A stretch of 64,000 nt of DNA from contig CACVQR010000004.1 in the NCBI GenBank assembly GCA_902756345.1, positions 124,001 to 188,000 on the forward strand. Reading direction: 5' to 3'. The notes below the pieces were generated by a model. The model saw only the letters and a program-made list of their open reading frames with translations, did not search any database and had not been told where the DNA came from. Every line of letters begins with the position of its first letter. Within the stretch, counting starts at the first letter, position 1. Source of the DNA: Fibrobacter succinogenes (GTDB lineage Bacteria > Fibrobacterota > Fibrobacteria > Fibrobacterales > Fibrobacteraceae). Positions 1 through 64,000 of the stretch are shown here, piece by piece. Both the position numbers and the translations under genes were made by a program.

Positions 1-912
1 GCCTTCCTTCGGGATGGTCTTGAGCATCACGGTCATGCCCTGCGGGTAATAGGCGTTGATCGAAGTCGCTTCTGCGGCACCTTCGGGGCTTACCTTCACA
101 CTCACCTGGTACATGGGCGCCATGTAGTCACCGAGCTTTTTCACGATCGGGTCCGTATGCGCACGCATCTGTTCGGTAATAATGCGCCCGAAAGCGTTCG
201 CACCGTTCATCTGCAAATGCACGGCGTCTGTCTGGTCGCTTCCCAAGTTGCTGTATTCAGACTTGGTCGCATAGTTGAAGACATACTGTTCCGCATAGCG
301 TTCACCCACAGAAATCATGTAGTTCGCGACCATCTCGCTCATGTCGATAAACGGCACGTTGAGTTCTTCGGCAAGGCTCTTGTTCAGCGCTGGGTAGCCG
401 CGGTAACTATTGTGAATCTGCGTCGGGGAATCGTAATACTTACGACGAATCGGGCTCATGATAATCGGGTACGCACCCTTTGCGCGGACATCGCTCACCA
501 TCTTTTTCATGTTCGAAGCAAAGAAATCTTCGGTACTGTAGTTCACGTCGTTAATACCGAACTGGATCACGACATAGTCGCCCGCCTTGAGTTTTTCAGC
601 GATGCAGTTGCCATTGGAGCAACCTTTCTTGAAGAACATATCGTAATAGCCGACAGCGGTATTACCCTTCTTGTCAAGACCGCCGCCACCGAGCGACATG
701 CCACCCTGGCCGCGATTCACGACCGTAGCCTTGGTCGGATCAAACCAGAAATGGAAATCCTGTCCCTGTCCCTGCTTGGGATAGTAGCCTTCGTTCCAGT
801 CCTGCATGGTGGAGTCGCCACACATATAGATGGTCACTGCCGACCATGTGAGCGGCGCCACGACCATCGATGCGATTACGGCAGATTGCCAAAATTTATT
901 AAACATTTTCAT
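1..912 (-). CDS. Rhamnogalacturonan acetylesterase-like SGNH hydrolase (3' end outside window)
   Basis: Read on the minus strand from ATG at 912; the frame stays open to base 1, so about 304 N-terminal residues are visible and the C-terminus is missing. The protein starts with a signal peptide (hydrophobic stretch ending near TWSA) followed at once by GDSTMQ, the block I serine motif of SGNH/GDSL esterases. Later come NRGQGGMS (block II region), GINDVN (block III, G-x-N-D) and DAVHL (block V Asp/His). This order fits CE12-type rhamnogalacturonan acetylesterases, which remove acetyl groups from the pectin rhamnogalacturonan I backbone. The upstream gene on the same strand encodes a rhamnogalacturonan lyase, which supports the substrate. 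A hairpin with a T-run lies between them, so the esterase may be transcribed separately or only by read-through. ATG codons at 912 and 906 are both possible starts; no strong Shine-Dalgarno is visible. Confidence 0.85.
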   Translation of the reverse strand, partial: MKMFNKFWQSAVIASMVVAPLTWSAVTIYMCGDSTMQDWNEGYYPKQGQGQDFHFWFDPTKATVVNRGQGGMSLGGGGLDKKGNTAVGYYDMFFKKGCSNGNCIAEKLKAGDYVVIQFGINDVNYSTEDFFASNMKKMVSDVRAKGAYPIIMSPIRRKYYDSPTQIHNSYRGYPALNKSLAEELNVPFIDMSEMVANYMISVGERYAEQYVFNYATKSEYSNLGSDQTDAVHLQMNGANAFGRIITEQMRAHTDPIVKKLGDYMAPMYQVSVKVSPEGAAEATSINAYYPQGMTVMLKTIPKEG

Positions 913-929
913 AACCAAAACCAAAAATC

Positions 930-969
930 GCCTAGCCCCGGTCCAACACTCGAAAGACCAAGGCTAGGC
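930..969 (-). terminator. Rho-independent terminator after the rhamnogalacturonan lyase gene
   Basis: Eight-base arms GCCTAGCC (930-937) and GGCTAGGC (962-969) with additional GGTC/GACC pairing inside; on the minus strand the stem is followed by GATTTTTGG. It sits 10 bases after the lyase stop codon and 18 bases before the esterase start, so it could attenuate the esterase. Confidence 0.7.
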
Positions 970-979
970 AGTGAGGTGT

Positions 980-3613
980 TTATAGCTTCGAGAATTTCTT
1001 CGTCGAAACAGCCTTTCCGTTAAGCATTACCTTAACGAGATAAGTTCCCTTCGGAAGCATTTCGCGGTCAAGCGAAATCGTCGTAGAGCCTGCATTCACG
1101 TTCCGCGACACCCCCATGCGCATTGCACCGGACATATCGTAGAAGTACACTTCGGCAAAGCCGCCCCTCGGGGTAAAGAGTACGCCTGTGGAAGGATTGA
1201 AGGCCACACCACTCTTGAACGGAATTACCGCAAGTGCAGTCGGATTATCAATCTTCTGCGTACCGTCGTAAAGCTCCACACCGTCAATGCCGAAGGTGAA
1301 CATGTCAAAGTTCGGGCCACCGTCACTTGTCATCGAGGTAAACGTAATCGTATTCACGCCCGCGACCAGCTTCACATCTACCTTCGCTTCGGAATACTTC
1401 GTCCAATCGCCAGTCGAGGCGAAACTGAGCGTGCCGGCAGAAGCGCCGTTCACGTTCACCGCCATGTTGCGGGAAGTCGTGCCACCGTTCGTGAAGCGCA
1501 CCGTAAGCGTCGTCTTCGCCTCGGTCTTCGAGAAGATTTCCCAAGTGCCGTAGCTCGAAAGCGCATTGTCAAAGTTATAATAGCCGTTCTTGAGGAAGCC
1601 CTCGTTGGTCGTTTCCGTCACACCCTTGCCATCCTTCGGGGTAGAGGCATCCAGTTCGGACTTGCCGTTGTTCACCACCGGAGTCGTGTCGGCAGGTGCC
1701 GGGTCCTCGCCCACCACGAAGATGCTCGGCTGCTTGAGCGACTTCACCATGTCAGGTAGGTAGTAACCCAAGTGCGGCGGCTGGTTATAGGCCGTATTTT
1801 GAGACGCAACCGCCGTGCGGTAGGTGGCATCGTGCATCAAGGTATAAACACGGTGTTCGCTTGTCACCGGAGTCGAAACGATGTACAGCAACGTCGGATC
1901 CTTTTCGCTACGCACTACCATTTCTTCGCGCCAGTCGCCAAAGAGGTCGGCCACAAGGCTCGGCGTATTCTTGGTGCCATTGCAACCGGTAACACCGAGG
2001 GCAGATGGACCATCGAAATAAGTTTCAGATTTTTTCGACGTAGAATTGAACTTGGTCACAAAAGCGCCGTCCATGAGTTCGTCATACTCATCGCCGTCAA
2101 AATAAATGCGAAAGTTCTGAGACACTGCAGGCGTTCCAATGAGCTTACCCTTGGCAGTCTTCATTCCACCGCCCTTCGCAGACCACATTTCATAGCCACG
2201 ATATTCAGAATCAACGTCTGCAGCCATGCCACGACCATTATCGACACCTTCGGCAGATGGCTGCGGAGTGCCCCAAATAATCTTGCCATCGTTGGCACGC
2301 ATTTCTTCGGTGTACTGGGCATTCTTGTGTTCGTGCACATCCCAGGATTCAAGCCCCGGAAGATCCGGATCCAAATCACCGATGTGGTGGGCGTCGCCAT
2401 GGCCAAGTCCCGTGCGGTAACGCAGCGTGCCGTCGTGGTTCAGGGCCGCAGCACCGAAGAACACTTCATCGTAACCATCGCCATCGAGGTCAGCCGCCTG
2501 GAGGCTGTGGTTTCCTTCGCCGTAAAGCCCCTTGTCCGGGTCTTCGGACTTGTGGAGCCAACGCAGCTTCAAGTCCTTTCCATCGAAATCGTAGGCAGCC
2601 ACGTAGGCAGAGCTATAATAGCCGCGAGCGAAAATAGCGCTCGGATGCACGCCATCCAGGTAGCCCGTTGCCGCCAGGTAGCGTTCGCAGCGGTTGCCGT
2701 AGTTGTCGCCCCACTTGCCCTTGGCCTGGGGCGAAGAATGGCTCAAGATATTGCGGCTCGGTTCGTACGTGACCGTCGTAATCGCCGCACCGTCAACACC
2801 GCGGAAAACAGTCAGGTATTCGGGACCATCGAGGATTGTTCCCGCAGAGCTGCGGTAATCCTTCGACTTGTCGCCAATCGCCTTGCCCGTACCGTCAATG
2901 GTACCGTCGGCAGTCTTCACGATCATTTCGGCCTTGCCGTCGCCATCGTAGTCAAACACCTGGAACTGCGTGTAGTGAGCGCCCGCGCGAATGTTCTTGC
3001 CGAGGTCGATACGCCACAGGCGCGTACCGTCGAGCTTGTAGGCATCGATGAATACCGTACCCGTATAGCCCGTCTGTGAGTTGTCGTGGGCATTGCTCGG
3101 ATCCCACTTCAAAATCAGTTCGTATTCGCCGTCGCCGTCGAGGTCGGCCGTACTCACGTCATTGGGAGTGTACGTACACTTTTCGCCGTCAGGCATCGTC
3201 TGTGCCGCGGGGACTTCCAGTTTAATAGTCTTATACGGGAAAGACTTTCCGCTGTTGGAGACTGTCTTGTCGAGCACCACGGAAACACCCTGCTTGGCCC
3301 CTTCCTTGCCGCCAACTACTGCCGCGACCGTATATTTGGAAGTTGTCTTGCCGGCGGCGTCCAGGTAGTTCGTGCCACCCGTCTTACCAACGGAAGCAAT
3401 TTTCTCACCATCGCGATAGAGATTGAACTCCACATCCGGAGCGTCGGTACCCAAAAGACGCCAACTCACGAGCATACCCTTGCCCGTGTTCGTGACAGCA
3501 AGACCGCGCGAAAGATTTTCCATTTGGCGGGTCGCCGCGAAAGAGGGCGACGCAAGACCAAAAGCCAGGACTGCTCCTGCAAAAACTGTCGATGTTTTTA
3601 AACCAATACCCAT
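980..3613 (-). CDS. Secreted rhamnogalacturonan endolyase, polysaccharide lyase family 11, with CBM35-like and C-terminal sorting-like modules
   Basis: 877 residues. Signal peptide (about 1-27), then the family 11 rhamnogalacturonan lyase region to about residue 640. That region carries many Asp-rich calcium-loop motifs such as DLDGDGEYE, DYDGDGKAE and DLDGDGYDE, as expected for the eight-bladed propeller of PL11 enzymes. A Thr/Asp linker is followed by a beta-sandwich of about 130 residues resembling CBM35 (STGDWTKYSEAKVDV, NTITF). The last 75 residues (from roughly FNPSTGVLFTPRGG to KKFSKL) form a small module like the C-terminal sorting domains of Fibrobacter and Bacteroidota secreted proteins. 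The enzyme should cleave the galacturonate-rhamnose backbone of pectin by beta-elimination outside the cell. The start at 3613 is supported by GGAG seven bases upstream. It is followed by a matching acetylesterase. Confidence 0.92.
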   Translation of the reverse strand: MGIGLKTSTVFAGAVLAFGLASPSFAATRQMENLSRGLAVTNTGKGMLVSWRLLGTDAPDVEFNLYRDGEKIASVGKTGGTNYLDAAGKTTSKYTVAAVVGGKEGAKQGVSVVLDKTVSNSGKSFPYKTIKLEVPAAQTMPDGEKCTYTPNDVSTADLDGDGEYELILKWDPSNAHDNSQTGYTGTVFIDAYKLDGTRLWRIDLGKNIRAGAHYTQFQVFDYDGDGKAEMIVKTADGTIDGTGKAIGDKSKDYRSSAGTILDGPEYLTVFRGVDGAAITTVTYEPSRNILSHSSPQAKGKWGDNYGNRCERYLAATGYLDGVHPSAIFARGYYSSAYVAAYDFDGKDLKLRWLHKSEDPDKGLYGEGNHSLQAADLDGDGYDEVFFGAAALNHDGTLRYRTGLGHGDAHHIGDLDPDLPGLESWDVHEHKNAQYTEEMRANDGKIIWGTPQPSAEGVDNGRGMAADVDSEYRGYEMWSAKGGGMKTAKGKLIGTPAVSQNFRIYFDGDEYDELMDGAFVTKFNSTSKKSETYFDGPSALGVTGCNGTKNTPSLVADLFGDWREEMVVRSEKDPTLLYIVSTPVTSEHRVYTLMHDATYRTAVASQNTAYNQPPHLGYYLPDMVKSLKQPSIFVVGEDPAPADTTPVVNNGKSELDASTPKDGKGVTETTNEGFLKNGYYNFDNALSSYGTWEIFSKTEAKTTLTVRFTNGGTTSRNMAVNVNGASAGTLSFASTGDWTKYSEAKVDVKLVAGVNTITFTSMTSDGGPNFDMFTFGIDGVELYDGTQKIDNPTALAVIPFKSGVAFNPSTGVLFTPRGGFAEVYFYDMSGAMRMGVSRNVNAGSTTISLDREMLPKGTYLVKVMLNGKAVSTKKFSKL

Positions 3614-4017
3614 ATAAACTCCATTTTCTATGGCCTTACTGCTAATCTATTTCTAAATGCTAAAAACAGAACGCAAATTATTCTTAGTTGTAGTCTTTAG
3701 ACAACAGGACTCCACAGCAATTCCTTTTCTAAATATAATCAAAAATTCTATAAAAAGTCCACATTATTTTAAAAATTTTATAGACAATTTGGCATTTTAA
3801 AAATTGTAATAAAAATAAAAAGTCTACATTTCTTCATTAATGCCGTCAAGTGTGGACAACTACGGAATCGCCCGCAAGCCCGTCACAAGCAAAACGCTTT
3901 GTTTCAAAATAAAACACAATCTCCTTAAAGTCTTAAAAGCCGCCAAAAATGTTTCAAAACGATACTGTAAGACGCCTAAAAACACCAAAATAGACACAAA
4001 TCGCCCACCAATAGAAC
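3614..4017. other. AT-rich intergenic region without a convincing gene
   Basis: Divergent spacer between the pectin genes and groES. It is strongly AT-rich and holds two direct copies of a block close to AAAAAGTCyACATT (about 3755-3768 and 3820-3834), as well as related ATTTTAAAAATT stretches. A 93-codon open frame (3840-4121) is Lys-rich, has no ribosome-binding site, overlaps the promoter and start of groES, and resembles no protein I know; I do not call it. A CIRCE element was looked for and not seen. Confidence 0.6.
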
Positions 4018-4034
4018 TTGGCACAGAAATTGCT
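4018..4034 (+). promoter_or_regulatory. Sigma-54-type -24/-12 promoter upstream of groESL
   Basis: The bases TTGGCACAGAAATTGCT match the RpoN consensus (TGGCACR-N4-TTGCW) at every defined position, with the diagnostic GG (4020-4021) and GC (4032-4033) exactly ten bases apart. A start near 4045 would give a leader of about 80 bases before the groES ATG. The match is seen in the sequence; use by RpoN is inferred, and neither rpoN nor an enhancer-binding protein is in this window. Confidence 0.6.
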
Positions 4035-4123
4035 TATTTTAGGGCGAAACAAAAAAAAATAGTCCAACATGGACTAAAAAGTTCAATCAGGGCGCAAAAG
4101 CCCGCAAAAAAGGAAAAGTGAAA

Positions 4124-4405
4124 ATGATTAAGCCTCTTGCAGATCGAATCGTCGTCAAGCCGGCAGAAGCCGAACAGAAGACCTCTTCGGGTCTCTTTAT
4201 CCCGGACAACGCCAAGGAAAAGCCGATGCAGGGTAAGGTCGTGGCCGTGGGCCCGGGTCGCAAGAACGACAAGGGTGAACTCGTTGCCATGGAAGTCAAG
4301 GTCGGCGACGTGGTGCTTTACGGCAAGTACAGCGGTACTGAAGTCACTGTTGATGGCGAAAACTACCTGATCGTGAAGGAATCGGACGTCATCGCTACTC
4401 TGTAG
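4124..4405 (+). CDS. groES: Co-chaperonin GroES (Hsp10)
   Basis: 93 residues starting [13 protein letters not shown]. It forms the heptameric lid of the GroEL chamber in the cytoplasm. The mobile loop region ([18 protein letters not shown]) and the conserved GKVVAVGPG and YGKYSGTEV segments are all visible, and the length is normal for the family. ATG at 4124 is preferred over the in-frame GTG at 4118 because AGGA at 4111-4114 is nine bases from the ATG but only three from the GTG. groEL follows 140 bases later, and the gap is filled by an inverted heptamer-repeat hairpin. Confidence 0.97.
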
Positions 4406-4407
4406 TG

Positions 4408-4505
4408 GTTAGTAGACAGTAGGAAGTTAGAAGTAGAAAGTATTTACAATCGCGGCTTCGCCGCCTAGCTATTAAACTGTCTACCGTCTACTGCCTACTT
4501 CCTAC
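4408..4505. repeat. Inverted heptamer-repeat element between groES and groEL
   Basis: The left arm (about 4408-4441) is a degenerate 7-bp tandem array with units such as GTAGTGG, ACAGTAG and GAAGTAG. The right arm (about 4475-4503) is its inverse, with units CTGTCTA, CCGTCTA, CTGCCTA and CTTCCTA. Between them is a small hairpin GCGGC-TTC-GCCGC (about 4454-4467). The arms can pair over roughly 28 bases, placing a long hairpin in the groESL transcript. The same family recurs at 25886, 31192, 51130/51228 and 52966. Confidence 0.85.
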
Positions 4506-4530
4506 TCTTTCAACAAAAAGTTTTAAATAA

Positions 4531-6177
<1,647 letters not shown>

Positions 6178-6208
6178 TCGGCTAGCCGCTAGATTCTACT
6201 CCTTATGG

Positions 6209-6238
6209 ACGTCCGGTTCAAAGAACCGGACGTTTTTG
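6209..6238 (+). terminator. Rho-independent terminator of groESL
   Basis: Perfect 11-bp arms ACGTCCGGTTC (6209-6219) and GAACCGGACGT (6223-6233) with a 3-base AAA loop, followed by a run of Ts. Confidence 0.93.
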
Positions 6239-6302
6239 TATAAAAATTATTTGGATTATGAAGGCGGGAGTCTGCTCGGCAAAGGCGCTTTCTCGGCGGG
6301 AT

Positions 6303-6408
6303 GCTTCTCCGCTTTGCGGAGAAGCTCCGGCTTCGACTCAGATATGCCGGCAAGCTAGCTTGCCGTCGCATCTTCGCCTTGCGCCGTAGTCGAACCAAGG
6401 TTCGACTA
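6303..6408. repeat. Cluster of three perfect hairpins between groEL and tRNA-Arg
   Basis: Three separate inverted repeats in about 105 bases: GCTTCTCCGC/GCGGAGAAGC (6303-6325, loop TTT), the uninterrupted palindrome CGGCAAGCTAGCTTGCCG (6348-6365), and TAGTCGAACC/GGTTCGACTA (6387-6408, loop AA). No open frame of interest spans them. They look like a compound intergenic palindromic repeat (REP/BIME-like) rather than a terminator, since none is followed by a T-run. Confidence 0.7.
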
Positions 6409-6419
6409 CACCCGCCAAC

Positions 6420-6464
6420 GAGTATGAAAAAGGGTCCCCTTGAGGGGACCCTTTTTCATACTCG
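6420..6464 (-). terminator. Terminator of tRNA-Arg, overlapping the tRNA 3' end
   Basis: Perfect inverted repeat of about 21 bp. The core AAAAAGGGTCCCC (6427-6439) pairs with GGGGACCCTTTTT (6444-6456), and the pairing continues outward through TATG and the CTCGA bases of the tRNA acceptor strand. On the minus strand it directly follows tRNA-Arg and ends in a T-run, so it can act as its terminator. The symmetric A/T runs would also let it work on the plus strand. Confidence 0.8.
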
Positions 6465-6532
6465 AGGCGGGATTCGAACCCACGACCCATTGCTTAGAAG
6501 GCAATTGCTCTATCCAACTGAGCTACTCGAGC
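6459..6532 (-). tRNA. tRNA-Arg (anticodon UCU, reads AGA)
   Basis: A 74-base cloverleaf read on the minus strand. The acceptor stem is GCTCGAG/CTCGAGT with a G-U first pair, the D arm GCTC...GAGC, the anticodon stem ATTGC/GCAAT with loop CTTCTAA (anticodon TCT), and the T arm GTGGG-TTCGAAT-CCCGC. The discriminator base is A and CCA is not encoded. A TATATTTG box lies about ten bases upstream. Confidence 0.95.
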
Positions 6533-6541
6533 GTTGTGGCG

Positions 6542-6550
6542 CAAATATAG
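6542..6550 (-). promoter_or_regulatory. -10-like box CTATATTTG upstream of tRNA-Arg
   Basis: On the minus strand CTATATTTG ends ten bases before the mature tRNA 5' end, the right place for a -10/-7 element. The same core recurs before other genes here (57945, 62276, 55736-55744). It resembles the TAnnTTTG box of Bacteroidota promoters. No clear -35 was identified. Confidence 0.5.
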
Positions 6551-6615
6551 AAAAAATTTTTCAAGTTTTCATTGACTATTTCATAATTCCAGTTGCCGCT
6601 TTCAGAAACATTATC

Positions 6616-6673
6616 TATATTTATGCACGTATCAACATATTTGCATAAACCTAGGACGCCGGTTTGACCCGGC
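6616..6673 (+). promoter_or_regulatory. Promoter and leader structures of metF
   Basis: A TATATTTA box (6616-6623) is followed by an inverted repeat TATGCA/TGCATA (6622-6627 and 6642-6647) and a short GC hairpin GCCGG/CCGGC (6658-6673) that ends four bases before the GGAG ribosome-binding site. No known SAM or other methionine riboswitch fold was recognised. The arrangement could control initiation or translation, but this is inferred only from position. Confidence 0.35.
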
Positions 6674-6685
6674 CACGGAGAGATT

Positions 6686-7576
6686 ATGAAGATTGTAGAC
6701 ATTCTGAAGCAAGATAAGATGAGCCTTTCGTTCGAAGTGTTCCCGCCTAAAAAAGAGACGAGCTTCGAAAACGTGAAGGCGGCGACAGAATCCATTGCGG
6801 CGCTCGGCCCCGCATTCATGAGCGTCACCTACGGTGCAGGCGGCGGCGTCAGCCATTTCACACTCGATATCGCCAAAAACCTCAAACAAAAGTTCGGAAT
6901 TCCGATGCTCGCCCACCTCACCTGTGTCTCAAGCAGCAAGGACACTGTGCACCAGCGCATTGAAGACATGAAGGCCGCAGGCATCAAGAATGTGATGGCT
7001 CTCCGCGGCGACTTGACCCCGGAACTCATCGAAAAAGGCCGCGACAACTGCGACTACCACTACGCCGTCGAGCTTATCCGCGAACTCAAGGCATCCGATG
7101 CAGACTTCTGCATTGGCGCCGCCTGCTACCCCGAAAAGCACCCCGAAAGCGCCAACCAGGCCGAAGACATCAAGCACCTTAAAGAAAAGGTGGACGCCGG
7201 CGCAGACTTTTTGACCACGCAGATGGTTTTTGACAACAACCTGTTTTTCAGTTTCCTCTACAAGTTGCGCGATGCAGGCGTCAACTGCCCGGTGCTCCCC
7301 GGCATTATGCCGATTACCAACGCAAACCAGGTGGAACGCGCCATCAAGCTTTCGGGCTCCTTCATGCCGCAACGCTTCAAGTCGCTGGTCGACAAGTTCG
7401 GAAGCGATCCCGAAGCCATGAAGCAGGCCGGAATCATTTACGCGAGCGACCAGATTATTGACCTGTACGCCAACGGCATCACGAACGTTCACGTTTACTC
7501 GATGAACAAGCCTGATGTCGCAGAAGGCATTCTGAAGAACGTTTCTGCGATTCTCGGAAAGAATTTTGCCGGTTAA
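6686..7576 (+). CDS. metF: 5,10-methylenetetrahydrofolate reductase
   Basis: 296 residues, the usual length of bacterial MetF. The flavoenzyme reduces methylene-THF to methyl-THF, the methyl donor for methionine synthesis. Conserved segments include FEVFPPKKE near the N-terminus (with the catalytic Glu), VTYGAGG, HLTC, ALRGD (folate/FAD contacts), FCIGAACYPEKHPE, TQMVFDN and GIMPITN. GGAG lies five bases before the ATG. It converges with the HD-domain gene, only nine bases separating the two stop codons, and no terminator is visible between them. Confidence 0.96.
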   Translation: MKIVDILKQDKMSLSFEVFPPKKETSFENVKAATESIAALGPAFMSVTYGAGGGVSHFTLDIAKNLKQKFGIPMLAHLTCVSSSKDTVHQRIEDMKAAGIKNVMALRGDLTPELIEKGRDNCDYHYAVELIRELKASDADFCIGAACYPEKHPESANQAEDIKHLKEKVDAGADFLTTQMVFDNNLFFSFLYKLRDAGVNCPVLPGIMPITNANQVERAIKLSGSFMPQRFKSLVDKFGSDPEAMKQAGIIYASDQIIDLYANGITNVHVYSMNKPDVAEGILKNVSAILGKNFAG

Positions 7577-7585
7577 TTTCGCGAG

Positions 7586-8089
7586 TTAAAGATTAACCGT
7601 CTTCAACCATTCGCGCATTTCATAGACATCGACATTCGCCTGCAAGGACTTGTGGGCGACTCTTGCTCCCGGCATCGTCGCCATCTTTTTGGGGTCCAGA
7701 CGCATGCCTACGCGGCCGAGGTCTAGGCGGTCGGCATCGTAGCAGGTGTTGATGGTCGGATTATCAGTCTGATGTTCCTTAGTGTGATAGAAGCAGGCAT
7801 GGTACAGTTGGTCGAACTGTTCCTGCGTAATATCGAGGAGTCCCTTTTCGAAACATTCCTTGGCAAAAGCTGCGCTGCGCTCGCCATGTTCGCCATCGTA
7901 GCCGTCATCTTCGCGCTTGCAGTCGTGAAAGAGTGCGAACAGCCGCACGACTGTCACGTCGGCACCAGTAATGGGTGCGAGAAGCAAGCCGTTGAATTCC
8001 ACCTGCCGCCAATGAGAAAGTCCATGAATCGTCGAATCCACGATTCGGTTGCTATAGACAAACTCTTGTAAGGCAGCAAAATCTAGCAT
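7586..8089 (-). CDS. HD-domain phosphohydrolase of unknown substrate
   Basis: 167 residues. Metal-binding residues of the HD superfamily are visible: His in IHGLSHW (about 22-26), the His-Asp pair in FALFHDCKRED (55-56), further His residues in YHACFYHTKEH, and the late Asp in CYDADRLDLGR (about 120). The fold should hydrolyse a phosphate ester in the cytoplasm, but nothing here identifies the substrate. It lies downstream of mutS on the same strand, separated by 83 bases occupied by an inverted heptamer repeat. No Shine-Dalgarno is seen before the ATG because the repeat reaches almost to it. Confidence 0.75.
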   Translation of the reverse strand: MLDFAALQEFVYSNRIVDSTIHGLSHWRQVEFNGLLLAPITGADVTVVRLFALFHDCKREDDGYDGEHGERSAAFAKECFEKGLLDITQEQFDQLYHACFYHTKEHQTDNPTINTCYDADRLDLGRVGMRLDPKKMATMPGARVAHKSLQANVDVYEMREWLKTVNL

Positions 8090-8096
8090 AGATCTA

Positions 8097-8176
8097 ATTC
8101 AGATTTCGGAGTTCGGAATTCAGAATTACCTATATAAAATTTAATTCATAATTCTGAAATCTGAATTCCGAATTAT
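8097..8176. repeat. Inverted heptamer-repeat element between mutS and the HD gene
   Basis: Arms built of 7-bp units like ATTCCGA, AATCTGA and ATTCAGA face each other: about 8097-8129 against 8144-8176. The pairing arms are separated by an AT-only loop. The element fills nearly all of the gap. Related units recur at 29891-29918 and 53940-53980. Confidence 0.8.
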
Positions 8177-10785
8177 TTTCCGTAGTGTTCCTTCAGGTCC
8201 ATCAGGCACTGGAGCGCCTGCATCGGAGTCATTTCTTCGGGCTTTAAGCGGCGGATTTCTTCTTTAAGGAGCTGCGTGGATTCGTCGGGGGGAGCGAACA
8301 GGTCGACCTGCGGCTTTTCCATGAGCTTCTTGTGGGTCGCGCCATCGCTCGGGTCAATCTTCTGCTTTTCGAGGCGCAGAAGAATCTTGCGGGCTCGGCG
8401 AAGCACGTTATTCGGGAGGCCCGCCATTTCGGCCACGTGAATACCGTAGCTGGAGTCGCAAGCGCCTTCCAAAATCTTATGCAAGAAGATGAGCTTATCG
8501 CCCTTTTCTTGAACGCCCACCTGGAAGTTTCCGGCGTGTTCAAGGCTTTCCACAAGGCCAGTGAGTTCGTGGTAGTGCGTTGCAAACAGCGTGATGGCGG
8601 CGCGGGCCGGTTCATCGTGCAGAGTTTCCACAATCGCCCACGCAATCGAGAGACCGTCAAAGGTACTCGTTCCGCGACCGATTTCGTCGAGGAGCACCAA
8701 GCTGTGCGAGGTCGCATTGCGCAAGATGTTCGCGGTCTCAATCATTTCGACCATGAACGTCGAAAGGCCGCGGCTCAGGCGGTCGCTGGCACCCACGCGG
8801 GTAAAGATGCGGTCCACCACGCCGATGCGGGCACTTTCAGCAGGCACAAAGCAGCCGATTTGCGCCATGAGCACAATGAGTCCCGTCTGGCGCAGGTAAG
8901 TCGATTTACCGGCCATGTTCGGGCCCGTAATGAGCATGAGGCGCGTGGCTTCGGGCGAAAGATTCACATCGTTCGGGATAAAGTCCAGGTCCGAATTCAC
9001 CGCGACAATCACCGGATGGAAACCGCCCTTGATTTCGATACCCGAGCCTTCGAAGACTTCGGGGCGAACGTAATTGTACTTGCGGGCGGCGCGGGCAAAG
9101 CTGTAAAGCGTATCGACATGCGCAATGGCATTTGCGATTTCCTGCAGTTCGGCACGCCAGCTGTTCACGCGTTCGCGGAGTTCGCAGAAAATCTTGTATT
9201 CCAGCGCATGAATGTTGACTTCGGCGTTACTGATGATGGATTCGCATTCCTTCATCTCGGGCGTAATATAGCGTTCGCCGTTCACCGTCGTCTGCTTGCG
9301 GATGTATTCATCGGGAATCGGAGCGGTCGCCTTCGCCATCTGCGCCTTAGTAATTTCGATATAGTAACCGAAAACGCGGTTGTAGCCAACCTTCAGGCTC
9401 GGGATTCCGAGGCGTTCGCGCTCGCGGACTTCCAAAGAGGCAATCCATTCGCGGCGTTCCTTGATGTCTTCGTTCATGGCATCGAGTTCCGCGTTAGCAC
9501 CCGCGCGAATCATGCCGCCCTCGCGAACCGTCAGCGGCAAGTCATCGTTAAACTGCGAGAGGAGTTCTTCGCCGCGGCCTCGGGCGGCAATGAGGGCCGC
9601 TCGCATCGGTTCAAAAATCGGCGAATTCAAGCCTTCCAGAACATCGGCCACCTTGGACGCTTGCGAAAGCGAACGGCCCATGCCCGCCAAGTCGCGGGCA
9701 TTCGCGCGGCCAGAACCGACGCGGCCCATCAGGCGTTCCATATCGAGAATCGAAGTCAGCGATTCCTTCAGTTCGTCAAGAGCGACCGGATTATTGACAA
9801 GTTCTTCGACGGCTTCTTCACGTTCCTTGATGCGGTCCACCGAAATCAGCGGATGGCTCACCCACTCCTTCAAGTTGCGCCCGCCCATGGCAGTCACCGT
9901 AAAGTCGAGCACGTAGCAAAGCGTGCTGCTGATATCGTCGGCATTCAGCGGACGCACCAGTTCCAGGTTACGCAGCGTACTCGGATCAAGCGTCATGTAA
10001 TCGTCGAGATTCAGAATCTCGAGCGTCGTAAAATGCGAAAGTTCTGACTTCTTCTGGTCCATCAGGTACTGGAGAAGCGCTCCCGTCACCTGCGTTTCGA
10101 CCACTCGCCCATCGAGGCCGAGACCGTCCAAAGCCTCGACCTTAAAATGCGTAAACAGCACGTCCTTCGCGGAATCTTCGCCGAACAGGAAAGCCGGAAG
10201 CTCCGTCACCAGAATGTTTTCGGAGCGGATCAAGTCCATCACGCCGCTAGGAATCACGGTTCCTTCGGGCACCACAACTTCCTTGGGCATGCGGCGGCAG
10301 AATTCACATTCAAAAGCCTGCACCGAGCTCTTGCACGCGGCCAAGTAGCCAGTCGTCACGTCGGCAATCGCAAACGAGACCGAATCCTTTTCGGGAATGA
10401 ACGCACAAAGGTAATTCGCCTCTTTCGCGTTCAGGTTCGATTCGTCCATCGCGGTGCCGGCACTAATGATTTCCACAATGTCACGCTTGACGATACCCTT
10501 CGCAAGTTTCGGGTCTTCCACCTGTTCGCAAATGGCAATGCGGTAACCCGCCGCCACCATCTTAGGCACGTAGCGGTCTGCAGCATGGTGCGGGAACCCG
10601 CACAAGGGTGTTGCCCCCGAGGCGCCGTTGTTGCGGCTCGTGAGCGTGAGTCCTAAAATCTTCGAGGCAACTACAGCATCGTCTTCGAAAAGTTCGAAGA
10701 AGTCGCCCATTCTAAAAAACAAGATGCAGCCGGGATTCTGTTTCTTGATCTCGTAATACTGCTGCATTAACGGGGTCACAGCCAT
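8173..10785 (-). CDS. mutS: DNA mismatch repair protein MutS
   Basis: 870 residues, full length. It recognises mismatches and small loops, then recruits MutL. The N-terminal mismatch-binding domain contains the F-x-E motif inside GDFFELFEDD (about residue 27-36). The C-terminal ATPase has Walker A GPNMAGKST (about 619), Walker B LVLLDEIGRGTS (about 697) and the helix-turn-helix dimer region GIHVAEMAGLP. The gene overlaps scpB in the form TAATG, so translation is probably coupled. A C-terminal tail (VDLFAPPDES...) precedes the stop. Confidence 0.98.
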   Translation of the reverse strand: MAVTPLMQQYYEIKKQNPGCILFFRMGDFFELFEDDAVVASKILGLTLTSRNNGASGATPLCGFPHHAADRYVPKMVAAGYRIAICEQVEDPKLAKGIVKRDIVEIISAGTAMDESNLNAKEANYLCAFIPEKDSVSFAIADVTTGYLAACKSSVQAFECEFCRRMPKEVVVPEGTVIPSGVMDLIRSENILVTELPAFLFGEDSAKDVLFTHFKVEALDGLGLDGRVVETQVTGALLQYLMDQKKSELSHFTTLEILNLDDYMTLDPSTLRNLELVRPLNADDISSTLCYVLDFTVTAMGGRNLKEWVSHPLISVDRIKEREEAVEELVNNPVALDELKESLTSILDMERLMGRVGSGRANARDLAGMGRSLSQASKVADVLEGLNSPIFEPMRAALIAARGRGEELLSQFNDDLPLTVREGGMIRAGANAELDAMNEDIKERREWIASLEVRERERLGIPSLKVGYNRVFGYYIEITKAQMAKATAPIPDEYIRKQTTVNGERYITPEMKECESIISNAEVNIHALEYKIFCELRERVNSWRAELQEIANAIAHVDTLYSFARAARKYNYVRPEVFEGSGIEIKGGFHPVIVAVNSDLDFIPNDVNLSPEATRLMLITGPNMAGKSTYLRQTGLIVLMAQIGCFVPAESARIGVVDRIFTRVGASDRLSRGLSTFMVEMIETANILRNATSHSLVLLDEIGRGTSTFDGLSIAWAIVETLHDEPARAAITLFATHYHELTGLVESLEHAGNFQVGVQEKGDKLIFLHKILEGACDSSYGIHVAEMAGLPNNVLRRARKILLRLEKQKIDPSDGATHKKLMEKPQVDLFAPPDESTQLLKEEIRRLKPEEMTPMQALQCLMDLKEHYGK

Positions 10786-11492
10786 TAGGCATCTCCCATC
10801 GACAATTCAACTTGGTCCGGATTTTCTTCGGGTTGCTTGGGTTCTTCGGGGCTCACCGATTCGGGTTTCGCGTACTGCGGCACCAAGGCACCCGCTTCCA
10901 GAAGTTCACTGAATTCGCGGAGTCGCGGCAGGTCTTCAGGAATGCGGTTGATGCCGAAGTACTTCATGAATTCCTGCGTGGTCACGTAGGTATAGGGGTT
11001 TCCGACCGTATCGGCACGGGAACCGAGTGCAATAAAGCCCTTGTCGAGCAGGTTACGGATCGGGCCATCCACCGACGACACGCCACGCACCTGCTCAATG
11101 GCCGCCTTGGTAATCGGCTGCTGGTAAGCGATGACCGCCAAGGTTTCAAGCGCCGCCTGGCTGAGCCTACGGGCGTTTGCTTCGGGGAACAGCTTGCGCA
11201 CCCACGGGTAGTACTTGGCACGCGTGCGGAAACGGTAACCGCCCGCCTGTTCCACGATTTCGAACGGGGAATTAATCTTGTTCAGCGAATCGTTCGCCGC
11301 AATCAAAGCATCGGACACCAAGCGCGCATCCAGAAAATCACCCAGAATTTCACGCAGCTTTTTAAGCGTCACAATGTCAGGAGACGCAAACACCAGCGCC
11401 TGGATAATGCGGGCCAAATCCTCTTGGCTCTCGACTTTCGGGAGTTCCGCCGATTCTTCGGCCAAATCGTCCAAATTCTGATTTTCTTCCAT
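10785..11492 (-). CDS. scpB: Segregation and condensation protein B
   Basis: 235 residues. ScpB is the winged-helix kleisin partner of the SMC-ScpA complex in chromosome segregation. Characteristic segments are ARIIQALVFASPDIVTLKKL, GGYRFRTRAKY, LSQAALETLAVIAYQQPITKAAIE, VRGVSSVDGPIRNLLDKGFI and the final YVTTQEFMKYFGI. The acidic tail beyond about residue 205 is not part of the conserved fold. A TTTATTTTG box lies seven bases before the ATG (11500-11508) with no Shine-Dalgarno between, suggesting a leaderless message. mutS starts on the last base of its stop codon. Confidence 0.95.
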   Translation of the reverse strand: MEENQNLDDLAEESAELPKVESQEDLARIIQALVFASPDIVTLKKLREILGDFLDARLVSDALIAANDSLNKINSPFEIVEQAGGYRFRTRAKYYPWVRKLFPEANARRLSQAALETLAVIAYQQPITKAAIEQVRGVSSVDGPIRNLLDKGFIALGSRADTVGNPYTYVTTQEFMKYFGINRIPEDLPRLREFSELLEAGALVPQYAKPESVSPEEPKQPEENPDQVELSMGDA

Positions 11493-11570
11493 ACATCCGC
11501 AAAATAAAAATTTTCACCGCGGCAAGTATGCCCACGCCTCTGGTTTTTCATCTTTTGGGCGTCCCCCATT

Positions 11571-12584
11571 CTATAGCACTTCCCAATGGCCACCCTTATC
11601 GGGGCCTACACGAACTAACAGGGAGTCTTTCTTTAGGCGGGCAATCTGCTTTTCAATTGCTTTTGCAGAAATGCCTGCTTTTTCGGCAAGTGCAGCCATC
11701 GTTATCTGCGGATTTTCACGAATGATACGGAGAATAACATCGCGAGTTTTCTCCCCCCGTTTTGCATTTTCTCCCCCCATTTCCAGATTTTCTCCCCCCA
11801 TTTCTGTAGAACGGAGAAATTCATCGATTTCCTTCTGAAGGTTACGGCAAAGGGATGCGTGCATAAAATCCTTGAAGAACCTTGAATCGCCTGTTTCCTG
11901 TGATTGCGACAAGCTCTTCACATATTCTTCTTTATCCTCTTTCAGGACTTTCGACGGAATCGCATCAAATTCAAATTGAATTTGATTCATGAGGAGCCTT
12001 GCCATACGTCCATTGCCATCTGCCCAAGGATGAATAGTGACAAGCCCGTAGTGCGCATCAAAACTCAAGTCATAAAGAGATTTTAAGTCCTGAGGATTTA
12101 TACGATGTCGAGCCTCATTCATTTCCGCACAAAAGGCTTCCAATTTTGCAGGCACCTTCGTGAAACTCATATAGGAGCGCCCACCAATACCCGCAGTCAC
12201 ATTCAGCAATCGAAGGTCTCCATTTGCACTCGAAAAATTACCAAGAACAGTCTGATAAGAACTACCGGTATTTTTCATCACGAGCGAAGAAAGTTCCTTC
12301 AGCAAATCAATCGAGACTTCCGCATGAATTTGAGCAAAATCAATACTCTTTTCGTACGCCTTTTTCAAATCCAGGTTCATCATCTGCTCTTCAATGGTTC
12401 TGCCCTTTGCAGAAATCCCCTTGTCAAACAGCAACTGGTTTTCAATTTCAGTGACCGTCGAACCTTCGATTGCCGTAGAATGGGTAATAATCGAATACAG
12501 ATAGAACTTCCTATAGTCTATCTGCGAATCTATTCCCAATTCACGATAACGGGCAATCAAGGATGTCAAGTCATTTTGTGGCAT
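11571..12584 (-). CDS. Fic-domain protein (probable AMPylase) with N-terminal inhibitory helix and C-terminal winged helix
   Basis: 337 residues. The Fic core has HPWADGNGRMARLL (His185 to about 198), matching HPFx(D/E)GNGRxxR, so nucleotide transfer to a hydroxyl side chain is likely. An N-terminal class II inhibitory motif (S/T)xxxE(G/N) is visible as STAIEG (36-41), which would place Glu40 in the active site. The C-terminal 60 residues look like a winged helix (TMAALAEKAGISAKAIEKQIARL) and could bind DNA. Between them is a short repeat, MGGENLEMGGENAKRGE, coded by tandem copies of TTTTCTCCCCCC. The gene follows three FISUMP lipoprotein genes on the same strand with a 39-base gap and may be read with them. 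The target is unknown. Confidence 0.85.
   Translation of the reverse strand: MPQNDLTSLIARYRELGIDSQIDYRKFYLYSIITHSTAIEGSTVTEIENQLLFDKGISAKGRTIEEQMMNLDLKKAYEKSIDFAQIHAEVSIDLLKELSSLVMKNTGSSYQTVLGNFSSANGDLRLLNVTAGIGGRSYMSFTKVPAKLEAFCAEMNEARHRINPQDLKSLYDLSFDAHYGLVTIHPWADGNGRMARLLMNQIQFEFDAIPSKVLKEDKEEYVKSLSQSQETGDSRFFKDFMHASLCRNLQKEIDEFLRSTEMGGENLEMGGENAKRGEKTRDVILRIIRENPQITMAALAEKAGISAKAIEKQIARLKKDSLLVRVGPDKGGHWEVL
11748..11812. repeat. In-gene tandem repeat with C6 runs in the Fic gene
   Basis: Three copies of a unit close to TTTTCTCCCCCCATTTC, spaced about 21 bases, encode the linker between the Fic core and the winged helix. The runs of six Cs are candidate slippage sites. Confidence 0.7.
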
Positions 12585-12623
12585 AATCCTGACATCAATA
12601 TAACAATTTTGAGAACGGGTAAA

Positions 12624-14625
12624 TTATTCAGAGTCCTTGATACAACGGACTGGCAACCGGAACCACATCTTAACATGATTACCAATAAGAACCGCATCAG
12701 AGTTTCTATGAAATCCCACCGTGAACGCAGTGACTCCATTTCCATATTGAGTAGTACTCCAAAATAAAACTTGAGTACTTTCATATTCATACTTCCAATA
12801 ATGCCCTTTGGAGCCACCCCATTGTTCTACGTAACCAGTAGGTAACACAGAAAAACCATAGACATCGGTCCCATTAAGACCATAATGACCATCGGCAGTA
12901 CTACGTCCCCAACCAGTCAAAGATTTTAGCACTTTACCAGCTGTTGAAAGTCCACCCACCGTATTAAACAAAGTTTTCCATTCCGATGTATCAGGTAAAT
13001 GCCAATTATTAGGACAAGCACCCTGAATTTTCGACGGTAGTTTGCACATTGTTCCTTTACATGCATTAAAATCAATAGTTTTTGCCAATGTAACAGAATC
13101 CACAGCAGCAGCCCAATCATAAAGACGTCCTCCAACATCGCAATTTTCATCTATATCATTGAAACACGAAGTCATCTCATCCAAGGGCATTGTCGCCCTA
13201 TCATAATAGTTCAAATTTTCAGCCATCCATATTTGACTACCAATTTTTACAGTTTTATAAACCTTATTGTCACGATTATCAGTCATCACTCCATAATCAA
13301 TTTCTTTATTAAAACGGGCTTCCTTCGTGACATCCCACTCCCACAACATTATATCACGCCATGTTCCCTCATTACAGAAATATGTAAAATAATAAGAAGA
13401 GTCTATAACGGTTTCACCCTCATTTTTCACTGTGCAGGCTTTATTTAATAGTGTTTCTACAGTATTCGCGATTCTAAACTTTCCTGATTCGCAAACATAA
13501 GTCTCTTTCTCCCCTTTTGCAATTTCTCCCTCTATACAGTCAAGGCCTTCTGTATCTTTTTCCCATTCTGTTGCCGTCCGAAACCTTCCAGATTCACACA
13601 TATATTTGTTAGTCGGGTTTACTGCACCAGTAACGATTCGTCCATCAACACATGTTAATCCATAAGTATCATTATAAAATTCAACTTCTTTTTCCGATGC
13701 AACACGAAAAGCTCCTTTTTCGCAAACATATATGTTGCTATCTACAACATTTCCTGTAACCACGCGTCCATCATCAAAGCATTCTAAACCATATGTATCG
13801 TATTCGAGAACTGAAGCTTTTATCCAAGAACCCGACCTGCAAATTACATAGGAAGAATCCTTCTTTCCGATAAATCCTTCCCTACTCGCTTTGCATTCCG
13901 GCAACGCCTTTACCGTGTCCTTCACGCAACTCTTTATTTTGTTGTCGTTCCCGCCGCCGTTCTTGCAGGTGGACTTTGCGGCATTGAATGCCATCTCCAC
14001 GCCCGCTTCGGATTCCATATTATACATAGAATAAGTCTTAGAATCAGTCGAGCCGTCGGCACTCTTGATGGTAACGATAAGGTCCTTGCCGTCCACCGTG
14101 TAGGTGTATTCGGCGTCGTCGCCAAAATCGTCCTTGCGCACAAAGTGCCACGTGCTGACATCGGTCTTGACCATGGCGTCACAGGCTCCCACTTCGGTGC
14201 AGGTCTCGTTCACGGTGATTTCGGGTTCAAGGATTTCCGTGGGGCGCGAGCTGCTGGACTTGGCGGAACTGCTCGATGTCGCCTCTTCCTTGTCGTTGCC
14301 CGAAGAACCTTCCTTGTCGGCAGTCTTGGAGTCGCTGGACCCGTCAGACTTCTTGCTGCTCGACGACTTTGTAGAAGTCGAACTCGGCTTTGTCTGGTCG
14401 TAGGACTTGAACCACTTTTCGCCGTCGCATTCGTAGTTCTCTTCGAGTTCGGTCACATAGACCTTCTCGCCGATGTGTCTCGAGTTCCGTCTTGTCCGTC
14501 ACTTCGGCAGGGAGCCCCGTCCCTTTCGGTGAAGACGAGTCGTCGTCCCCGCAACCGATAAACGCAGAACCGAGCACCCCCGCAAGGGCGCAGACCGTAA
14601 ACTTTTTCGCGAATGTATTTTTCAT
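12624..14625 (-). pseudogene. FISUMP-domain lipoprotein gene with a frameshift near its 5' end
   Basis: The first frame (from ATG 14625) encodes a lipoprotein signal MKNTFAKKFTVCALAG... with lipobox FIGC and runs to ELETH. The rest of the protein continues in a second frame from about IGEKVYVTELEEN. The paralogue at 21540-23888 reads LAELDTYECNDEITGKKIYV here, so about five residues plus one frame have been lost around 14473-14482. Downstream the second frame is open for about 610 codons: a Ser-rich linker, then four degenerate repeats of about 40 residues (GLxCxxGxxxxG...YVCExGxFRxA), and one C-terminal FISUMP domain (DNRDNKVYKTVKIGSQIWMA ... PVRCIKDSE). A sequencing error is possible, but the missing residues make a real deletion more likely. 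It is third in a chain of three closely spaced genes. Confidence 0.8.
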
Positions 14626-14643
14626 AGCGAAACCTTTTGAGAT

Positions 14644-15867
14644 TTAGTCGGAGTCCTTGACGCAACGGACTGAATGGCCATCTTGCTTGGAGAGTTTTCC
14701 CAGGTTCACGTGGCTGTATTTGTAGTGCAAGTACATGTAGTACGCGTAGCCATCGATCTCCGTAGAACTCCAGAAGTACACCGAGTAGCTTTTGCTGTAG
14801 AAGTCGACTCCGGCGCCCATACCGGTGGCCATATGACCGGCAGGCAAAGCGGAAAAACCATAGACGTCTGTACCTTTATCGAAAACGTTATACCAACGCA
14901 TCCACGACTTGAGGACCCTGCCAGCCGTAGAGGAGTCACCCACCGCCGTGATCAGGGCATCCCATTCGCTCAAACTTGGCAGGTGCCAGCCCTTGGGACA
15001 AATACCACGAACAGGATATATCGGCGAGCATTCCTTGCCATAGCCGCATCCCATGCCATTCGTGCTCCACGTGCCAACGCTATCCATGGCCGCAGCCCAG
15101 GTGTAAAGACGGCCACAGGTGTCGCAGTTGGCAGGATCGTTATTATAGCACCAACTGGTGGAATCGAAGGTGAATCCGTAATAGTTATAAGAAATGCCGG
15201 TGTAGGCGTAGTTCAGGTTTTCAGCCATCCAGGTTTGCGAGCCGATGGCGACCGTCTTGTAGACTTGACCATCACGGGAATCGGTAAACTCACCATAGTC
15301 AATTTTCGGATGTAGATAATTCCATACAATTTTCTTTTCTTTACTCGACGAAGACTCCACCTTGCCCGCAGAGCTGCTTGACTTTGCGTCATTTCCAGAT
15401 GTATTCGAATTGCTGGATTTGGTCGACGTTCCTGCCGAAGAAGAGCTATCCTTGCTGTCGCTGGAGTCGTCGGTCACTTCGGCGGGATCGTTGGACTTGC
15501 TATCGCTGGACTTGTCGGTCACTTCGGCGGGATCGTTGGACTTACTATCGCTGGACTTGTCACTCGATGAAGAGAAGTCGCAGTCCATCTTCTCGATGAG
15601 GGTCCCGATGACCCAGCCGTTGTCGCCATCGCAAACAGCCATGTCATGGTATTCCGTCAGGTAGGTGGCAACGCACTTCTGACTCTTGCCGCAGTCGTAG
15701 TCCGACAGTTCCATGAATGTCTCGACGGTGTCAGGAACTCCACCACGATTGCCGCCGCTACCGCCCTCACCACCCGCCGACGAAGAGCCATCGCAGGCGG
15801 TCAGGGCGAAACCAAGCACCCCCGCAAGGGCGCAGACCATAAACTTTTTCGCGAATGTGTTTTTCAT
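14644..15867 (-). CDS. FISUMP-domain cell-surface lipoprotein
   Basis: 407 residues. The lipoprotein signal ends in LTAC (Cys25). It is followed by a conserved module (VETFMELSDYDCGKSQKC ... WVIGTLIEKMDC), a Ser/Asp-rich linker with three in-frame copies of a unit around SDSKSNDPAEVTD, and one FISUMP domain (DSRDGQVYKTVAIGSQTWMA, GRLYTWAAAMDS, GICPKGWHLPSLSEW, DVYGFSALPAGH, HSVRCVKDSD). FISUMP is a Fibrobacter-expanded family of unknown function, possibly C-type-lectin-like and surface exposed. It lies 18 bases upstream of the frameshifted paralogue and 18 bases downstream of the next gene, so the three probably share a transcript. AAAAGG lies about seven bases before the ATG. Confidence 0.88.
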   Translation of the reverse strand: MKNTFAKKFMVCALAGVLGFALTACDGSSSAGGEGGSGGNRGGVPDTVETFMELSDYDCGKSQKCVATYLTEYHDMAVCDGDNGWVIGTLIEKMDCDFSSSSDKSSDSKSNDPAEVTDKSSDSKSNDPAEVTDDSSDSKDSSSSAGTSTKSSNSNTSGNDAKSSSSAGKVESSSSKEKKIVWNYLHPKIDYGEFTDSRDGQVYKTVAIGSQTWMAENLNYAYTGISYNYYGFTFDSTSWCYNNDPANCDTCGRLYTWAAAMDSVGTWSTNGMGCGYGKECSPIYPVRGICPKGWHLPSLSEWDALITAVGDSSTAGRVLKSWMRWYNVFDKGTDVYGFSALPAGHMATGMGAGVDFYSKSYSVYFWSSTEIDGYAYYMYLHYKYSHVNLGKLSKQDGHSVRCVKDSD

Positions 15868-15885
15868 GGGAAAACCTTTTGGAAA

Positions 15886-17025
15886 TTACTCGGAGTCCTT
15901 AACGCAACGGATGGAATAGCCCATGTACATGTAATTGCCTGCTTCGCCCCGGCCCACAACGTTATTGGGGTGCAAGCGCGCGCCATACACAGTATCATCG
16001 AACATGACAGAACTCCAGAAGCACGCCTGCTTGCCGACATCACGGATGTCGCCTTTGAAGTAATAGCCGGCAGGTAGCGCGGCAAAACCGAAGTCATCAT
16101 CACCGTTACCGTCGCTAAGCCACCCGCTCCGGGACTTAAACTTATTCCCTACCGCCGTGGAACCATCGCTCACCGCCGTGAACAGAGTATCCCATTCGCT
16201 TTTTTGCGGCAAGTGCCAGCCACTAGGACAAATTCCTTTGACAATACCATTCAGGGCAGAACACATACTGCCATAACCACAATCTTGCGGATTGACCGCA
16301 TCGGTCGCGAGTTTCACCGAGTCGATGGCCGCCGCCCAAGTATATAGACGGCCGTACTTGGCACAGTTGGCAGGGTCGTTGTCGTAGCACCAGCTAGTAG
16401 AATCGGAGATGTAAACATTATTGTAATAGGAAAAGTTATAGGGAACATCGATGTAGGCATAATTCAGGTTCTGTGCCATCCAAACCTGATCTCCGATTTT
16501 AACCGTCTTATAGACTTGTCCATCACGTTCATCGGTAAACTCTCCATAATCGATGTCCGGATTCAAGTAATCCCAGGCGGTTTTCATTTCTTCGCTAGAC
16601 GAAGACACCTCCTTGCCCGCAGAGCTGCTTGACTTTGCGTCATTTCCAGATGTATTCGAATTGCTGGATTTGGTCGATATTCCTGCCGAAGAAGGGCTAT
16701 CCTTGCTGTCGCTGGACTTGTCACTCGATGAAGAGAAGTCGCAGTCCATCTTCTCGATGAGAGTCCCGATGACCCAGCCGTTGTTACCATCGCACACAGC
16801 CATGTCATGGTATTCCGTCAGATAGGTGGCGACACACTTCTGGCTCTTGCCGCAGTCATAGTCCGACAGTTCCATGAATGTCTCGACGGTGTCAGGAATA
16901 CCCCCACGATTGCCGCCACTACCATTATCACCCCCCGCCGACGAAGAGTCATCGCAGCCCCAAAGGGCGAAGAATGCCGCGAGCACTGCCATCCACAAGA
17001 AACCAAGACCCTTGACACACTTCAT
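15886..17025 (-). CDS. FISUMP-domain cell-surface lipoprotein
   Basis: 379 residues from ATG at 17025. This start is chosen because AGGAG lies eight bases upstream and the signal MKCVKGLGFLWMAVLAAFFALWGC then begins properly; a longer frame to 17103 has no ribosome site. After the lipid-attachment Cys the N-terminal module and Ser-rich linker are almost identical to those of the next gene downstream (14644-15867), while the signal peptide is unrelated. One FISUMP domain follows (DERDGQVYKTVKIGDQVWMA ... YSIRCVKDSE). It is probably first of a three-gene unit. The split between a shared mature part and a different signal suggests recombination among paralogues. Confidence 0.87.
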   Translation of the reverse strand: MKCVKGLGFLWMAVLAAFFALWGCDDSSSAGGDNGSGGNRGGIPDTVETFMELSDYDCGKSQKCVATYLTEYHDMAVCDGNNGWVIGTLIEKMDCDFSSSSDKSSDSKDSPSSAGISTKSSNSNTSGNDAKSSSSAGKEVSSSSEEMKTAWDYLNPDIDYGEFTDERDGQVYKTVKIGDQVWMAQNLNYAYIDVPYNFSYYNNVYISDSTSWCYDNDPANCAKYGRLYTWAAAIDSVKLATDAVNPQDCGYGSMCSALNGIVKGICPSGWHLPQKSEWDTLFTAVSDGSTAVGNKFKSRSGWLSDGNGDDDFGFAALPAGYYFKGDIRDVGKQACFWSSVMFDDTVYGARLHPNNVVGRGEAGNYMYMGYSIRCVKDSE

Positions 17026-17231
17026 ACCATTATCTCCTGTAAAAATTTTCACCACCCACAAACCAAGCAATGTGAAATATGGAATATGGAATTTATACCG
17101 CAAAATCCATCATCCAACGGGGTTCAAGAGGTTCAACACTATAATTATTAGAAATCTTTCCTTTTTTCGACATAATGAATTCCTCTAGAGTTTCTTAATT
17201 TATAGATACGTTTGCAGCCTTTTGAATCCTT

Positions 17232-18572
17232 TTAATAATCTTTTACACAACGGACAGACACTCCATTCGTTTTGTATGTATTTGCACCAATTGAAGCATA
17301 TTTTGAAACGCCACCACCAAAGCACTCTGTAATTGTGTTGACATATTCTTCAGGAAAAGAATAATAACCACCTTTTTTCATATTAACAAATTGTTTTTCC
17401 ATGCTTTTTTCATAATCATATCCTCTATATCCCGCAGCAACAAAACTCATTCCAGACGTATTCAAACCTATACTTACCGAAAAAGATACTTCCGACGCGA
17501 GTGTACTCATGCGGTCTTCAATATAGGTGCTACCTCCTGTAACATACGATGCGGCAAGCATTTCCATCCTTGTAATCAAGTGCCAACCGTTCGGGCAAAT
17601 TCCCTGGTGGAACCCATCATGGTCGGGATCTATCCGGTCGGCACAGCTCTTGCTATTGCACTCATACGGCAGCGCCATCATTTCGGCCCACTGGTAGAGT
17701 CCGCCCCACCAGTCGTTGCAATATTCAACGCTATCGTTATAGCAATACATTTCAACCTTGTCGTCATCGTCCTGTTCATTTGCACCAAGCGTTATCTTTT
17801 CATGGTATTTTAGGTTCTGCGCAAATACGGTAAAAGTGATTTTAGGAACGCTGTCCGGGCCATACTTGTTGGTTATTTCAATGGTCGCATACTTCGTTCC
17901 ATCACGAGTGTCTTCATATTCACCATAACTCAAGTTATAACGTAAAGGACTCGGCAAGGCTTCATAGCCTCGGCTACTGCTGCTATGGGCGATAGAAGAA
18001 CTCGAAGAATTTGGAATATAGCGTTTCCAACCATCCTCATAACAAATATACGCCTTTTTTTCACCATCGGATTCTTCTATATAAACATCGCCATACTTGC
18101 ATGGGGCCGTTATATCAAAACTACTACTAGAACCATCTTTAATACTTGAAGACGAACTCACCGACGAACTAGATACATCCTTCTTGCTGCTAGAAGAATC
18201 TCCCGACTTTATGGAACTGGAGCTTTTGGAGTCAGATGAGTTCTTTGTTTCTTTTGCGGAACTACCTGATACTTCGACAGGCTCAGATCCCTTGACACTA
18301 CTGGAAGACTTGTCTTTTTCCATATTTTCGTCACTAGACCCATTCAACTCCGCTGACGCTCCGCTCAGGGTGACACTCGAATCTGGCGACTCTACAGACG
18401 AACTGGGAACACCTGTTTCGTCGGAACTAGCTGATGACGAATCGTCACAGGCGGTCAGGACAAACCCAAGGCAAAGTGCCGTCAGGAAGGATCCTATCGC
18501 CGCTGATTCTATCGGGGCTCTGCCCCTCCAGAATGACAGGCTCCAGGATGACAGTAAAAAAGACTTCTTCAT
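17232..18572 (-). CDS. Divergent FISUMP-domain lipoprotein with a repeat-derived signal peptide extension
   Basis: 446 residues. The lipobox is LTAC at about residue 42, unusually far from the start because SSWSLSFWRGRAPIESAAIG is inserted between the basic n-region and the hydrophobic core. That insert is translated from a dispersed-type DNA repeat (18501-18553). A long Ser-rich linker follows, then a PCKYGDVYIEESDGEKKAYICYEDGWKRY module, then a diverged FISUMP domain (EDTRDGTKYATIEI, GICPNGWHLITRMEM, VSVRCVKDY). AAGGA lies eight bases before the ATG. It is separated from the three-gene FISUMP unit by about 200 bases and from the divergent TIGR02147 gene by 240 bases. Confidence 0.82.
   Translation of the reverse strand: MKKSFLLSSWSLSFWRGRAPIESAAIGSFLTALCLGFVLTACDDSSSASSDETGVPSSSVESPDSSVTLSGASAELNGSSDENMEKDKSSSSVKGSEPVEVSGSSAKETKNSSDSKSSSSIKSGDSSSSKKDVSSSSVSSSSSIKDGSSSSFDITAPCKYGDVYIEESDGEKKAYICYEDGWKRYIPNSSSSSIAHSSSSRGYEALPSPLRYNLSYGEYEDTRDGTKYATIEITNKYGPDSVPKITFTVFAQNLKYHEKITLGANEQDDDDKVEMYCYNDSVEYCNDWWGGLYQWAEMMALPYECNSKSCADRIDPDHDGFHQGICPNGWHLITRMEMLAASYVTGGSTYIEDRMSTLASEVSFSVSIGLNTSGMSFVAAGYRGYDYEKSMEKQFVNMKKGGYYSFPEEYVNTITECFGGGVSKYASIGANTYKTNGVSVRCVKDY
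18501..18553. repeat. Dispersed-type repeat inside the signal-peptide coding region
   Basis: On the minus strand the block contains CTGTCATCCTGGAG, CTGTCATTCTGGAGGGGCAG and AGCCCCGATAGAATC: two tandem TGTCATyCTGGAG units with a GGGGC-AGA-GCCCC hairpin. This resembles the TGTCATCC...GGGG repeats scattered through many genomes. A related stretch with CCCCAG...CCGGGGATGACA lies at about 52593-52616. Confidence 0.65.
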
Positions 18573-18685
18573 AAAAACATCCTTCGTAAACCTTACCCCC
18601 TAAAAATAACAAAGCACCCCCCTGCACCGCAAGCCTTCAGCGCACATAAAAACAACTTTTTTCAAGGTTTTCTAACAGAAATTTT

Positions 18686-18712
18686 CTATATGACTCAGTA
18701 TGAGACATATAG
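18686..18712. promoter_or_regulatory. 27-bp interrupted palindrome upstream of the TIGR02147-FISUMP operon
   Basis: Perfect two-part arms: CTATATG and CTCA on the left, TGAG and CATATAG on the right, separated by single unmatched bases and a 3-base centre (GTA). It lies about 100 bases before the TIGR02147 start codon and 114 bases before the divergent FISUMP gene. The size and symmetry fit an operator for a dimeric regulator; the TIGR02147 protein is an obvious candidate, by inference only. Confidence 0.5.
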
Positions 18713-18812
18713 GAGATTCTTCAAGATTCCCATGACAGGAACGGCAATCCAGGGGCCTATCCGGTTCAAGAAATTGCAAACCCGGGAACAATAAGGTAAA
18801 TTTGAAAAGCCC

Positions 18813-19631
18813 ATGAAACCGATATCCGACTACAACGACTACCGCCCTTTTATCAGGGATTTCTACGAAGAACATAAGTTGATGACGGGTCTGTCGTGGC
18901 GCGGCTTCAACAAGATGGCCGGATACGCCAGCACAAAGTTCTTGAAACTCGTTTGCGACGGGAAGTCGAAATTGAGCTGCGTCGGCGCCGCCCGCCTGTC
19001 AAAAGTCATGGGCCTTTCCAAGATCCAGACATCCTACTTCTTGGCGCTGGTCACCTACTGCAATTCCCCCGTAGAAAAGAAAAGGCAGGCCGCCCTTGAA
19101 CAGATGCACACCCTGGCAAAGGACGACAGGGTCAGGGTCGTAGGGGGCGACGGCTACGAATACTTCAAGAACTGGTGGAACCCGGTGCTCCGGGAACTTG
19201 CCCCCAGGATTGCCAATGCCACGCCGTCAAAAATCGCGAACATGCTCCACGAAAACGTAACTCCCGAGAACGTGAAGAAATCCCTGGATTTCCTGGTCCA
19301 GGCGGGGTTTCTGAAGGAGCGGCGCAACAGGTATGTCCAATCCGACAAGGCAATCCTTGGCTCGTCCGAGAAGATTCCGCGGGCAATCCGCGGCATGCAC
19401 AGGCAGATGGCAAGGCTTGCGGAGAAGGCCGTCGAGGCATTCCCCGTAACGGAGCGCAACTTTTCGGGAATGACGGTCGCCGTAAACCGGGCGGCGTACG
19501 CGCAGATCGTAAGCGAACTGGATTTCTGCCGCAAGAAGATAGCCGCAATCGTTTCTGCCGCAGAGGACTGCGACAGGGTTTACAGGGTGAACCTGCAGTT
19601 GTTCCCGCTGACCAAAGAGATAAAAAAATGA
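18813..19631 (+). CDS. TIGR02147-family (DUF4423) putative regulator
   Basis: 272 residues. The pattern matches the second large Fibrobacter paralogous family: DYRPFIRDFYEEHK at the start, a helix-turn-helix-like stretch (LSWRGFNKMAGYASTKFLKLV), the YFLALVTYCNSP segment, a second predicted winged-helix part (VTPENVKKSLDFLVQAGFLK) and a late FSGMTVAVN motif. No signal peptide or membrane segment is seen, so it should be cytoplasmic. Members are usually regarded as possible transcription regulators; function is not established. Its TGA overlaps the ATG of the next gene (ATGA), which encodes a secreted double-FISUMP lipoprotein, so both are made from one message. Confidence 0.8.
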   Translation: MKPISDYNDYRPFIRDFYEEHKLMTGLSWRGFNKMAGYASTKFLKLVCDGKSKLSCVGAARLSKVMGLSKIQTSYFLALVTYCNSPVEKKRQAALEQMHTLAKDDRVRVVGGDGYEYFKNWWNPVLRELAPRIANATPSKIANMLHENVTPENVKKSLDFLVQAGFLKERRNRYVQSDKAILGSSEKIPRAIRGMHRQMARLAEKAVEAFPVTERNFSGMTVAVNRAAYAQIVSELDFCRKKIAAIVSAAEDCDRVYRVNLQLFPLTKEIKK

Positions 19632-21424
19632 GATTTTCCCCGAACATTCTATCCATCCCCTGCCTTGCGTTCCTGTTCTGCACCGCCTGCAGCGATTCGG
19701 AAAAGGAAATCGCCAACGGCTACACCGAAGAGCAGAACGCCAGCCTGGACAGCGCAGCCTATGCAAGGCTCATGACATGGGAACCCAAGGTCGCCCTGAG
19801 GCTCGTGGAAGTTAAGGACAAGGAACGGGGCTTGTCGTGGTTCGATGTCGATTTTACCACAGCCGCCAAGCCCTACTACGAGCATGCGGGCGGGACCGTT
19901 GACGACGGTTGCACCGTGAACCTGTATGCCGAACAGAACGGTGTCCGCATGAACTTGACTCGCACCTACAAGAAGAACATCTATACGGAATTTTTGAACC
20001 GCGACTCCCTGGATGCCATGGTGGAAGACCACCTGGACAATTCTTACGGCGACAGTGCCACAGCAAGTTGCCGGGCGGATTCTACGGCCTTCGCAGACTA
20101 CTGTGCCGAAAACGGCGGGGCCGTGACGGACCTTTTCAAACTGGACCGTTGCAGCGTGCTTCACTTGACATGCGTCATGAAGTTCACGCCGAAAGTTGCC
20201 GCCGATGAATACTTGCAGGCTACGGCCAAGAGAATGAAGGATATCTGCATTGCCGAGTTCTACGCCCCGGGAGAAGACGCTGAAGCCGATTCCACGCTCC
20301 TTGTGGACAAGCGGGACGGTCAAGTGTACAGGACGGTAAAAATCGGCGAACAGGTGTGGATGGCGGAGAACCTGAACTACGCCTATCGGGCTTCTTCGGA
20401 AACCATGGATTCCCTCAGTTACTGCCCGGAAGGAAATCCCGCCAACTGCGAAAAATACGGGCGGCTCTATACATGGGCCGCGGCAGTGGGCTGTACCGAA
20501 AAGCCCTGCGATATCGGGAGCAATGTCCAGGGGATATGCCCAGAGGGCTGGCGCGTGCCGAACCTTGACGACTTCGAGATTCTCGAAGAAGAAATGGGCG
20601 GGCGCGACGTCGCCGGGAAAAAGGCGGCGGCAGAAGAGTTCATGGGAACGGACGATTACGGGTTTACGGCACTGTTCCCGGGTTATTCCGTTCTGCCGCC
20701 CGAAACGGAAAGGCAGGAAAAGTATTACGGCTACGGGGCATTCTTTATCATGGCTTCGACGAACATGGGAATCCCGCAGCATTGGAGACTCCTTTTCGGC
20801 GATACCAGCTCGAATGTCGAATTGGCTTCGTCATACGCATTCGAATCGCTCCGCTGCATAAAGGGCGCGGCGACGGATATTCCCTGGGACGCCGTGGACC
20901 CAGCTCAGGTTGTCGCCGGGACCTTCACGGACGAGCGCGACGGGCGGACTTACGCCACCACGACGATAGGCTCGCAGACCTGGCTGGCCGAGAACCTGAA
21001 ATACAAGGGGGATTTCACGAGTTACTGCTACGAAAACGACGACGAGAACTGCGAAAAATACGGCAGGATGTATTCTCCCGACGACGCCAAGACGGCCTGC
21101 CCGGAGGGTTGGCGGCTGCCGTCCGCCCAGGACTTTGTAGACCTGGAGAACAACACGGGGAACGACATGACCGCTCTCAGGACGACCGAAGGCTGGGAAA
21201 GCGGAAACGGAAGCGATCTTTACGGATTCAGCCTTTACCCGGCAGGACGCTACAGCATCATCGGGAACACCCTGAAATTCGTGTCAATGGGAGTGGCGGC
21301 CTACCTATGGACGGACACGGAAAGCGAATTCGGGACGCTCGTTTTTGACGGACTCAATGTCGGTTACCCGGCAACGTCCATGACATCGGGCAACTACCTG
21401 AATGTCCGATGCCTAAAGGATTGA
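19628..21424 (+). CDS. Double-FISUMP-domain lipoprotein coupled to the TIGR02147 gene
   Basis: 598 residues from the ATG at 19628 inside the ATGA overlap; a longer open frame upstream is only the shadow of the regulator gene. The signal MRFSPNILSIPCLAFLFCTAC gives the lipid-attachment Cys. Residues of about 30-215 form a unique N-terminal region with a Cys-containing segment (CSVLHLTCVMKF). Two FISUMP domains follow: about 224-415 (KRDGQVYRTVKIGEQVWMAE, GRLYTWAAAVG, GICPEGWRVPNLDDFE) and 431-598 (ERDGRTYATTTIGSQTWLAE, CPEGWRLPSAQDFVDLE, LNVRCLKD). Codon use is GC-rich compared with the FISUMP genes at 12624, 17232 and 21540. Confidence 0.85.
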   Translation: MRFSPNILSIPCLAFLFCTACSDSEKEIANGYTEEQNASLDSAAYARLMTWEPKVALRLVEVKDKERGLSWFDVDFTTAAKPYYEHAGGTVDDGCTVNLYAEQNGVRMNLTRTYKKNIYTEFLNRDSLDAMVEDHLDNSYGDSATASCRADSTAFADYCAENGGAVTDLFKLDRCSVLHLTCVMKFTPKVAADEYLQATAKRMKDICIAEFYAPGEDAEADSTLLVDKRDGQVYRTVKIGEQVWMAENLNYAYRASSETMDSLSYCPEGNPANCEKYGRLYTWAAAVGCTEKPCDIGSNVQGICPEGWRVPNLDDFEILEEEMGGRDVAGKKAAAEEFMGTDDYGFTALFPGYSVLPPETERQEKYYGYGAFFIMASTNMGIPQHWRLLFGDTSSNVELASSYAFESLRCIKGAATDIPWDAVDPAQVVAGTFTDERDGRTYATTTIGSQTWLAENLKYKGDFTSYCYENDDENCEKYGRMYSPDDAKTACPEGWRLPSAQDFVDLENNTGNDMTALRTTEGWESGNGSDLYGFSLYPAGRYSIIGNTLKFVSMGVAAYLWTDTESEFGTLVFDGLNVGYPATSMTSGNYLNVRCLKD

Positions 21425-21539
21425 CGAAGCGGTGGGGGCGAGCCGCAACCGTGCCGGGACGCCATGTGCGAAACGCATGGATCGGCGACAAAAATCGCTG
21501 CCAAGGAGAAAGTTCCAATTAATAGTTTGTAAATTTGAA

Positions 21540-23888
21540 TCATTCAGAGTCCTTGATGCAGCGTACTGTATGTTTATCCTTATTCTTTTTGACGCCTCCT
21601 GACGTGCTGACAAAATTTGCAAACAAGGATCCATCATCAGCGCCGATGCACATTTGGGAAGCGGTTTCTTCAGATTTTTCGGTGGATGCCCAATAGCAAG
21701 AAGTCAACGCTTTACCTCCATAATACTGGGTGGTATACTGGGTTGCAGTGTGTCTAAAATAGAGATTGTTTAAATCGTCTTTCCATTTTAGAGGCTTATC
21801 GCTCGCATGGGCCATCAAAGTCCAAAAATCTTTTGTGGTCGGTAAATGCCAACCCTGTGGACAAATGCCTCGAACTTTGTCGGATGCAGAGCAGAACTTT
21901 CCACTGCCACAGCCTTTGCCGTCTGTTGAATAAATTCCTGCGCTATCCATGGCAACGCTCCAAGGATATTCTTTATCATACTTGTTGTAAAGCGTGTCTG
22001 TCGTATCTTGAAGCCGTAGGTTATCCTGCATCCACCATTGGTCTCCAATTTTAACAGTTCGGTAAACTTTTCCGTCTCGCACATCCACAATGGAATCACT
22101 GCATCCGGAGCCTTTGCAGGGGTCTATGACGGGAATGGTTTCGTCAAAAGTCGGGAAGGAAATTTTTGAATCCGGTTCGGTCGGTTCGTAAGAATCGAAA
22201 TGTCGAACGCATCTTACGGACATGTGGTTACTTTTCTCCTGATACTCCCAATCATGATCGAATAAATAACTATGTACTTGCATATAGGTGGCATATTTTT
22301 CTTCGACAGATGAACTTGTCCACATAAGGGCGCCATAGCCTTCGTGCCAGTGTCCTTGTTTGATTCCCACAGGACGGATGTTTAACCCAAGTGAAAAAGC
22401 TCCGCCGGCACTGAATTCCGTTTTGGATTCGATATCCTTATTTTTGTATGCCATATATCTAAGATCCAACACTTCAGCACCAGACGGCAAATGCCAACCT
22501 TCCGGGCAGACTCCGCGGATAAATCCCGTGTCCGGATAGGTACAATATTTAATTCCGTAGCCGCAGCCTTTTCCATTGTCACTGAAAATTCCTGCGCTAT
22601 CCACCGCCGCACTATACGAATACAGGCGCCCATCTTTTTTACAATTTTCCGGATCGTTTTCGTAGCAGGAACTTGTAGAATCTTCTGTAGCCGACGGTTG
22701 CAAATAGCGGTAATTCAAATTTTCCGCCATCCAGATCATATACCCGACTTGAACGGTCTTGTACTTTTGTCCATCTCTAGAATCGACGAGAGTTCCATAT
22801 TTACAAGTATCGACTTCGTCTGTTTTACAGGCTACAGCGCGGTTAAGGTCATTTTGGATATCGGTGGAAATGGCATAAGTGGAATCTTCTTCTGTTTTAA
22901 TACAGCGCAGGTAATTTTTGTTGGAAGATTCCAGAGAGCCATTATCGTAGACTGCGGCATATTGTGGGCTGAGATAGAATTTTTTGCTGTACTTGGAACT
23001 TCTTTGCACAGAAGTCCAAAAGACGGAAAAATTCGTTTTGTAATACCCGGAATGAGTTGACATGATCGCAGAAAATCCGTAATCATCGGTTCCAGTCGTT
23101 TTTTTCCCGTTTGAACCTATCTCCGAGTAAAAGGCATTTGCATTAGGAAGATAGTAGCCCGTATTTACTTTTTGATAATGCGCTCCCGCATAATATAAAA
23201 GCTTTTGGTATTCGATTCCGTTCGGCACGTGAAAGCCTTCCGGGCAGATTCCCTGTACAGGATAAGACGGGGTGCATGTGACTCCGTTTCCGCATCCCTT
23301 TCCGTCGTCATTCAAAATTCCAGCGCTGTCCATGACAGCACTCCAAAGATACATGCGCCCGAATTTTTTACAGTTTTCCGGATCGTCTTCAAAGCAGAAA
23401 CTTGAGGAGTCCAAAGAGGCTGTTTTTCCTTTGTATCGGTATCTCAAGTTTTCGGCAATCCATGTTTGGTCCCCAATTTTTACAGTCTTATAGACTTCGC
23501 CATCGCGACTGTCCTTGATTTCGCCATAGGAAATTTCCGGATTTAAAAAGTCCGCTGTTTTTAAATTTTCGGGATTTATATCCGATGTATTTTTCTTGGA
23601 TGAGCTGCTGGATGTTTTGTTCGAAGAGGAACTCGGTTTGGTCTTGTCGTTTGTTTTTTGCCAGGCTGTGCCGTCGCATTCGTAATTCAGAGACTGTTCA
23701 GAGACATAGATTTTTTTCCCTGTTATTTCGTCATTACATTCGTAAGTATCCAGTTCAGCCAAGTCATAGACTTCTGCAGGAAGTTCATTGTTACTTGCCG
23801 ATGACGAATTATCGCAAGCCGAAAGGGCAAACCCGAGCACCCCCACAAGGGCTAAGACAGTGAACTTTTTCGCAAATGTGTTTTTCAT
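21540..23888 (-). CDS. Triple-FISUMP-domain lipoprotein
   Basis: 782 residues. The signal MKNTFAKKFTVLALVGVLGF ends in a lipobox LSAC and is nearly the same as in the genes at 14625 and 15867, as is the leader CCAAAAGGTTTTCC before the ATG. After a short Ser linker there are three FISUMP domains: about 113-345 (DSRDGEVYKTVKIGDQTWIA), 365-565 (DSRDGQKYKTVQVGYMIWMA) and 600-782 (DVRDGKVYRTVKIGDQWWMQ ... HTVRCIKDSE). Each has its own CP(E/Q)G(F/W)H(V/L)P motif. The sequence is AT-richer than the neighbouring double-FISUMP gene. The last codons of another, deleted FISUMP gene lie 18 bases upstream, so it now sits behind that gene's promoter. Confidence 0.86.
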   Translation of the reverse strand: MKNTFAKKFTVLALVGVLGFALSACDNSSSASNNELPAEVYDLAELDTYECNDEITGKKIYVSEQSLNYECDGTAWQKTNDKTKPSSSSNKTSSSSSKKNTSDINPENLKTADFLNPEISYGEIKDSRDGEVYKTVKIGDQTWIAENLRYRYKGKTASLDSSSFCFEDDPENCKKFGRMYLWSAVMDSAGILNDDGKGCGNGVTCTPSYPVQGICPEGFHVPNGIEYQKLLYYAGAHYQKVNTGYYLPNANAFYSEIGSNGKKTTGTDDYGFSAIMSTHSGYYKTNFSVFWTSVQRSSKYSKKFYLSPQYAAVYDNGSLESSNKNYLRCIKTEEDSTYAISTDIQNDLNRAVACKTDEVDTCKYGTLVDSRDGQKYKTVQVGYMIWMAENLNYRYLQPSATEDSTSSCYENDPENCKKDGRLYSYSAAVDSAGIFSDNGKGCGYGIKYCTYPDTGFIRGVCPEGWHLPSGAEVLDLRYMAYKNKDIESKTEFSAGGAFSLGLNIRPVGIKQGHWHEGYGALMWTSSSVEEKYATYMQVHSYLFDHDWEYQEKSNHMSVRCVRHFDSYEPTEPDSKISFPTFDETIPVIDPCKGSGCSDSIVDVRDGKVYRTVKIGDQWWMQDNLRLQDTTDTLYNKYDKEYPWSVAMDSAGIYSTDGKGCGSGKFCSASDKVRGICPQGWHLPTTKDFWTLMAHASDKPLKWKDDLNNLYFRHTATQYTTQYYGGKALTSCYWASTEKSEETASQMCIGADDGSLFANFVSTSGGVKKNKDKHTVRCIKDSE

Positions 23889-23906
23889 AGGAAAACCTTT
23901 TGGAAC

Positions 23907-23942
23907 TTACTCTGAGTCCTTGACGCAGCGGACGGAGAACTC
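23907..23942 (-). pseudogene. C-terminal scrap of a deleted FISUMP gene
   Basis: On the minus strand the codons read SVRCVKDSE followed by TAA, the exact C-terminal signature of FISUMP proteins, and they are placed 18 bases before the next gene just as complete paralogues are. Directly upstream the sequence switches to a promoter block also found before the GH9 gene. The whole body of the gene is missing. Confidence 0.8.
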
Positions 23943-24028
23943 GTTGTGCTATCGGAGTAAATATAGCTTAAAACAGCCGAAAGGTAAAGAAAAAAAAACA
24001 ATTACGTATGCAGTGTGAGCTAAAGCAA
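23941..24028 (-). promoter_or_regulatory. Duplicated 88-bp promoter block, copy 1
   Basis: This 88-bp block aligns without gaps to 42067-42154 (77 of 88 positions identical by eye). Read on the minus strand it carries a GCTATATTTA box and an A9/T9 run, and ends in the CACAACGAG that forms the ribosome-binding site of the GH9 gene in the other copy. Here it now leads into the scrap of a FISUMP gene and on to the triple-FISUMP lipoprotein. Confidence 0.65.
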
Positions 24029-24063
24029 GTTTCAGATTCTTTTATTATCAACGCAAAGCATTA

Positions 24064-24132
24064 TATATGATTTTCATAAAACAGATTATACGATTTTCAT
24101 AAATAAAACTATTTGTTTTTCATAAAAATTTA
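24064..24132. repeat. Three 23-bp direct repeats
   Basis: TTTTCATAAA occurs at 24071, 24094 and 24117, exactly 23 bases apart; flanking bases (TATAnGA before it) are also shared. The third copy runs directly into the open frame of the truncated ATPase. They may be operator sites of the former gene or the substrate of its deletion. Confidence 0.7.
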
Positions 24133-24687
24133 GCTATAGTCGGTTCCCTTTTGAACGTAGCCTCGCTTGCCAAAGACGCGGGAATATCCGTCATAACAGC
24201 AAATGCCTGGATTTCAATTCTTGAAGCAAGTTTTATACTTCTTCGGCTGCCTCCATACTATAAGAATTTTTCGAAAAGAGTCATCAAATCGCCTAAAATC
24301 TATTTCTGCGACACGGGACTACTTTGCAATCTGTTGAACATTTTCAACCAGGAACAATTGCAAAAAAGCGGATTGCGCGGAGCAATCTTCGAAAATTTCG
24401 TGGTTACTGAATACATGAAAAAAGCACTGTTTAAAGGCGAAGAACCGCAGCTCTATTTTTGGCGCGACACGAACCAGAATGAAGTCGACTTGCTTTGCGA
24501 AACCGATGGTGAACTGAGCGCCATCGAAATCAAATCTGGCGAAACAAAGAACCAGAAATTCTACGACGGATTGAAAAAATTCGCCGAAGTCGCAGACATT
24601 CCGCTATCGAACACAAGAGTTGTCTATGGCGGAGACGATTCTTACCGCGGGGAAAATCAGAAATTCATCAGCTGGAAAGAAATATAA
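24103..24687 (+). pseudogene. 5'-truncated AAA ATPase (DUF4143 C-terminal part)
   Basis: The frame is open from 24103, with homology starting near AIVGSLLNVASLAKDAGIS. From there it matches the C-terminal half of AAA_14/DUF4143 ATPases: winged-helix-like segment, LEASFILLRLPPYYKNFSKR, KSPKIYFCDTGLLC, GAIFENFVVTEYMK, FWRDTNQNEVDLLCE and the nuclease-like AIEIKSGE motif. The N-terminal ATPase half (Walker A and B), about 200 residues, is absent, and the homology begins at a 23-bp repeat. About 180 residues remain. A TTG at 24151 could start translation but has no ribosome site. Best read as a gene remnant. Confidence 0.8.
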
Positions 24688-24714
24688 AAGCCCCGACAAC
24701 TAACGCTGCGGGGC
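24685..24714 (-). terminator. Terminator of the rapA-proB operon
   Basis: GCCCCG (24690-24695) pairs with CGGGGC (24709-24714); on the minus strand the stem is followed by TTTTATAT. It lies 30 bases after the proB stop. Confidence 0.7.
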
Positions 24715-24743
24715 AATAGCTTCCACTAAAATTATTTAGCAGA

Positions 24744-25883
24744 CTAGAACACGACCAAGTCGTTCTTGTGGATGAGTTCGTCGGCGACATCCTTGCCCAA
24801 GAGTTCATGAATCTGGGCGGTCTTCTTGTGAAGCACTAGTTTCAAGGTTTCGCTGTCGAACTTTGCGACACCGCGTGCCACCGGCTCGCCGGTCTCGCTC
24901 AAGACTTCAATCAGGTCGCCCTTGTCAAAATGCTTTTTCACCGCGCAAACACCTACGGGGAGCAGGCTCGAGTGCTTTTCGCGCAGAGCCTTCACGCCGC
25001 CTTCGTCCACCACCACGGCCCCGCGCGGAGTCGTAATGAAGCTGAGCCAGCGCTGACGGCTATTGAGCTTTTTCTTGGAGCCCACAAAGAGCGTGCCTTC
25101 GGCATTTTCAAAAATCACCTGGTGCGGCAATACCTTCATGCCGCTCGCGAGGAACGCGTTGCAACCACTCTTGGTCACGTTACGGATCGCTTCGAGCTTG
25201 CTGCGCATACCGCCGGTACTCACGGCAGAACCCGTTTCACCGGGCTTACCCGCAAGGGCCAAAACGGCAGGCGTAATTTCCGGCACAAAGCGGAGCAAAC
25301 GGGCATTCGGATTTTTCTTCGGATTGTCGTCGAAGAGTCCATCTTCGTCCGTGAAAATCAAAAGCAAGTCGGCATCAAGGAAGAGCGCAACATCGCTTGA
25401 AAGCTTGTCGTTATCACCCACCTTGATTTCGGCAACGGCGAGCGAGTCATTCTCGTTGATAATCGGGACAATCTTGCGGGCAAGCATCGCCTTGATGGTG
25501 TTCTGCAAATTCTTGTAGCGGTTGCGGTCGCGGAAATCTTCGGCAGACAAAAGGATCTGTCCCACGGAAAGCTGCATCCAGCGGAACATTTCACGGTAGG
25601 CATACATCAAGTCAATCTGACCCACAGCAGCGCAGGCCTGCTTTTCGGCAAGCACCGTCGGCTTTTCCTTGTAGCCCAGCTGGCTCATGCCTGTTCCCAC
25701 AGCACCGCTTGTCACAATCACAACTTCCTTGCCCGCTTCCATGAGGCGAGCAACGGAATCTGCAAGTTTCTGGATATAACGGGTGCGAACGCCGCCCTTT
25801 TCGGAGTCGACCAAAATACGCGAGCCGATTTTGACCACAATGCGACGGGATTCATCGAGAATATTCTTTCTTAATTCACTCAT
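24744..25883 (-). CDS. proB: Glutamate 5-kinase
   Basis: 379 residues from ATG 25883. It phosphorylates glutamate in the first step of proline synthesis. The amino-acid kinase domain shows VVKIGSRILVD, VTSGAVGTGMSQLG, INENDSLA, DNDKLSSDVALFLDADLLLIFTDEDGL and GTGGM-like STGGMRSKLEA; a PUA domain follows from about residue 285. The open frame extends upstream to 25934, but those 17 codons are a translation of heptamer repeats and the conserved protein begins at MSELRKN. The 37-base gap to rapA is almost entirely repeat, and no Shine-Dalgarno is visible. Confidence 0.95.
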   Translation of the reverse strand: MSELRKNILDESRRIVVKIGSRILVDSEKGGVRTRYIQKLADSVARLMEAGKEVVIVTSGAVGTGMSQLGYKEKPTVLAEKQACAAVGQIDLMYAYREMFRWMQLSVGQILLSAEDFRDRNRYKNLQNTIKAMLARKIVPIINENDSLAVAEIKVGDNDKLSSDVALFLDADLLLIFTDEDGLFDDNPKKNPNARLLRFVPEITPAVLALAGKPGETGSAVSTGGMRSKLEAIRNVTKSGCNAFLASGMKVLPHQVIFENAEGTLFVGSKKKLNSRQRWLSFITTPRGAVVVDEGGVKALREKHSSLLPVGVCAVKKHFDKGDLIEVLSETGEPVARGVAKFDSETLKLVLHKKTAQIHELLGKDVADELIHKNDLVVF

Positions 25884-25885
25884 AT

Positions 25886-25919
25886 GTAGTAGACAGTAGG
25901 AAGTTAGAAGTAGACAGTG
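25886..25919. repeat. Heptamer-repeat array between rapA and proB
   Basis: Consecutive 7-bp units GTAGTAG, ACAGTAG, GAAGTTA, GAAGTAG, ACAGTGG fill the gap. Same family as the groES-groEL element, but only one arm is present. Confidence 0.8.
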
Positions 25920-25920
25920 G

Positions 25921-28905
25921 TTAACGGCAAACAAGCAATCTAATCGCGTCTAGGCGAATCTGCGGGTTTGAAATAATCTTTTTCCATTCCTGCGCGTTCT
26001 TGCGGAGCTGTTGCAGCTGGGCGTTGTTGCCCGCCTTGCCACGCATGCTCAGCAAATGGTTCATGCGCTGGTATTCCTGTTCGGCGCGGGCTTCGACAGC
26101 TTCTGCTGCCACCTCGGCAATTTCCTTTGCCTTGGCAGACACAATGCGGCGAGCAATGGCGAGGCCTTCTTTGCCAAAGTACTTGAGCGTCATGTTCACG
26201 GCAGCGTTCCCCTGCGGAACAGGTACATCCTTGAAGTTTGCGTTCTTCAGTTCCGGTACCTTTTCGGTCAAGTCTTCGCCCGTCGGGTTCACGAGCACGC
26301 TAATGTAGCGCGGGCCCGCAAGGTCAGACACGCCCCATTCTTCGGAGACCGAGAAGTCCACCGCAAAGTTGTACTGCATCACAAGGCCACGCATTCCGGA
26401 ATTCTGCCAGATGTTGCATGCCACGGCACCATTGTCGAGCGAAGTTTCAAAGTCAATCACGCCCTGCGAAAGCGGGTGTTCCAAGCTCACGAAGTCCACT
26501 TCGTCGTGCACCATGGCTACGTTGCGGTCAAAGGTCACAGTCAAGCTAGACGTATCGCAGAAGCGAGCATCTTCGTCGCCACCGCCCGAACTTTCTTCGA
26601 AGTTTCCGACAGCCTGCGTCACGCGGCCACCGCCACCGGCGCCCGCCATGCCAACGCTTTCCGGCATACCAGGAATCGAGCCCGATTCCACCTGCGTGCC
26701 CATGCTAATGATGTAGCAGCCCTTGATCTTACTCTTTTCGATTTCAAGACCGCGGTCCATCAGCGACGAGAACACGAGCGTTTCCAAATCCTTGTCGGCG
26801 TCAATTTTCAAGATGGCGTCGGTGATTTCTTTAGCCTTCGCCGGATTGCGGGAATTGAATTCCAACAGACGGTCACGCCCCTTCTCGATATTCTTGCGCA
26901 TGGTATCGCAATCCTTCTTGACCTTAGGGATTACGGTATCGACAAAGTTCTGGAGCAATGCCTGCGGTTCGGCCAAAGCGGCAATCAGTTCGTCGGTGTA
27001 CTTGAGGAAGAGTTCGCCACCGCTCATCATCGGAGTGCCGAAGGCGTTCAAGCCGTTGTGGTACCAGCGGAACATGACTTCCTGACCGGAGCCCTTCACA
27101 TACGGCACGTGAATAATGATGTTTTCGGTCTGACCGATACGGTCCAAGCGGCCAATACGCTGTTCCACCAAGGCCGCATCGAGCGGCAAGTCAAAGAGAA
27201 TCAGGTGATGGGCAAACTGGAAGTTGCGGCCTTCGGAACCGATTTCAGATGCAATCAACAAGTTCGCGCCGTTTTCTTTACTGAAGTTTGCAGCGGCCTT
27301 GTCGCGGGCCATAATCGTCATGTTCTCATGGAACATCGAGAACGCACCCTCGCCCATGTATTCGTTCAAGAGCGTTTCAAGAGCTTGAACCACCTGGATG
27401 GATTCGCAAATCAGGAGCACCTTGTCGCCCGCGTGTTCCTTCAAGAATCCCTTGAGCCACACGTAGCGTTCGTCGAGCGCCCAGGCGTCGGAATAGCTCG
27501 TGCACAAGAGGCCATTTTCCTGAATGTCGGTGGACATGTCGAGGTCGTTTTCGGCAGCCACGTTCACCATGTCGCGGTAATTCTTGTTCGGTTCCAGCGG
27601 GATTTCGTCGAGCACGCGCTTCGGGAATCCGCCCACGCCCTTACGGGTATTGCGGAACACCACCGAACCTGTACCCACAGCATCCACGATGCGGCGGATC
27701 CATTCGTCGGCAGGCATGCTCTTTGCGCTTTCCTGTTCAAGCCACGGGCGAATAATCGACTTCTTCGGCACGCATTCGTTCAAGTCGTCCCAGCTCATGG
27801 TCTGGCCGGGGTCCGTCGGCAACTTCGAAAGTTCGTTCACCAGTTTGCGGTAGGCATCCTGGTCCTTGATAAAGCTGTTGTAGTCCGCAAAGCGCACGGG
27901 GTCGAGCATCTTCAAGCGGTTGAACTGCGATTCCGGATGGAACTGCAGCGGCGTACCCGTCAAAAGCAGCACACCCTTCGAGCGCTGAATCACGGCGTTA
28001 GCGAGCAAGTATTCGTGGCTCGTGAATCCGTCTTCGCAAACCAGGTGATGCGCTTCGTCAATAATCACCATGTCCCAAGTTGTCTTGAGCAAGTCTTCGA
28101 TCAACGCGGGCTGCTTGATCAAGAAATCGATGGAGCAAATAATATCGTTTGCAATCGTGAACGGATTCGGGCGGTCATCGTCGTCGTTCACGAACAGGCC
28201 CTTGATGTAGCCCTCGTCCACCAGAGTGAACAAGTGGTTAAAGCGGCGCTTCATTTCCACAAGCCACTGGTGCTTGAGCGTTTCGGGCACAATAATCAAC
28301 GTACGGGTCAGGCGACCGCGGGCCTTGAGTGCATGCCAAATCATGCCGGCTTCAATCGTCTTGCCGAGGCCCACTTCGTCAGAGAGCATCAAGCGCGGGA
28401 GTGTTGAACTGTCGCAGGCGCGGCTGCACAGGTAATACTGGTGCGGAATCATCGAGGTACGCGGGCCAATCATGCCACGCACCGGCGACGAAATCCACTT
28501 GCAAGAAAGTTCCATGGCCGATTCGCGGCGACCGAACTGCACGCTGTTCGACACGCGGTTTTCCATGAGGGCCTTGAACAAGTCCGCAGGACGCGCAATC
28601 GAAATCTTGCCGCTCAGTTCAGATTCCTTCATCTGTCTGCCGGCACGACCCGTATACACTAACAAGCCGTCCACCTCTTTCACCGATTCCACGGTAAAAG
28701 ACATACCCTTTTCGCTCTTGGCGGTATCACCCACCGAAAGTTCAAAGCGGTCCACAGGGGCACCCATGGAACGGTAGCAACGGACATCACTTACAGCGGG
28801 GAAAGAAATCTTAACAATACGGTCTTGCACCTCGGTGACTATACCAAGCCCGAGAGTAGGTTCCGATTGACTTACATAGCGTTGGCCAATCTTGAAATTC
28901 ATCAT
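25921..28905 (-). CDS. rapA: RapA-like Swi2/Snf2 ATPase (RNA polymerase recycling factor)
   Basis: 994 residues. The alignment to E. coli RapA is clear from the start (KIGQRYVSQSEPTLGLGIV) and includes the two N-terminal Tudor-like modules, the RTSMIPHQ segment and Walker A in LMLSDEVGLGKTIEAGMI (about 172-188). Further matches are LIIVPETLKHQWLVEM, the DEAH box in VIIDEAHHLV (about 283), LLLTGTPLQ, and the C-terminal helicase motifs SEIGSEGRNFQFAHHL and QRIGRLDRIGQ. The C-terminal 350 residues are less conserved. The protein binds RNA polymerase and helps recycle stalled complexes. proB follows in the same direction. Confidence 0.92.
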   Translation of the reverse strand: MMNFKIGQRYVSQSEPTLGLGIVTEVQDRIVKISFPAVSDVRCYRSMGAPVDRFELSVGDTAKSEKGMSFTVESVKEVDGLLVYTGRAGRQMKESELSGKISIARPADLFKALMENRVSNSVQFGRRESAMELSCKWISSPVRGMIGPRTSMIPHQYYLCSRACDSSTLPRLMLSDEVGLGKTIEAGMIWHALKARGRLTRTLIIVPETLKHQWLVEMKRRFNHLFTLVDEGYIKGLFVNDDDDRPNPFTIANDIICSIDFLIKQPALIEDLLKTTWDMVIIDEAHHLVCEDGFTSHEYLLANAVIQRSKGVLLLTGTPLQFHPESQFNRLKMLDPVRFADYNSFIKDQDAYRKLVNELSKLPTDPGQTMSWDDLNECVPKKSIIRPWLEQESAKSMPADEWIRRIVDAVGTGSVVFRNTRKGVGGFPKRVLDEIPLEPNKNYRDMVNVAAENDLDMSTDIQENGLLCTSYSDAWALDERYVWLKGFLKEHAGDKVLLICESIQVVQALETLLNEYMGEGAFSMFHENMTIMARDKAAANFSKENGANLLIASEIGSEGRNFQFAHHLILFDLPLDAALVEQRIGRLDRIGQTENIIIHVPYVKGSGQEVMFRWYHNGLNAFGTPMMSGGELFLKYTDELIAALAEPQALLQNFVDTVIPKVKKDCDTMRKNIEKGRDRLLEFNSRNPAKAKEITDAILKIDADKDLETLVFSSLMDRGLEIEKSKIKGCYIISMGTQVESGSIPGMPESVGMAGAGGGGRVTQAVGNFEESSGGGDEDARFCDTSSLTVTFDRNVAMVHDEVDFVSLEHPLSQGVIDFETSLDNGAVACNIWQNSGMRGLVMQYNFAVDFSVSEEWGVSDLAGPRYISVLVNPTGEDLTEKVPELKNANFKDVPVPQGNAAVNMTLKYFGKEGLAIARRIVSAKAKEIAEVAAEAVEARAEQEYQRMNHLLSMRGKAGNNAQLQQLRKNAQEWKKIISNPQIRLDAIRLLVCR

Positions 28906-28918
28906 ACCTCCTAAATTT

Positions 28919-29016
28919 AAAAAAGTTGGCAGAACTTAGTTGGCAGAGCTTAGAGAAAATTCAAGTTCCAAGCCACAATTTTTATGTTCTAAGTTCTATG
29001 TTCTAAGTTCTAAGTT
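28919..29016. repeat. Heptamer-repeat array upstream of the GYF-RDD gene
   Basis: Degenerate 7-bp units: AGTTGGC AGAACTT AGTTGGC AGAGCTT at the left, and TTCTAAG TTCTATG TTCTAAG TTCTAAG at the right, in inverse orientation around an AT-rich centre. The right arm runs into the CTATATTTA box before the next gene. Confidence 0.75.
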
Positions 29017-29026
29017 CTATATTTAC
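29017..29026 (+). promoter_or_regulatory. CTATATTTAC box directly before a start codon
   Basis: The box ends five bases before the ATG at 29032, with no room for a Shine-Dalgarno site. If it is a -10/-7 element the transcript would be leaderless. Similar spacing is seen before psd, purN, scpB and the lipoprotein gene at 53895. Confidence 0.4.
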
Positions 29027-29031
29027 CTCGT

Positions 29032-29775
29032 ATGATATGGTATTTTATAGATGAAACTGTAACAGACGGTGAACGACGCAAGGGTCCCTTTAATATCGAC
29101 GAAATCAGGGACTTTGTAAAAGACGGCTCAATAAAAGACGAAACTTTAGTGTGGCATTCGGGCATGGAAGCCTGGGTCGCCTGGAAAGACACCGAAGAAT
29201 CCAAGGAAGTTCCGCTCTCCGAAGAAGAACAGATCAAGCAGGCCCTGGAAGCCATTATTGCCGAGCACAATAAAGGCAAGCATTACGCCGGATTCTTTGT
29301 CCGCGCTATCGCCTACTTTATCGACAACGTTATTTTGTCTGCAACAGGTGTCTTGATTCTGATGATCATGAGCGCCGTTCAGGCGATTGACCTGAACGCC
29401 CTCGCCGACGCCATGAACGCCTACATTAACACGCCCACCTCCGAAGAGGCTTTGAACAAGGTGATTGACGTTCCCGGCACGCACCTGTTCCTGATTATCT
29501 GGGGTGTGGCACAGGCCATTTACTTTATTGCGTTTACAGCCATCAAGTCGGCCACCCCCGGCAAAATGCTCGTGAAGATTCATGTCGAAGTCGCCCACGG
29601 TGAACCCATGAGCTGGGTGAGTGCAGCACTCCGCTTTATCGCAAGCCTGATTACGCAATGCACGCTCATGTTCTACGGCCTTGGCTACCTGATTGTCTTT
29701 ATTGACCCCAAGCGGCGCGCCCTCCACGATTACATCGCCCGCACCAGGGTTGTACATGACAAGCTCAAGAAGTAA
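29032..29775 (+). CDS. GYF_2 plus RDD-domain membrane protein
   Basis: 247 residues. The first 60 residues form a GYF_2-type module (MIWYFIDETVTDGERRKGPF, LVWHSGMEAWV), which in other proteins binds proline-rich peptides or partner proteins. After a charged linker comes an RDD domain: AGFFVRAIAYFIDNVILSAT with the first membrane helix, a second long hydrophobic helix (FLIIWGVAQAIYFIAFTAI), the SATPGKMLVKIHV motif, and a C-terminal SLITQCTLMFYGLGYLIVFI helix ending in DPKRRALHDYIARTRVV. The role is unknown; RDD proteins are often transporters or stress-related. Heptamer repeats lie on both sides of the gene. Confidence 0.85.
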   Translation: MIWYFIDETVTDGERRKGPFNIDEIRDFVKDGSIKDETLVWHSGMEAWVAWKDTEESKEVPLSEEEQIKQALEAIIAEHNKGKHYAGFFVRAIAYFIDNVILSATGVLILMIMSAVQAIDLNALADAMNAYINTPTSEEALNKVIDVPGTHLFLIIWGVAQAIYFIAFTAIKSATPGKMLVKIHVEVAHGEPMSWVSAALRFIASLITQCTLMFYGLGYLIVFIDPKRRALHDYIARTRVVHDKLKK

Positions 29776-29918
29776 TGTGAGATGTGAAATGTGGGATTAG
29801 ACATTTCACATTACACATCACACATTATATATCGTTCCTTGAGATTGCAAATTTCAGAATTACTATATTTTCCTCGGAAAACAATTACGAGATCCGAATT
29901 CATAATTCTGAATTTATT
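29775..29918. repeat. Heptamer repeats between the GYF-RDD gene and murA
   Basis: First an inverted pair of arms with units ATGTGAG, ATGTGAA, ATGTGGG opposed to ATTTCAC, ATTACAC, ATCACAC (about 29777-29830). Then come shorter arms of the ATTCCGA/ATTCTGA family (about 29853 and 29891-29918) that run up to the murA ATG and leave no Shine-Dalgarno site. Confidence 0.8.
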
Positions 29919-31196
29919 ATGTACCAGTTTATTGTACCTCAGGTTAAAAAGCCGCTCGACGGCGAAGTTGAAATTTCCGGCGCCAAGAACGCCGTTTTGG
30001 CAGTAATGGCCGCAGCCCTCTTAGCCGACGGCGTCTCCGAAATCACGAATGTCCCGCACCTCAAAGACATGAAGACCATGTCCGACGTGCTGCGCGTGAT
30101 CGGTTGCCACATCGGTGGCGAAGCCCACACTTTAAGAATCGACACCCGTGGCGCCGACCATCTGGAAGCCCCTTACGAACTCGTGAAGACCATGCGCGCA
30201 AGCTTCTATGTGCTTGGCCCGCTGGTAGCACGCTTCGGTCGCTGCCGCGTTTCGCTCCCGGGCGGTTGCGCCTGGGGCCCGCGCCCGGTTGACCTTCACT
30301 TGAAAGGGCTCGAGGCGCTCGGTGCAAAGATTACGGTAACGCATGGCTATGTCGAAGCCACCTGCGATGGGCGCCTACCGGGCGGTACATTCCATTTCCC
30401 GATTTCAAGCGTGGGCGCCACGGTGAACGTACTCATGGCCGCCACACTTGCCAAGGGCACGAGCGTGTTGCAGAATGCAGCCCTCGAACCTGAAATCGAT
30501 AACCTCGTCGATTACCTCATCGGCATGGGCGCCAAGATTCAAGGTCGCGGCACGCGCACCCTTACGGTGCAGGGCGTAGAATCCCTACGCCCGGGTAATG
30601 GCGTCACCATTCCCGACCGTATCGAAGCAGGCACCTTCCTCTGCGGCGCCGCCATTACGCGTGGCCGCGTCAAGGTCACCAAGATTATTCCCGAACATAT
30701 CGCCTCGACGCTCGATGCCTTCCGCGACATGAACTGTAAGGTTTCCGTCGGCCCCGACTGGGCCGAAGTCGACGCCCGCAACGTGGAACTCAAGCCGATT
30801 ACGATTCAGACGCTCCCGTTCCCGGGCTACCCCACCGATATGCAGGCACCCCTCATGGCGACACTTCTCTCGGTTCCGGGCAACAGCGTGATTCAAGACA
30901 CCGTCTATAACGACCGATTCAAGCATGTGGCCGAAATGGAACGCCTGGGTGCAAACATTACACTCAGCGGTAACACCGCCACCATCAAGGGCGGGCTCCC
31001 GCTCGAAGGTGCCGACGTCATGGGCTCCGACCTGCGCGCTTCCGCCGCGCTCGTCCTCGCCGCGTTAATCGCCGAAGGCGAAACCAAGATTAGCCGCATT
31101 TACCACCTGGACCGCGGTTACGAAGATTTCGAAGCCAAGATGGCTAAGCTCGGCGCCGAAGTCAAGCGCGTCATCATCGACGCGGACGAACCGTAG
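29919..31196 (+). CDS. murA: UDP-N-acetylglucosamine 1-carboxyvinyltransferase
   Basis: 425 residues from the ATG at 29919; a longer frame upstream (from 29784) only translates intergenic repeats. MurA adds enolpyruvate to UDP-GlcNAc, the first committed step of peptidoglycan synthesis in the cytoplasm. Visible family signatures are ISGAKNAVL, TMRASFYVLGPLVARFG, the catalytic loop LPGGCAWGPRPVDLHLKGLE with Cys117 (the fosfomycin-target Cys), PDRIEAGTF and YPTDMQAPLMA. The C-terminus reads DRGYEDFEAKMAKLGA. No ribosome-binding site is visible before the ATG. Confidence 0.96.
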   Translation: MYQFIVPQVKKPLDGEVEISGAKNAVLAVMAAALLADGVSEITNVPHLKDMKTMSDVLRVIGCHIGGEAHTLRIDTRGADHLEAPYELVKTMRASFYVLGPLVARFGRCRVSLPGGCAWGPRPVDLHLKGLEALGAKITVTHGYVEATCDGRLPGGTFHFPISSVGATVNVLMAATLAKGTSVLQNAALEPEIDNLVDYLIGMGAKIQGRGTRTLTVQGVESLRPGNGVTIPDRIEAGTFLCGAAITRGRVKVTKIIPEHIASTLDAFRDMNCKVSVGPDWAEVDARNVELKPITIQTLPFPGYPTDMQAPLMATLLSVPGNSVIQDTVYNDRFKHVAEMERLGANITLSGNTATIKGGLPLEGADVMGSDLRASAALVLAALIAEGETKISRIYHLDRGYEDFEAKMAKLGAEVKRVIIDADEP

Positions 31197-31240
31197 ACAG
31201 TAGGAAGTAGGAAGTAGGATGTAGACAGTAGACTGTAGGC
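31192..31240. repeat. Heptamer-repeat array after murA
   Basis: Tandem 7-bp units of the GTAGACA/GTAGGAA family start at the murA stop codon and run for about 48 bases with the period preserved. Confidence 0.8.
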
Positions 31241-31250
31241 TGTTAAAAGA

Positions 31251-31281
31251 AAAACTCCGGCGAGGCAATCGTCGGAGTTTT
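31251..31281. terminator. Bidirectional terminator between murA and the cpoB-like gene
   Basis: AAAACTCCG (31251-31259) pairs with CGGAGTTTT (31273-31281), with extra CGA/TCG pairing inside the loop. The A and T runs allow it to serve both converging genes. Confidence 0.85.
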
Positions 31282-31303
31282 CGTTTTGAAAGATTTTGAA
31301 CTA

Positions 31304-32248
31304 TTACAGAGCGGCTTCCGTAGATTCGGTCGTTGCGCTTGCAGTCGGTTCAGAAGCATTATCGGTCGTCGACTTGCGGGAGGTCGGCTTGACCGGTTCG
31401 CGAACCACAGGCACGCAACGTTCCACAGGTTCACCGGCAGATTTCTTGTCTTCTTTTTCCAAGATTTCCTGCAACATTTCGGCAGCCTGTTCAAATTCGG
31501 CAGACTTTTCGCAAGACTTGGTAGAAAGAATCTTCTGCAGGTACTGCTTCTGCATGTTGATGTCGCATTCTTCGCCATAAAGGCCCGAAAGCTTGAACAA
31601 TGCGGGGCAGGTCTTCTGGCCGTCGGGGAAGGCTTCCGACATGCGTGCAAAGACCTTTTTCGCCTTGTCAACCTGCGCAACATCAATCAGGCAGAGAGCC
31701 ATCCAGTAAAGCGAATTCTCGGCGAGTTCGCCTTCTTTCATTTGTTCGTAAACCTGCTTGAAACCGCTGTAGGCCAGCTTGAATTCGCCACGATGGTAAT
31801 CGGAGCGGGCCGTATTGAACATCGCTTCGGCTTCCACGAGCTTTTCGGCTTCGCGTTCCAGGCTATCCATGGACACGGGCGCTGCAGGCGCACCGCTCAC
31901 GACCACCTTCTTCGCCAAGATCTTGTCGGACTTGCCGAGCAACATATCCAAGCGGTAGATGATTTCTTCTTGCCTGGAATCGTTACGTTCGGACTCGTCT
32001 GCAACGCGGCGAGAAAGCATAGTGATTTCGGCCTGCATGCGTTTTTGAGCAAGCTCAGCCGCATCAAGTTCTGCACGCAGAGAATCGTTTTGAGCCTGAA
32101 GCCGTACAGCGACAGAATCAAGGTTGGCCTGAACTTCAGCGCCGACAGCCTTCATTTCCTGCGTACGGAGTACCGTCATCTGGCTACAACCCGTCAGGGC
32201 TGCGACCATAAGCAAGGGAAATACGATGTTCAATTTTTTGTTTTTCAT
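31304..32248 (-). CDS. Tol-Pal-associated lipoprotein with coiled coil and TPR-like region (CpoB/YbgF-like)
   Basis: 314 residues. A lipoprotein signal ends in LTGC (Cys21). Residues of about 30-115 are a charged coiled coil (VQANLDSVAVRLQAQNDSLR), as in the N-terminal part of CpoB. Residues of about 140-240 contain TPR-like helices (ARSDYHRGEFKLAYSGFKQV, ENSLYWMALCLIDVAQVDKA). The C-terminal 50 residues are low-complexity Ser/Thr. It follows pal in the same direction, the place held by cpoB in Tol-Pal operons, which supports a role in coordinating outer-membrane constriction with wall synthesis. Sequence identity to CpoB is not obvious, so the symbol is left empty. Confidence 0.75.
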   Translation of the reverse strand: MKNKKLNIVFPLLMVAALTGCSQMTVLRTQEMKAVGAEVQANLDSVAVRLQAQNDSLRAELDAAELAQKRMQAEITMLSRRVADESERNDSRQEEIIYRLDMLLGKSDKILAKKVVVSGAPAAPVSMDSLEREAEKLVEAEAMFNTARSDYHRGEFKLAYSGFKQVYEQMKEGELAENSLYWMALCLIDVAQVDKAKKVFARMSEAFPDGQKTCPALFKLSGLYGEECDINMQKQYLQKILSTKSCEKSAEFEQAAEMLQEILEKEDKKSAGEPVERCVPVVREPVKPTSRKSTTDNASEPTASATTESTEAAL

Positions 32249-32280
32249 ATAACAAGTTCTTTTTAATTACCCGCAAAATT

Positions 32281-32309
32281 CCTCGCCTGCAGTAATAGGC
32301 AAGACGAGG
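32281..32309 (-). terminator. Possible attenuating hairpin between pal and the cpoB-like gene
   Basis: CCTCG/CGAGG outer arms with inner GCCT/AGGC pairing; on the minus strand the stem is followed by AATTTTG. It could lower transcription of the last gene of the operon. Confidence 0.45.
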
Positions 32310-32326
32310 ACGAAATTTAAAGAATC

Positions 32327-32914
32327 TTATTCCTTGATGTTCACGCGGAAGTTGGCGCGACGGTTCTGGGAGTAGGCTTCTTCGGTTGCACCTTCAACCT
32401 TCGGAGCTTCCTTACCGTAGCTGACCGATTCCATGCGCTTGGCGTCAATGCCGTAAGCAACGAGGAATTCCTTCACCTTCATGGCACGCTTTGCACCGAG
32501 AGTGAAGTTGTAGTCTTCGGTACCGCGAGCATCGGTGTGGCCTTCAATCGTAATCGTGAAGCGTTCTTCCTTAATCAGGAGTTCGCCCACCTGAGCCAAG
32601 AGTTCCTTAGCCTTTTCGGTGAGTTCAGAACGGTCAAAGTCAAAGTAAACGTCTTCGCTCATGATCTGGTTGATGAGTGCTTCCAAGCGGGCACGTTCAG
32701 CTTCCAAGCGGGCGCGTTCAGCAGCCAGGCGTTCGGCTTCGAGGCGAGCCTGTTCAGCTGCCAGGGAATCTGCATTGGGTTCTGCAGCCGGAGCAACCGC
32801 GGCCGGAGCCGGAGCAGCTTCCGGTTCAGTCTGAGGCTGCTGCTTCTTGGCGCAAGCAACGAGGCAGAGGGCTGCGGCAGATGCCACTACAGCGAGTTTA
32901 ACGAAGTTCTTCAT
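32327..32914 (-). CDS. pal: Peptidoglycan-associated lipoprotein Pal
   Basis: 195 residues. Lipobox LVAC (Cys21), a Pro/Ala-rich spacer, a short Ala/Arg/Glu-rich helix with ERARLEAERARLEA repeats, then the OmpA-like domain from about residue 90. That domain has YFDFDRSELT, the peptidoglycan-binding TIEGHTDARGTEDYN motif, LGAKRAMKVKEFL and RRANFRV. It anchors the outer membrane to peptidoglycan and binds TolB. Its ATG overlaps the tolB stop codon (ATGA). Confidence 0.95.
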   Translation of the reverse strand: MKNFVKLAVVASAAALCLVACAKKQQPQTEPEAAPAPAAVAPAAEPNADSLAAEQARLEAERLAAERARLEAERARLEALINQIMSEDVYFDFDRSELTEKAKELLAQVGELLIKEERFTITIEGHTDARGTEDYNFTLGAKRAMKVKEFLVAYGIDAKRMESVSYGKEAPKVEGATEEAYSQNRRANFRVNIKE

Positions 32915-34209
32915 TTTTTACCTTCCTTTTTTGGTTGTTTAAAATCGTCATAGAAGAACGACCAAGTGGGCGAAGTATTTTCACCGGAATTGGTAATTCG
33001 CGTAACGTTGGAACCGTCCTTTCTCATAATGTAAATCTGGTACGAACCGCTACGGTTGCTCGCAAAGGCAATCAGCTTGCCATCGGGCGACCAAGTGGGG
33101 TGTTCGTTGTTACCGGCGTTACTCGTAAGCTGCACAATGTCAGAACCGTCGAGAGCGCAGGTGTAAATGTTCATGTGGCCGGCATCCATCGAGGTGTAGG
33201 CAATGCGGTCCCCTTCGGGCGACCAGGCGGCGCGTTCGTTATAGCGACCCATAAAAGTCACGCGGCGCAAATCGGAACCATCCTTGCTCATCGCAAAAAT
33301 CTGCGGGCCACCGCCACGGTCACTGGTAAACAGCACTTCCGAGGCATACGGGCTCCAGGCCGGGCTCGTTTGGTTCGACTTGAGGTAAGCGAATTTCTTG
33401 GCCTTGCCCGTTTCGGGGTTACCGATATACAAATCCGTCTTGCCGTCCACTGTGCTCGAGAACAAGAGCTCGCCAGTCTTCGGGTTCACAGCCGGGCTAT
33501 AAGTCTGTTCCAACTGCGGGAACACCGACTTTTCCACGCCACCAAAAGTCTTGGAATAAAGCTTCGGACGGTGCGTCTTGAAATTCACATAATAAAGACC
33601 GGCATTGCCCTTCATCCAAACAGGCATCATGCTAATAGTCGTGTCGCGGGTAATCTGGCTGCGATGGAATCCGTCATAGTCGGACACCACCACCTGCTTG
33701 ACGCCGTCCATCTTGGACACATAAGCAAGCTTGGTCGAGGCCACGCCGCGTTCGCCCCACAGGCGGTAAATCACCTGGTCAAAGAACTGGTGCAAGGCAC
33801 GGCGCATGTCCTTCTGTTCTACCGTGTAAGATTCACCAAGCAGAACATCCTTGGTCTGCGAAGCATACAAGAAGCATTCCACCTTCAGCATCTTGCCGAC
33901 AGGCGTTACCTTACCCGTAATGTAATGCTTGGCATGGGCCTTACTGAATTTCGGCAAGTCAAACTTGTCCGAAGAAACAACGTCGAAGCGGCCAGAAAGG
34001 TTTGCATCGCGAGTCACAATCAAGTGTGGTTTTTCTTCGATCCAGTCAATGGACTTCTTTTCTGCAAAGGGAACAACGCCAATGGGCATCGTCTTGAAGA
34101 CAGAAATACCCACATCCACGGCAATCGTATCGATGGTCGCATGCGATGTCACCGGCAGCATGGCCAGCGCAAAGGCTGCAACGCTTACAAGAAATCTCAT
34201 TTTTTCCAT
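32911..34209 (-). CDS. tolB: Tol-Pal system protein TolB
   Basis: 432 residues with a signal peptide (RFLVSVAAFALAMLPVTSHA). The N-terminal domain (about 30-165) is followed by a beta-propeller of PD40 repeats with the recurring pattern PxWSPxGxxIAFxSxRxG: SPAWSPYASEVLFTSDRGG, RAAWSPEGDRIAYTSMD and HPTWSPDGKLIAFASNRSG are typical. It is the periplasmic partner of Pal and the TolA-like protein. ATG at 34209 or 34200 could start it; the second has GGA five bases upstream. It overlaps pal by four bases. Confidence 0.93.
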   Translation of the reverse strand: MEKMRFLVSVAAFALAMLPVTSHATIDTIAVDVGISVFKTMPIGVVPFAEKKSIDWIEEKPHLIVTRDANLSGRFDVVSSDKFDLPKFSKAHAKHYITGKVTPVGKMLKVECFLYASQTKDVLLGESYTVEQKDMRRALHQFFDQVIYRLWGERGVASTKLAYVSKMDGVKQVVVSDYDGFHRSQITRDTTISMMPVWMKGNAGLYYVNFKTHRPKLYSKTFGGVEKSVFPQLEQTYSPAVNPKTGELLFSSTVDGKTDLYIGNPETGKAKKFAYLKSNQTSPAWSPYASEVLFTSDRGGGPQIFAMSKDGSDLRRVTFMGRYNERAAWSPEGDRIAYTSMDAGHMNIYTCALDGSDIVQLTSNAGNNEHPTWSPDGKLIAFASNRSGSYQIYIMRKDGSNVTRITNSGENTSPTWSFFYDDFKQPKKEGKK

Positions 34210-34269
34210 TCTAATCCACTCGTTTGTTCAATATAATACAATTTTTCGCTACCCCAGACCACAATCACC

Positions 34270-35019
34270 TTAATTCGGTGTGAAATTAAAGTGAAGCACC
34301 AGCGAGGGGGCTCTAAAATTGGGCGGAAGTTCCGGAACCTTCGAAATCTGCACAGCACGCACCGACAAGTGGTCCCAAGTTTTGTTACCGGAACTGCGCT
34401 TGAGGGTAATCGCCGTAATGCCACCAAAGCGGTCCACCGTAAACTGCACCGTGGTCTTTACGTCGCGACGCACGTTCAGGTTCGAGGGCGGATTGAAATT
34501 GCTCATGATAATTTGTTTTAAACGTTCCAAATAAACTTGCATCAGCGGGTCCATGTCTACAGACCCGACCGGGTTCAGGCTCGGTGCCTCCACCGATGTC
34601 GGCAGATCCAGGTCGTCTACTTCAAAATCATCCTGCGGTTCCGGTTCAGGTTCCGGCTGCGGTTCTTCCACCGGTTCAGGTTCGGGCGGTTTTTCCTCTA
34701 CCTTGGGTTCGGGCGGCAACTGCGGGTCAACCTTCGGTTTAGGTTCCGGCTTGGGTTTCGGCTCCAACGGCTTGGGTTCAGGCGGTTTGGGCTCCACCGG
34801 CTTAGGGCGCGGCGGCTGTGGGCGCGGCTGTACAGCCTGCTGTACCTGCACCATCTCGAACACGGGAATCGGTTCCGGTTCATGCTTAAAGTTCACGAAA
34901 TGGAACGCGACACAAATACCTACAACGAGCAAGTGGAACACCACCGCACACACGATGATCTTCGTCGTCATTCCATCGTCTTGCGACGAGAAGTATTGGA
35001 TGTTTCTTTCTTCGCTCAC
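34270..35019 (-). CDS. TonB/TolA-like energy-coupling protein of the Tol-Pal operon
   Basis: 249 residues, starting with GTG directly after the tolR stop codon (TAG-GTG); GGGGAAG in the end of tolR is the ribosome site. A single N-terminal membrane helix (IIVCAVVFHLLVVGICVAF) is followed by a long Pro/Lys/Glu-rich rod (repeated KPxPEPKP type units) that can span the periplasm. The last 90 residues are a TonB-C fold (YLERLKQIIMSNFNPPSNL, TVQFTVDRFGGITAITLKRS). Position between tolR and tolB argues that it does the job of TolA, although its C-terminal domain is TonB-type. Confidence 0.85.
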   Translation of the reverse strand: MSEERNIQYFSSQDDGMTTKIIVCAVVFHLLVVGICVAFHFVNFKHEPEPIPVFEMVQVQQAVQPRPQPPRPKPVEPKPPEPKPLEPKPKPEPKPKVDPQLPPEPKVEEKPPEPEPVEEPQPEPEPEPQDDFEVDDLDLPTSVEAPSLNPVGSVDMDPLMQVYLERLKQIIMSNFNPPSNLNVRRDVKTTVQFTVDRFGGITAITLKRSSGNKTWDHLSVRAVQISKVPELPPNFRAPSLVLHFNFTPN

Positions 35020-35427
35020 CTACTTCCCCGGTTTTTCCTTGGGATTCATCGTCAGGAATCCGAGCTTGGTCACCCCGAGCTTTTGCACCTGGGTCACCAC
35101 TTTCATCACAAGGCCATAGTTCACCGACTCGTCGGCATTGATGACCACCGCCATCTCGCCGTTCCAGAGCGACTTGAACACGTTGTTGAAACTCGCGAAG
35201 TCGACCATCATGTCGGCAATGTAGAGTTCCTCGTTTTTGGTGATTGAAACCTTCAAGAGTTTCTCTTGTTCCATGGTCGGGGCTTCTGCCTTAGGCAGGT
35301 CCACCTTGACACCCTGGCTCATGAGTGGTGCAGAAATGATGAACACAATCAGAATCGCGAACACGACATCGATCATGTTCGTGAGGTTCATCTCCTGCTT
35401 AAGTTCTTTACCGCGACTGCGCTTCAC
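35020..35427 (-). CDS. tolR: TolR/ExbD-family biopolymer transport protein
   Basis: 135 residues. One N-terminal membrane helix (LTNMIDVVFAILIVFIISAP) contains the conserved Asp needed for proton use in ExbD/TolR proteins. A periplasmic domain follows (VKVDLPKAEAP, VVINADESVNYGLVMKVVTQ, GVTKLGFLT). It partners with the TolQ-like protein to energise the TolA/TonB-like rod. Gaps to the neighbours are zero and eight bases, so the operon is tight. Confidence 0.9.
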   Translation of the reverse strand: MKRSRGKELKQEMNLTNMIDVVFAILIVFIISAPLMSQGVKVDLPKAEAPTMEQEKLLKVSITKNEELYIADMMVDFASFNNVFKSLWNGEMAVVINADESVNYGLVMKVVTQVQKLGVTKLGFLTMNPKEKPGK

Positions 35428-35435
35428 TATGCCTC

Positions 35436-36128
35436 CTAGCCGGCCACTTCTTCAAGGGCGAGCAAGTCACCGCGCTTAAAGAGACTAAGCACCTGGGAGC
35501 CAAAGTTGAAGTACGAAATTTCGTTCTGACCGTTGCGGGCAGTAAAGTAGTTATAACCGGCAGAGGCAGGAATTGCAACAACAAGGCCTGCAACCGTGGT
35601 AATCAAGGCCATGGCGATACCCGGAGCGACCACGGTAAGGTCTGCCGAACCATGCTGACCAATCTGGAAGAAGGCGACCATGATTCCCCACACCGTACCC
35701 AAAAGTCCGAAGAACGGGGCGAGGTTGGAGCACGTGGCCAAGAAGCCTAAGTAGCGGTCTTCGGTAAGACGCAGGCCTTCGATCGAACGCTGGATAGTAT
35801 CTTCCAGGAGCGAGGCGCGATGCTGGATCGAGTCATAGCTCACAAAGTTACTGAACTTGGAAGCTTCCTTCAGCACTTCAGACGTGAGGCTCTTCAGCGC
35901 ACTGTCATCGGCGGTTTCGCAGAGGCCCTGCAATTCCACGAACTGGCGCACGTTAATGAATTCGCGGAAGAACACGACGTTTGCGCGCTGGTTCTTGCGA
36001 TTCACGATGTACTTTACAATGATAATGCCCCACGAACCGAGCGACATGACCGCCAAGATGCCCAAAATCACGATGGTCGCGATATCGGACTGTGCAAGCA
36101 TTTGGAGTAAAGGTACCGAATTGTTCAA
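35436..36128 (-). CDS. tolQ: TolQ/ExbB-family proton-channel protein
   Basis: About 230 residues. Three membrane segments fit MotA/TolQ/ExbB proteins: TIVILGILAVMSLGSWGIII near the start, LAPFFGLLGTVWGIMVAFF, and the final GIAMALITTVAGLVVAIPAS with conserved Thr and small residues. The listed start is TTG at 36128 because GGGAGGTGA, a strong Shine-Dalgarno, covers the in-frame GTG at 36134 and sits five bases from the TTG. It is the first gene of tolQ-tolR-tolA/tonB-tolB-pal-cpoB-like. A TATATTG box lies upstream at about 36177-36183. Confidence 0.9.
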   Translation of the reverse strand: MNNSVPLLQMLAQSDIATIVILGILAVMSLGSWGIIIVKYIVNRKNQRANVVFFREFINVRQFVELQGLCETADDSALKSLTSEVLKEASKFSNFVSYDSIQHRASLLEDTIQRSIEGLRLTEDRYLGFLATCSNLAPFFGLLGTVWGIMVAFFQIGQHGSADLTVVAPGIAMALITTVAGLVVAIPASAGYNYFTARNGQNEISYFNFGSQVLSLFKRGDLLALEEVAG

Positions 36129-36261
36129 AATCACCTCCCGTTAGCCGGAAAAAGACTCGTATCTTGTTGTTTGACAACAATATAGCAAAAGACCACGGAA
36201 AAAATTCCGGGGTCCTAGGTAAAATTTGCAACAATATCGTAAGAAACAAAAGTTTACAAAA

Positions 36262-36287
36262 TTGGGGCTTTTGCAGAAAAGCCCCAA
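36262..36287 (-). terminator. Terminator after the GH9 gene
   Basis: TTGGGGCTTTT (36262-36272) pairs perfectly with AAAAGCCCCAA (36277-36287); on the minus strand it is followed by TTTTG. It lies 25 bases past the stop codon. Confidence 0.85.
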
Positions 36288-36311
36288 AACAAATGTTAAG
36301 GGGCATTTGGC

Positions 36312-39300
36312 TTACTTAAGCGATACGATCTTGCTCATGCCATTCATGCGGACAATGTAGCTACCAGGGGTCTGTAAGGTAATGCTTGTCGTTGCATCGG
36401 CTAGCGACTTAGCCGTAACTAGGTGACCAAGGCTATCGAATATGCGAACAACGCCACCCTGCGTGTTTGTCAGCGTGAGAGTCATGCCGTTTACCGCGAG
36501 GTTGAACGTAGGCTGAACGTCGTTCCAAGCGACAGTCGTATGCTCAGAAGAACTGCTTTCGGCCTCCGATGACGAGGACGACTTGGCCTCGCTTGAAGAA
36601 GATTCCGACTTCGCAGAAGAGCTGCTCGATTTCGTCTCAGAGCTGCTGGACGGAGCCACTGACGAGCTGGACTTCACCGAAGAACTAGAAGGAGCGACAG
36701 AACTGCTCGATTTCGCCTGAGAGCTGCTGGACGGAGCTACCGACGACGAAGACTTCGCTGAAGAACTAGAAGGTGCGACAGAACTGCTCGATTTCGCCTG
36801 AGAGCTGCTGGACGGAGCTACCGACGACGAAGACTTCGCTTGGCTCGAAGACGACACAACCGAGCTGCTTGAAGAACTTCCCGTGTAAACAGGGATTTCA
36901 GCAAATGTTGGAGTTTCACCTGTTGCAAGCGCTTCCAAAGCACCCACAAGGTAAGCAAGAGGAGCATTCCAGTTGATAGCCACTTCATTAGTCGCATAGC
37001 TACAGCTATTGTCATAATAAGCCGTCGCCGGATAAGTCCTGGAATAACTACAGCTAGAGCCAACATCGCTATTGTCCTTATTCTGCGGACCACCCACCAG
37101 CATACCGGGCACAGGAGCCTTGATTCTGTCAGCCTGGGAAATTCTGTGGTGCGGATTTTGTGGAGAATTAGAACCGAATCCGGTGACAAAGCTCATACCA
37201 AGCGGGTTTTCGCCCAATAGATAGTCCACCACATTAACAGCAGCATTATAATACCTTTCATCTTCTGTCATATAGTATGCATGAAGCAGCCACACGCCCT
37301 GATTGGCAGCGACGGCGTTCGAGCCCCACACATAATCATCCGAAGTCATAGGAACCATAAAGCCCTTACTTGCATTTTCAACAAGTTTGTCCGCTGTAGC
37401 AATCAATTTTTCGTAAGCACTTGCACCATACTTGTCCTTATAAACGGACTTGTCGTAATTGGCGAGACCATAGACATTCTGCCATGAAGGAACATCTCCC
37501 GAAACTCCAACCGTTTTGTAATCAGGATTTCCTGTCACAACATAAAGTTCCGTCGAAGCAAATTGATATTCGTCAGAAGCGTCCGCATCTTCGTAAGCAC
37601 CCGTTTCCACTCCTACGGGATTCGCATAATAAAGCGCTTCCGGGTTGAATCCGGCCCAAGCATACGCCCTTTCCGCGGCAGACAGACATTTTTCTGCAAA
37701 CACTGCATCAAACTTTTTGTAAACGCGATAAGCCTTCGCCATGACCGCTGCAAAATCGTAAGTAGCAGTTACACTCTTACCTATTGCATACCGCTTACCC
37801 GTATCATCAACCGGCATAACCGTCTTGGGGAACGCAAGTCCCGAAACCTTATGATAAACGCCTCCATCAGGAGCCTGCATCGTAAGCATCCAATCCAAAT
37901 TGTACTTTATTTCAGCAAGCAAATCGGGCAGATTTCCTTCTTCCGGAATATTCCACTTGAGAGACTTGAAGTAGTTGGGATAATGTTCGTACAAAGCGAG
38001 CAACGTGTAAGTGGTTATACCCGAATTGACGATATACTTTCCATAATCGCCGGCATCGTACCATCCCTTGCCACTGTTAAACACGCGATCATCCCCTGTA
38101 GAAGAATGCGCACGGACAGCCGTATCCAAGTGGCCCGCACTACGCTTGTAGACTCCCGCATACACCGAATCCAAATCCATGGACGCTCGTTGATAGTAGA
38201 AGAATTTGAGAGACGCCTTTAATATATCCTCATAAGGGGCATCAGTCACAACAAGATCCTTATAGATGGTATCCGCGCCCTGCCGCACAATATAAGAACC
38301 AACCTTGTCTAAACCAGTAAATTCTACGGGACGCACTCGAACACCACCCGCCGCAAAGAAGGAAGATTCACCAGGAATAGCGGAATAAGCAACCTTGCCA
38401 TCCTGATCTAAAAACTGAACCACATTATCGTTTCCAAATCGCAGGAGGAATTCCTTGAAGCCATTTTTCCTATAAGCAACCTGGTTCGCATAAACCTCTC
38501 CCGGGCACTGAACTTCACGTTCTTCAACCTTGACATTTCGAATGGCAAATCCGCCATAACGCGCACCACCATTGATATAGAATGTGGCCGAAGTGGTGGA
38601 GCCGCAATAATCATAAGTATCCGATTCAAAATCTCCATTCAACGAAAACAGATGTTCAAAGTATACCGTATTCGGAGACGTTGACTGCATAACGCCCACA
38701 TAAACAGAATCCCATGTAGCATCGTCAAAAAGATACCCGTTCCCGACAATCTTATAGGAATGTCCCTTCGTCAAGGTTATCGTATGGCGAGCTTGCAGTG
38801 CATAGGCCTTGTTACTTTCATAAGAAGACCAGAACTTGAGCACCTCGTAGCCGTCGTCATCTATTTCAAACTCCACTGCACCCGCCGTTCCCGCATTAAC
38901 GGTCCAGCAGCTGCTTAAATAATTATATGTATGTTCGCCATCAGAAAAGTTTCCACAACCTTCCAACGCATCACCCACCCAGTCAGGGTCATGAATTACT
39001 TCCGCATAATTAAAGCTAGAGGAGCTACTCTTTGCACTAGAACTGGAAACAGCTGAAACAGAACTGGAACTTACGTAATAGGCGAAGCTATAAGGTTCTG
39101 CGTTCGGATCTGTAAAGTAAGCCATATAGCGAACATCTCGTGTTGCAGGGGCAACAACCGGATTCCAGCCAGCAAACTCGTAATCCTTGCTTACGGGAGT
39201 TTCTCCCTTATATACGGGAAGTTCACCATAGGAAACGGAATCGTTCTGCAAAACATCCAATCCGTTCATAAAATCGATGGCATAGCGACTGTACTCAAAT

Positions 39301-42059
39301 TTTGCAACAAGAACCACCGGAGTCGAAAACGAGCGACTTTTCCCTATCGTTCCCACAGCGGTTTCACCATCATACCAACCTAAAAGCTTGCGTCCCGGAG
39401 CATCGTCCGAGGGCATTGTGATCGAGGTACTCTTGCCCGAAAGAACATACCTTAAAACCGTATCGCCTTCTACAACGAATTGGACTAGCCCAGGTTCTGA
39501 GGATATCTCCGAGAACACAGCGTAAAGCGAATCATCGCCCGTCATGACGTCATCCGTCTTAAAGGCTTTCCCTTTAGATACCCAATAATCAAATTTCAAT
39601 TCGTCATCAACAACGGTCGGATCCGGTTCACTTATGGGACTTGCCAAATGGCCTGTATAATCCGTGTAGGATGTACCGATATAATAAGTCTTTACGCGAA
39701 TAGTTTTCGAGGAATCCAGAAAAGACACCTTATATATGGGACGATTCTTGTCATCTGCAAAGACCGGGTAGCCGGAACCATTCCAGCTCCAAAATTTCTG
39801 ATTCAAAGTTTTTCCGTTACAGGTATTCAAAAGCCATGCAAAATCCAAGTTTTGCATTTCCGATGTGGTTTTGGTGTTTTTGCCCATGGAATCAATTCCA
39901 AGGCGACTTCTATCCATGTACGAGCATGTATTGACCGACGCTCCCGCCACATTCTTGCCACTAGCCATGATGGAATCCGCAGTGCTGTACGCTCCCGCAA
40001 AATATGCATTTTTTCTTGAATCACGATACAAGGCAGCAACATTAGAATCGTTACTGGCCCAACGAACAATCACATTGCCCCTATTGATGTTAGCGCCCGC
40101 CACCAACGTGTATTGAGATATTCCCGCTGCAAGGGCACTGTACGACTCTTTTCCAACAATTTCTATACGTCCCTCGTTGATGCAGTAATCAACGGTATCC
40201 GGAAAATAGCCAACAATGCCACTAGCAAAATAATGTTTTCCGGAGGTATCTGCCGAAGGCTGGACGTAAATATTTCCGTAATTATTGCTTCGATTCACGC
40301 TCCAAGTCCTGTAGCCAACTAAACCGCCAAAATAACCCGTCTTAGTCGCCATGCCGGACTCGTCAATATAGTCGATATTGCCATGGTTTTCCGAATCAAG
40401 AATTTTCGTATAATACCCATAACCAACAATACCGCCATAATAGCCATTCCCGCTACAATAAGCGCCCGCTGGCGACGTATAGATAAAAATGTCGCCATAA
40501 TTTTTCACATTGGTCATAACCGTAGACGAATCGGAATTATACGACAGAATTCCACCGATGTCGCATCCCCCCTTTGTCACAAGTGACAAATGCCCGCGAT
40601 TCACCACATTCGTCAATTGATGGACATAGTTACCATGATCGGACTTGCTTATGTTAAATATTTTGCCAACAATACCGCCCACATTTGTCATACCCGTAAG
40701 ATTGCCTTCGTTTACCGCATTCTTCAGGTTCAAAACAGAGGTATAACTATTGCTATAGGAATAGCTTCCTCCCCTAAACACACCAACGATTCCTGCGACT
40801 AAGCCACCAACAATATCTACCTTGTTGACAACACCGTCAATAGTGAATCTTCCTGTGGCATTTGTTACAAACCCACTATTGGTCTGACTAGACGAAAGAA
40901 TGCTGGAACCAATTTGCCCTTCGTTTACGCAATCCTTAATAAGATAAACTCCCACAGAATCCGTCTTTCCAATAAAGCCCGCACTACGTCCTGCATAGAC
41001 ATTCCCCTTATTCACACTCCTCGTTATAGAAACATTATTTCTGCCCCAGCCAACAAAGCCTCCGCCAACCCCCCAATTTTTTTCATTTTTAGACACTTTG
41101 CCTTCGTTTACGCAATTGTCTATTTCCAGAACACCCTCGTTCACGGCAACAAAGCCGCCCACAACAAGTCCTTCTTTGGACTCATACCCCGAAACCACAT
41201 GTCCCCTATTTACAGAATTCTTTATGGAGGTCAAGGAACTATTCTTCGCTATACCATAAATAAATCCTCCAGACGACCCTGCGGAATCAGTCAACACATC
41301 GCCATTGTTCGCGCAACTATCAATGGATACCTTACCATAAACCATTCCAATAAAGCCACCATTGTCGCGTCCACTCACGCTACCGTCGTTTACAGAGTTC
41401 TTAATTGTCGTTGATGAACCCTGTGCGGCAATTCCTATAAGACCGCCAGCAGAGTAAGCTCCCTCAATGGTGCCATTGTTACGCACATTGCCAATATAAG
41501 ATGTACCAAGAATAGCACCAGCGATACCCGCCGCATAATTAGTATCTCTTACAAAGCCGTTGAATTCACAATTCAAAAGAGAATCACCTGCAAAGCGGGC
41601 CACAATTCCACCAGAAAAGGAGGTACTGCTGCCCATGGTGGAGCTTGTGATGGAAACATTTTCCAGGGTCAAATTTTTGATGACACTCCCCTTTGCCACC
41701 GCACCGAAAAGCCCTGCATAGAGTTGGCTTTCAGCAATGTATATGCCAGAAATCTTGTGACCATCGCCGTCAAAAACACCTGCATATTTGGAATCCGCTG
41801 TTCCTATGGGAATCCACTCCGTAGTCAAAGCAGAAACAGGAGTTTCCCAAATGACAATATCGTCCTTGAGGATTGCGTTGTAGTCCACGTTGCCCTTGTT
41901 CACCTGCATCGCAAACCAGGCTAAATGCTCCGGAGAAGAAAGCTCGTAAAAAGTCTTGCCGTCTATATCGCAAGACGTAGGCTTAAGCAAATCGCCTTCC
42001 CAGTTGGCAAAAACCAGGGGGCATACAAATAAAAAGGCTGCAATCAGTTTTTTGAGCAT
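36312..42059 (-). CDS. Giant modular GH9 cellulase with GLUG-repeat N-terminus
   Basis: 1915 residues, starting with a signal peptide (LIAAFLFVCPLVFA). Residues of about 80-770 are a long array of GLUG-type beta repeats (GGIVGYGYYTKILDSENHGN and many similar). About 780-1000 hold Listeria-Bacteroides/InlB-type repeats (YEFAGWNPV, AYF). About 1025-1180 is a carbohydrate-binding-like beta-sandwich. About 1186-1270 is the Ig-like CelD_N domain (VYANQVAYRKNG), and about 1273-1720 the GH9 catalytic domain. The catalytic region has GWYDAGDYGKY (catalytic Asp pair), NPHHRIS and NEVAINWNAPLAYL with the acid Glu. A Ser-rich linker of repeated VAPSSSSQAKSSSS units precedes a C-terminal sorting-like module. 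GAGG lies six bases before the ATG. The enzyme should cleave beta-1,4-glucan at the cell surface; the GLUG array suggests a long adhesive stalk. Confidence 0.92.
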   Translation of the reverse strand: MLKKLIAAFLFVCPLVFANWEGDLLKPTSCDIDGKTFYELSSPEHLAWFAMQVNKGNVDYNAILKDDIVIWETPVSALTTEWIPIGTADSKYAGVFDGDGHKISGIYIAESQLYAGLFGAVAKGSVIKNLTLENVSITSSTMGSSTSFSGGIVARFAGDSLLNCEFNGFVRDTNYAAGIAGAILGTSYIGNVRNNGTIEGAYSAGGLIGIAAQGSSTTIKNSVNDGSVSGRDNGGFIGMVYGKVSIDSCANNGDVLTDSAGSSGGFIYGIAKNSSLTSIKNSVNRGHVVSGYESKEGLVVGGFVAVNEGVLEIDNCVNEGKVSKNEKNWGVGGGFVGWGRNNVSITRSVNKGNVYAGRSAGFIGKTDSVGVYLIKDCVNEGQIGSSILSSSQTNSGFVTNATGRFTIDGVVNKVDIVGGLVAGIVGVFRGGSYSYSNSYTSVLNLKNAVNEGNLTGMTNVGGIVGKIFNISKSDHGNYVHQLTNVVNRGHLSLVTKGGCDIGGILSYNSDSSTVMTNVKNYGDIFIYTSPAGAYCSGNGYYGGIVGYGYYTKILDSENHGNIDYIDESGMATKTGYFGGLVGYRTWSVNRSNNYGNIYVQPSADTSGKHYFASGIVGYFPDTVDYCINEGRIEIVGKESYSALAAGISQYTLVAGANINRGNVIVRWASNDSNVAALYRDSRKNAYFAGAYSTADSIMASGKNVAGASVNTCSYMDRSRLGIDSMGKNTKTTSEMQNLDFAWLLNTCNGKTLNQKFWSWNGSGYPVFADDKNRPIYKVSFLDSSKTIRVKTYYIGTSYTDYTGHLASPISEPDPTVVDDELKFDYWVSKGKAFKTDDVMTGDDSLYAVFSEISSEPGLVQFVVEGDTVLRYVLSGKSTSITMPSDDAPGRKLLGWYDGETAVGTIGKSRSFSTPVVLVAKFEYSRYAIDFMNGLDVLQNDSVSYGELPVYKGETPVSKDYEFAGWNPVVAPATRDVRYMAYFTDPNAEPYSFAYYVSSSSVSAVSSSSAKSSSSSFNYAEVIHDPDWVGDALEGCGNFSDGEHTYNYLSSCWTVNAGTAGAVEFEIDDDGYEVLKFWSSYESNKAYALQARHTITLTKGHSYKIVGNGYLFDDATWDSVYVGVMQSTSPNTVYFEHLFSLNGDFESDTYDYCGSTTSATFYINGGARYGGFAIRNVKVEEREVQCPGEVYANQVAYRKNGFKEFLLRFGNDNVVQFLDQDGKVAYSAIPGESSFFAAGGVRVRPVEFTGLDKVGSYIVRQGADTIYKDLVVTDAPYEDILKASLKFFYYQRASMDLDSVYAGVYKRSAGHLDTAVRAHSSTGDDRVFNSGKGWYDAGDYGKYIVNSGITTYTLLALYEHYPNYFKSLKWNIPEEGNLPDLLAEIKYNLDWMLTMQAPDGGVYHKVSGLAFPKTVMPVDDTGKRYAIGKSVTATYDFAAVMAKAYRVYKKFDAVFAEKCLSAAERAYAWAGFNPEALYYANPVGVETGAYEDADASDEYQFASTELYVVTGNPDYKTVGVSGDVPSWQNVYGLANYDKSVYKDKYGASAYEKLIATADKLVENASKGFMVPMTSDDYVWGSNAVAANQGVWLLHAYYMTEDERYYNAAVNVVDYLLGENPLGMSFVTGFGSNSPQNPHHRISQADRIKAPVPGMLVGGPQNKDNSDVGSSCSYSRTYPATAYYDNSCSYATNEVAINWNAPLAYLVGALEALATGETPTFAEIPVYTGSSSSSSVVSSSSQAKSSSSVAPSSSSQAKSSSSVAPSSSSAKSSSSVAPSSSSQAKSSSSVAPSSSSVKSSSSVAPSSSSETKSSSSSAKSESSSSEAKSSSSSEAESSSSEHTTVAWNDVQPTFNLAVNGMTLTLTNTQGGVVRIFDSLGHLVTAKSLADATTSITLQTPGSYIVRMNGMSKIVSLK

Positions 42060-42066
42060 AGAGTCC

Positions 42067-42154
42067 TCGTTGTGCTATCGAGATAAATATAGCTTAAAAC
42101 AGTCTGAAAGTAAAGAAAAAAAAACAATTACGTAAGGAATGTGAGCTAGAGCAA
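42067..42154 (-). promoter_or_regulatory. Duplicated 88-bp promoter block, copy 2, before the GH9 gene
   Basis: Gap-free match to 23941-24028. Read on the minus strand: A/T run, GCTATATTTATCTCGATAGC and ACGAGG ribosome site, then the GH9 ATG seven bases past the block. Sequence on both far sides of the two copies is unrelated. Confidence 0.65.
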
Positions 42155-42278
42155 ATAATCAAGGTCGCTTACGGTTCTACAGCAATCAGTCACCAAAAGT
42201 TAGCCTCCATTTGGATACTACCAAATTTTCCATCATCAGTCATAAAACCTCCACGATTTTCCCTAAAAATCTTGAAAT

Positions 42279-42605
42279 GTGGGAGGATGCGGATTTTTCT
42301 TTCCATTACAGGTCCCGCCAGATGAAATACTTTGCGCCATGAAATTATCCGCATTACTTTCCCGCCATAAGGGACGCGATTTTTACGACAGCATGTTTTT
42401 ACTCCAGCAAACAGAGCCCTGTCTAGATTTTTTGAAAGCCTTGCACGGGATCAAAACGAAGGGCGAACTGAAGAAGGCTCTGCTGCAGGTTGCCGACTCG
42501 ACAAACTTGAATGTAAAAAAGCGGGATTTCGAGCACTTGCTGTTTAATGTGCGATCTAGCGAAAAAAATTTGCATTTCAAGGAATTTATCGAGAGCCGTT
42601 GGTAG
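42279..42605 (+). pseudogene. C-terminal remnant of an AbiEii/AbiGii-type nucleotidyltransferase toxin
   Basis: About 100 codons. PPDEILCAMKLSALLSRHKGRDFYDSMFLL matches the C-terminal core of AbiEii-family toxins (PxEILxxKLxALLxRxKGRDxYD). The nucleotidyltransferase N-terminus with its GGT/S and DxD residues is missing, as is an AbiEi antitoxin gene. A GTG at 42279 is the only start in frame upstream and has no ribosome site. It reads as the leftover of a type IV toxin-antitoxin or phage-defence pair. Confidence 0.75.
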
Positions 42606-42635
42606 CCGGTTGAAAATCCTAGGTAAACATTAAAA

Positions 42636-42660
42636 ATTTGATAATCATTGATTATCAAAT
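42636..42660. repeat. Perfect 11-bp inverted repeat
   Basis: ATTTGATAATC (42636-42646) and GATTATCAAAT (42650-42660) with a 3-base loop. There is no T-run directly after it. It lies between the AbiEii remnant and the end of the lipoprotein gene, so it may be a weak terminator or a protein-binding site. Confidence 0.5.
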
Positions 42661-42752
42661 CATTTAAATTTCGTTGTCATGTCAAGTGTATCGCCACGGC
42701 CATATTCGTCGCGATACACCAACTTCCAAGAAATAGTCGTATTGCGAAGCAT

Positions 42753-44357
42753 CTAGTTCGAGCAGGCGCCGTACTTGCCGATCTTGTGAATTTTGATGCT
42801 ATTGACGGACGTAGTAACGCAGTTCCCTTCCAACGAAACCGGACAAGAAACGCCAGCCTCGTCATTGGAATACTTGAAGTGGATGGCTAGGACGCTTGCC
42901 AAAGCACCTTTGAAAGTCGGGTAATCGAGATCTTGTTCGATGGCCCAACTGGGTTGATGGAAAGTTTTCGTGTTAAATGCAAGATCCACCGTTTTGACGG
43001 TACCACTCGGCAAGGTCGCATACCAGGAGCTTCTTCCGTCACCAAAGCTCCTCAAAGTAAACGCAACCTTCTTCGTTGCAGAATAGGTGACACACATTCC
43101 TTCCCAATCGGACATATTTACGGAGGTTCCCGACGGGGACATATTGAAACCGATGGCGGCATAGGGATACGGAACGGCTTCCATATATTCCCCATTATAC
43201 TCCCAGTCGTATACGAGGTCGATTTCTGCCGTGTACGCGCCCATCTCGGATCCCGTGTATACGGTGGAATATCCTCTATCAGCACTATCATCAAAACTGA
43301 ACCACCAGCCCGAACTATCCTTCGTTTCCTTGTTGTCGTCAAAGAAGGTATATTCGTCAACGGTGTTGAAGAAGGTTCGAACGCGGTCACCGTAGGTGGA
43401 TGTGTACATGATACCGTCTTCGAAAGTTACGACTTTTTCCCTTGGTCCAGAGCTGCTAGACAATTCGGGTTCAGAGGATTCCGAAGAATTGGTTTTGGAA
43501 GAGCCGGAAGAACCGAGCTCGTCATCATCACCATCCTCATCGCCATCATCATCGCCAATATCAAGCGCGGCCCCCAAAGCCGACCATTTCCAAGTCAAGG
43601 ATTCAGGATCCATGGAACACGTATAAATCTGTTTTTTGGACTTGTCATAGGCATAGGTCTTTTGGGGATTTGCGATGGCCCAGCTTTGCGAGCATTCGTC
43701 CATATCCTCTATTTTGCTAACGGCAGGCGCCCACGTGTATGTCGTCATTCCCATACCCAAATCAATAGAAGCGCAAATATAATCGGATTTTTCTCCGGTC
43801 ACTTTGACCGTTTCGCCAGAATTAGATTCAGCACAGGGGGACTGGAAAAGTTCAACCAGGCTTTTCACGGATTTAGAAGAGCTTTCGCTGGAGCCACTGC
43901 TGCTTGCTGGCTTGGCGACTTCGTTAGTTGCTTCACAAACCGCATTTTGGGTATCGTATATTTCGTCCAACGTTCCAACCAAGCCAACGGTCTGAGTAAT
44001 AGTACACTTCCCCGCTTCGTAGGTAGCGCTGAAACCCTCTACCGTACCCGAGGCTTCGCAAACCGTCTTGGCGGTGACATCATCGCCCATTTGAGAATAA
44101 TCGGTGATTGTGGATTGCGAAACCATATTTCCATCCGCACCAAACACATAAACGGTAGTAGTGGTAGCCCCACCAGCCGTCGTTTTCATGGTAACGGAAT
44201 TTCCCGTCTTGGTAACGGAGCATAGATCGCTTGTCGCATCAGGACCGCTACTGCTGGAATCACTTCCGCAGCCGAAGAGTCCTATGCTAGCAGCACAAAA
44301 TAAGGAAAGGAAGGCCGCTTCTTTTTTTTGTTTGCAAAAATTTGCAACACTTTTCAT
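42753..44357 (-). CDS. Large surface lipoprotein, possibly carbohydrate-binding
   Basis: 534 residues. The lipobox is GLFGC after a signal of about 30 residues. The N-terminal half has short beta-rich, Cys-containing segments (LCSVTKTGNSVTMKTTAGG, CTITQTVGLVGTLDEIY) and a module ending YAYDKSKKQIYTC. An acidic linker (DDDGDEDGDDDE) and a Ser linker lead to a C-terminal beta-sandwich of about 215 residues, with aromatic residues and a pattern (GWWFSFDDSADRGYSTVY, YPYAAIGFNMSPSG, FTLRSFG) like carbohydrate-binding modules on Fibrobacter cellulases. No catalytic motif is recognised. It lies near the GH9 gene on the same strand but about 390 bases upstream of the GH9 start, so it is not clearly co-transcribed. 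Confidence 0.7.
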   Translation of the reverse strand: MKSVANFCKQKKEAAFLSLFCAASIGLFGCGSDSSSSGPDATSDLCSVTKTGNSVTMKTTAGGATTTTVYVFGADGNMVSQSTITDYSQMGDDVTAKTVCEASGTVEGFSATYEAGKCTITQTVGLVGTLDEIYDTQNAVCEATNEVAKPASSSGSSESSSKSVKSLVELFQSPCAESNSGETVKVTGEKSDYICASIDLGMGMTTYTWAPAVSKIEDMDECSQSWAIANPQKTYAYDKSKKQIYTCSMDPESLTWKWSALGAALDIGDDDGDEDGDDDELGSSGSSKTNSSESSEPELSSSSGPREKVVTFEDGIMYTSTYGDRVRTFFNTVDEYTFFDDNKETKDSSGWWFSFDDSADRGYSTVYTGSEMGAYTAEIDLVYDWEYNGEYMEAVPYPYAAIGFNMSPSGTSVNMSDWEGMCVTYSATKKVAFTLRSFGDGRSSWYATLPSGTVKTVDLAFNTKTFHQPSWAIEQDLDYPTFKGALASVLAIHFKYSNDEAGVSCPVSLEGNCVTTSVNSIKIHKIGKYGACSN

Positions 44358-44453
44358 AGAAAACTCCTTTATTGATTAGCTTCAAATTAACAAAAATTTT
44401 CTAAAAGTCAATAAGAGAACCACTGATGATATGCGCTACATCACAATTGTACC

Positions 44454-45209
44454 TTAAAAAAGATCCAGCTCGGTCTGTAAACTCTTGGGGTGAAAGCTTT
44501 TACGATGTTCCGCAGTCATGCCGAGACGGCGGATTGCGTCAAGGTGAGCCTTGGTTCCATAACCGGCATGCTTGTCGAAACCGTAGCCGGGGAACTTCTT
44601 TTCGAGGTCGTCCATGTAGCGGTCACGGAAGACTTTCGCCAAAATCGAGGCCGCCGAGATGCTAGCAATGCGTCCATCGCCCTTGACCACGGGAATCTGC
44701 ATTTCTTCGGGTATTCCGTGAATCTTGAGGTTGCCGTCGACAGCGATTAAAGTGGTTAGTGGTTGGTGGCTAGTGGTCAGGGACGCAAAGGAGCCTTTCT
44801 GGAAGATTGGAATTTCGGGTTCTGATTCGTGCAAACCGGGCATACCGAGAGCCTGCAAGGCTCGACGCATGGCTAAAAAGTCCGCTTCTAGAATATTCAT
44901 GCGGTCAATTTCTTCGACCGAAGCACTCGCCACGGCAAAGCAGGCGCAAGCATCTTGCACCGCCTGGTACATGGCTTCGCGCTTTACGCGCGTGAGTTTC
45001 TTGGAGTCGTTGAGCGTCAGGAGAGCATCGGGAGCCTTGAGGACTGCGGCGCAGGCCACCACAGGGCCAGCCAAAGGGCCACGACCGACTTCGTCGATAC
45101 CGACCACAATCGCATTCTCCCCCGCTTGCGCGGCGAATTTGCGCATGGCGACTTCGCCATCGACAGGAGCTTCAATACCTTCGAGAAATGCCGGAACCTT
45201 GAATTTCAT
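44454..45209 (-). CDS. rnhB: Ribonuclease HII carrying a repeat-derived insertion
   Basis: 251 residues. RNase HII removes ribonucleotides from DNA in RNA-DNA hybrids. Catalytic-site segments are IVVGIDEVGRGPLAGPVVACA (Asp-Glu), NDSKKLTRVKREA, IAVDGN (Asp) and VVKGDGRIASISAASILAKVFRD (Asp). Between ALGMPG and LIAVDGN, where typical proteins have about five residues, there is a stretch of about 25. It includes LTTSHQPLTT, coded by four tandem heptamers identical in type to intergenic repeats nearby. All catalytic residues remain, so the enzyme is probably active. purN ends three bases before the ATG. Confidence 0.93.
   Translation of the reverse strand: MKFKVPAFLEGIEAPVDGEVAMRKFAAQAGENAIVVGIDEVGRGPLAGPVVACAAVLKAPDALLTLNDSKKLTRVKREAMYQAVQDACACFAVASASVEEIDRMNILEADFLAMRRALQALGMPGLHESEPEIPIFQKGSFASLTTSHQPLTTLIAVDGNLKIHGIPEEMQIPVVKGDGRIASISAASILAKVFRDRYMDDLEKKFPGYGFDKHAGYGTKAHLDAIRRLGMTAEHRKSFHPKSLQTELDLF
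44752..44779. repeat. Heptamer repeat inside rnhB
   Basis: Four exact-period units GTGGTTA, GTGGTTG, GTGGCTA, GTGGTCA on the plus strand. The unit GTGGTTA also occurs twice in the intergenic array at 52998-53011. Confidence 0.9.
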
Positions 45210-45212
45210 GAG

Positions 45213-45803
45213 TTACAAGCCCATTTGAGCGGCGTAATCCTTAATCGTCTTCCAGTAGAGGGCGTGTTCCTGCACCAGCACGCGAGCAGCGAGCGTTTCC
45301 GGCGTGTCAGCAGCTTCAACAGGCACGCGGGTCTGCGCCAAGATTCGCCCTTGGTCGATTTCTTCGCTGACCAAGTGAACTGTCGGGCCCGATTCCTTTT
45401 CGTGGGCGGCAATCACGGCCTCGTGCACATGAATTCCGAAAAAGCCCTTGCCGCCATACTTGGGCAAAAGCGACGGGTGAACGTTCAAAATACGGTCCGG
45501 GAGCCTTTTAATGAGGCTTACCGGCAAGGCCTTCATATAGCCCGCCAGAATCAACAAATCAATGTCGTAGCGATCGATGACTTCGAGCAGCGCCGCTTCG
45601 TAGGCAGCCGTATCGGGGTGCGTCTTGCCCGAAATATGGAAAACGGGAATCCCGTAAGATTCCGCATGAGAAACAGCCCCGCAACCACCGTTGTTGGTAA
45701 TCAGGAACTTGCATTGGGCTTCGAGGTCGCCCTCGCCAATGCGGTCAATTATCGCTTTAAAGTTACTTCCACCACCGGAAGCCATCACGCCTATTTTAAA
45801 CAT
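45213..45803 (-). CDS. purN: Phosphoribosylglycinamide formyltransferase
   Basis: 196 residues, normal for PurN. It formylates GAR in de novo purine synthesis using 10-formyl-THF. Visible are the start IGVMASGGGSNFKAII, NNGGCGAVSHAE, LAGYMKALP, the catalytic RILNVHPSLLPKYGG (Asn and His), HEAVIAAHEKESGPTVHLV and DQGRILAQ. A CTATTTTTG box (45809-45817) ends five bases before the ATG with no Shine-Dalgarno, suggesting a leaderless transcript. rnhB follows after three bases. Confidence 0.95.
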   Translation of the reverse strand: MFKIGVMASGGGSNFKAIIDRIGEGDLEAQCKFLITNNGGCGAVSHAESYGIPVFHISGKTHPDTAAYEAALLEVIDRYDIDLLILAGYMKALPVSLIKRLPDRILNVHPSLLPKYGGKGFFGIHVHEAVIAAHEKESGPTVHLVSEEIDQGRILAQTRVPVEAADTPETLAARVLVQEHALYWKTIKDYAAQMGL

Positions 45804-45842
45804 GGCGCCAAAAATAGAAAAATAATCTAGGATTGTTTGATG

Positions 45843-45959
45843 CTAGCAGATATTCATCAGGATCAATCCAACCGCCCAGAAGGCAAGCAGATAGTTCACG
45901 ATGAAGTGCCAAAAGATGTGCGTCCTTTCAGAACTCGTCATAGCATGTCTCTTAACCAT
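45843..45959 (-). CDS. Possible small membrane protein (38 residues)
   Basis: A short frame upstream of purN, same strand. The product would be MVKRHAMTSSERTHIFW followed by a single hydrophobic helix (HFIVNYLLAFWAVGLILMNI) and a terminal Cys. A second ATG at residue 7 has GAGA seven bases upstream and may be the true start. The composition, one membrane helix after a basic N-terminus, is typical of small membrane proteins, but nothing confirms expression and no family is recognised. Confidence 0.4.
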   Translation of the reverse strand: MVKRHAMTSSERTHIFWHFIVNYLLAFWAVGLILMNIC

Positions 45960-46082
45960 GCCCCTAATTTAGATATAACATAACTAAAATTAAAGAGACG
46001 GAAATCACACTGCGATTCCCGTCACACTCAGACCGTTCGGCTCTATATCATATACAAGAATGTGATATCACCTCACTCTCGC

Positions 46083-46108
46083 AAAAACGCCTCGTTAATA
46101 CGAGGCGC
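46083..46108 (-). terminator. Terminator of the SulP transporter gene
   Basis: CGCCTCG (46088-46094) pairs with CGAGGCG (46101-46107) and is followed on the minus strand by TTTTT. It lies about 36 bases past the stop codon. Confidence 0.85.
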
Positions 46109-46143
46109 TTGTTGCTCACAAACTTAAGAAAACCTTACAAAGG

Positions 46144-48051
46144 TTACTTTGTTTTTTCTTCGATTTTTACGACCGGTTCGTCCATCATCTTTTCGGCGAT
46201 AACTTCCGGCGTTTCTTCGGCAATTGCAGCGTTGGATTCTTCCGGCATCCACGGCTTGTCGAGGCTCTTTTCCCAGGAAACGGTAGGCGCCTGCGGCATT
46301 TCATGCGAGGTATCCACAATCGGGAGGCCCAAGAGTTCGCGGGCGCGGTTGAGAGCGGCATCGATGTTACCGAGGGCATTTTCTTCGCCGAGTTGCTTAA
46401 GCACTCCGGCGCGAGTAAGCGCTACCACCGGCTGAGCATGCACGCCACTGAGCAACAGCTGCGTACCTTCGCGGTTGCAACGGTTCAGCAAATCTTCAAT
46501 CATCTGGATACCGGCAGCATCGATGCTAGACACGCTACGCATGCGCAAAATAAGAATCTTCGGCTTGTCCGAAATGCGGGCCATGGTATCTTTAAACTTG
46601 TCGACCGCACCAAAGAAGAGCGAACCAGCAAGTTCGTACACGGCAACGCCCTTCGGCACCTGGCGGCTAAGCTCGTTATGAGCAGCTTCTTCGTCGTCTT
46701 CTTTAAGGGCTTCGGTCACCGTTTCCACTTCGGCAACGTCGCTCATGCGCTTAATGAAGAGCACTGCGGCCAAAAGCACACCCACTTCGATTGCGACCGT
46801 CAGGTCGATAATCACGGTCAAGAAGAAGGCCACAAGCATCACAGCAACGTCGCTCTTCGGGGCCTTGAACATCTTGATAAAGCTGCGGTAGCCGCACATG
46901 TTGAACGCGACCTGGAAAAGCACGGCGGCAAGCGCTGCCATCGGGATCATTTCGGCGTACTTACCGAGCACAAGCATGATGAGCAGGAGCACAACCGCAT
47001 GCACGAGGCCCGAAATCGGGCTCACGGCACCGTTACGGATGTTGGTTGCCGTACGGGCAATGGCACCCGTCGCCGGAATACCACCAAACATCGGAGACAG
47101 CACGTTGGCAACGCCCTGACCAAAAAGTTCGGTGTTCGAACGGTGCTTGGTCGAGGTCATACCGTCGGCCACCACGGCAGACAAAAGGGATTCAATGGCG
47201 CCCAAAATGGCAATCGTCAAAGCCGGTTGGAACACCTTCTGCATCATTTCGAGGCTAATGTTTGGCAGGTGCGGTACCGGGAAACCAGTCGGAATGTGGT
47301 TTTTCATGCCAATGGTCACCACGCCGTGGCCCGTAATCGGGTCATCCCAGCCCAAAACCTTCACCATGACAGTCGCCACAATAATGGCAATCAGGGAACC
47401 GGGCACCTTCGTGGTAATTTTCGGCCACAGAATGCAAACGGCCAAAGCCACAAGGCCCACAATCACGGCATAAATATTAATCGTATCTAAAGAAGAGGCG
47501 TAAAGCTTGATTTTGCCCACGGCATCGGCCGGGTCTTTGGAAAGGAAACGGAGGCCAAAGAAGTTCGGCACCTGGCCAAGAGCAATAATAATAGCGATAC
47601 CGGCGGTAAAGCCCACAGTAACCGGATACGGGATAAACTTGATAATCGCGCCAAATTTGGCCAAGCCAAAGATAATCAGCAAGATACCGGCCAAAAGGGT
47701 GGCCGAAGCAAGGCCGTCATAACCGTACTGGCTCACGATGCCGTAGACAATCACAATGAATGCACCCGTCGGGCCGCCAATCTGGAAGCGGGAACCGCCC
47801 AAGAGCGAAATAGTAAAGCCAGCGATAATGGCCGTATAAAGACCCTGTTCCGGACCCACACCCGAAGCGATAGCAAACGCAATGGCAAGCGGAAGCGCCA
47901 GAATGCCCACAATCAGGCCCGACATGAGGTCGCTTACGAAGTTCTTTTTGTCGTAGCCCCTGCGAATTGTGCGGAACAGTTCAGGAGTAACGGTCGTCTT
48001 GACTCCAGCAAGGAAATTCTTGACGGAATCTTTGGCGTTAATATTGGGCAT
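46144..48051 (-). CDS. SulP-family anion transporter with STAS domain
   Basis: 635 residues from ATG 48051, chosen because GGAG lies six bases upstream; the frame extends to 48081 without a ribosome site. The membrane part (about 30-440) has the SulP features: DLMSGLIVGILALPLAIAFA, GLYTAIIAGF, GGSRFQIGGPTGAFIVIV, LFGQGVANVLSPMFGGIPATGAIART. A cytoplasmic STAS domain follows (KGVAVYELAGSLFFGAVDKF, ILRMRSVSSIDAAGIQ) and a 60-residue acidic tail. It should move sulfate, bicarbonate or another small anion or dicarboxylate across the inner membrane; the substrate cannot be told. It is divergent from the aconitase gene. Confidence 0.93.
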   Translation of the reverse strand: MPNINAKDSVKNFLAGVKTTVTPELFRTIRRGYDKKNFVSDLMSGLIVGILALPLAIAFAIASGVGPEQGLYTAIIAGFTISLLGGSRFQIGGPTGAFIVIVYGIVSQYGYDGLASATLLAGILLIIFGLAKFGAIIKFIPYPVTVGFTAGIAIIIALGQVPNFFGLRFLSKDPADAVGKIKLYASSLDTINIYAVIVGLVALAVCILWPKITTKVPGSLIAIIVATVMVKVLGWDDPITGHGVVTIGMKNHIPTGFPVPHLPNISLEMMQKVFQPALTIAILGAIESLLSAVVADGMTSTKHRSNTELFGQGVANVLSPMFGGIPATGAIARTATNIRNGAVSPISGLVHAVVLLLIMLVLGKYAEMIPMAALAAVLFQVAFNMCGYRSFIKMFKAPKSDVAVMLVAFFLTVIIDLTVAIEVGVLLAAVLFIKRMSDVAEVETVTEALKEDDEEAAHNELSRQVPKGVAVYELAGSLFFGAVDKFKDTMARISDKPKILILRMRSVSSIDAAGIQMIEDLLNRCNREGTQLLLSGVHAQPVVALTRAGVLKQLGEENALGNIDAALNRARELLGLPIVDTSHEMPQAPTVSWEKSLDKPWMPEESNAAIAEETPEVIAEKMMDEPVVKIEEKTK

Positions 48052-48180
48052 GGGGGTCTCCAATCTTAGGAACGCGGCCAAATTTAGGAAAATTTACACC
48101 CTTTGTTAAGGGTAAAAAAAAGCAACCAAATAATTTTCTATCTTTACGCCCGAAAATTCAACCTATAACCCCAAGAGACT

Positions 48181-50454
48181 ATGCTTTTCAATTTCGACAT
48201 GATCCAGGGCGTGTATGCCCGCATTCCCGCCCGCGTTGAAGCTGCACGCAAGCAGCTGGGCCGTCCGCTCACCCTCGCCGAAAAGATTATCTACAGCCAC
48301 TTGATCGATGGCACCGAGAACAGGACTTACGAACGCGGCAAGGATTTTGCCGAATTCCACCCCGACCGCGTGGCCATGCAGGACGCTACCGCCCAGATGG
48401 CCCTCCTCCAGTTCACCACCGCCGGTAAGGCCCGCGTGGCAGTGCCGAGTTCCGTGCACTGCGACCACTTGATTATCGCCCGCGATGGTGTCGAAAAGGA
48501 CCTCCCCCGCGCCAAAGAAGAAAGCAAGGAAGTTTACGATTTCCTCCAGTCCGTGTCTGCCAAGTACGGCATTGACTGCTGGCTCCCGGGTGCTGGCATC
48601 ATCCACCAGGTGGTGCTCGAAAACTACGCCTTCCCGGGCGGAATGATGATCGGTACCGACTCCCACACCGTGAACGCTGGCGGCCTCGGCATGCTCGCGA
48701 TTGGCGTGGGCGGTGCAGACGCCGTGGATGCCATGGTCGGCCTCCCGTGGGAACTCAAGTACCCGAAGATGATCGGCGTGAAGCTCACCGGTAAGCTCCA
48801 GGGCTTCGCTACCGCCAAGGACATCATCCTGAAGCTCGCAGGCATCTTGACCGTTAAGGGTGGCACCAACGCCATTATCGAATACTTCGGCGAAGGCGCA
48901 CGCAGCCTCTCCGCAACAGGCAAGGCAACGATTGCAAACATGGGTGCCGAAGTGGGCGCTACCTGCTCCACCTTCAGCTACGACGATTCCATGAGCCGCT
49001 ACCTCAAGGTGACTGGCCGTGCCGACGTTGCCGCCGCCGCCGACAAGATTGCAGAACACCTCAAGGCCGACCCCGAAGTCGAAGCAAATCCGGAAAAGTA
49101 TTTTGACCGCGTCGTGGAAATTGACCTGAGCACGCTCGTGCCGCACTTCAACGGCCCGTTCAGCCCGGACCGCGCCTACGCCGTGACCGACATGGCAGAA
49201 AGCCTCAAGGCCACCGAAACCAAGCCGGAATCTACGCCGGTCGTAAGCGCCGCCCTCATCGGTAGCTGCACGAACTCCAGCTACGAAGATCTCTTCATGG
49301 CCGCGAACATGATCAAGCAGGCCCTCGCGAAGGGTCTTTCCCCGAAGTGCCCGCTCCTCATCAACCCGGGGTCTGAACAGGTGCGCTACACCGCCGAACG
49401 CGACGGCCTCATCGACTTGTTCAAGCAGTTCGGTGCCACCATCATGACGAACGCCTGCGGTCCTTGCATTGGCCGCTGGGACCGTGCCGGAGCTGACAAG
49501 AAGGAACTCAACACCATCGTCCACAGCTTCAACCGCAACTTCGCAAAGCGCGCCGACGGCAATCCGAACACCCACGCCTTCGTTGCCTCCCCGCTCATGG
49601 CCGTGATTGCAGCCCTCAGCGGCGACATCCGCTTCAACCCCATGACCGACACCCTCGTAAACAATGAGGGCAAGGCCGTCAAGCTCGACCCGCCGGAACA
49701 GTGCGAACTTCCGCCGAAGGGTTTTGAAGTCAAGGATGCCGGCTACCAGGCTCCGGCAGAAGACGGTTCCAAGATTACCGTTTCCATCAACCCCGAAAGC
49801 AAGCGCCTCCAGGCTCTCGCCCCGTTCGCCGCTTGGGACGGCAAGGACATCGCCGGTGCCCCGCTCCTCATCAAGGCCAAGGGCAAGTGCACTACCGACC
49901 ACATCTCCATGGCTGGTCCGTGGCTCAACTACCGCGGTCACCTCGAAAACATTTCGAACAACATGCTCATCGGCGCCGTGAACGCATTCAACGGCGAAAC
50001 GAACAAGGTTCTCTGCCAGTGCGGTGAATACAAAGAAGTTCCCGAACTTGCGAAGATTTACAAGGCCAAGGGCACGGGCTCCATCGTCATCGGTGACGAA
50101 AACTACGGTGAAGGCTCCAGCCGCGAACACGCCGCTATGGAACCGCGCTTCCTCGGCGTGAAGGCCGTAATCGTGAAGAGCTTCGCCCGCATCCACGAGA
50201 CGAACCTCAAGAAGCAGGGCATGCTCGCCCTCACCTTCAAGAACGCCGCCGACTACGATAAGATTCAGGAACAGGACGTGTTCGACATCGTCGGTCTCAC
50301 CAAGTTCGCCCCGGGTTCCGAGTTCACGCTCGTCGCCCACCACAAGGACGGCTCGGTCGATAACATCGCCCTCTGCCACACCTACAACGAACAGCAGTGG
50401 GCATGGTTCAAGGCAGGTTCCGCCCTCAACCTGATTCGCGCGAACAACAAATAA
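48181..50454 (+). CDS. Aconitate hydratase (mitochondrial-type)
   Basis: 757 residues. It interconverts citrate and isocitrate in the TCA cycle. The three cluster-ligating Cys residues are in [13 protein letters not shown] and [64 protein letters not shown] and [21 protein letters not shown] are the substrate and swivel-domain motifs. The length and order (no extra N-terminal HEAT-like domain) fit the mitochondrial-type family rather than AcnB. The ATG at 48181 is preceded by only a weak AAGAGA. A TATCTTTA box lies about 40 bases upstream (near 48139). Codon bias is strong, as for a highly expressed gene. Confidence 0.95.
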
Positions 50455-50604
50455 GAGCTTTATTCCGGCACCCGCCCAAACAAACGAAAAAAAGTGCCAT
50501 TTTTTGAAAATTTGACAAAAACGTGACACTTTTACAGGTTTTGTTTATATATATTGAGGGTATGGTGCCGGAGTAGCACCCCAAGGTTTTTAAAAAGGAT
50601 CATT

Positions 50605-51129
50605 ATGCTTTCTTACGCTGAAGCTTATAAAATCGCCGCCGAAGTCCACAAAGGTCAGACAGACAAAGCAGGTGGCCCCTACATTGATTTTCTGCAGAAT
50701 GTCGCAGATTACCTCAAGAACAAGGGTGAATCCGAAGAGGTTCAGACACTCGCCATTTTGCAGGACTTGATTACCGACACTACCAAGAAAACCCCTGAAG
50801 AAGTGATCGCCATGGGCGTTCCGGCCGATATGGTCGAAAAAATCCAGAAGATGACTTACCACAAGAACCAGGGCTGGATCGACGAATACAGCTGCAAGCT
50901 GATGGCCGAAGGCGTCCCCGCCGAAGAAGCGAACTACGAAGCCCGCGAAAAGGAATTCGTGAAGTTCATGGGCACCCTCAAGGACGACCCGCTGATGGCC
51001 AAGGCCAAGAGCGCCATTCTGAACGTGCTTTTGGAAGACAAGTACATCAAGCGCCAGGAACGCCGCGAACTCAAGACCAAGTTCCGCCTCAAGAAGTACC
51101 AGGCGGCTATTGAAGCCCTCGGCGTGTAA
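50605..51129 (+). CDS. Degenerate RelA/SpoT-like HD-domain protein
   Basis: 174 residues from the ATG at 50605 (AAGGA seven bases upstream; a longer frame from 50554 is not used). The first 90 residues align to the HD hydrolase domain of SpoT-type proteins: AYKIAAEVHKGQTDKAGGPYIDFLQNVADYL and LAILQDLITDT. In active hydrolases these read AHxGQxRKxGxPYxxHPxxVA and LLHDxVEDT. Only the first His (15) and the Asp (54) remain; the second His is replaced at about residue 29 and the HD His is Gln53. No synthetase domain follows, only a Lys/Glu-rich helical tail. Hydrolysis of (p)ppGpp is therefore doubtful; a binding or regulatory role is possible. Confidence 0.75.
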   Translation: MLSYAEAYKIAAEVHKGQTDKAGGPYIDFLQNVADYLKNKGESEEVQTLAILQDLITDTTKKTPEEVIAMGVPADMVEKIQKMTYHKNQGWIDEYSCKLMAEGVPAEEANYEAREKEFVKFMGTLKDDPLMAKAKSAILNVLLEDKYIKRQERRELKTKFRLKKYQAAIEALGV

Positions 51130-51253
51130 TAGTAAGAAGTTAGAAGTAGACTGTAGGAAGTCCTTCCTAGGTAAACTTATAAGGAAAGTCCGCCCCTGTG
51201 CGGGCTTTTTTTCTTTTTCACCTTCCTACTGCCTACCGTCTACTGTCTACTAC
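51130..51253. repeat. Heptamer-repeat arms flanking a terminator, before serC
   Basis: Left arm GTAAGAA GTTAGAA GTAGACT GTAGGAA (about 51132-51159); right arm CCTTCCTA CTGCCTA CCGTCTA CTGTCTA (about 51224-51252), its inverse. The terminator at 51187-51212 lies between them. The upstream gene's stop codon directly abuts the left arm. Confidence 0.85.
51187..51212 (+). terminator. Terminator after the SpoT-like HD gene
   Basis: Stem AGTCCGC (51187-51193) with GCGGGCT (51200-51206), loop CCCTGT, followed by seven Ts. It is enclosed by inverted heptamer arms. Confidence 0.85.
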
Positions 51254-51366
51254 AAAATTTTTTATTGCTTTCAATGTAGCCGAAAAAGCCGTATTTTGCT
51301 ATTTTTACGCGCGTAATTTAAGAGTCCCCGTAAACCATGCGGGGCAAAACAAAAAGGAACACAACC

Positions 51367-52473
51367 ATGGCAAATAAAGTCTATAACTTTAGCGCAGGAC
51401 CGTCTGTCCTGCCCGAACAGGCACTCAAGGAAGCATCTGCTGCATGCATCGACTTCGAAAACAGCGGCATCAGCATTCTCTCCATGAGTCACCGTTCAAA
51501 GCCGATTGAAAACATGTTCGCCCAGACGGAACAGTACCTCCGTGAATTGATGGGCATCCCTGAAGACTATGACATCGTTTTCCTCGGTGGTGGCTGCTCC
51601 CTTTTGTTCTGCATGCTCCCGATGAACTTCCTGGACCAGGACGCTACGGCCGACTACGCTCTGACCGGTGTCTGGGCAAACAAGGCTTACAAGGAAGCTA
51701 AGCAGTTCGGTAACGCTCTCGCCGCTTGCGACACCAAGTCTGAAACTTACAGCCGCATCGACAAGAACCTGAAGCTTTCCGACAACGCCACGTATCTCCA
51801 CGTGACAGCCAACAACACCATCTACGGTACGGAATGGCACAACTTCCCGAAGCCGAAGTCCGGCTTCCTCATGGCTGACGTGAGCTCCGACTTCCTCGCC
51901 CGCAAGATCAACGTGTCCGACTTCGGCGTTGTGTACGGCGGCGCCCAGAAGAACATCAGCTGCGCAGGCGTGACTGTTACCATCATCAAGAAGGGCCTTC
52001 TCGGCAAGGTGAACCGCACCATCCCGACCATGCTCAACTTCCAGACCCACATTGACGCTGCCAACATGTTCAACACTCCTCCGGTATTCGCCGTGTACGT
52101 GATGAACCGCACCCTCAAGTGGCTCAAGGAATTCGGTGGTGTCGAAGCTATCGAAAAGGTGAACCGCTCCAAGGCCGCTCTCCTTTACAGCGCCCTCGAC
52201 GCTTCCAAGGTGTTCGTCGGTACCGCTGCCAAGGAAGACCGTTCCATCATGAACGTTCCGTTCGTGTTCAACAAGGACGTGGTTGCCGCTGACAAGGCAG
52301 ACGATCTCGCCAAGGAATTCCTCGAATTTGCAAAGGCTCGCGGTCTGCAGCAGCTCAAGGGTCACCGCTCCGTGGGTGGCTTCCGCGCATCCATCTACAA
52401 CGCAATGCCGGTCGAAGGCGTGCAGGCCCTCGTTGACTGCCTCGGCGACTTCGAAAAGAAAGTTCTTGGCTAA
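51367..52473 (+). CDS. serC: Phosphoserine aminotransferase
   Basis: 368 residues from ATG 51367 (AAGGA nine bases upstream; the longer frame from 51337 is not conserved). It makes phosphoserine from phosphohydroxypyruvate using glutamate and PLP. Family segments: KVYNFSAGPSVLPEQAL, ILSMSHRSKPIE, FLGGGCSLLF, YLHVTANNTIYGTEW, the PLP-lysine region VVYGGAQKNISCAGVTV, TPPVFAVYVMNRTLKWL and the terminal GHRSVGGFRASIYNAMP. A CTATTTTTAC box lies upstream (about 51299-51308), leaving a leader of about 55 bases. Confidence 0.97.
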   Translation: MANKVYNFSAGPSVLPEQALKEASAACIDFENSGISILSMSHRSKPIENMFAQTEQYLRELMGIPEDYDIVFLGGGCSLLFCMLPMNFLDQDATADYALTGVWANKAYKEAKQFGNALAACDTKSETYSRIDKNLKLSDNATYLHVTANNTIYGTEWHNFPKPKSGFLMADVSSDFLARKINVSDFGVVYGGAQKNISCAGVTVTIIKKGLLGKVNRTIPTMLNFQTHIDAANMFNTPPVFAVYVMNRTLKWLKEFGGVEAIEKVNRSKAALLYSALDASKVFVGTAAKEDRSIMNVPFVFNKDVVAADKADDLAKEFLEFAKARGLQQLKGHRSVGGFRASIYNAMPVEGVQALVDCLGDFEKKVLG

Positions 52474-52481
52474 AGCCAAAA

Positions 52482-52514
52482 ACTTGGACTCACGCGAATG
52501 CGGGAGTCCCAAGT
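52482..52514. repeat. Long imperfect hairpin after serC
   Basis: ACTTGG-ACTC-ACGC pairs with GCGG-GAGT-CCCAAGT around GAAT. There is no T-run; a proper terminator follows at 52555. It may protect the serC 3' end. Confidence 0.5.
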
Positions 52515-52554
52515 CAAAGGGTTAATCGCCCCAAGCCAACAATGAATTAGAAAG

Positions 52555-52580
52555 GCCTCCGCATTTGCGGAGGCTTTTTC
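52555..52580 (+). terminator. Terminator of serC
   Basis: GCCTCCGC (52555-52562) pairs with GCGGAGGC (52567-52574), loop ATTT, then five Ts. Confidence 0.92.
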
Positions 52581-52621
52581 TGTTTTAAAAGAAAATCCCC
52601 AGTCTAGCCGGGGATGACAAA

Positions 52622-52951
52622 TTAATCGTCGTTCTTCTTGAACTTGTTCACCACGTCGGGCACGATGTCCATGACCTTAGAAACAAGCGAACTGTCCTTG
52701 CTAATGGGCATCACGCGCACGTCGTCGCCCTTGATGACGAGGAAAGCGACCGGTTCCACCGAGGCGCCACCGCCAGATGCCGAAGTGTCTCCCTTGGACT
52801 GGTGACCGCCAAAACCGAAGCCCACGGACACGCGGCTCACGGGCACAACGGTAGATTCACCGGCCTGAATGGGGTTACCGATAACCGTTTCAGCCTTAGT
52901 GATGAAACGGAGCTTTTCCAAAAGAGTTTCTGCAAGTTTTTCAATAGCCAT
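52622..52951 (-). CDS. GerW/YtfJ-family protein
   Basis: 109 residues. The conserved pattern of the GerW (YtfJ) family is visible: a helical start, VIGNPIQAGESTVVPVSRVSVG, a Gly-rich loop (GFGFGGHQSKGDTSASGGGAS) and VEPVAFLVIKGDDVRVMPI. The family is named after a Bacillus spore-germination protein but is common in non-sporulating bacteria with unknown function; nothing else here hints at sporulation. The gene is convergent with serC. A TATATTA box sits seven bases before the ATG, so the mRNA may be leaderless. Confidence 0.88.
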   Translation of the reverse strand: MAIEKLAETLLEKLRFITKAETVIGNPIQAGESTVVPVSRVSVGFGFGGHQSKGDTSASGGGASVEPVAFLVIKGDDVRVMPISKDSSLVSKVMDIVPDVVNKFKKNDD

Positions 52952-52965
52952 GACTTTAATATAAT

Positions 52966-53043
52966 AAAGTAGGAAGTAGAAAGTTGGAAGTAAGAAGTGG
53001 TTAGTGGTTAGTAAACAGGTTTTTTACCTGTCTACTGCCTACT
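52966..53043. repeat. Composite heptamer-repeat element near gerW
   Basis: Units GTAGGAA GTAGAAA GTTGGAA GTAAGAA GTGGTTA GTGGTTA form the left side, a hairpin AACAGGT-TTTTT-ACCTGTC-type loop the centre (about 53015-53031), and CTACTGCCTACTG the short right side. It joins two heptamer families in one element. Confidence 0.8.
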
Positions 53044-53055
53044 GCGCCGAAGGCG

Positions 53056-53895
53056 CTAGTATCGCGCCTCGAAAATGCGGTCGCTGGCGGTAAAGAACGT
53101 ACGTTCCAAGTCCGGCCAAGACATATAGCCCCAGACAACGGCCACCCGCCCGCCAGACAAGCGGCTCGCGATTCCGTAAGAGCCCTCGCCCGCTTCAAAG
53201 TAAACGCAGTCATTTGCGGGAACAATTTCGTTCGGAGTAACCCGCTTAAGACCCGACACCCACTTTTCAAACGCATCCGATTCCACCTGATCCCAGCTGC
53301 GAGCCACATTCCAGCGTAGGTTACCGTCGCGGTAGCTTTGCACCAGCACCGGGAAGGTCGATTTAACGCCCAAGAAAAATCGAGTTTCAATCGAGGCGCG
53401 GCCCTGTTCGCGGTGTTCAAAAGGCAAACTCAAGAATGCCTGCGGGAATCCGCCATGGTAGCCCGGGAACTTGCGCACGTAATCTTCGAGGTCGGCACGC
53501 TCGTAACGGCGGTAGCTGTCGTGCCTAAAGATAAAGATGCGCTTGTCGGCGCGAAAACTCTGTTCCAAGAAGTTACCCCTCAGAATCGGGATGCTGCCTT
53601 GGAAGTGTCCGCTGTTCATGTAATAGTCGAGTGCATACACATCGCTTTCGAATTCAAGTACAGTCACACCGAGCGTATCGCCAAGCATAATCGCGTAGCG
53701 GTAGTCGTAGCGGCGTTCCAGCGAAGAAATTTCAGCATTCTTCGTAGAATCTTGTGCAAAGGAAACAGGCTTCAAAAATTTGTACGCAATCGCGGAATAG
53801 TCGACCGGGATTTCATCTTTCTCCTGGCAGCCAGTCACAAGCGCCGCAATACTCGCCGCAAGCACAAGCCCCAAAGATTTACAAGAGAAAAGCAT
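53056..53895 (-). CDS. Lipoprotein of unknown function
   Basis: 279 residues. The lipobox is LVTGC (Cys23). The mature part has no repeats or linker; it contains RRYDYRYAIMLGDTLGVTVLEF, IFIFRHDSYRRYERADLEDYVRKFP, FLSLPFEHREQGRASIETRFFLG and a C-terminal RVAVVWGYMSWPDLERTFF. I do not recognise a named domain. The regular spread of charged and aromatic residues suggests one globular periplasmic domain. A CTACATTTC box (53900-53908) ends four bases before the ATG and no Shine-Dalgarno is present, suggesting a leaderless transcript. The heptamer element at 52966 lies downstream, between its stop codon and gerW. Confidence 0.7.
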   Translation of the reverse strand: MLFSCKSLGLVLAASIAALVTGCQEKDEIPVDYSAIAYKFLKPVSFAQDSTKNAEISSLERRYDYRYAIMLGDTLGVTVLEFESDVYALDYYMNSGHFQGSIPILRGNFLEQSFRADKRIFIFRHDSYRRYERADLEDYVRKFPGYHGGFPQAFLSLPFEHREQGRASIETRFFLGVKSTFPVLVQSYRDGNLRWNVARSWDQVESDAFEKWVSGLKRVTPNEIVPANDCVYFEAGEGSYGIASRLSGGRVAVVWGYMSWPDLERTFFTASDRIFEARY

Positions 53896-53936
53896 ACGAG
53901 AAATGTAGAAAAAAAAGAGTCAAAATTTCAACAGTC

Positions 53937-53980
53937 ACCAAATCTAAACAACTCCGAAATCTGAATTCCGAAATCCGAAT
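53937..53980. repeat. Heptamer repeats between two minus-strand genes
   Basis: Units CTCCGAA ATCTGAA TTCCGAA ATCCGAA follow one another without a break. Same family as the element at 8097-8176; no second arm is seen. It ends at the stop codon of the gene at 53980-54867. Confidence 0.8.
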
Positions 53981-54867
53981 CAAATAGCGTAGCTGCAATA
54001 TTCCCGCAGGGGACATTTGCGGCAACGGTCCGTCACTGTACGGCAAATAAAACCGTCGGTTCCGTCTTCTAAATAAAACTGCAAACTGTGTGCGGCCACG
54101 TAGGCGGTCAAGGCGTCGACCTTCGACTTTTTCACCTCGGCATTTTCGGACTGTTCCATCAAATGCTGCACAAGTGCCACATACATGTCGGTTGCAAGTT
54201 TCTGCTTTTGTGCGGGCTCCAAGTCCGCAAAGCCGTCGCTTGCTGGCCCAAGAATCGAAAGGTAGCGGCGAGCGCCCATCGTTAAAGGCAGGGGCGGCCA
54301 TTTCACAGGAGCGCACGCAGTCCCTTCGGCGCAGTCCAGCGAAAGCCCCACCGGAGCGGGCGCGAGCAAGCGATAAATTGCGGCGCAGACTTTCGGGCGC
54401 GGGTTTCCCTTACCCATAAAGTAAATTTCGCCAAGGTCACGCCAAAGTTCTTCGGGCGTACGGGACTTGAGCCATTCCTGCAAATTTCCGTGCCGGCGAG
54501 CAAACAGCCCGACACTCCAGAAAATTCCCGCCACATTTTCGAACAGACTCCAGGTGCGACAACCGAATGCTGATTCTACGCATGATTCAATATCCTGCGC
54601 CTTCGGCACCGGCAACGTCCAGAGTTTTTCGCCAGGGAATTTTTCGTTGAGCGCCCGCAAGAGCTCCACAAATTCAGGGTAGCTCACGTCTTGAAAAAGC
54701 GCCGTGCCTAAAAGTGTCCACGCGATGCGTTCGTTTGCGCCCTTTTCTTGCTTTGCAACCGTAAGGACCGGGTCATCGATTCGAGCAAACAATCGCACGA
54801 ATTCTGCCGTCGCCTTGAACAACGCGGGCTCATCGTGAATAAATCGCTTGACCGAAACCATCGGCAA
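53980..54867 (-). CDS. Orphan protein with endonuclease III-type Fe-S cysteine motif
   Basis: 295 residues. The C-terminus ends with Cys275-X6-Cys282-X2-Cys285-X5-Cys291 (CRTVTDRCRKCPLREYC), exactly the spacing of the [4Fe-4S] loop of endonuclease III and MutY. Upstream, GEIYFMGKGNPRPKVCAAIY could be a highly diverged helix-hairpin-helix, but the LPGVGxKTA signature and catalytic Lys are not evident. The N-terminal region is predicted helical (RIAWTLLGTALFQDVSYPEFVELLRAL), as in HhH-GPD proteins. It is either a distant DNA-glycosylase relative or an unrelated Fe-S protein. It lies eleven bases downstream of psd. Confidence 0.6.
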   Translation of the reverse strand: MPMVSVKRFIHDEPALFKATAEFVRLFARIDDPVLTVAKQEKGANERIAWTLLGTALFQDVSYPEFVELLRALNEKFPGEKLWTLPVPKAQDIESCVESAFGCRTWSLFENVAGIFWSVGLFARRHGNLQEWLKSRTPEELWRDLGEIYFMGKGNPRPKVCAAIYRLLAPAPVGLSLDCAEGTACAPVKWPPLPLTMGARRYLSILGPASDGFADLEPAQKQKLATDMYVALVQHLMEQSENAEVKKSKVDALTAYVAAHSLQFYLEDGTDGFICRTVTDRCRKCPLREYCSYAI

Positions 54868-54878
54868 AACCTAAAATA

Positions 54879-55730
54879 TTAGAGGGCCTCGCCCACCTTC
54901 ACGGCAGTTCCCACGCGGCTCTGGAAGAGTCCCGGATTCCTCTCGCGGATTTTCTTGTCGACCACGAGAATTACGGTGCTGCCCATTTCGAAGCGACCCA
55001 GTTCGCCGCCCTTTTCCACGGTGATTTTCTGGGCGGGTTTCCAGTCGTAACGTTTGCAGTTGCGCGGGAGTTTGCCCGCATTCACCAAGAGTTCGTCCGT
55101 GTAGGCGACTCCAATGCGGCCCACGTTCGTGGCACCGACTTTTACCACCAGCATTTCGGAGCCGTCGTCCAAGCGCAAGTGGCTCGTAAGGCGTTCGTTA
55201 ATGCAGAACAGGCCTTCTACGCGTTCCACGCTACCCACGTTCACCGGCCAGAGCGTGCCGGGGCAGTAGCTTGCATCCACCACTTCGGCCTTTGCCGGGC
55301 TATGAATGCGGTGGTAGTTAAACGGAGCCAAGTAAATCGTCGCGAAAGCACCGCCTTCAAAACGCTTCGCCATTTCTTCGTCGCGGAGCAGATCCTTGAG
55401 CGTGTACGTTTTGCCCTTCGCCTGAATCAGTTCCTGCTTGCCGTCGAAAACGGCCGTCTGCGAAAGCACACCATCCACCGGCGACACGATTTCAGAATCG
55501 GCAATCGGGCGCATTCCCGGCTTGAGTCTGCGGATAAAAAGTTCGCCGATGTTCGCATAATGTTCAAGCGGATATTCCGACTCTTCCATATTCAGCTTGT
55601 AATAAGCGGCAAAAGCGTTGCGTGCCTTCTTGGAAATCACAGGCAACTTGAGGCGGGTCAACGCACCGAAGGCGCGGCTAGCGGCATTCTTCGGCAAAAG
55701 CTTCATAAAGACGTAAAAGGCGGTATTCAT
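54879..55730 (-). CDS. psd: Phosphatidylserine decarboxylase proenzyme
   Basis: 283 residues. The inner-membrane enzyme makes phosphatidylethanolamine and self-cleaves to form a pyruvoyl group. The cleavage site is visible as FEMGSTVILVV (Ser becomes pyruvoyl). Other family segments are FNYHRIHSPAKAEV (His), SPVDGVL (Asp), FIRRLKPGMRPI and VKVGATNVGRIG. A TATCTTTG box (55736-55744 on the minus strand) ends five bases before the ATG with no Shine-Dalgarno, so the mRNA may be leaderless. The next gene downstream is the orphan Fe-S-motif protein, possibly in the same operon. Confidence 0.95.
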   Translation of the reverse strand: MNTAFYVFMKLLPKNAASRAFGALTRLKLPVISKKARNAFAAYYKLNMEESEYPLEHYANIGELFIRRLKPGMRPIADSEIVSPVDGVLSQTAVFDGKQELIQAKGKTYTLKDLLRDEEMAKRFEGGAFATIYLAPFNYHRIHSPAKAEVVDASYCPGTLWPVNVGSVERVEGLFCINERLTSHLRLDDGSEMLVVKVGATNVGRIGVAYTDELLVNAGKLPRNCKRYDWKPAQKITVEKGGELGRFEMGSTVILVVDKKIRERNPGLFQSRVGTAVKVGEAL

Positions 55731-55815
55731 ACGGGCAAAGATAGAAATTCATCGTCTGCGTATTCCCAGAAAAGACTATATTAATACCGAATTTTTGCAT
55801 TCTAATGAGGCTTGC
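55731..55815. promoter_or_regulatory. Divergent promoter region, psd and FISUMP lipoprotein
   Basis: 85 bases. Minus strand: CTATCTTTG at 55744-55736 for psd. Plus strand: CTATATTAATACC at about 55776-55788 for the FISUMP gene, followed by GAGG (55807-55810) before its GTG. Assignment is by motif only. Confidence 0.45.
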
Positions 55816-57849
55816 GTGAAAAAGTTATTCACCCTATTTTTCTTTTTGACAAATGTCGTGTTGATTGCTTGCAGTGATAGCAATTCCGTTTCTTCTCAGG
55901 ATCCTACACAAGATCCAATTTCAGAGCTTTCATCTTCCTCTAGCCTGATTCAGAGTTCCAGTGATAATTGGGGTGGTTACCCCCCTTGTGATGTCGAACC
56001 CATGTATAGTAATGAGTGGCCTAGAGATTTTGGGGTCACAAGTTCTTTGAAAAATCTCACTGCCTATGGCAGCAACTTAGGTTGCAAAATAAATTTGAAT
56101 ATGAATTCCGCAACCCTGCTCGCTAAAAAAGGTGATGGTTGGGATACCATTGGAACAACAGCAACAACAGCCACTCTTGCATACGAAAGCCCTATCGAAG
56201 AAACCTGGGAATATACAGCAGACTTTAGTAATCTCGATACGCCGGATTCATTGCCTGATGGCGAATACAAGTTGGTTTGGGGCAGTGGAAAATCATTAAC
56301 CACCTCATTCTCTTTAAAGCGTCATTTTCATAAAGTGGAGTTAACAACTGGTTGGGATGATTACTTTGAAGAAATATGGACGTCAATTAATATAGACCGT
56401 GATGTTTCTGACCCTCATGTAGAACAGCGTGGCTTTTTGTACAATCCAAGGGAAGACAAAAAATATCCCTTAGAATGTGGAATCGGCGGGTCTTCGTGGA
56501 ACTTATCCTGCCGTATAGATGACAAGCTGGACAGCTCATTAAATGACGGCATATATGAATTCCAATGGGAAGCCTTTTTGCCTAAAGCATTCCCTGATTA
56601 TCAGACTTATTCCGATATATTAGACGCTAAGTTTGACCATGATGAAGATTTGAAATGGTCTTATGCAATTGACTCACTAGGAAACTTTAAGGAAGGAATC
56701 GTTGGCACAAAGCTGAAACAGGAAGTACTCCTGGATCGAACAGCACCAAAAATATTGGACGTTTCAAAGAGCGCCTATTCCGTTATATTTGATGGAACTA
56801 ACAGAAACAGGGATTTCGTTGTCGATGCCAAAATCTATGATGACTTACTGGGTCGTGAAAGCCAAATTTATACAGTTTCCTATTATGTAAGAGGAGCATT
56901 GGCTCATAGAGAGTTGGTTGATACAGACAAGGATACGATTAACCTTAATGTAAAGTTCTCGTACTCGACACAAGATCGATGGGAGTGGGAGCTCTTTCTT
57001 AAGATTGTAGTCGAAGACGAAAGATCTTATGTAGATTCCATTAGAATTGAGAACCTTGATGTTCTGGATTCTCAGAAGGTATCTTATAACATTGGCTGGG
57101 TTCCTGAAACAATACCTTCCAAGGATTACGATTGCTCAAAGTACAAATGTGTTATTACGGATTACTTGAATCCGGATTTGGAATATGGTGAATTTTTAGA
57201 TAAAAGGGACAACCAGGTTTATAGAACCACTCAAATTGGCGACCAGGTTTGGTTTGCCCAAAATCTGAATTTCGAAACGGATTCCAGTTTTTGCAAGAAT
57301 AATGAGTTAGATTCCTGCGCCAAGTATGGAAGGCTCTACACATGGAATGCTGCCGTAGGCAAGAGTATGGAGGAATGTCCTTATGATTCCGCATGCTATT
57401 TGACAGATTCAGCCAAAAACGAGGCTCCTGTTCGAGGGGCATGCCCAGAAGGGTGGCATGTTCCTGCGTTTGAGGAAGTTTATGCCTTAAAAGATTATAT
57501 TACCGAACATTACGATCAGCAGTACGACCGATGGGGAAGCCGCTTCTTGAAATCTCAGCATGGTTGGCCAGAAGGCATTGCCTCAAACGAAACCGGTTTG
57601 TCTGTGATTGCAGCCCCCTATCGTTTTGTTTATCCCAATGGCGAAACCGATTTCTGGCATCGAAGCGAAACATCCTTCTGGTTGTCCGATGGTTATTTGA
57701 CTTTCCACAATGACGACCGCTTCCGCGTGACTACACGTGGTAACAACTATGCAGCTGTTTTTGAATTCTGGGGTGGTCGAGATGAATTTCCTCAATTTGG
57801 AGTTGAAGAAAAGACGGATGCCTATCCTATACGCTGCATAAAAGATTAG
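55816..57849 (+). CDS. FISUMP-domain lipoprotein with long unique N-terminal region
   Basis: 677 residues starting with GTG at 55816 (GAGG five bases upstream; the TTG at 55795 has no ribosome site). The signal KKLFTLFFFLTNVVLIAC ends in the lipobox Cys. After a short Ser linker there are about 420 residues not related to the other FISUMP proteins here, with beta-rich, Ig-like stretches (LPDGEYKLVWGSGKSLTTSF, NDGIYEFQWEAFLP, RDFVVDAKIYDDLL). One FISUMP domain ends the protein (DKRDNQVYRTTQIGDQVWFA, GRLYTWNAAVG, GACPEGWHVPAFEEV, YPIRCIKD). The gene stands apart from the main FISUMP island and is AT-richer than its neighbours psd and the topoisomerase gene. Confidence 0.83.
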   Translation: MKKLFTLFFFLTNVVLIACSDSNSVSSQDPTQDPISELSSSSSLIQSSSDNWGGYPPCDVEPMYSNEWPRDFGVTSSLKNLTAYGSNLGCKINLNMNSATLLAKKGDGWDTIGTTATTATLAYESPIEETWEYTADFSNLDTPDSLPDGEYKLVWGSGKSLTTSFSLKRHFHKVELTTGWDDYFEEIWTSINIDRDVSDPHVEQRGFLYNPREDKKYPLECGIGGSSWNLSCRIDDKLDSSLNDGIYEFQWEAFLPKAFPDYQTYSDILDAKFDHDEDLKWSYAIDSLGNFKEGIVGTKLKQEVLLDRTAPKILDVSKSAYSVIFDGTNRNRDFVVDAKIYDDLLGRESQIYTVSYYVRGALAHRELVDTDKDTINLNVKFSYSTQDRWEWELFLKIVVEDERSYVDSIRIENLDVLDSQKVSYNIGWVPETIPSKDYDCSKYKCVITDYLNPDLEYGEFLDKRDNQVYRTTQIGDQVWFAQNLNFETDSSFCKNNELDSCAKYGRLYTWNAAVGKSMEECPYDSACYLTDSAKNEAPVRGACPEGWHVPAFEEVYALKDYITEHYDQQYDRWGSRFLKSQHGWPEGIASNETGLSVIAAPYRFVYPNGETDFWHRSETSFWLSDGYLTFHNDDRFRVTTRGNNYAAVFEFWGGRDEFPQFGVEEKTDAYPIRCIKD

Positions 57850-57916
57850 CTGCTTGAGTTTAAACTGCACGCTTGCGCACTACCATTATTTTTTGTATAT
57901 TGTGTCTGGAGCGATT

Positions 57917-57952
57917 TTGACACCTAGCTGTCAAAAAAATTGTTTATCTTTG
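57917..57952 (+). promoter_or_regulatory. Palindrome and -10-like box before the topoisomerase gene
   Basis: TTGACA (57917-57922) and TGTCAA (57929-57934) form an 18-bp imperfect palindrome; TATCTTTG follows at 57945-57952. TTGACA could be a -35 element, but the spacing to the box (22 bases) is long. The palindrome may be an operator. The ATG is 37 bases past the box. Confidence 0.45.
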
Positions 57953-57988
57953 TACCGACTAAATTTTTAACGAGAGTTTCTAATTACT

Positions 57989-59833
57989 ATGGCAGCAGCA
58001 AAGTATACCGAAGACAGCATTAGAACACTGGAATGGAACGAACATATCCGCGAACGTCCGGGTATGTACATCGGCAAACTCGGCGACGGCAACAGCCCCG
58101 ACGACGGCATTTACGTGCTGGTCAAGGAAATTATCGACAACTCCATCGACGAATTCGTGATGGGTGCCGGCAAGCAGATTATCATTGACATTGAAGACCA
58201 TAGCGCCCGCGTGCGCGACTTTGGCCGCGGCATTCCGCTCGGCAAGGTCATCGACTGCGTATCGAAGATTAACACCGGCGGCAAGTACGACTCCGAAGCC
58301 TTCCAGAAGTCGGTAGGTTTGAACGGTGTGGGTACCAAGGCGGTGAACGCGCTTTCGACCAAGTTCATCGTCAAGAGTTTCCGCGACGGCCGCGTCAAGG
58401 AAGCCGAATTCAGCAAGGGCAAGCTTGTCCGCGAAGAACGCGAAAAGAATACGACCGAAAAGAACGGTACCGAAATCTATTTTGAACCGGACGCCAGCAT
58501 TTTCAAGAATTTCCGCTTCTTGCCTGGCTACATGGAAGAAAAGGTATGGAACTACGCCTACCTGAACAACGGCCTTTCGCTCATCATGAACGGCAAGACC
58601 TACAACAGCCCGAACGGCCTTCTGGACCTGTTGCAGAACCACGTGGACGATTCTATCCGCTACCCGGTGGCCCACTTTAAGGCAAGCGATATCGAAGTCG
58701 CCTTTACCCACGGCAACCAGTACGGCGAACACTATTACAGTTTCGTGAACGGCCAGCACACTACGCAGGGCGGTACGCACCAGCAAGCCTTCCGCGAAGG
58801 CATTGTGAAGGGCGCCCGAGACCATTTCAAGAAGGACCTGGATCCGGCCGACGTGCGCAACTGCATTATCGGCGCCATCTCCGTGCGCATCCAGGAACCG
58901 GTTTTCGAATCGCAGACCAAGACCAAGCTCGGCTCGACGACGGTCGCTCCGGGTGGCGCCCAGCTGCGTACCTGGATTGTAGACTACGTGGCCTCGCAGC
59001 TCGACAACTACTTGCACAAGAATCCGGAAACCGAAAAGGCACTTTTAAACCGCATTACGCAGAACGAACGCGAACGCAAGGAAATCGCGGGCATCAAGAA
59101 GCTTGCGAACGACCGCGCGAAAAAGGCGAACCTGCACAACCGCAAGCTGCGCGACTGCAAGATTCACCTGACCGACACGAAGAACGCGCTCAACCGCGAA
59201 ACCATGATCTTCATTACCGAAGGTGACTCTGCATCGGGTTCCATTACTAAGGCACGCAATGTGCAGACGCAGGCCGTGTTCAGCTTGCGCGGTAAGCCGC
59301 TGAACAGCTTCGGCATGACCAAGAAGGTGGTGTACGAAAACGAAGAATTCAACCTGTTGCAGCACGCTCTCGATATCGAAAACGGTCTCGAGAACCTCCG
59401 CTACGACAAGGTGATTATCGCGACCGATGCTGATGTAGACGGTATGCACATTCGTCTGCTCTTGATGACCTTCTTCTTGCAGTTCTTCCCCGAACTCGTA
59501 GAACAGAAGCACCTGTTCATTCTGCAGACACCGCTTTTCCGCGTGCGCAACAAGCAAGTGACCAAGTACTGCTACGACGAAGTGGAACGCGACAAGGCCG
59601 CCAAGGAAATCGGCAAGACCGGTCTCGAGATTACTCGATTCAAAGGTCTCGGCGAAATTTCTCCGGAAGAATTCGGACAGTTCATCGGCGAAGACATGCG
59701 CCTTGAAACGGTGGTGCTTCCGCCCGATGCCTCGTTCGGCAAGATGCTCGCCTACTACATGGGGAACAACACTCCCCAGCGTCAGGACCACATCGTACAG
59801 AACCTCCGCGCCGAAGCCGTGGAAGAACTGTAG
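57989..59833 (+). CDS. Type IIA DNA topoisomerase B subunit (ParE/GyrB family)
   Basis: 614 residues. The GHKL ATPase part has [30 protein letters not shown] and [15 protein letters not shown]. The transducer domain is followed by the TOPRIM motifs [12 protein letters not shown] and [17 protein letters not shown], and the C-terminal [16 protein letters not shown] segment. The length, about 190 residues shorter than E. coli GyrB, fits topoisomerase IV subunit B (ParE-like). It would pair with a ParC-like A subunit, which is not in the window. Start context is GAGAG some 13 bases before the ATG. Confidence 0.93.
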
Positions 59834-59977
59834 TGATTAGTGATGTGTAATGAGAGATGTGTGATGAGTAATTATTCATTTCCTCATAGAGGACAACTCT
59901 ACTAAGGTGCTAAAGCACCAAGTATCGTTTATCTCATTTGTCATTCCACATTACACATTGCATGAGAGTCACCTAGC
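59834..59977. repeat. Inverted heptamer-repeat element after the topoisomerase gene
   Basis: Left arm units ATTAGTG ATGTGTA ATGAGAG ATGTGTG ATGAGTA (about 59837-59872); right arm CTCATTTGTCATTCCACATT with ACACATTGCATG (about 59935-59964), inverse in orientation. In the middle is the hairpin GGTGC-TAAA-GCACC (about 59906-59919). This is the clearest case of arms around a core hairpin. Confidence 0.85.
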
Positions 59978-60007
59978 AAAAAAGCAGCATTAAAATGCTG
60001 CTTTTTT
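59978..60007. terminator. Bidirectional terminator between convergent genes
   Basis: GCAGCATT (59984-59991) pairs with AATGCTGC (59994-60001), flanked by six As and six Ts. It serves the topoisomerase gene and, on the other strand, the CorC-family gene. Confidence 0.92.
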
Positions 60008-60050
60008 CATACTTCAGGAGCGGTGTCCCGAGTTCAATGTCCAGATCTAC

Positions 60051-61400
60051 TTACACGACTTTGAACGCCTGCGTTCTAGGCACGGCCTTGACGTTCTTGG
60101 TCTTGCCCTTGCCAGGCTGGATCATGAGCACCTTTTCCATACGGGTGCCGTCCATCTTGAGCACGCGGAAGGTGTAACCCTTGATAGTGACTTCAGCGCC
60201 GGGAGACGGAATAATGCCGAGCGTTGCCTGAATCAGGCCCGAAAGCGTTTCCACGTGGGAATTTTCGGGAGCTTCGAGTTCTACGCCAAGCTTGTATTCC
60301 AAATCGGAAAGCGTAATAACCGGATCGAGGATGAATCGCCCGTCCTTGAGGCGCTGCACATCTTCATCTTCGTCCACGTCGTCTTCGTCCTTGATTTCGC
60401 CCACGATTTCTTCGAGAATATCTTCAAGCGTGACAAGGCCCGCGGTTCCGCCATATTCATCGACCACGATGGCGAGCTGGTTACCCGTCTTGCGAAGTTC
60501 GGTGAGCATGTCGTCAATCTTCTTGTGATACGGCACAAAGACCGGCGGCATCACGAGTTTCATGATATCAAACGGTTCGTCGCGGTGTTCAGTGTACCAC
60601 TCCAAGAAGTCGCGGTTCGAAAGAATACCCACGATGTTGTCGACGGTATCCTTGTAGACCGGCAAGCGGGAATGGCGTTCGGTGTTGAGAACCTTCACCA
60701 ATTCTTCGAGCGGAGTGCCGACTTCGACCGCACACATGTCCACGCGCGGCGTCATGATTTCGCGCACCGGGGTTTCTACGAAGTCGAAGATGTTCAGAAT
60801 CATCTGGCGTTCTTCCGGTTCCAGGCCTTCGGCATCGGGGTCTGCTTCGTCCGAAAGGTCAGCCTGCGCCTGCACGGCGTCGCGGCGTTCTTCGGGCAAG
60901 AAGCTAAGTTTGGAATCGTAGCCCAGGCCCTTCAGAATCTTCACGAACAGCAAGTGGCAAATCTTTGCCGGCAGTGCAAACGGCAGGCGAATGAACTTGA
61001 ACAGCGGAATCAGCACGACTGCAAAGGTATCCGGTTTCAAGTTGCCAAGCAAGTTCGCCAGGAACACCGTAATGGTGTAAATGCCGATGCAAGCGACCAC
61101 CAGGTAAGCGGCAAACGCCAGGAACCAGTAGTCCTGCACCCAGTTCCAGGGGATCATCTGGAACAGGTAAAAGCCCAAAACGCCCGCACCCACGTTGCAG
61201 AAAATGCGGCCGATCGAAATCGTTTCGTTAAAGCCCGGCAGTTCCACCAGGGATGCAACCACCTCTTCGCGACCTTCGCGATCACGAGCGTCACGCTTGG
61301 CATAAATGGCGCTAAAAGCGGCCTTGATCAGCGAAAACGAGAACGATGTCAGGACAAAAACGACAAGGAACGCGACGGCATAACTTTCAGAAGATTCCAT
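60051..61400 (-). CDS. CorC/HlyC-family membrane protein with CBS pair
   Basis: 449 residues. The N-terminal membrane region (about 1-165) has hydrophobic helices such as YAVAFLVVFVLTSFSFSLI and FLAFAAYLVVACIGIYTITVF and is a diverged CNNM (DUF21)-like domain. Then come two CBS domains (VREIMTPRVDMCAVEVG, RLPVYKDTVDNIVGIL, FVPYHKKIDDMLTELRKTG, AIVVDEYGGTAGLVTLEDI) and the CorC_HlyC transporter-associated domain (GRFILDPVITLSDLEYKLG). Members are linked to magnesium or cobalt efflux and called hemolysin-like for historical reasons. Its ATG overlaps the ybeY stop (TAATG), so it is translationally coupled. Confidence 0.92.
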   Translation of the reverse strand: MESSESYAVAFLVVFVLTSFSFSLIKAAFSAIYAKRDARDREGREEVVASLVELPGFNETISIGRIFCNVGAGVLGFYLFQMIPWNWVQDYWFLAFAAYLVVACIGIYTITVFLANLLGNLKPDTFAVVLIPLFKFIRLPFALPAKICHLLFVKILKGLGYDSKLSFLPEERRDAVQAQADLSDEADPDAEGLEPEERQMILNIFDFVETPVREIMTPRVDMCAVEVGTPLEELVKVLNTERHSRLPVYKDTVDNIVGILSNRDFLEWYTEHRDEPFDIMKLVMPPVFVPYHKKIDDMLTELRKTGNQLAIVVDEYGGTAGLVTLEDILEEIVGEIKDEDDVDEDEDVQRLKDGRFILDPVITLSDLEYKLGVELEAPENSHVETLSGLIQATLGIIPSPGAEVTIKGYTFRVLKMDGTRMEKVLMIQPGKGKTKNVKAVPRTQAFKVV

Positions 61401-61882
61401 TAGGCACCTTCCTTGTACGGGTCAAGTCCCAAGAATTCGCATTCGCGCTTGCGCATTACCTTGCGGTCGGCGGCCTTGATATGGTCGTAGCCCGAAAGGT
61501 GCAAAAGCCCATGTACAATCACGCGCTTCATTTCGGCATAGAACGTGTTGCCGTATTCAGGAGCCTGACGGCGCACCTGCTCGCGGGCGATATAGATTTC
61601 GCCGAGCATCGCCTCGTCTTCGGGGATCTCGACACCGAGTTCGTTCTTCCATTCGAACGAGAGAACGTCTGTTACCTTGTCGAGCCCGCGGTAGTCGCGG
61701 TTCATGGTGCGTACGAACTCATCGGTGCAGAGCACGATATTCACGTCTTTTTCCTTGCCTTCTTCGGCAAGGAGCTTGCGAGCCATCTTTTCGAACTTGT
61801 CCTTGTACGGAAAAGCCTCGATGTTCCCCTCGCAAAGGAACTCGATATTATACTTTTTCTTTCGACTAGCAGGGTCTGGCAT
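61400..61882 (-). CDS. ybeY: Endoribonuclease YbeY
   Basis: 160 residues. The zinc-binding signature H-x3-H-x5-H is seen as HGLLHLSGYDH, preceded by the family's LCTDEFVRTMNRDYRGLDKVTDVLSFEW-type region (here in two parts) and GEIYIAREQV. YbeY matures 16S rRNA 3' ends and takes part in ribosome quality control. It sits between a small conserved-looking gene and the CorC-family gene with one-base TAATG overlaps on both sides, so the three are one operon. The pairing ybeY-corC is common in bacteria. Confidence 0.95.
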   Translation of the reverse strand: MPDPASRKKKYNIEFLCEGNIEAFPYKDKFEKMARKLLAEEGKEKDVNIVLCTDEFVRTMNRDYRGLDKVTDVLSFEWKNELGVEIPEDEAMLGEIYIAREQVRRQAPEYGNTFYAEMKRVIVHGLLHLSGYDHIKAADRKVMRKRECEFLGLDPYKEGA

Positions 61883-62166
61883 TAAATGTTATACCACTTC
61901 TTGAGGACGTCTATGATAGCTTCGGCCTGGGCCTTGCCCGTAATCTTGAACTTGCCCTGGGGTTTGAAATTGCCCGCCATCTTGCGGTAGCGGCGCAACG
62001 ACACCTTGGGTTCGGTAAATTCACCGGACTTCGGGTCACGTTCCTGGTAAAAGAACATCACGGTCGGCCACGCACCCTTCGAAAGGATTTCCTTGCCGAT
62101 TTCCTTGATGACTTCTTCACCGGTATCTTCATCGCTATAGGCAACGGTCAGTTCTTCAACTTCCAT
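61882..62166 (-). CDS. Small protein of unknown function, first gene of the ybeY operon
   Basis: 94 residues, no signal or membrane segment. The sequence is rich in charged residues: VEELTVAYSDEDTGEEVIK, LSKGAWPTVMFFYQERDPKSG, KVSLRRYRKMAGNFKPQGKF and a C-terminal KAQAEAIIDVLKKWY helix. The pattern of short strands then a helix suggests a small folded cytoplasmic protein. No family is recognised with confidence. It overlaps ybeY by one base, so it is a real gene and may act with YbeY in RNA metabolism, by context only. Confidence 0.75.
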   Translation of the reverse strand: MEVEELTVAYSDEDTGEEVIKEIGKEILSKGAWPTVMFFYQERDPKSGEFTEPKVSLRRYRKMAGNFKPQGKFKITGKAQAEAIIDVLKKWYNI

Positions 62167-62275
62167 ATTTAGTCCTGTAGTTATAGGTTTTGACCTTCTT
62201 CCAAAAAACTTTGAAAAAAGCCACAGTCTTGTTACCCCGAATATACAATTCTGTATCGGGCCTAAAAAAAATACA

Positions 62276-62283
62276 TATATTTG
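62276..62283 (+). promoter_or_regulatory. -10-like box TATATTTG before the FecR-domain gene
   Basis: TATATTTG lies 30 bases before the ATG, with a GAGG ribosome site four bases before the start. An imperfect inverted repeat (CCCCGAATATACA ... CTGTATCGGG, about 62236-62260) lies just upstream. Confidence 0.45.
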
Positions 62284-62313
62284 CGATGGGATGTTACACT
62301 AAAGCGAGGCTTT

Positions 62314-64000
62314 ATGTCCTTTTCTCGTTTTTTTAGGCTTATAGCCCCCCTACTTTCCATCCTAGTTGGGGTTTCTTTTGCCGCTAAATCGCAATCAGGT
62401 AGAGTTCACTATGCCGTAGGCGAAGTTTTCGTACTCCGTAGTGGCACCGAAATGGTCATCAAGAGCAACGATCCCGATAAGAGCAAGCTCAAGAAAGCCA
62501 AAAACGTCAAGGAACGCGACGACATCATCACCAAGCTGGAATCCGAGGTAATTATCGGCCTTCCGGACGGCAGTTCCTTCAATGTTCAAGAAAACACCGT
62601 CGTTACCATTACCAAGCTTTCCTTTGAAGACGGAGAAAACAACTTCATCACCGAAGTCAAACGCGGTAGCATGAAGTTCGACGTGCAGAAGCAAGCAAAA
62701 ACCAAGAACAAGATCAAGTTCAAGACCGGTATCGCCACGGCAGCTATCCGCGGTACGGATGGCTTTATCGGCAAAACCGCTAAATGTGAAATCGCATCTC
62801 TTTCAACAGGAAACCTGGACTTTGAAATCAGCACGACAAAAAAGACTTATGCAATCACTGGCGGCCAGACGATCTTCTACTGCAAGGACGCTGCTATCGT
62901 TGTCGACCTGGAATCTTCCGGAAACGGCGAACTCTTCAGGGAACTAAACGCCGTTTTGACCGACACAACCCTTTCTGCAGACGCTATCCGCAAGGCTGCC
63001 GAAAAAGCAGACAAGAAGATTTCCGAAAAGCAGAAAGAATTGAGGGCAAAAATCAATTGCCATATCGACCCCCTCCCCGATATCGTTTATTCTGCCAAGC
63101 AGACCATTTCAGCCACCTGCTCCGAAGGTACGTACATCCGTATTTTCGGCGAACCGCAGCGTTCCAACGGAAACGCACTCCTGCTACCCGTCGAATGGGA
63201 CCCCAGCACCATCGGTCAAAAAAAGGTTCCATTCACCTGTTTCTATGAAGGCGACCCCACCAACACTATGCAGTGCGGTCTGCTAACCACCTATTTCGCA
63301 GGCTCAAGCGACACAACCACCACAGGAGACCAGGCTCTATTGACCATTATGTCCAGCATGCCTATCAAAGTGTGCGACCCCGCCATGATTACCATCGAAG
63401 GTGTATTTGACACCACCGACCAGAACGCAGTCCTCACAGTTACGCTCGGCAAGTACACTTCTAAAAACCTTGTGCCCCTCAGTGCAAAAGGACGATTCCT
63501 GCATTCCATTCCCGTGTCCGACAAAAACGGAAATTGGAACGAAAACACCCTCTACGTGAATTTTGAATCTAAAAATGGTAACAAGAATGTAGAAGTACCC
63601 ATCAGAGTGGTTAAGTCCTGCAAGACTGTGAACCTGATTCCGCCTACCCTCGCACTTTACGCCAACCAGTGCAAGGCCGCACTTGCCTTAGGCCAAACAG
63701 ATGGCGACAAGGCTATTTACACGCTGTATATCGATAACGTCGCCCAAAAGGAAATCTACTTTGACAGCGACCGCAAGTTCTACGAAAAACTGACCAGCGG
63801 CATCCACACGTACAGATTCCATGTGGAAGATCTCGCCGGCAACAAGGTTGAGTTGAAACAAAGACTGCAATGCTACCCGCCCCTCAGGAACGCAAAAATT
63901 GTCATTGACGGTGGCGAAGAACCGGAATACATACCCGTGCCGCCACCGCCCAGAGGTATAAATACCAAGATTCACAGACAGCTTTCGTTCTCGGTCAAGA
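62314..64000 (+). CDS. Secreted FecR-domain protein (3' end outside window)
   Basis: At least 562 residues; the frame is open at the window end. Signal peptide to about SFAAKS. Residues of about 30-200 are a FecR-type domain: GRVHYAVGEVFVLRSG, the IGLPDGSSFNVQENTVVTI strand, VKRGSMKFDVQK and KFKTGIATAAIRGTDGFIG, the usual AVRGTxF-like signature. A helical stretch (ADAIRKAAEKADKKISEKQKEL) and several beta-sandwich units follow, ending at present in a Pro-rich stretch (PEYIPVPPPPRG). FecR domains outside sigma-regulator systems are often found in exported structural proteins; no membrane anchor is seen. GAGG lies four bases before the ATG. Confidence 0.82.
   Translation, partial: MSFSRFFRLIAPLLSILVGVSFAAKSQSGRVHYAVGEVFVLRSGTEMVIKSNDPDKSKLKKAKNVKERDDIITKLESEVIIGLPDGSSFNVQENTVVTITKLSFEDGENNFITEVKRGSMKFDVQKQAKTKNKIKFKTGIATAAIRGTDGFIGKTAKCEIASLSTGNLDFEISTTKKTYAITGGQTIFYCKDAAIVVDLESSGNGELFRELNAVLTDTTLSADAIRKAAEKADKKISEKQKELRAKINCHIDPLPDIVYSAKQTISATCSEGTYIRIFGEPQRSNGNALLLPVEWDPSTIGQKKVPFTCFYEGDPTNTMQCGLLTTYFAGSSDTTTTGDQALLTIMSSMPIKVCDPAMITIEGVFDTTDQNAVLTVTLGKYTSKNLVPLSAKGRFLHSIPVSDKNGNWNENTLYVNFESKNGNKNVEVPIRVVKSCKTVNLIPPTLALYANQCKAALALGQTDGDKAIYTLYIDNVAQKEIYFDSDRKFYEKLTSGIHTYRFHVEDLAGNKVELKQRLQCYPPLRNAKIVIDGGEEPEYIPVPPPPRGINTKIHRQLSFSVK

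Follow-up and report, generated by a model that had tools for sequence, protein, structure and literature searches.

The window analysed here, a stretch of 64,000 nucleotides from Fibrobacter succinogenes, contains a TIGR02147 gene that overlaps a gene for a FISUMP lipoprotein, with a palindrome upstream, and this arrangement raises the question of whether the TIGR02147 protein controls the expression of its neighbour. The corresponding family entries (NCBIfam TIGR02147, Fsuc_second; Pfam PF14394, DUF4423) come without a function, and the window protein is a full-length member. The initial annotation had proposed a TIGR02147 regulator that uses the palindrome to control the lipoprotein genes next to it. 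Comparative support for this core idea is strong, but the nature of the partner, the palindrome and the self-regulation all had to be corrected; the idea is strengthened because TIGR02147 genes do show a neighbour preference, and because the palindrome does not occur only at this locus. From comparative sequence analysis, I put the probability that the TIGR02147 protein is a dedicated regulator that binds DNA and acts via these dyads at roughly 0.8.

The TIGR02147-FISUMP gene pair

The features of the pair and of its upstream region are the following:

18686-18712, unstranded: dyad and putative operator, CTATATGACTCA-GTA-TGAGACATATAG (27 bp; half-site GAGACAT / GAGTCAT), conserved in orthologs
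18774-18802, + strand: predicted promoter, TTGCAA-N17-TAAATT(TG)
18813-19631, + strand: TIGR02147/DUF4423 gene (272 aa), with an N-terminal lambda-repressor-type HTH predicted by modelling; proposed regulator
19628-21424, + strand: partner lipoprotein gene (598 aa), with two TIGR02145/FISUMP stretches

As initially annotated, the two genes form a coupled pair, and the sequence and its open reading frames place the stop codon of the TIGR02147 gene and the start codon of the double-FISUMP lipoprotein gene within a single ATGA. Profile matches for both products are above the cut-offs: the first matches TIGR02147 over the full length of the profile with 248.8 bits (cut-off 50) and DUF4423 with 98.2 bits (cut-off 30), and the second matches TIGR02145/FISUMP with 277 bits (cut-off 41.65), in two stretches. 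The genome from which the window originates (3.36 Mb) contains 29 TIGR02147 genes and 114 FISUMP domain matches.

The predicted promoter was read from the sequence; it is kept in orthologs, and the paralogs show the same geometry. Its predicted -10 element lies 10 bp before the ATG, and a near-leaderless mRNA is therefore expected. Across the genus, a TATATT/TAnnTTT element begins between -20 and -10 of the ATG in 44/61 TIGR02147 clusters, compared with 35/239 other genes, a position which suggests that the mRNAs of TIGR02147 genes may be near-leaderless.

The partner lipoprotein possesses a signal peptide and, by a simple in-house lipobox rule, the lipobox LFCTAC with Cys21. The -3 residue of this lipobox is a non-canonical Cys, and orthologs have LAAC, FAAC or YAGC. 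The second FISUMP domain gave a good model (pLDDT 92), and almost all of its PDB matches are C-type-lectin-like, with weak E-values (0.06 and up); such a predicted fold makes a ligand-binding role at the surface plausible. In the cell envelope of F. succinogenes S85, one FISUMP protein was detected on microcrystalline/acid-swollen cellulose, and not on glucose (PMC4619616). No regulator is linked to the TIGR02145/FISUMP surface proteins in the papers found.

TIGR02147 genes are paired with lipoprotein genes

Pairing was scored as a lipobox ORF starting between -60 and +150 of the TIGR02147 stop codon, and the remaining negatives were read by eye (four genus and two distant cases). This direct test was used because some lipoproteins, owing to wrong starts, escaped when the next gene was called automatically. 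The set comprised 236 distinct genes, drawn from the genus and from the phylum's other families; three of the genus genes run off their contig.

In the window's own genome, a lipoprotein gene lies downstream of 28/29 TIGR02147 genes, and at the single exception (L009) the divergent neighbour is a lipoprotein gene. Among all genes of the same loci, 41/253 have a downstream lipobox ORF, a proportion of ~6% when the TIGR02147 genes are left out. The neighbour preference that the initial annotation had asked about is therefore present, as across the genus a lipoprotein gene adjoins every one of the 203 testable TIGR02147 genes (downstream in 200, divergently in 3), versus ~6% of other genes. The genus exceptions L136 and L186 have a divergent lipoprotein gene, and the dyad TATATGATTCA-NNN-TGAATCATATA is located in the common intergenic region. 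In the other families of the phylum, 28/30 TIGR02147 genes have a downstream lipoprotein gene. The partner had been expected to be a FISUMP or other lipoprotein; the lipoprotein is indeed the constant element, but FISUMP is usually absent, most partners in the own genome being non-FISUMP lipoproteins.

The gap between the TIGR02147 gene and the lipoprotein gene is mostly -4, -8, -14 or +1. Many partner lipoproteins, across families of the phylum, also share a signature following the Cys, approximately (V/T)AGxxxExxN, of which the window partner has the version IANGYTEEQN. With a profile of this signature, trained solely on partners from the other phylum families, genus partners can be told from other lipoproteins to a moderate degree only (AUC 0.85). 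It is possibly a sorting or interaction signal.

The window dyad is conserved in orthologs

The two-part palindrome that had been annotated 100 bases upstream was confirmed at 18686-18712: 11/12 of its arm positions pair, and it ends 100 bp upstream of the TIGR02147 ATG, the dyad position being -126. In orthologs with 74-98% protein identity, the dyad core is invariant (consensus CTATATGnCTCAnnnTGnGACATATrg) and the upstream flanks have diverged. Because it is kept in relatives while its flanks diverge, the dyad is beyond what chance would leave. When up to 3 mismatches are allowed, the pattern occurs at 2 places in the whole own genome (0 in the reversed control), and the sole other close copy (C26:3451) lies 5' of a FISUMP lipoprotein remnant. 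A comparison of the dyad with plasmids gave no match.

The dyad is also located ~115 bp from the start codon of a divergent FISUMP gene (17232-18572, - strand). The self-regulation originally proposed would concern the regulator's own operon; the dyad is however bidirectional and common to other FISUMP operons, and more than self-regulation would therefore be involved.

Paralogs possess private candidate operators

Upstream of the paralogs, dyads are found with the same architecture, ATGNNNC-N4/5-GNNNCAT, and with paralog-specific letters (ATGATAC/GTATCAT, ATGAAAC/GTTTCAT, ATGCAAC/GTTGCAT, ATAGTAC/GTACTAT and ATGATTC/GAATCAT). The palindrome is thus not restricted to this locus, but what recurs is a family of paralog-specific dyads, not one sequence. 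Exact AT[GAT]NNNC-N4/5 dyads are present in 22/164 TIGR02147 upstream regions, where dinucleotide shuffles give an expectation of 0.04; 18 of these start at -132 to -135, and 4 at -113 to -117.

A third copy of the half-site, in direct orientation, is found at -51 to -48, abutting the -35 element. Beside the -35, a gene's own half-site matches at 6-7 of 7 positions in 37/48 genes, versus 8.1% with half-sites swapped between paralogs. The geometry is regular in a larger set: the distance from the right arm to the third half-site is 70-73 bp in 56/57 cases, and the latter ends 6-8 bp before the TTG, again in 56/57; 17 bp separate the -35 and -10 elements in 40/46, and the start of TATAT falls at -13 or -14 in 44/46. 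At the level of clusters, 14/19 of those with operator calls have the cognate site beside their own -35, and none was found for the window gene. Independent word tests found a 7-mer present at least 3 times in 18/61 clusters (3.4 expected), and a same-orientation 7-mer common to the -58 to -38 and -150 to -100 regions in 20/61 clusters (4.3 expected from cross-pairing).

A dyad was called in only 19/61 genus clusters, and the L001 and L002 subfamilies possess other repeated upstream words (GTGTGGAC and GTGTTCCC). The L002-type promoters L068, L075, L077 and L080 carry several GTGTTCYC/GTGTTCCC direct repeats, likely a different type of operator. Upstream inverted repeats such as those of L002 and L006 are transcription terminators, and were not counted as operators. 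The generic pattern TATGNNNCN{4,5}GNNNCATA showed no enrichment across the own genome (3 sites, 7 in the reversed control) and, not being above the control, was dropped as genome-wide evidence. The same generic search returned a parS-like sequence, TGTTTCACGTGGAACA, at L334 ~1501 (G000:C25:5399).

Compared to these paralogs, the window dyad at -126 is roughly one helical turn off each of the two position classes. No third half-site was found at the window TIGR02147 promoter, and its logic may therefore differ from that of the paralogs.

A predicted lambda-repressor-type domain covaries with the half-sites

In the AlphaFold2 model of the TIGR02147 protein, a five-helix domain at the N-terminus is predicted with confidence (pLDDT 81-95), and the C-terminal half is of low confidence. 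The best PDB matches of the N-domain in Foldseek are the lambda repressor NTD (1lli, 1lmb, 1rio), HigA antitoxins and restriction-modification controller proteins, with a probability of ~0.99 but weak E-values (0.07 and up; ~0.07-0.1 for 1lmb and 1rio). The protein encoded at 18813-19631 matched no Pfam HTH family above cut-off, a PDB sequence search gave no convincing relative of TIGR02147 or FISUMP, and no relatives were found in viral contigs. As modelled, the N-domain looks like a lambda-repressor-type HTH, with the following element:

18897-18956, + strand: predicted helix 2 and recognition helix, codons 29-48 (YASTKFLKLV region), with T41 and L46 as proposed specificity residues

Covariation between protein and half-site was computed for 44 genes, thinned at 90% identity, with the effect of overall protein distance removed. 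Residue 41 is associated with half-site base 3 and residue 46 with base 4, each being the top-ranked among 211 columns for either arm, and 0/2000 label permutations reach the observed value. For residue 41, the correspondence is P41 with A (27/30), S41 with T (11/12) and T41 with G (2/2); for residue 46, it is V46 with G (11/14), L46 with T (19/23) and M/D/T46 with C (7/7). In the 434/lambda group, specificity is classically determined by recognition-helix positions 1 and 6.

Relation to known systems

The dyads of the TIGR02147 genes, together with the half-site beside the -35, form an arrangement that I take to resemble self-activating promoters, such as lambda cI PRM and those of the restriction-modification controller (C) proteins, to which the modelled N-domain also shows a likeness of fold in Foldseek. 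However, TIGR02147 proteins possess a C-terminal DUF4423 region, not the dimer/protease domain of cI, and differ from both cI and the C proteins in being linked to lipoproteins and in occurring as ~30 paralogs per cell with differing half-sites.

Individual regulators next to operons for surface proteins are already known. ElrR from Enterococcus faecalis, a positive regulator of the surface-protein operon elr (PMC4522977), is a weak structural match to the TIGR02147 N-domain in Foldseek. The literature search found no description of a lipoprotein family pairing or a phylum-wide expansion for ElrR. For ospC of Borrelia, an inverted repeat located upstream of the promoter is reported to control this outer-surface lipoprotein (PMC3700930). 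Borrelia belongs to a different phylum from Fibrobacter. I know of no paralog-specific operators, and of no regulator-lipoprotein operon, for ospC.

Within the open-licence literature, TIGR02147 is named in no paper found (absence there is not proof), a DUF4423 protein is named only in a Bdellovibrio table, and the TIGR02147-lipoprotein pairing was not found described. Pairs of regulator and lipoprotein that form a family across a phylum, each with operators of its own, are apparently undescribed, and the window gene pair would be one example of this cell-surface control system. What is added here to the TIGR02147/DUF4423 entries is the lipoprotein pairing, the candidate operators and a predicted HTH role, and thereby a proposed function, open to testing, for a paralog family that is uncharacterised and numbers ~30 genes in each Fibrobacter genome. 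The proposal links this family to abundant surface lipoproteins of a major plant-fibre-degrading gut bacterium. The family would also offer naturally occurring repressor-type paralogs together with their matching operators and two nominated specificity residues, usable to study how regulators diverge without crosstalk.

A probable FISUMP regulon for the window regulator

On the other side of the window dyad, four FISUMP lipoprotein genes are found on the opposite strand:

17232-18572, - strand: divergent FISUMP lipoprotein gene, with the dyad in common; proposed second target
15886-17025, - strand: FISUMP lipoprotein gene, first of three beyond 17232-18572
14644-15867, - strand: FISUMP lipoprotein gene, second of three
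12624-14625, - strand: FISUMP lipoprotein gene, third of three; frameshifted

The internal gaps of the 12624-17025 run are 18 bp, and because 206 bp separate it from 17232-18572, its co-transcription with that gene is uncertain. The frameshift is located near 14473, where relatives are ~20 bp longer; decay, variation or an assembly error could account for it.

Copies of the window-type dyad precede FISUMP lipoprotein or TIGR02147 genes in 8 genomes. In G020, G061, G033, G035, G010 and G007 they precede FISUMP lipoprotein operons, usually with 113-130 bp from dyad centre to start codon. Some of these copies were duplicated with their promoter, and they are therefore not all independent; those at L329:3269, L330 and L331 lie in diverged surroundings. 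As near-identical dyads precede further FISUMP operons in relatives, the window regulator probably has a small FISUMP regulon. A pattern for other subfamilies, ATGMWACN{4,5}GTWKCAT, was found at 20 places in 9 genomes, versus 2 in the reversed control. The 16 loci that were read consist of 13 TIGR02147 promoters, 2 promoters of lone lipoprotein genes, in which the site is 116-117 bp upstream, and 1 site within a gene.

At L329 3269, the dyad that precedes a FISUMP lipoprotein gene is TATATGTAACACTCTGTTACATATA (half-site GTTACAT), which a TIGR02147 paralog would read. In relatives, ATPase-like genes (GRRRVGKTYL / GRRRLGKSTL) are neighbours of some FISUMP operons and dyads, at the following loci:

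L325, 5386-6825 and 16783-18213: ATPase-like genes
L327, 3954-5393: ATPase-like gene
L328, 5615-6979 and 8482-9912: ATPase-like genes

A proposed mechanism and its alternatives

I propose that TIGR02147 proteins control transcription as sequence-specific one-component regulators, with an N-terminal HTH of the lambda-cI type, and that each is dedicated to the adjacent surface lipoprotein gene; that they bind DNA is inferred from the sequence comparisons above. In the best-studied subfamilies, a dimer would bind the private dyad ATGNNNC-N5-GNNNCAT, ~124 bp ahead of the start codon, and the third half-site would be occupied ~71 bp (seven helical turns) downstream, the DNA between the two probably being looped. 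Since the third half-site abuts the -35, protein bound there could contact RNA polymerase. The protein would then drive the coupled pair, its own gene as well as the lipoprotein gene whose translation is linked to it, in a positive feedback, with an inducing signal presumably sensed by the DUF4423 part. The window pair would be a two-way version, the dyad lying between the regulator's own operon and the divergent FISUMP gene, and dyad copies would bring further FISUMP lipoprotein operons under the control of this regulator. Activation is somewhat favoured over repression, because the sites are upstream of the core promoter or abut it, and do not cover it. As a tentative extension, which I hold to be less likely than not, each cell could possess 20-40 orthogonal, self-activating, bistable cI-like switches, each with its own lipoprotein set, leading to heritable clonal differences in the coat.

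The most serious alternative, which I consider less likely, is that TIGR02147 proteins are autorepressors, the bound dyad and the -35-proximal half-site blocking or looping out the promoter until DUF4423 receives its signal. Repressors are found among the nearest folds, namely lambda cI and HigA, and the third half-site at -51 is near the -35; however, the dyad lies 70 bp ahead of the core promoter, the half-site stops short of the TTG and does not extend over the -35/-10, and the FISUMP target promoters have only the far upstream dyad.

Activation by a dedicated regulator also has to be weighed against the very improbable case that the two genes are co-inherited for post-transcriptional reasons (coupled translation, or lipoprotein export and assembly), with another factor using the dyads. 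This would be in line with the tight translational coupling implied by the short gaps, and with the post-Cys signature shared by the partners, but not with partners that are sometimes divergent, with dyads that precede lipoprotein genes lacking an adjoining TIGR02147 gene, or with the covariation of helix and operator. Slightly less probable still is that the dyad serves the recombination or duplication of FISUMP cassettes, and is no operator: copies do border duplicated FISUMP promoter segments on their outer side, and contigs of G020 and G061 have several of them, but the half-site letters are paralog-specific and covary with the recognition helix, the third half-site keeps a fixed spacing to the -35, and dyads also precede TIGR02147 genes far from FISUMP arrays.
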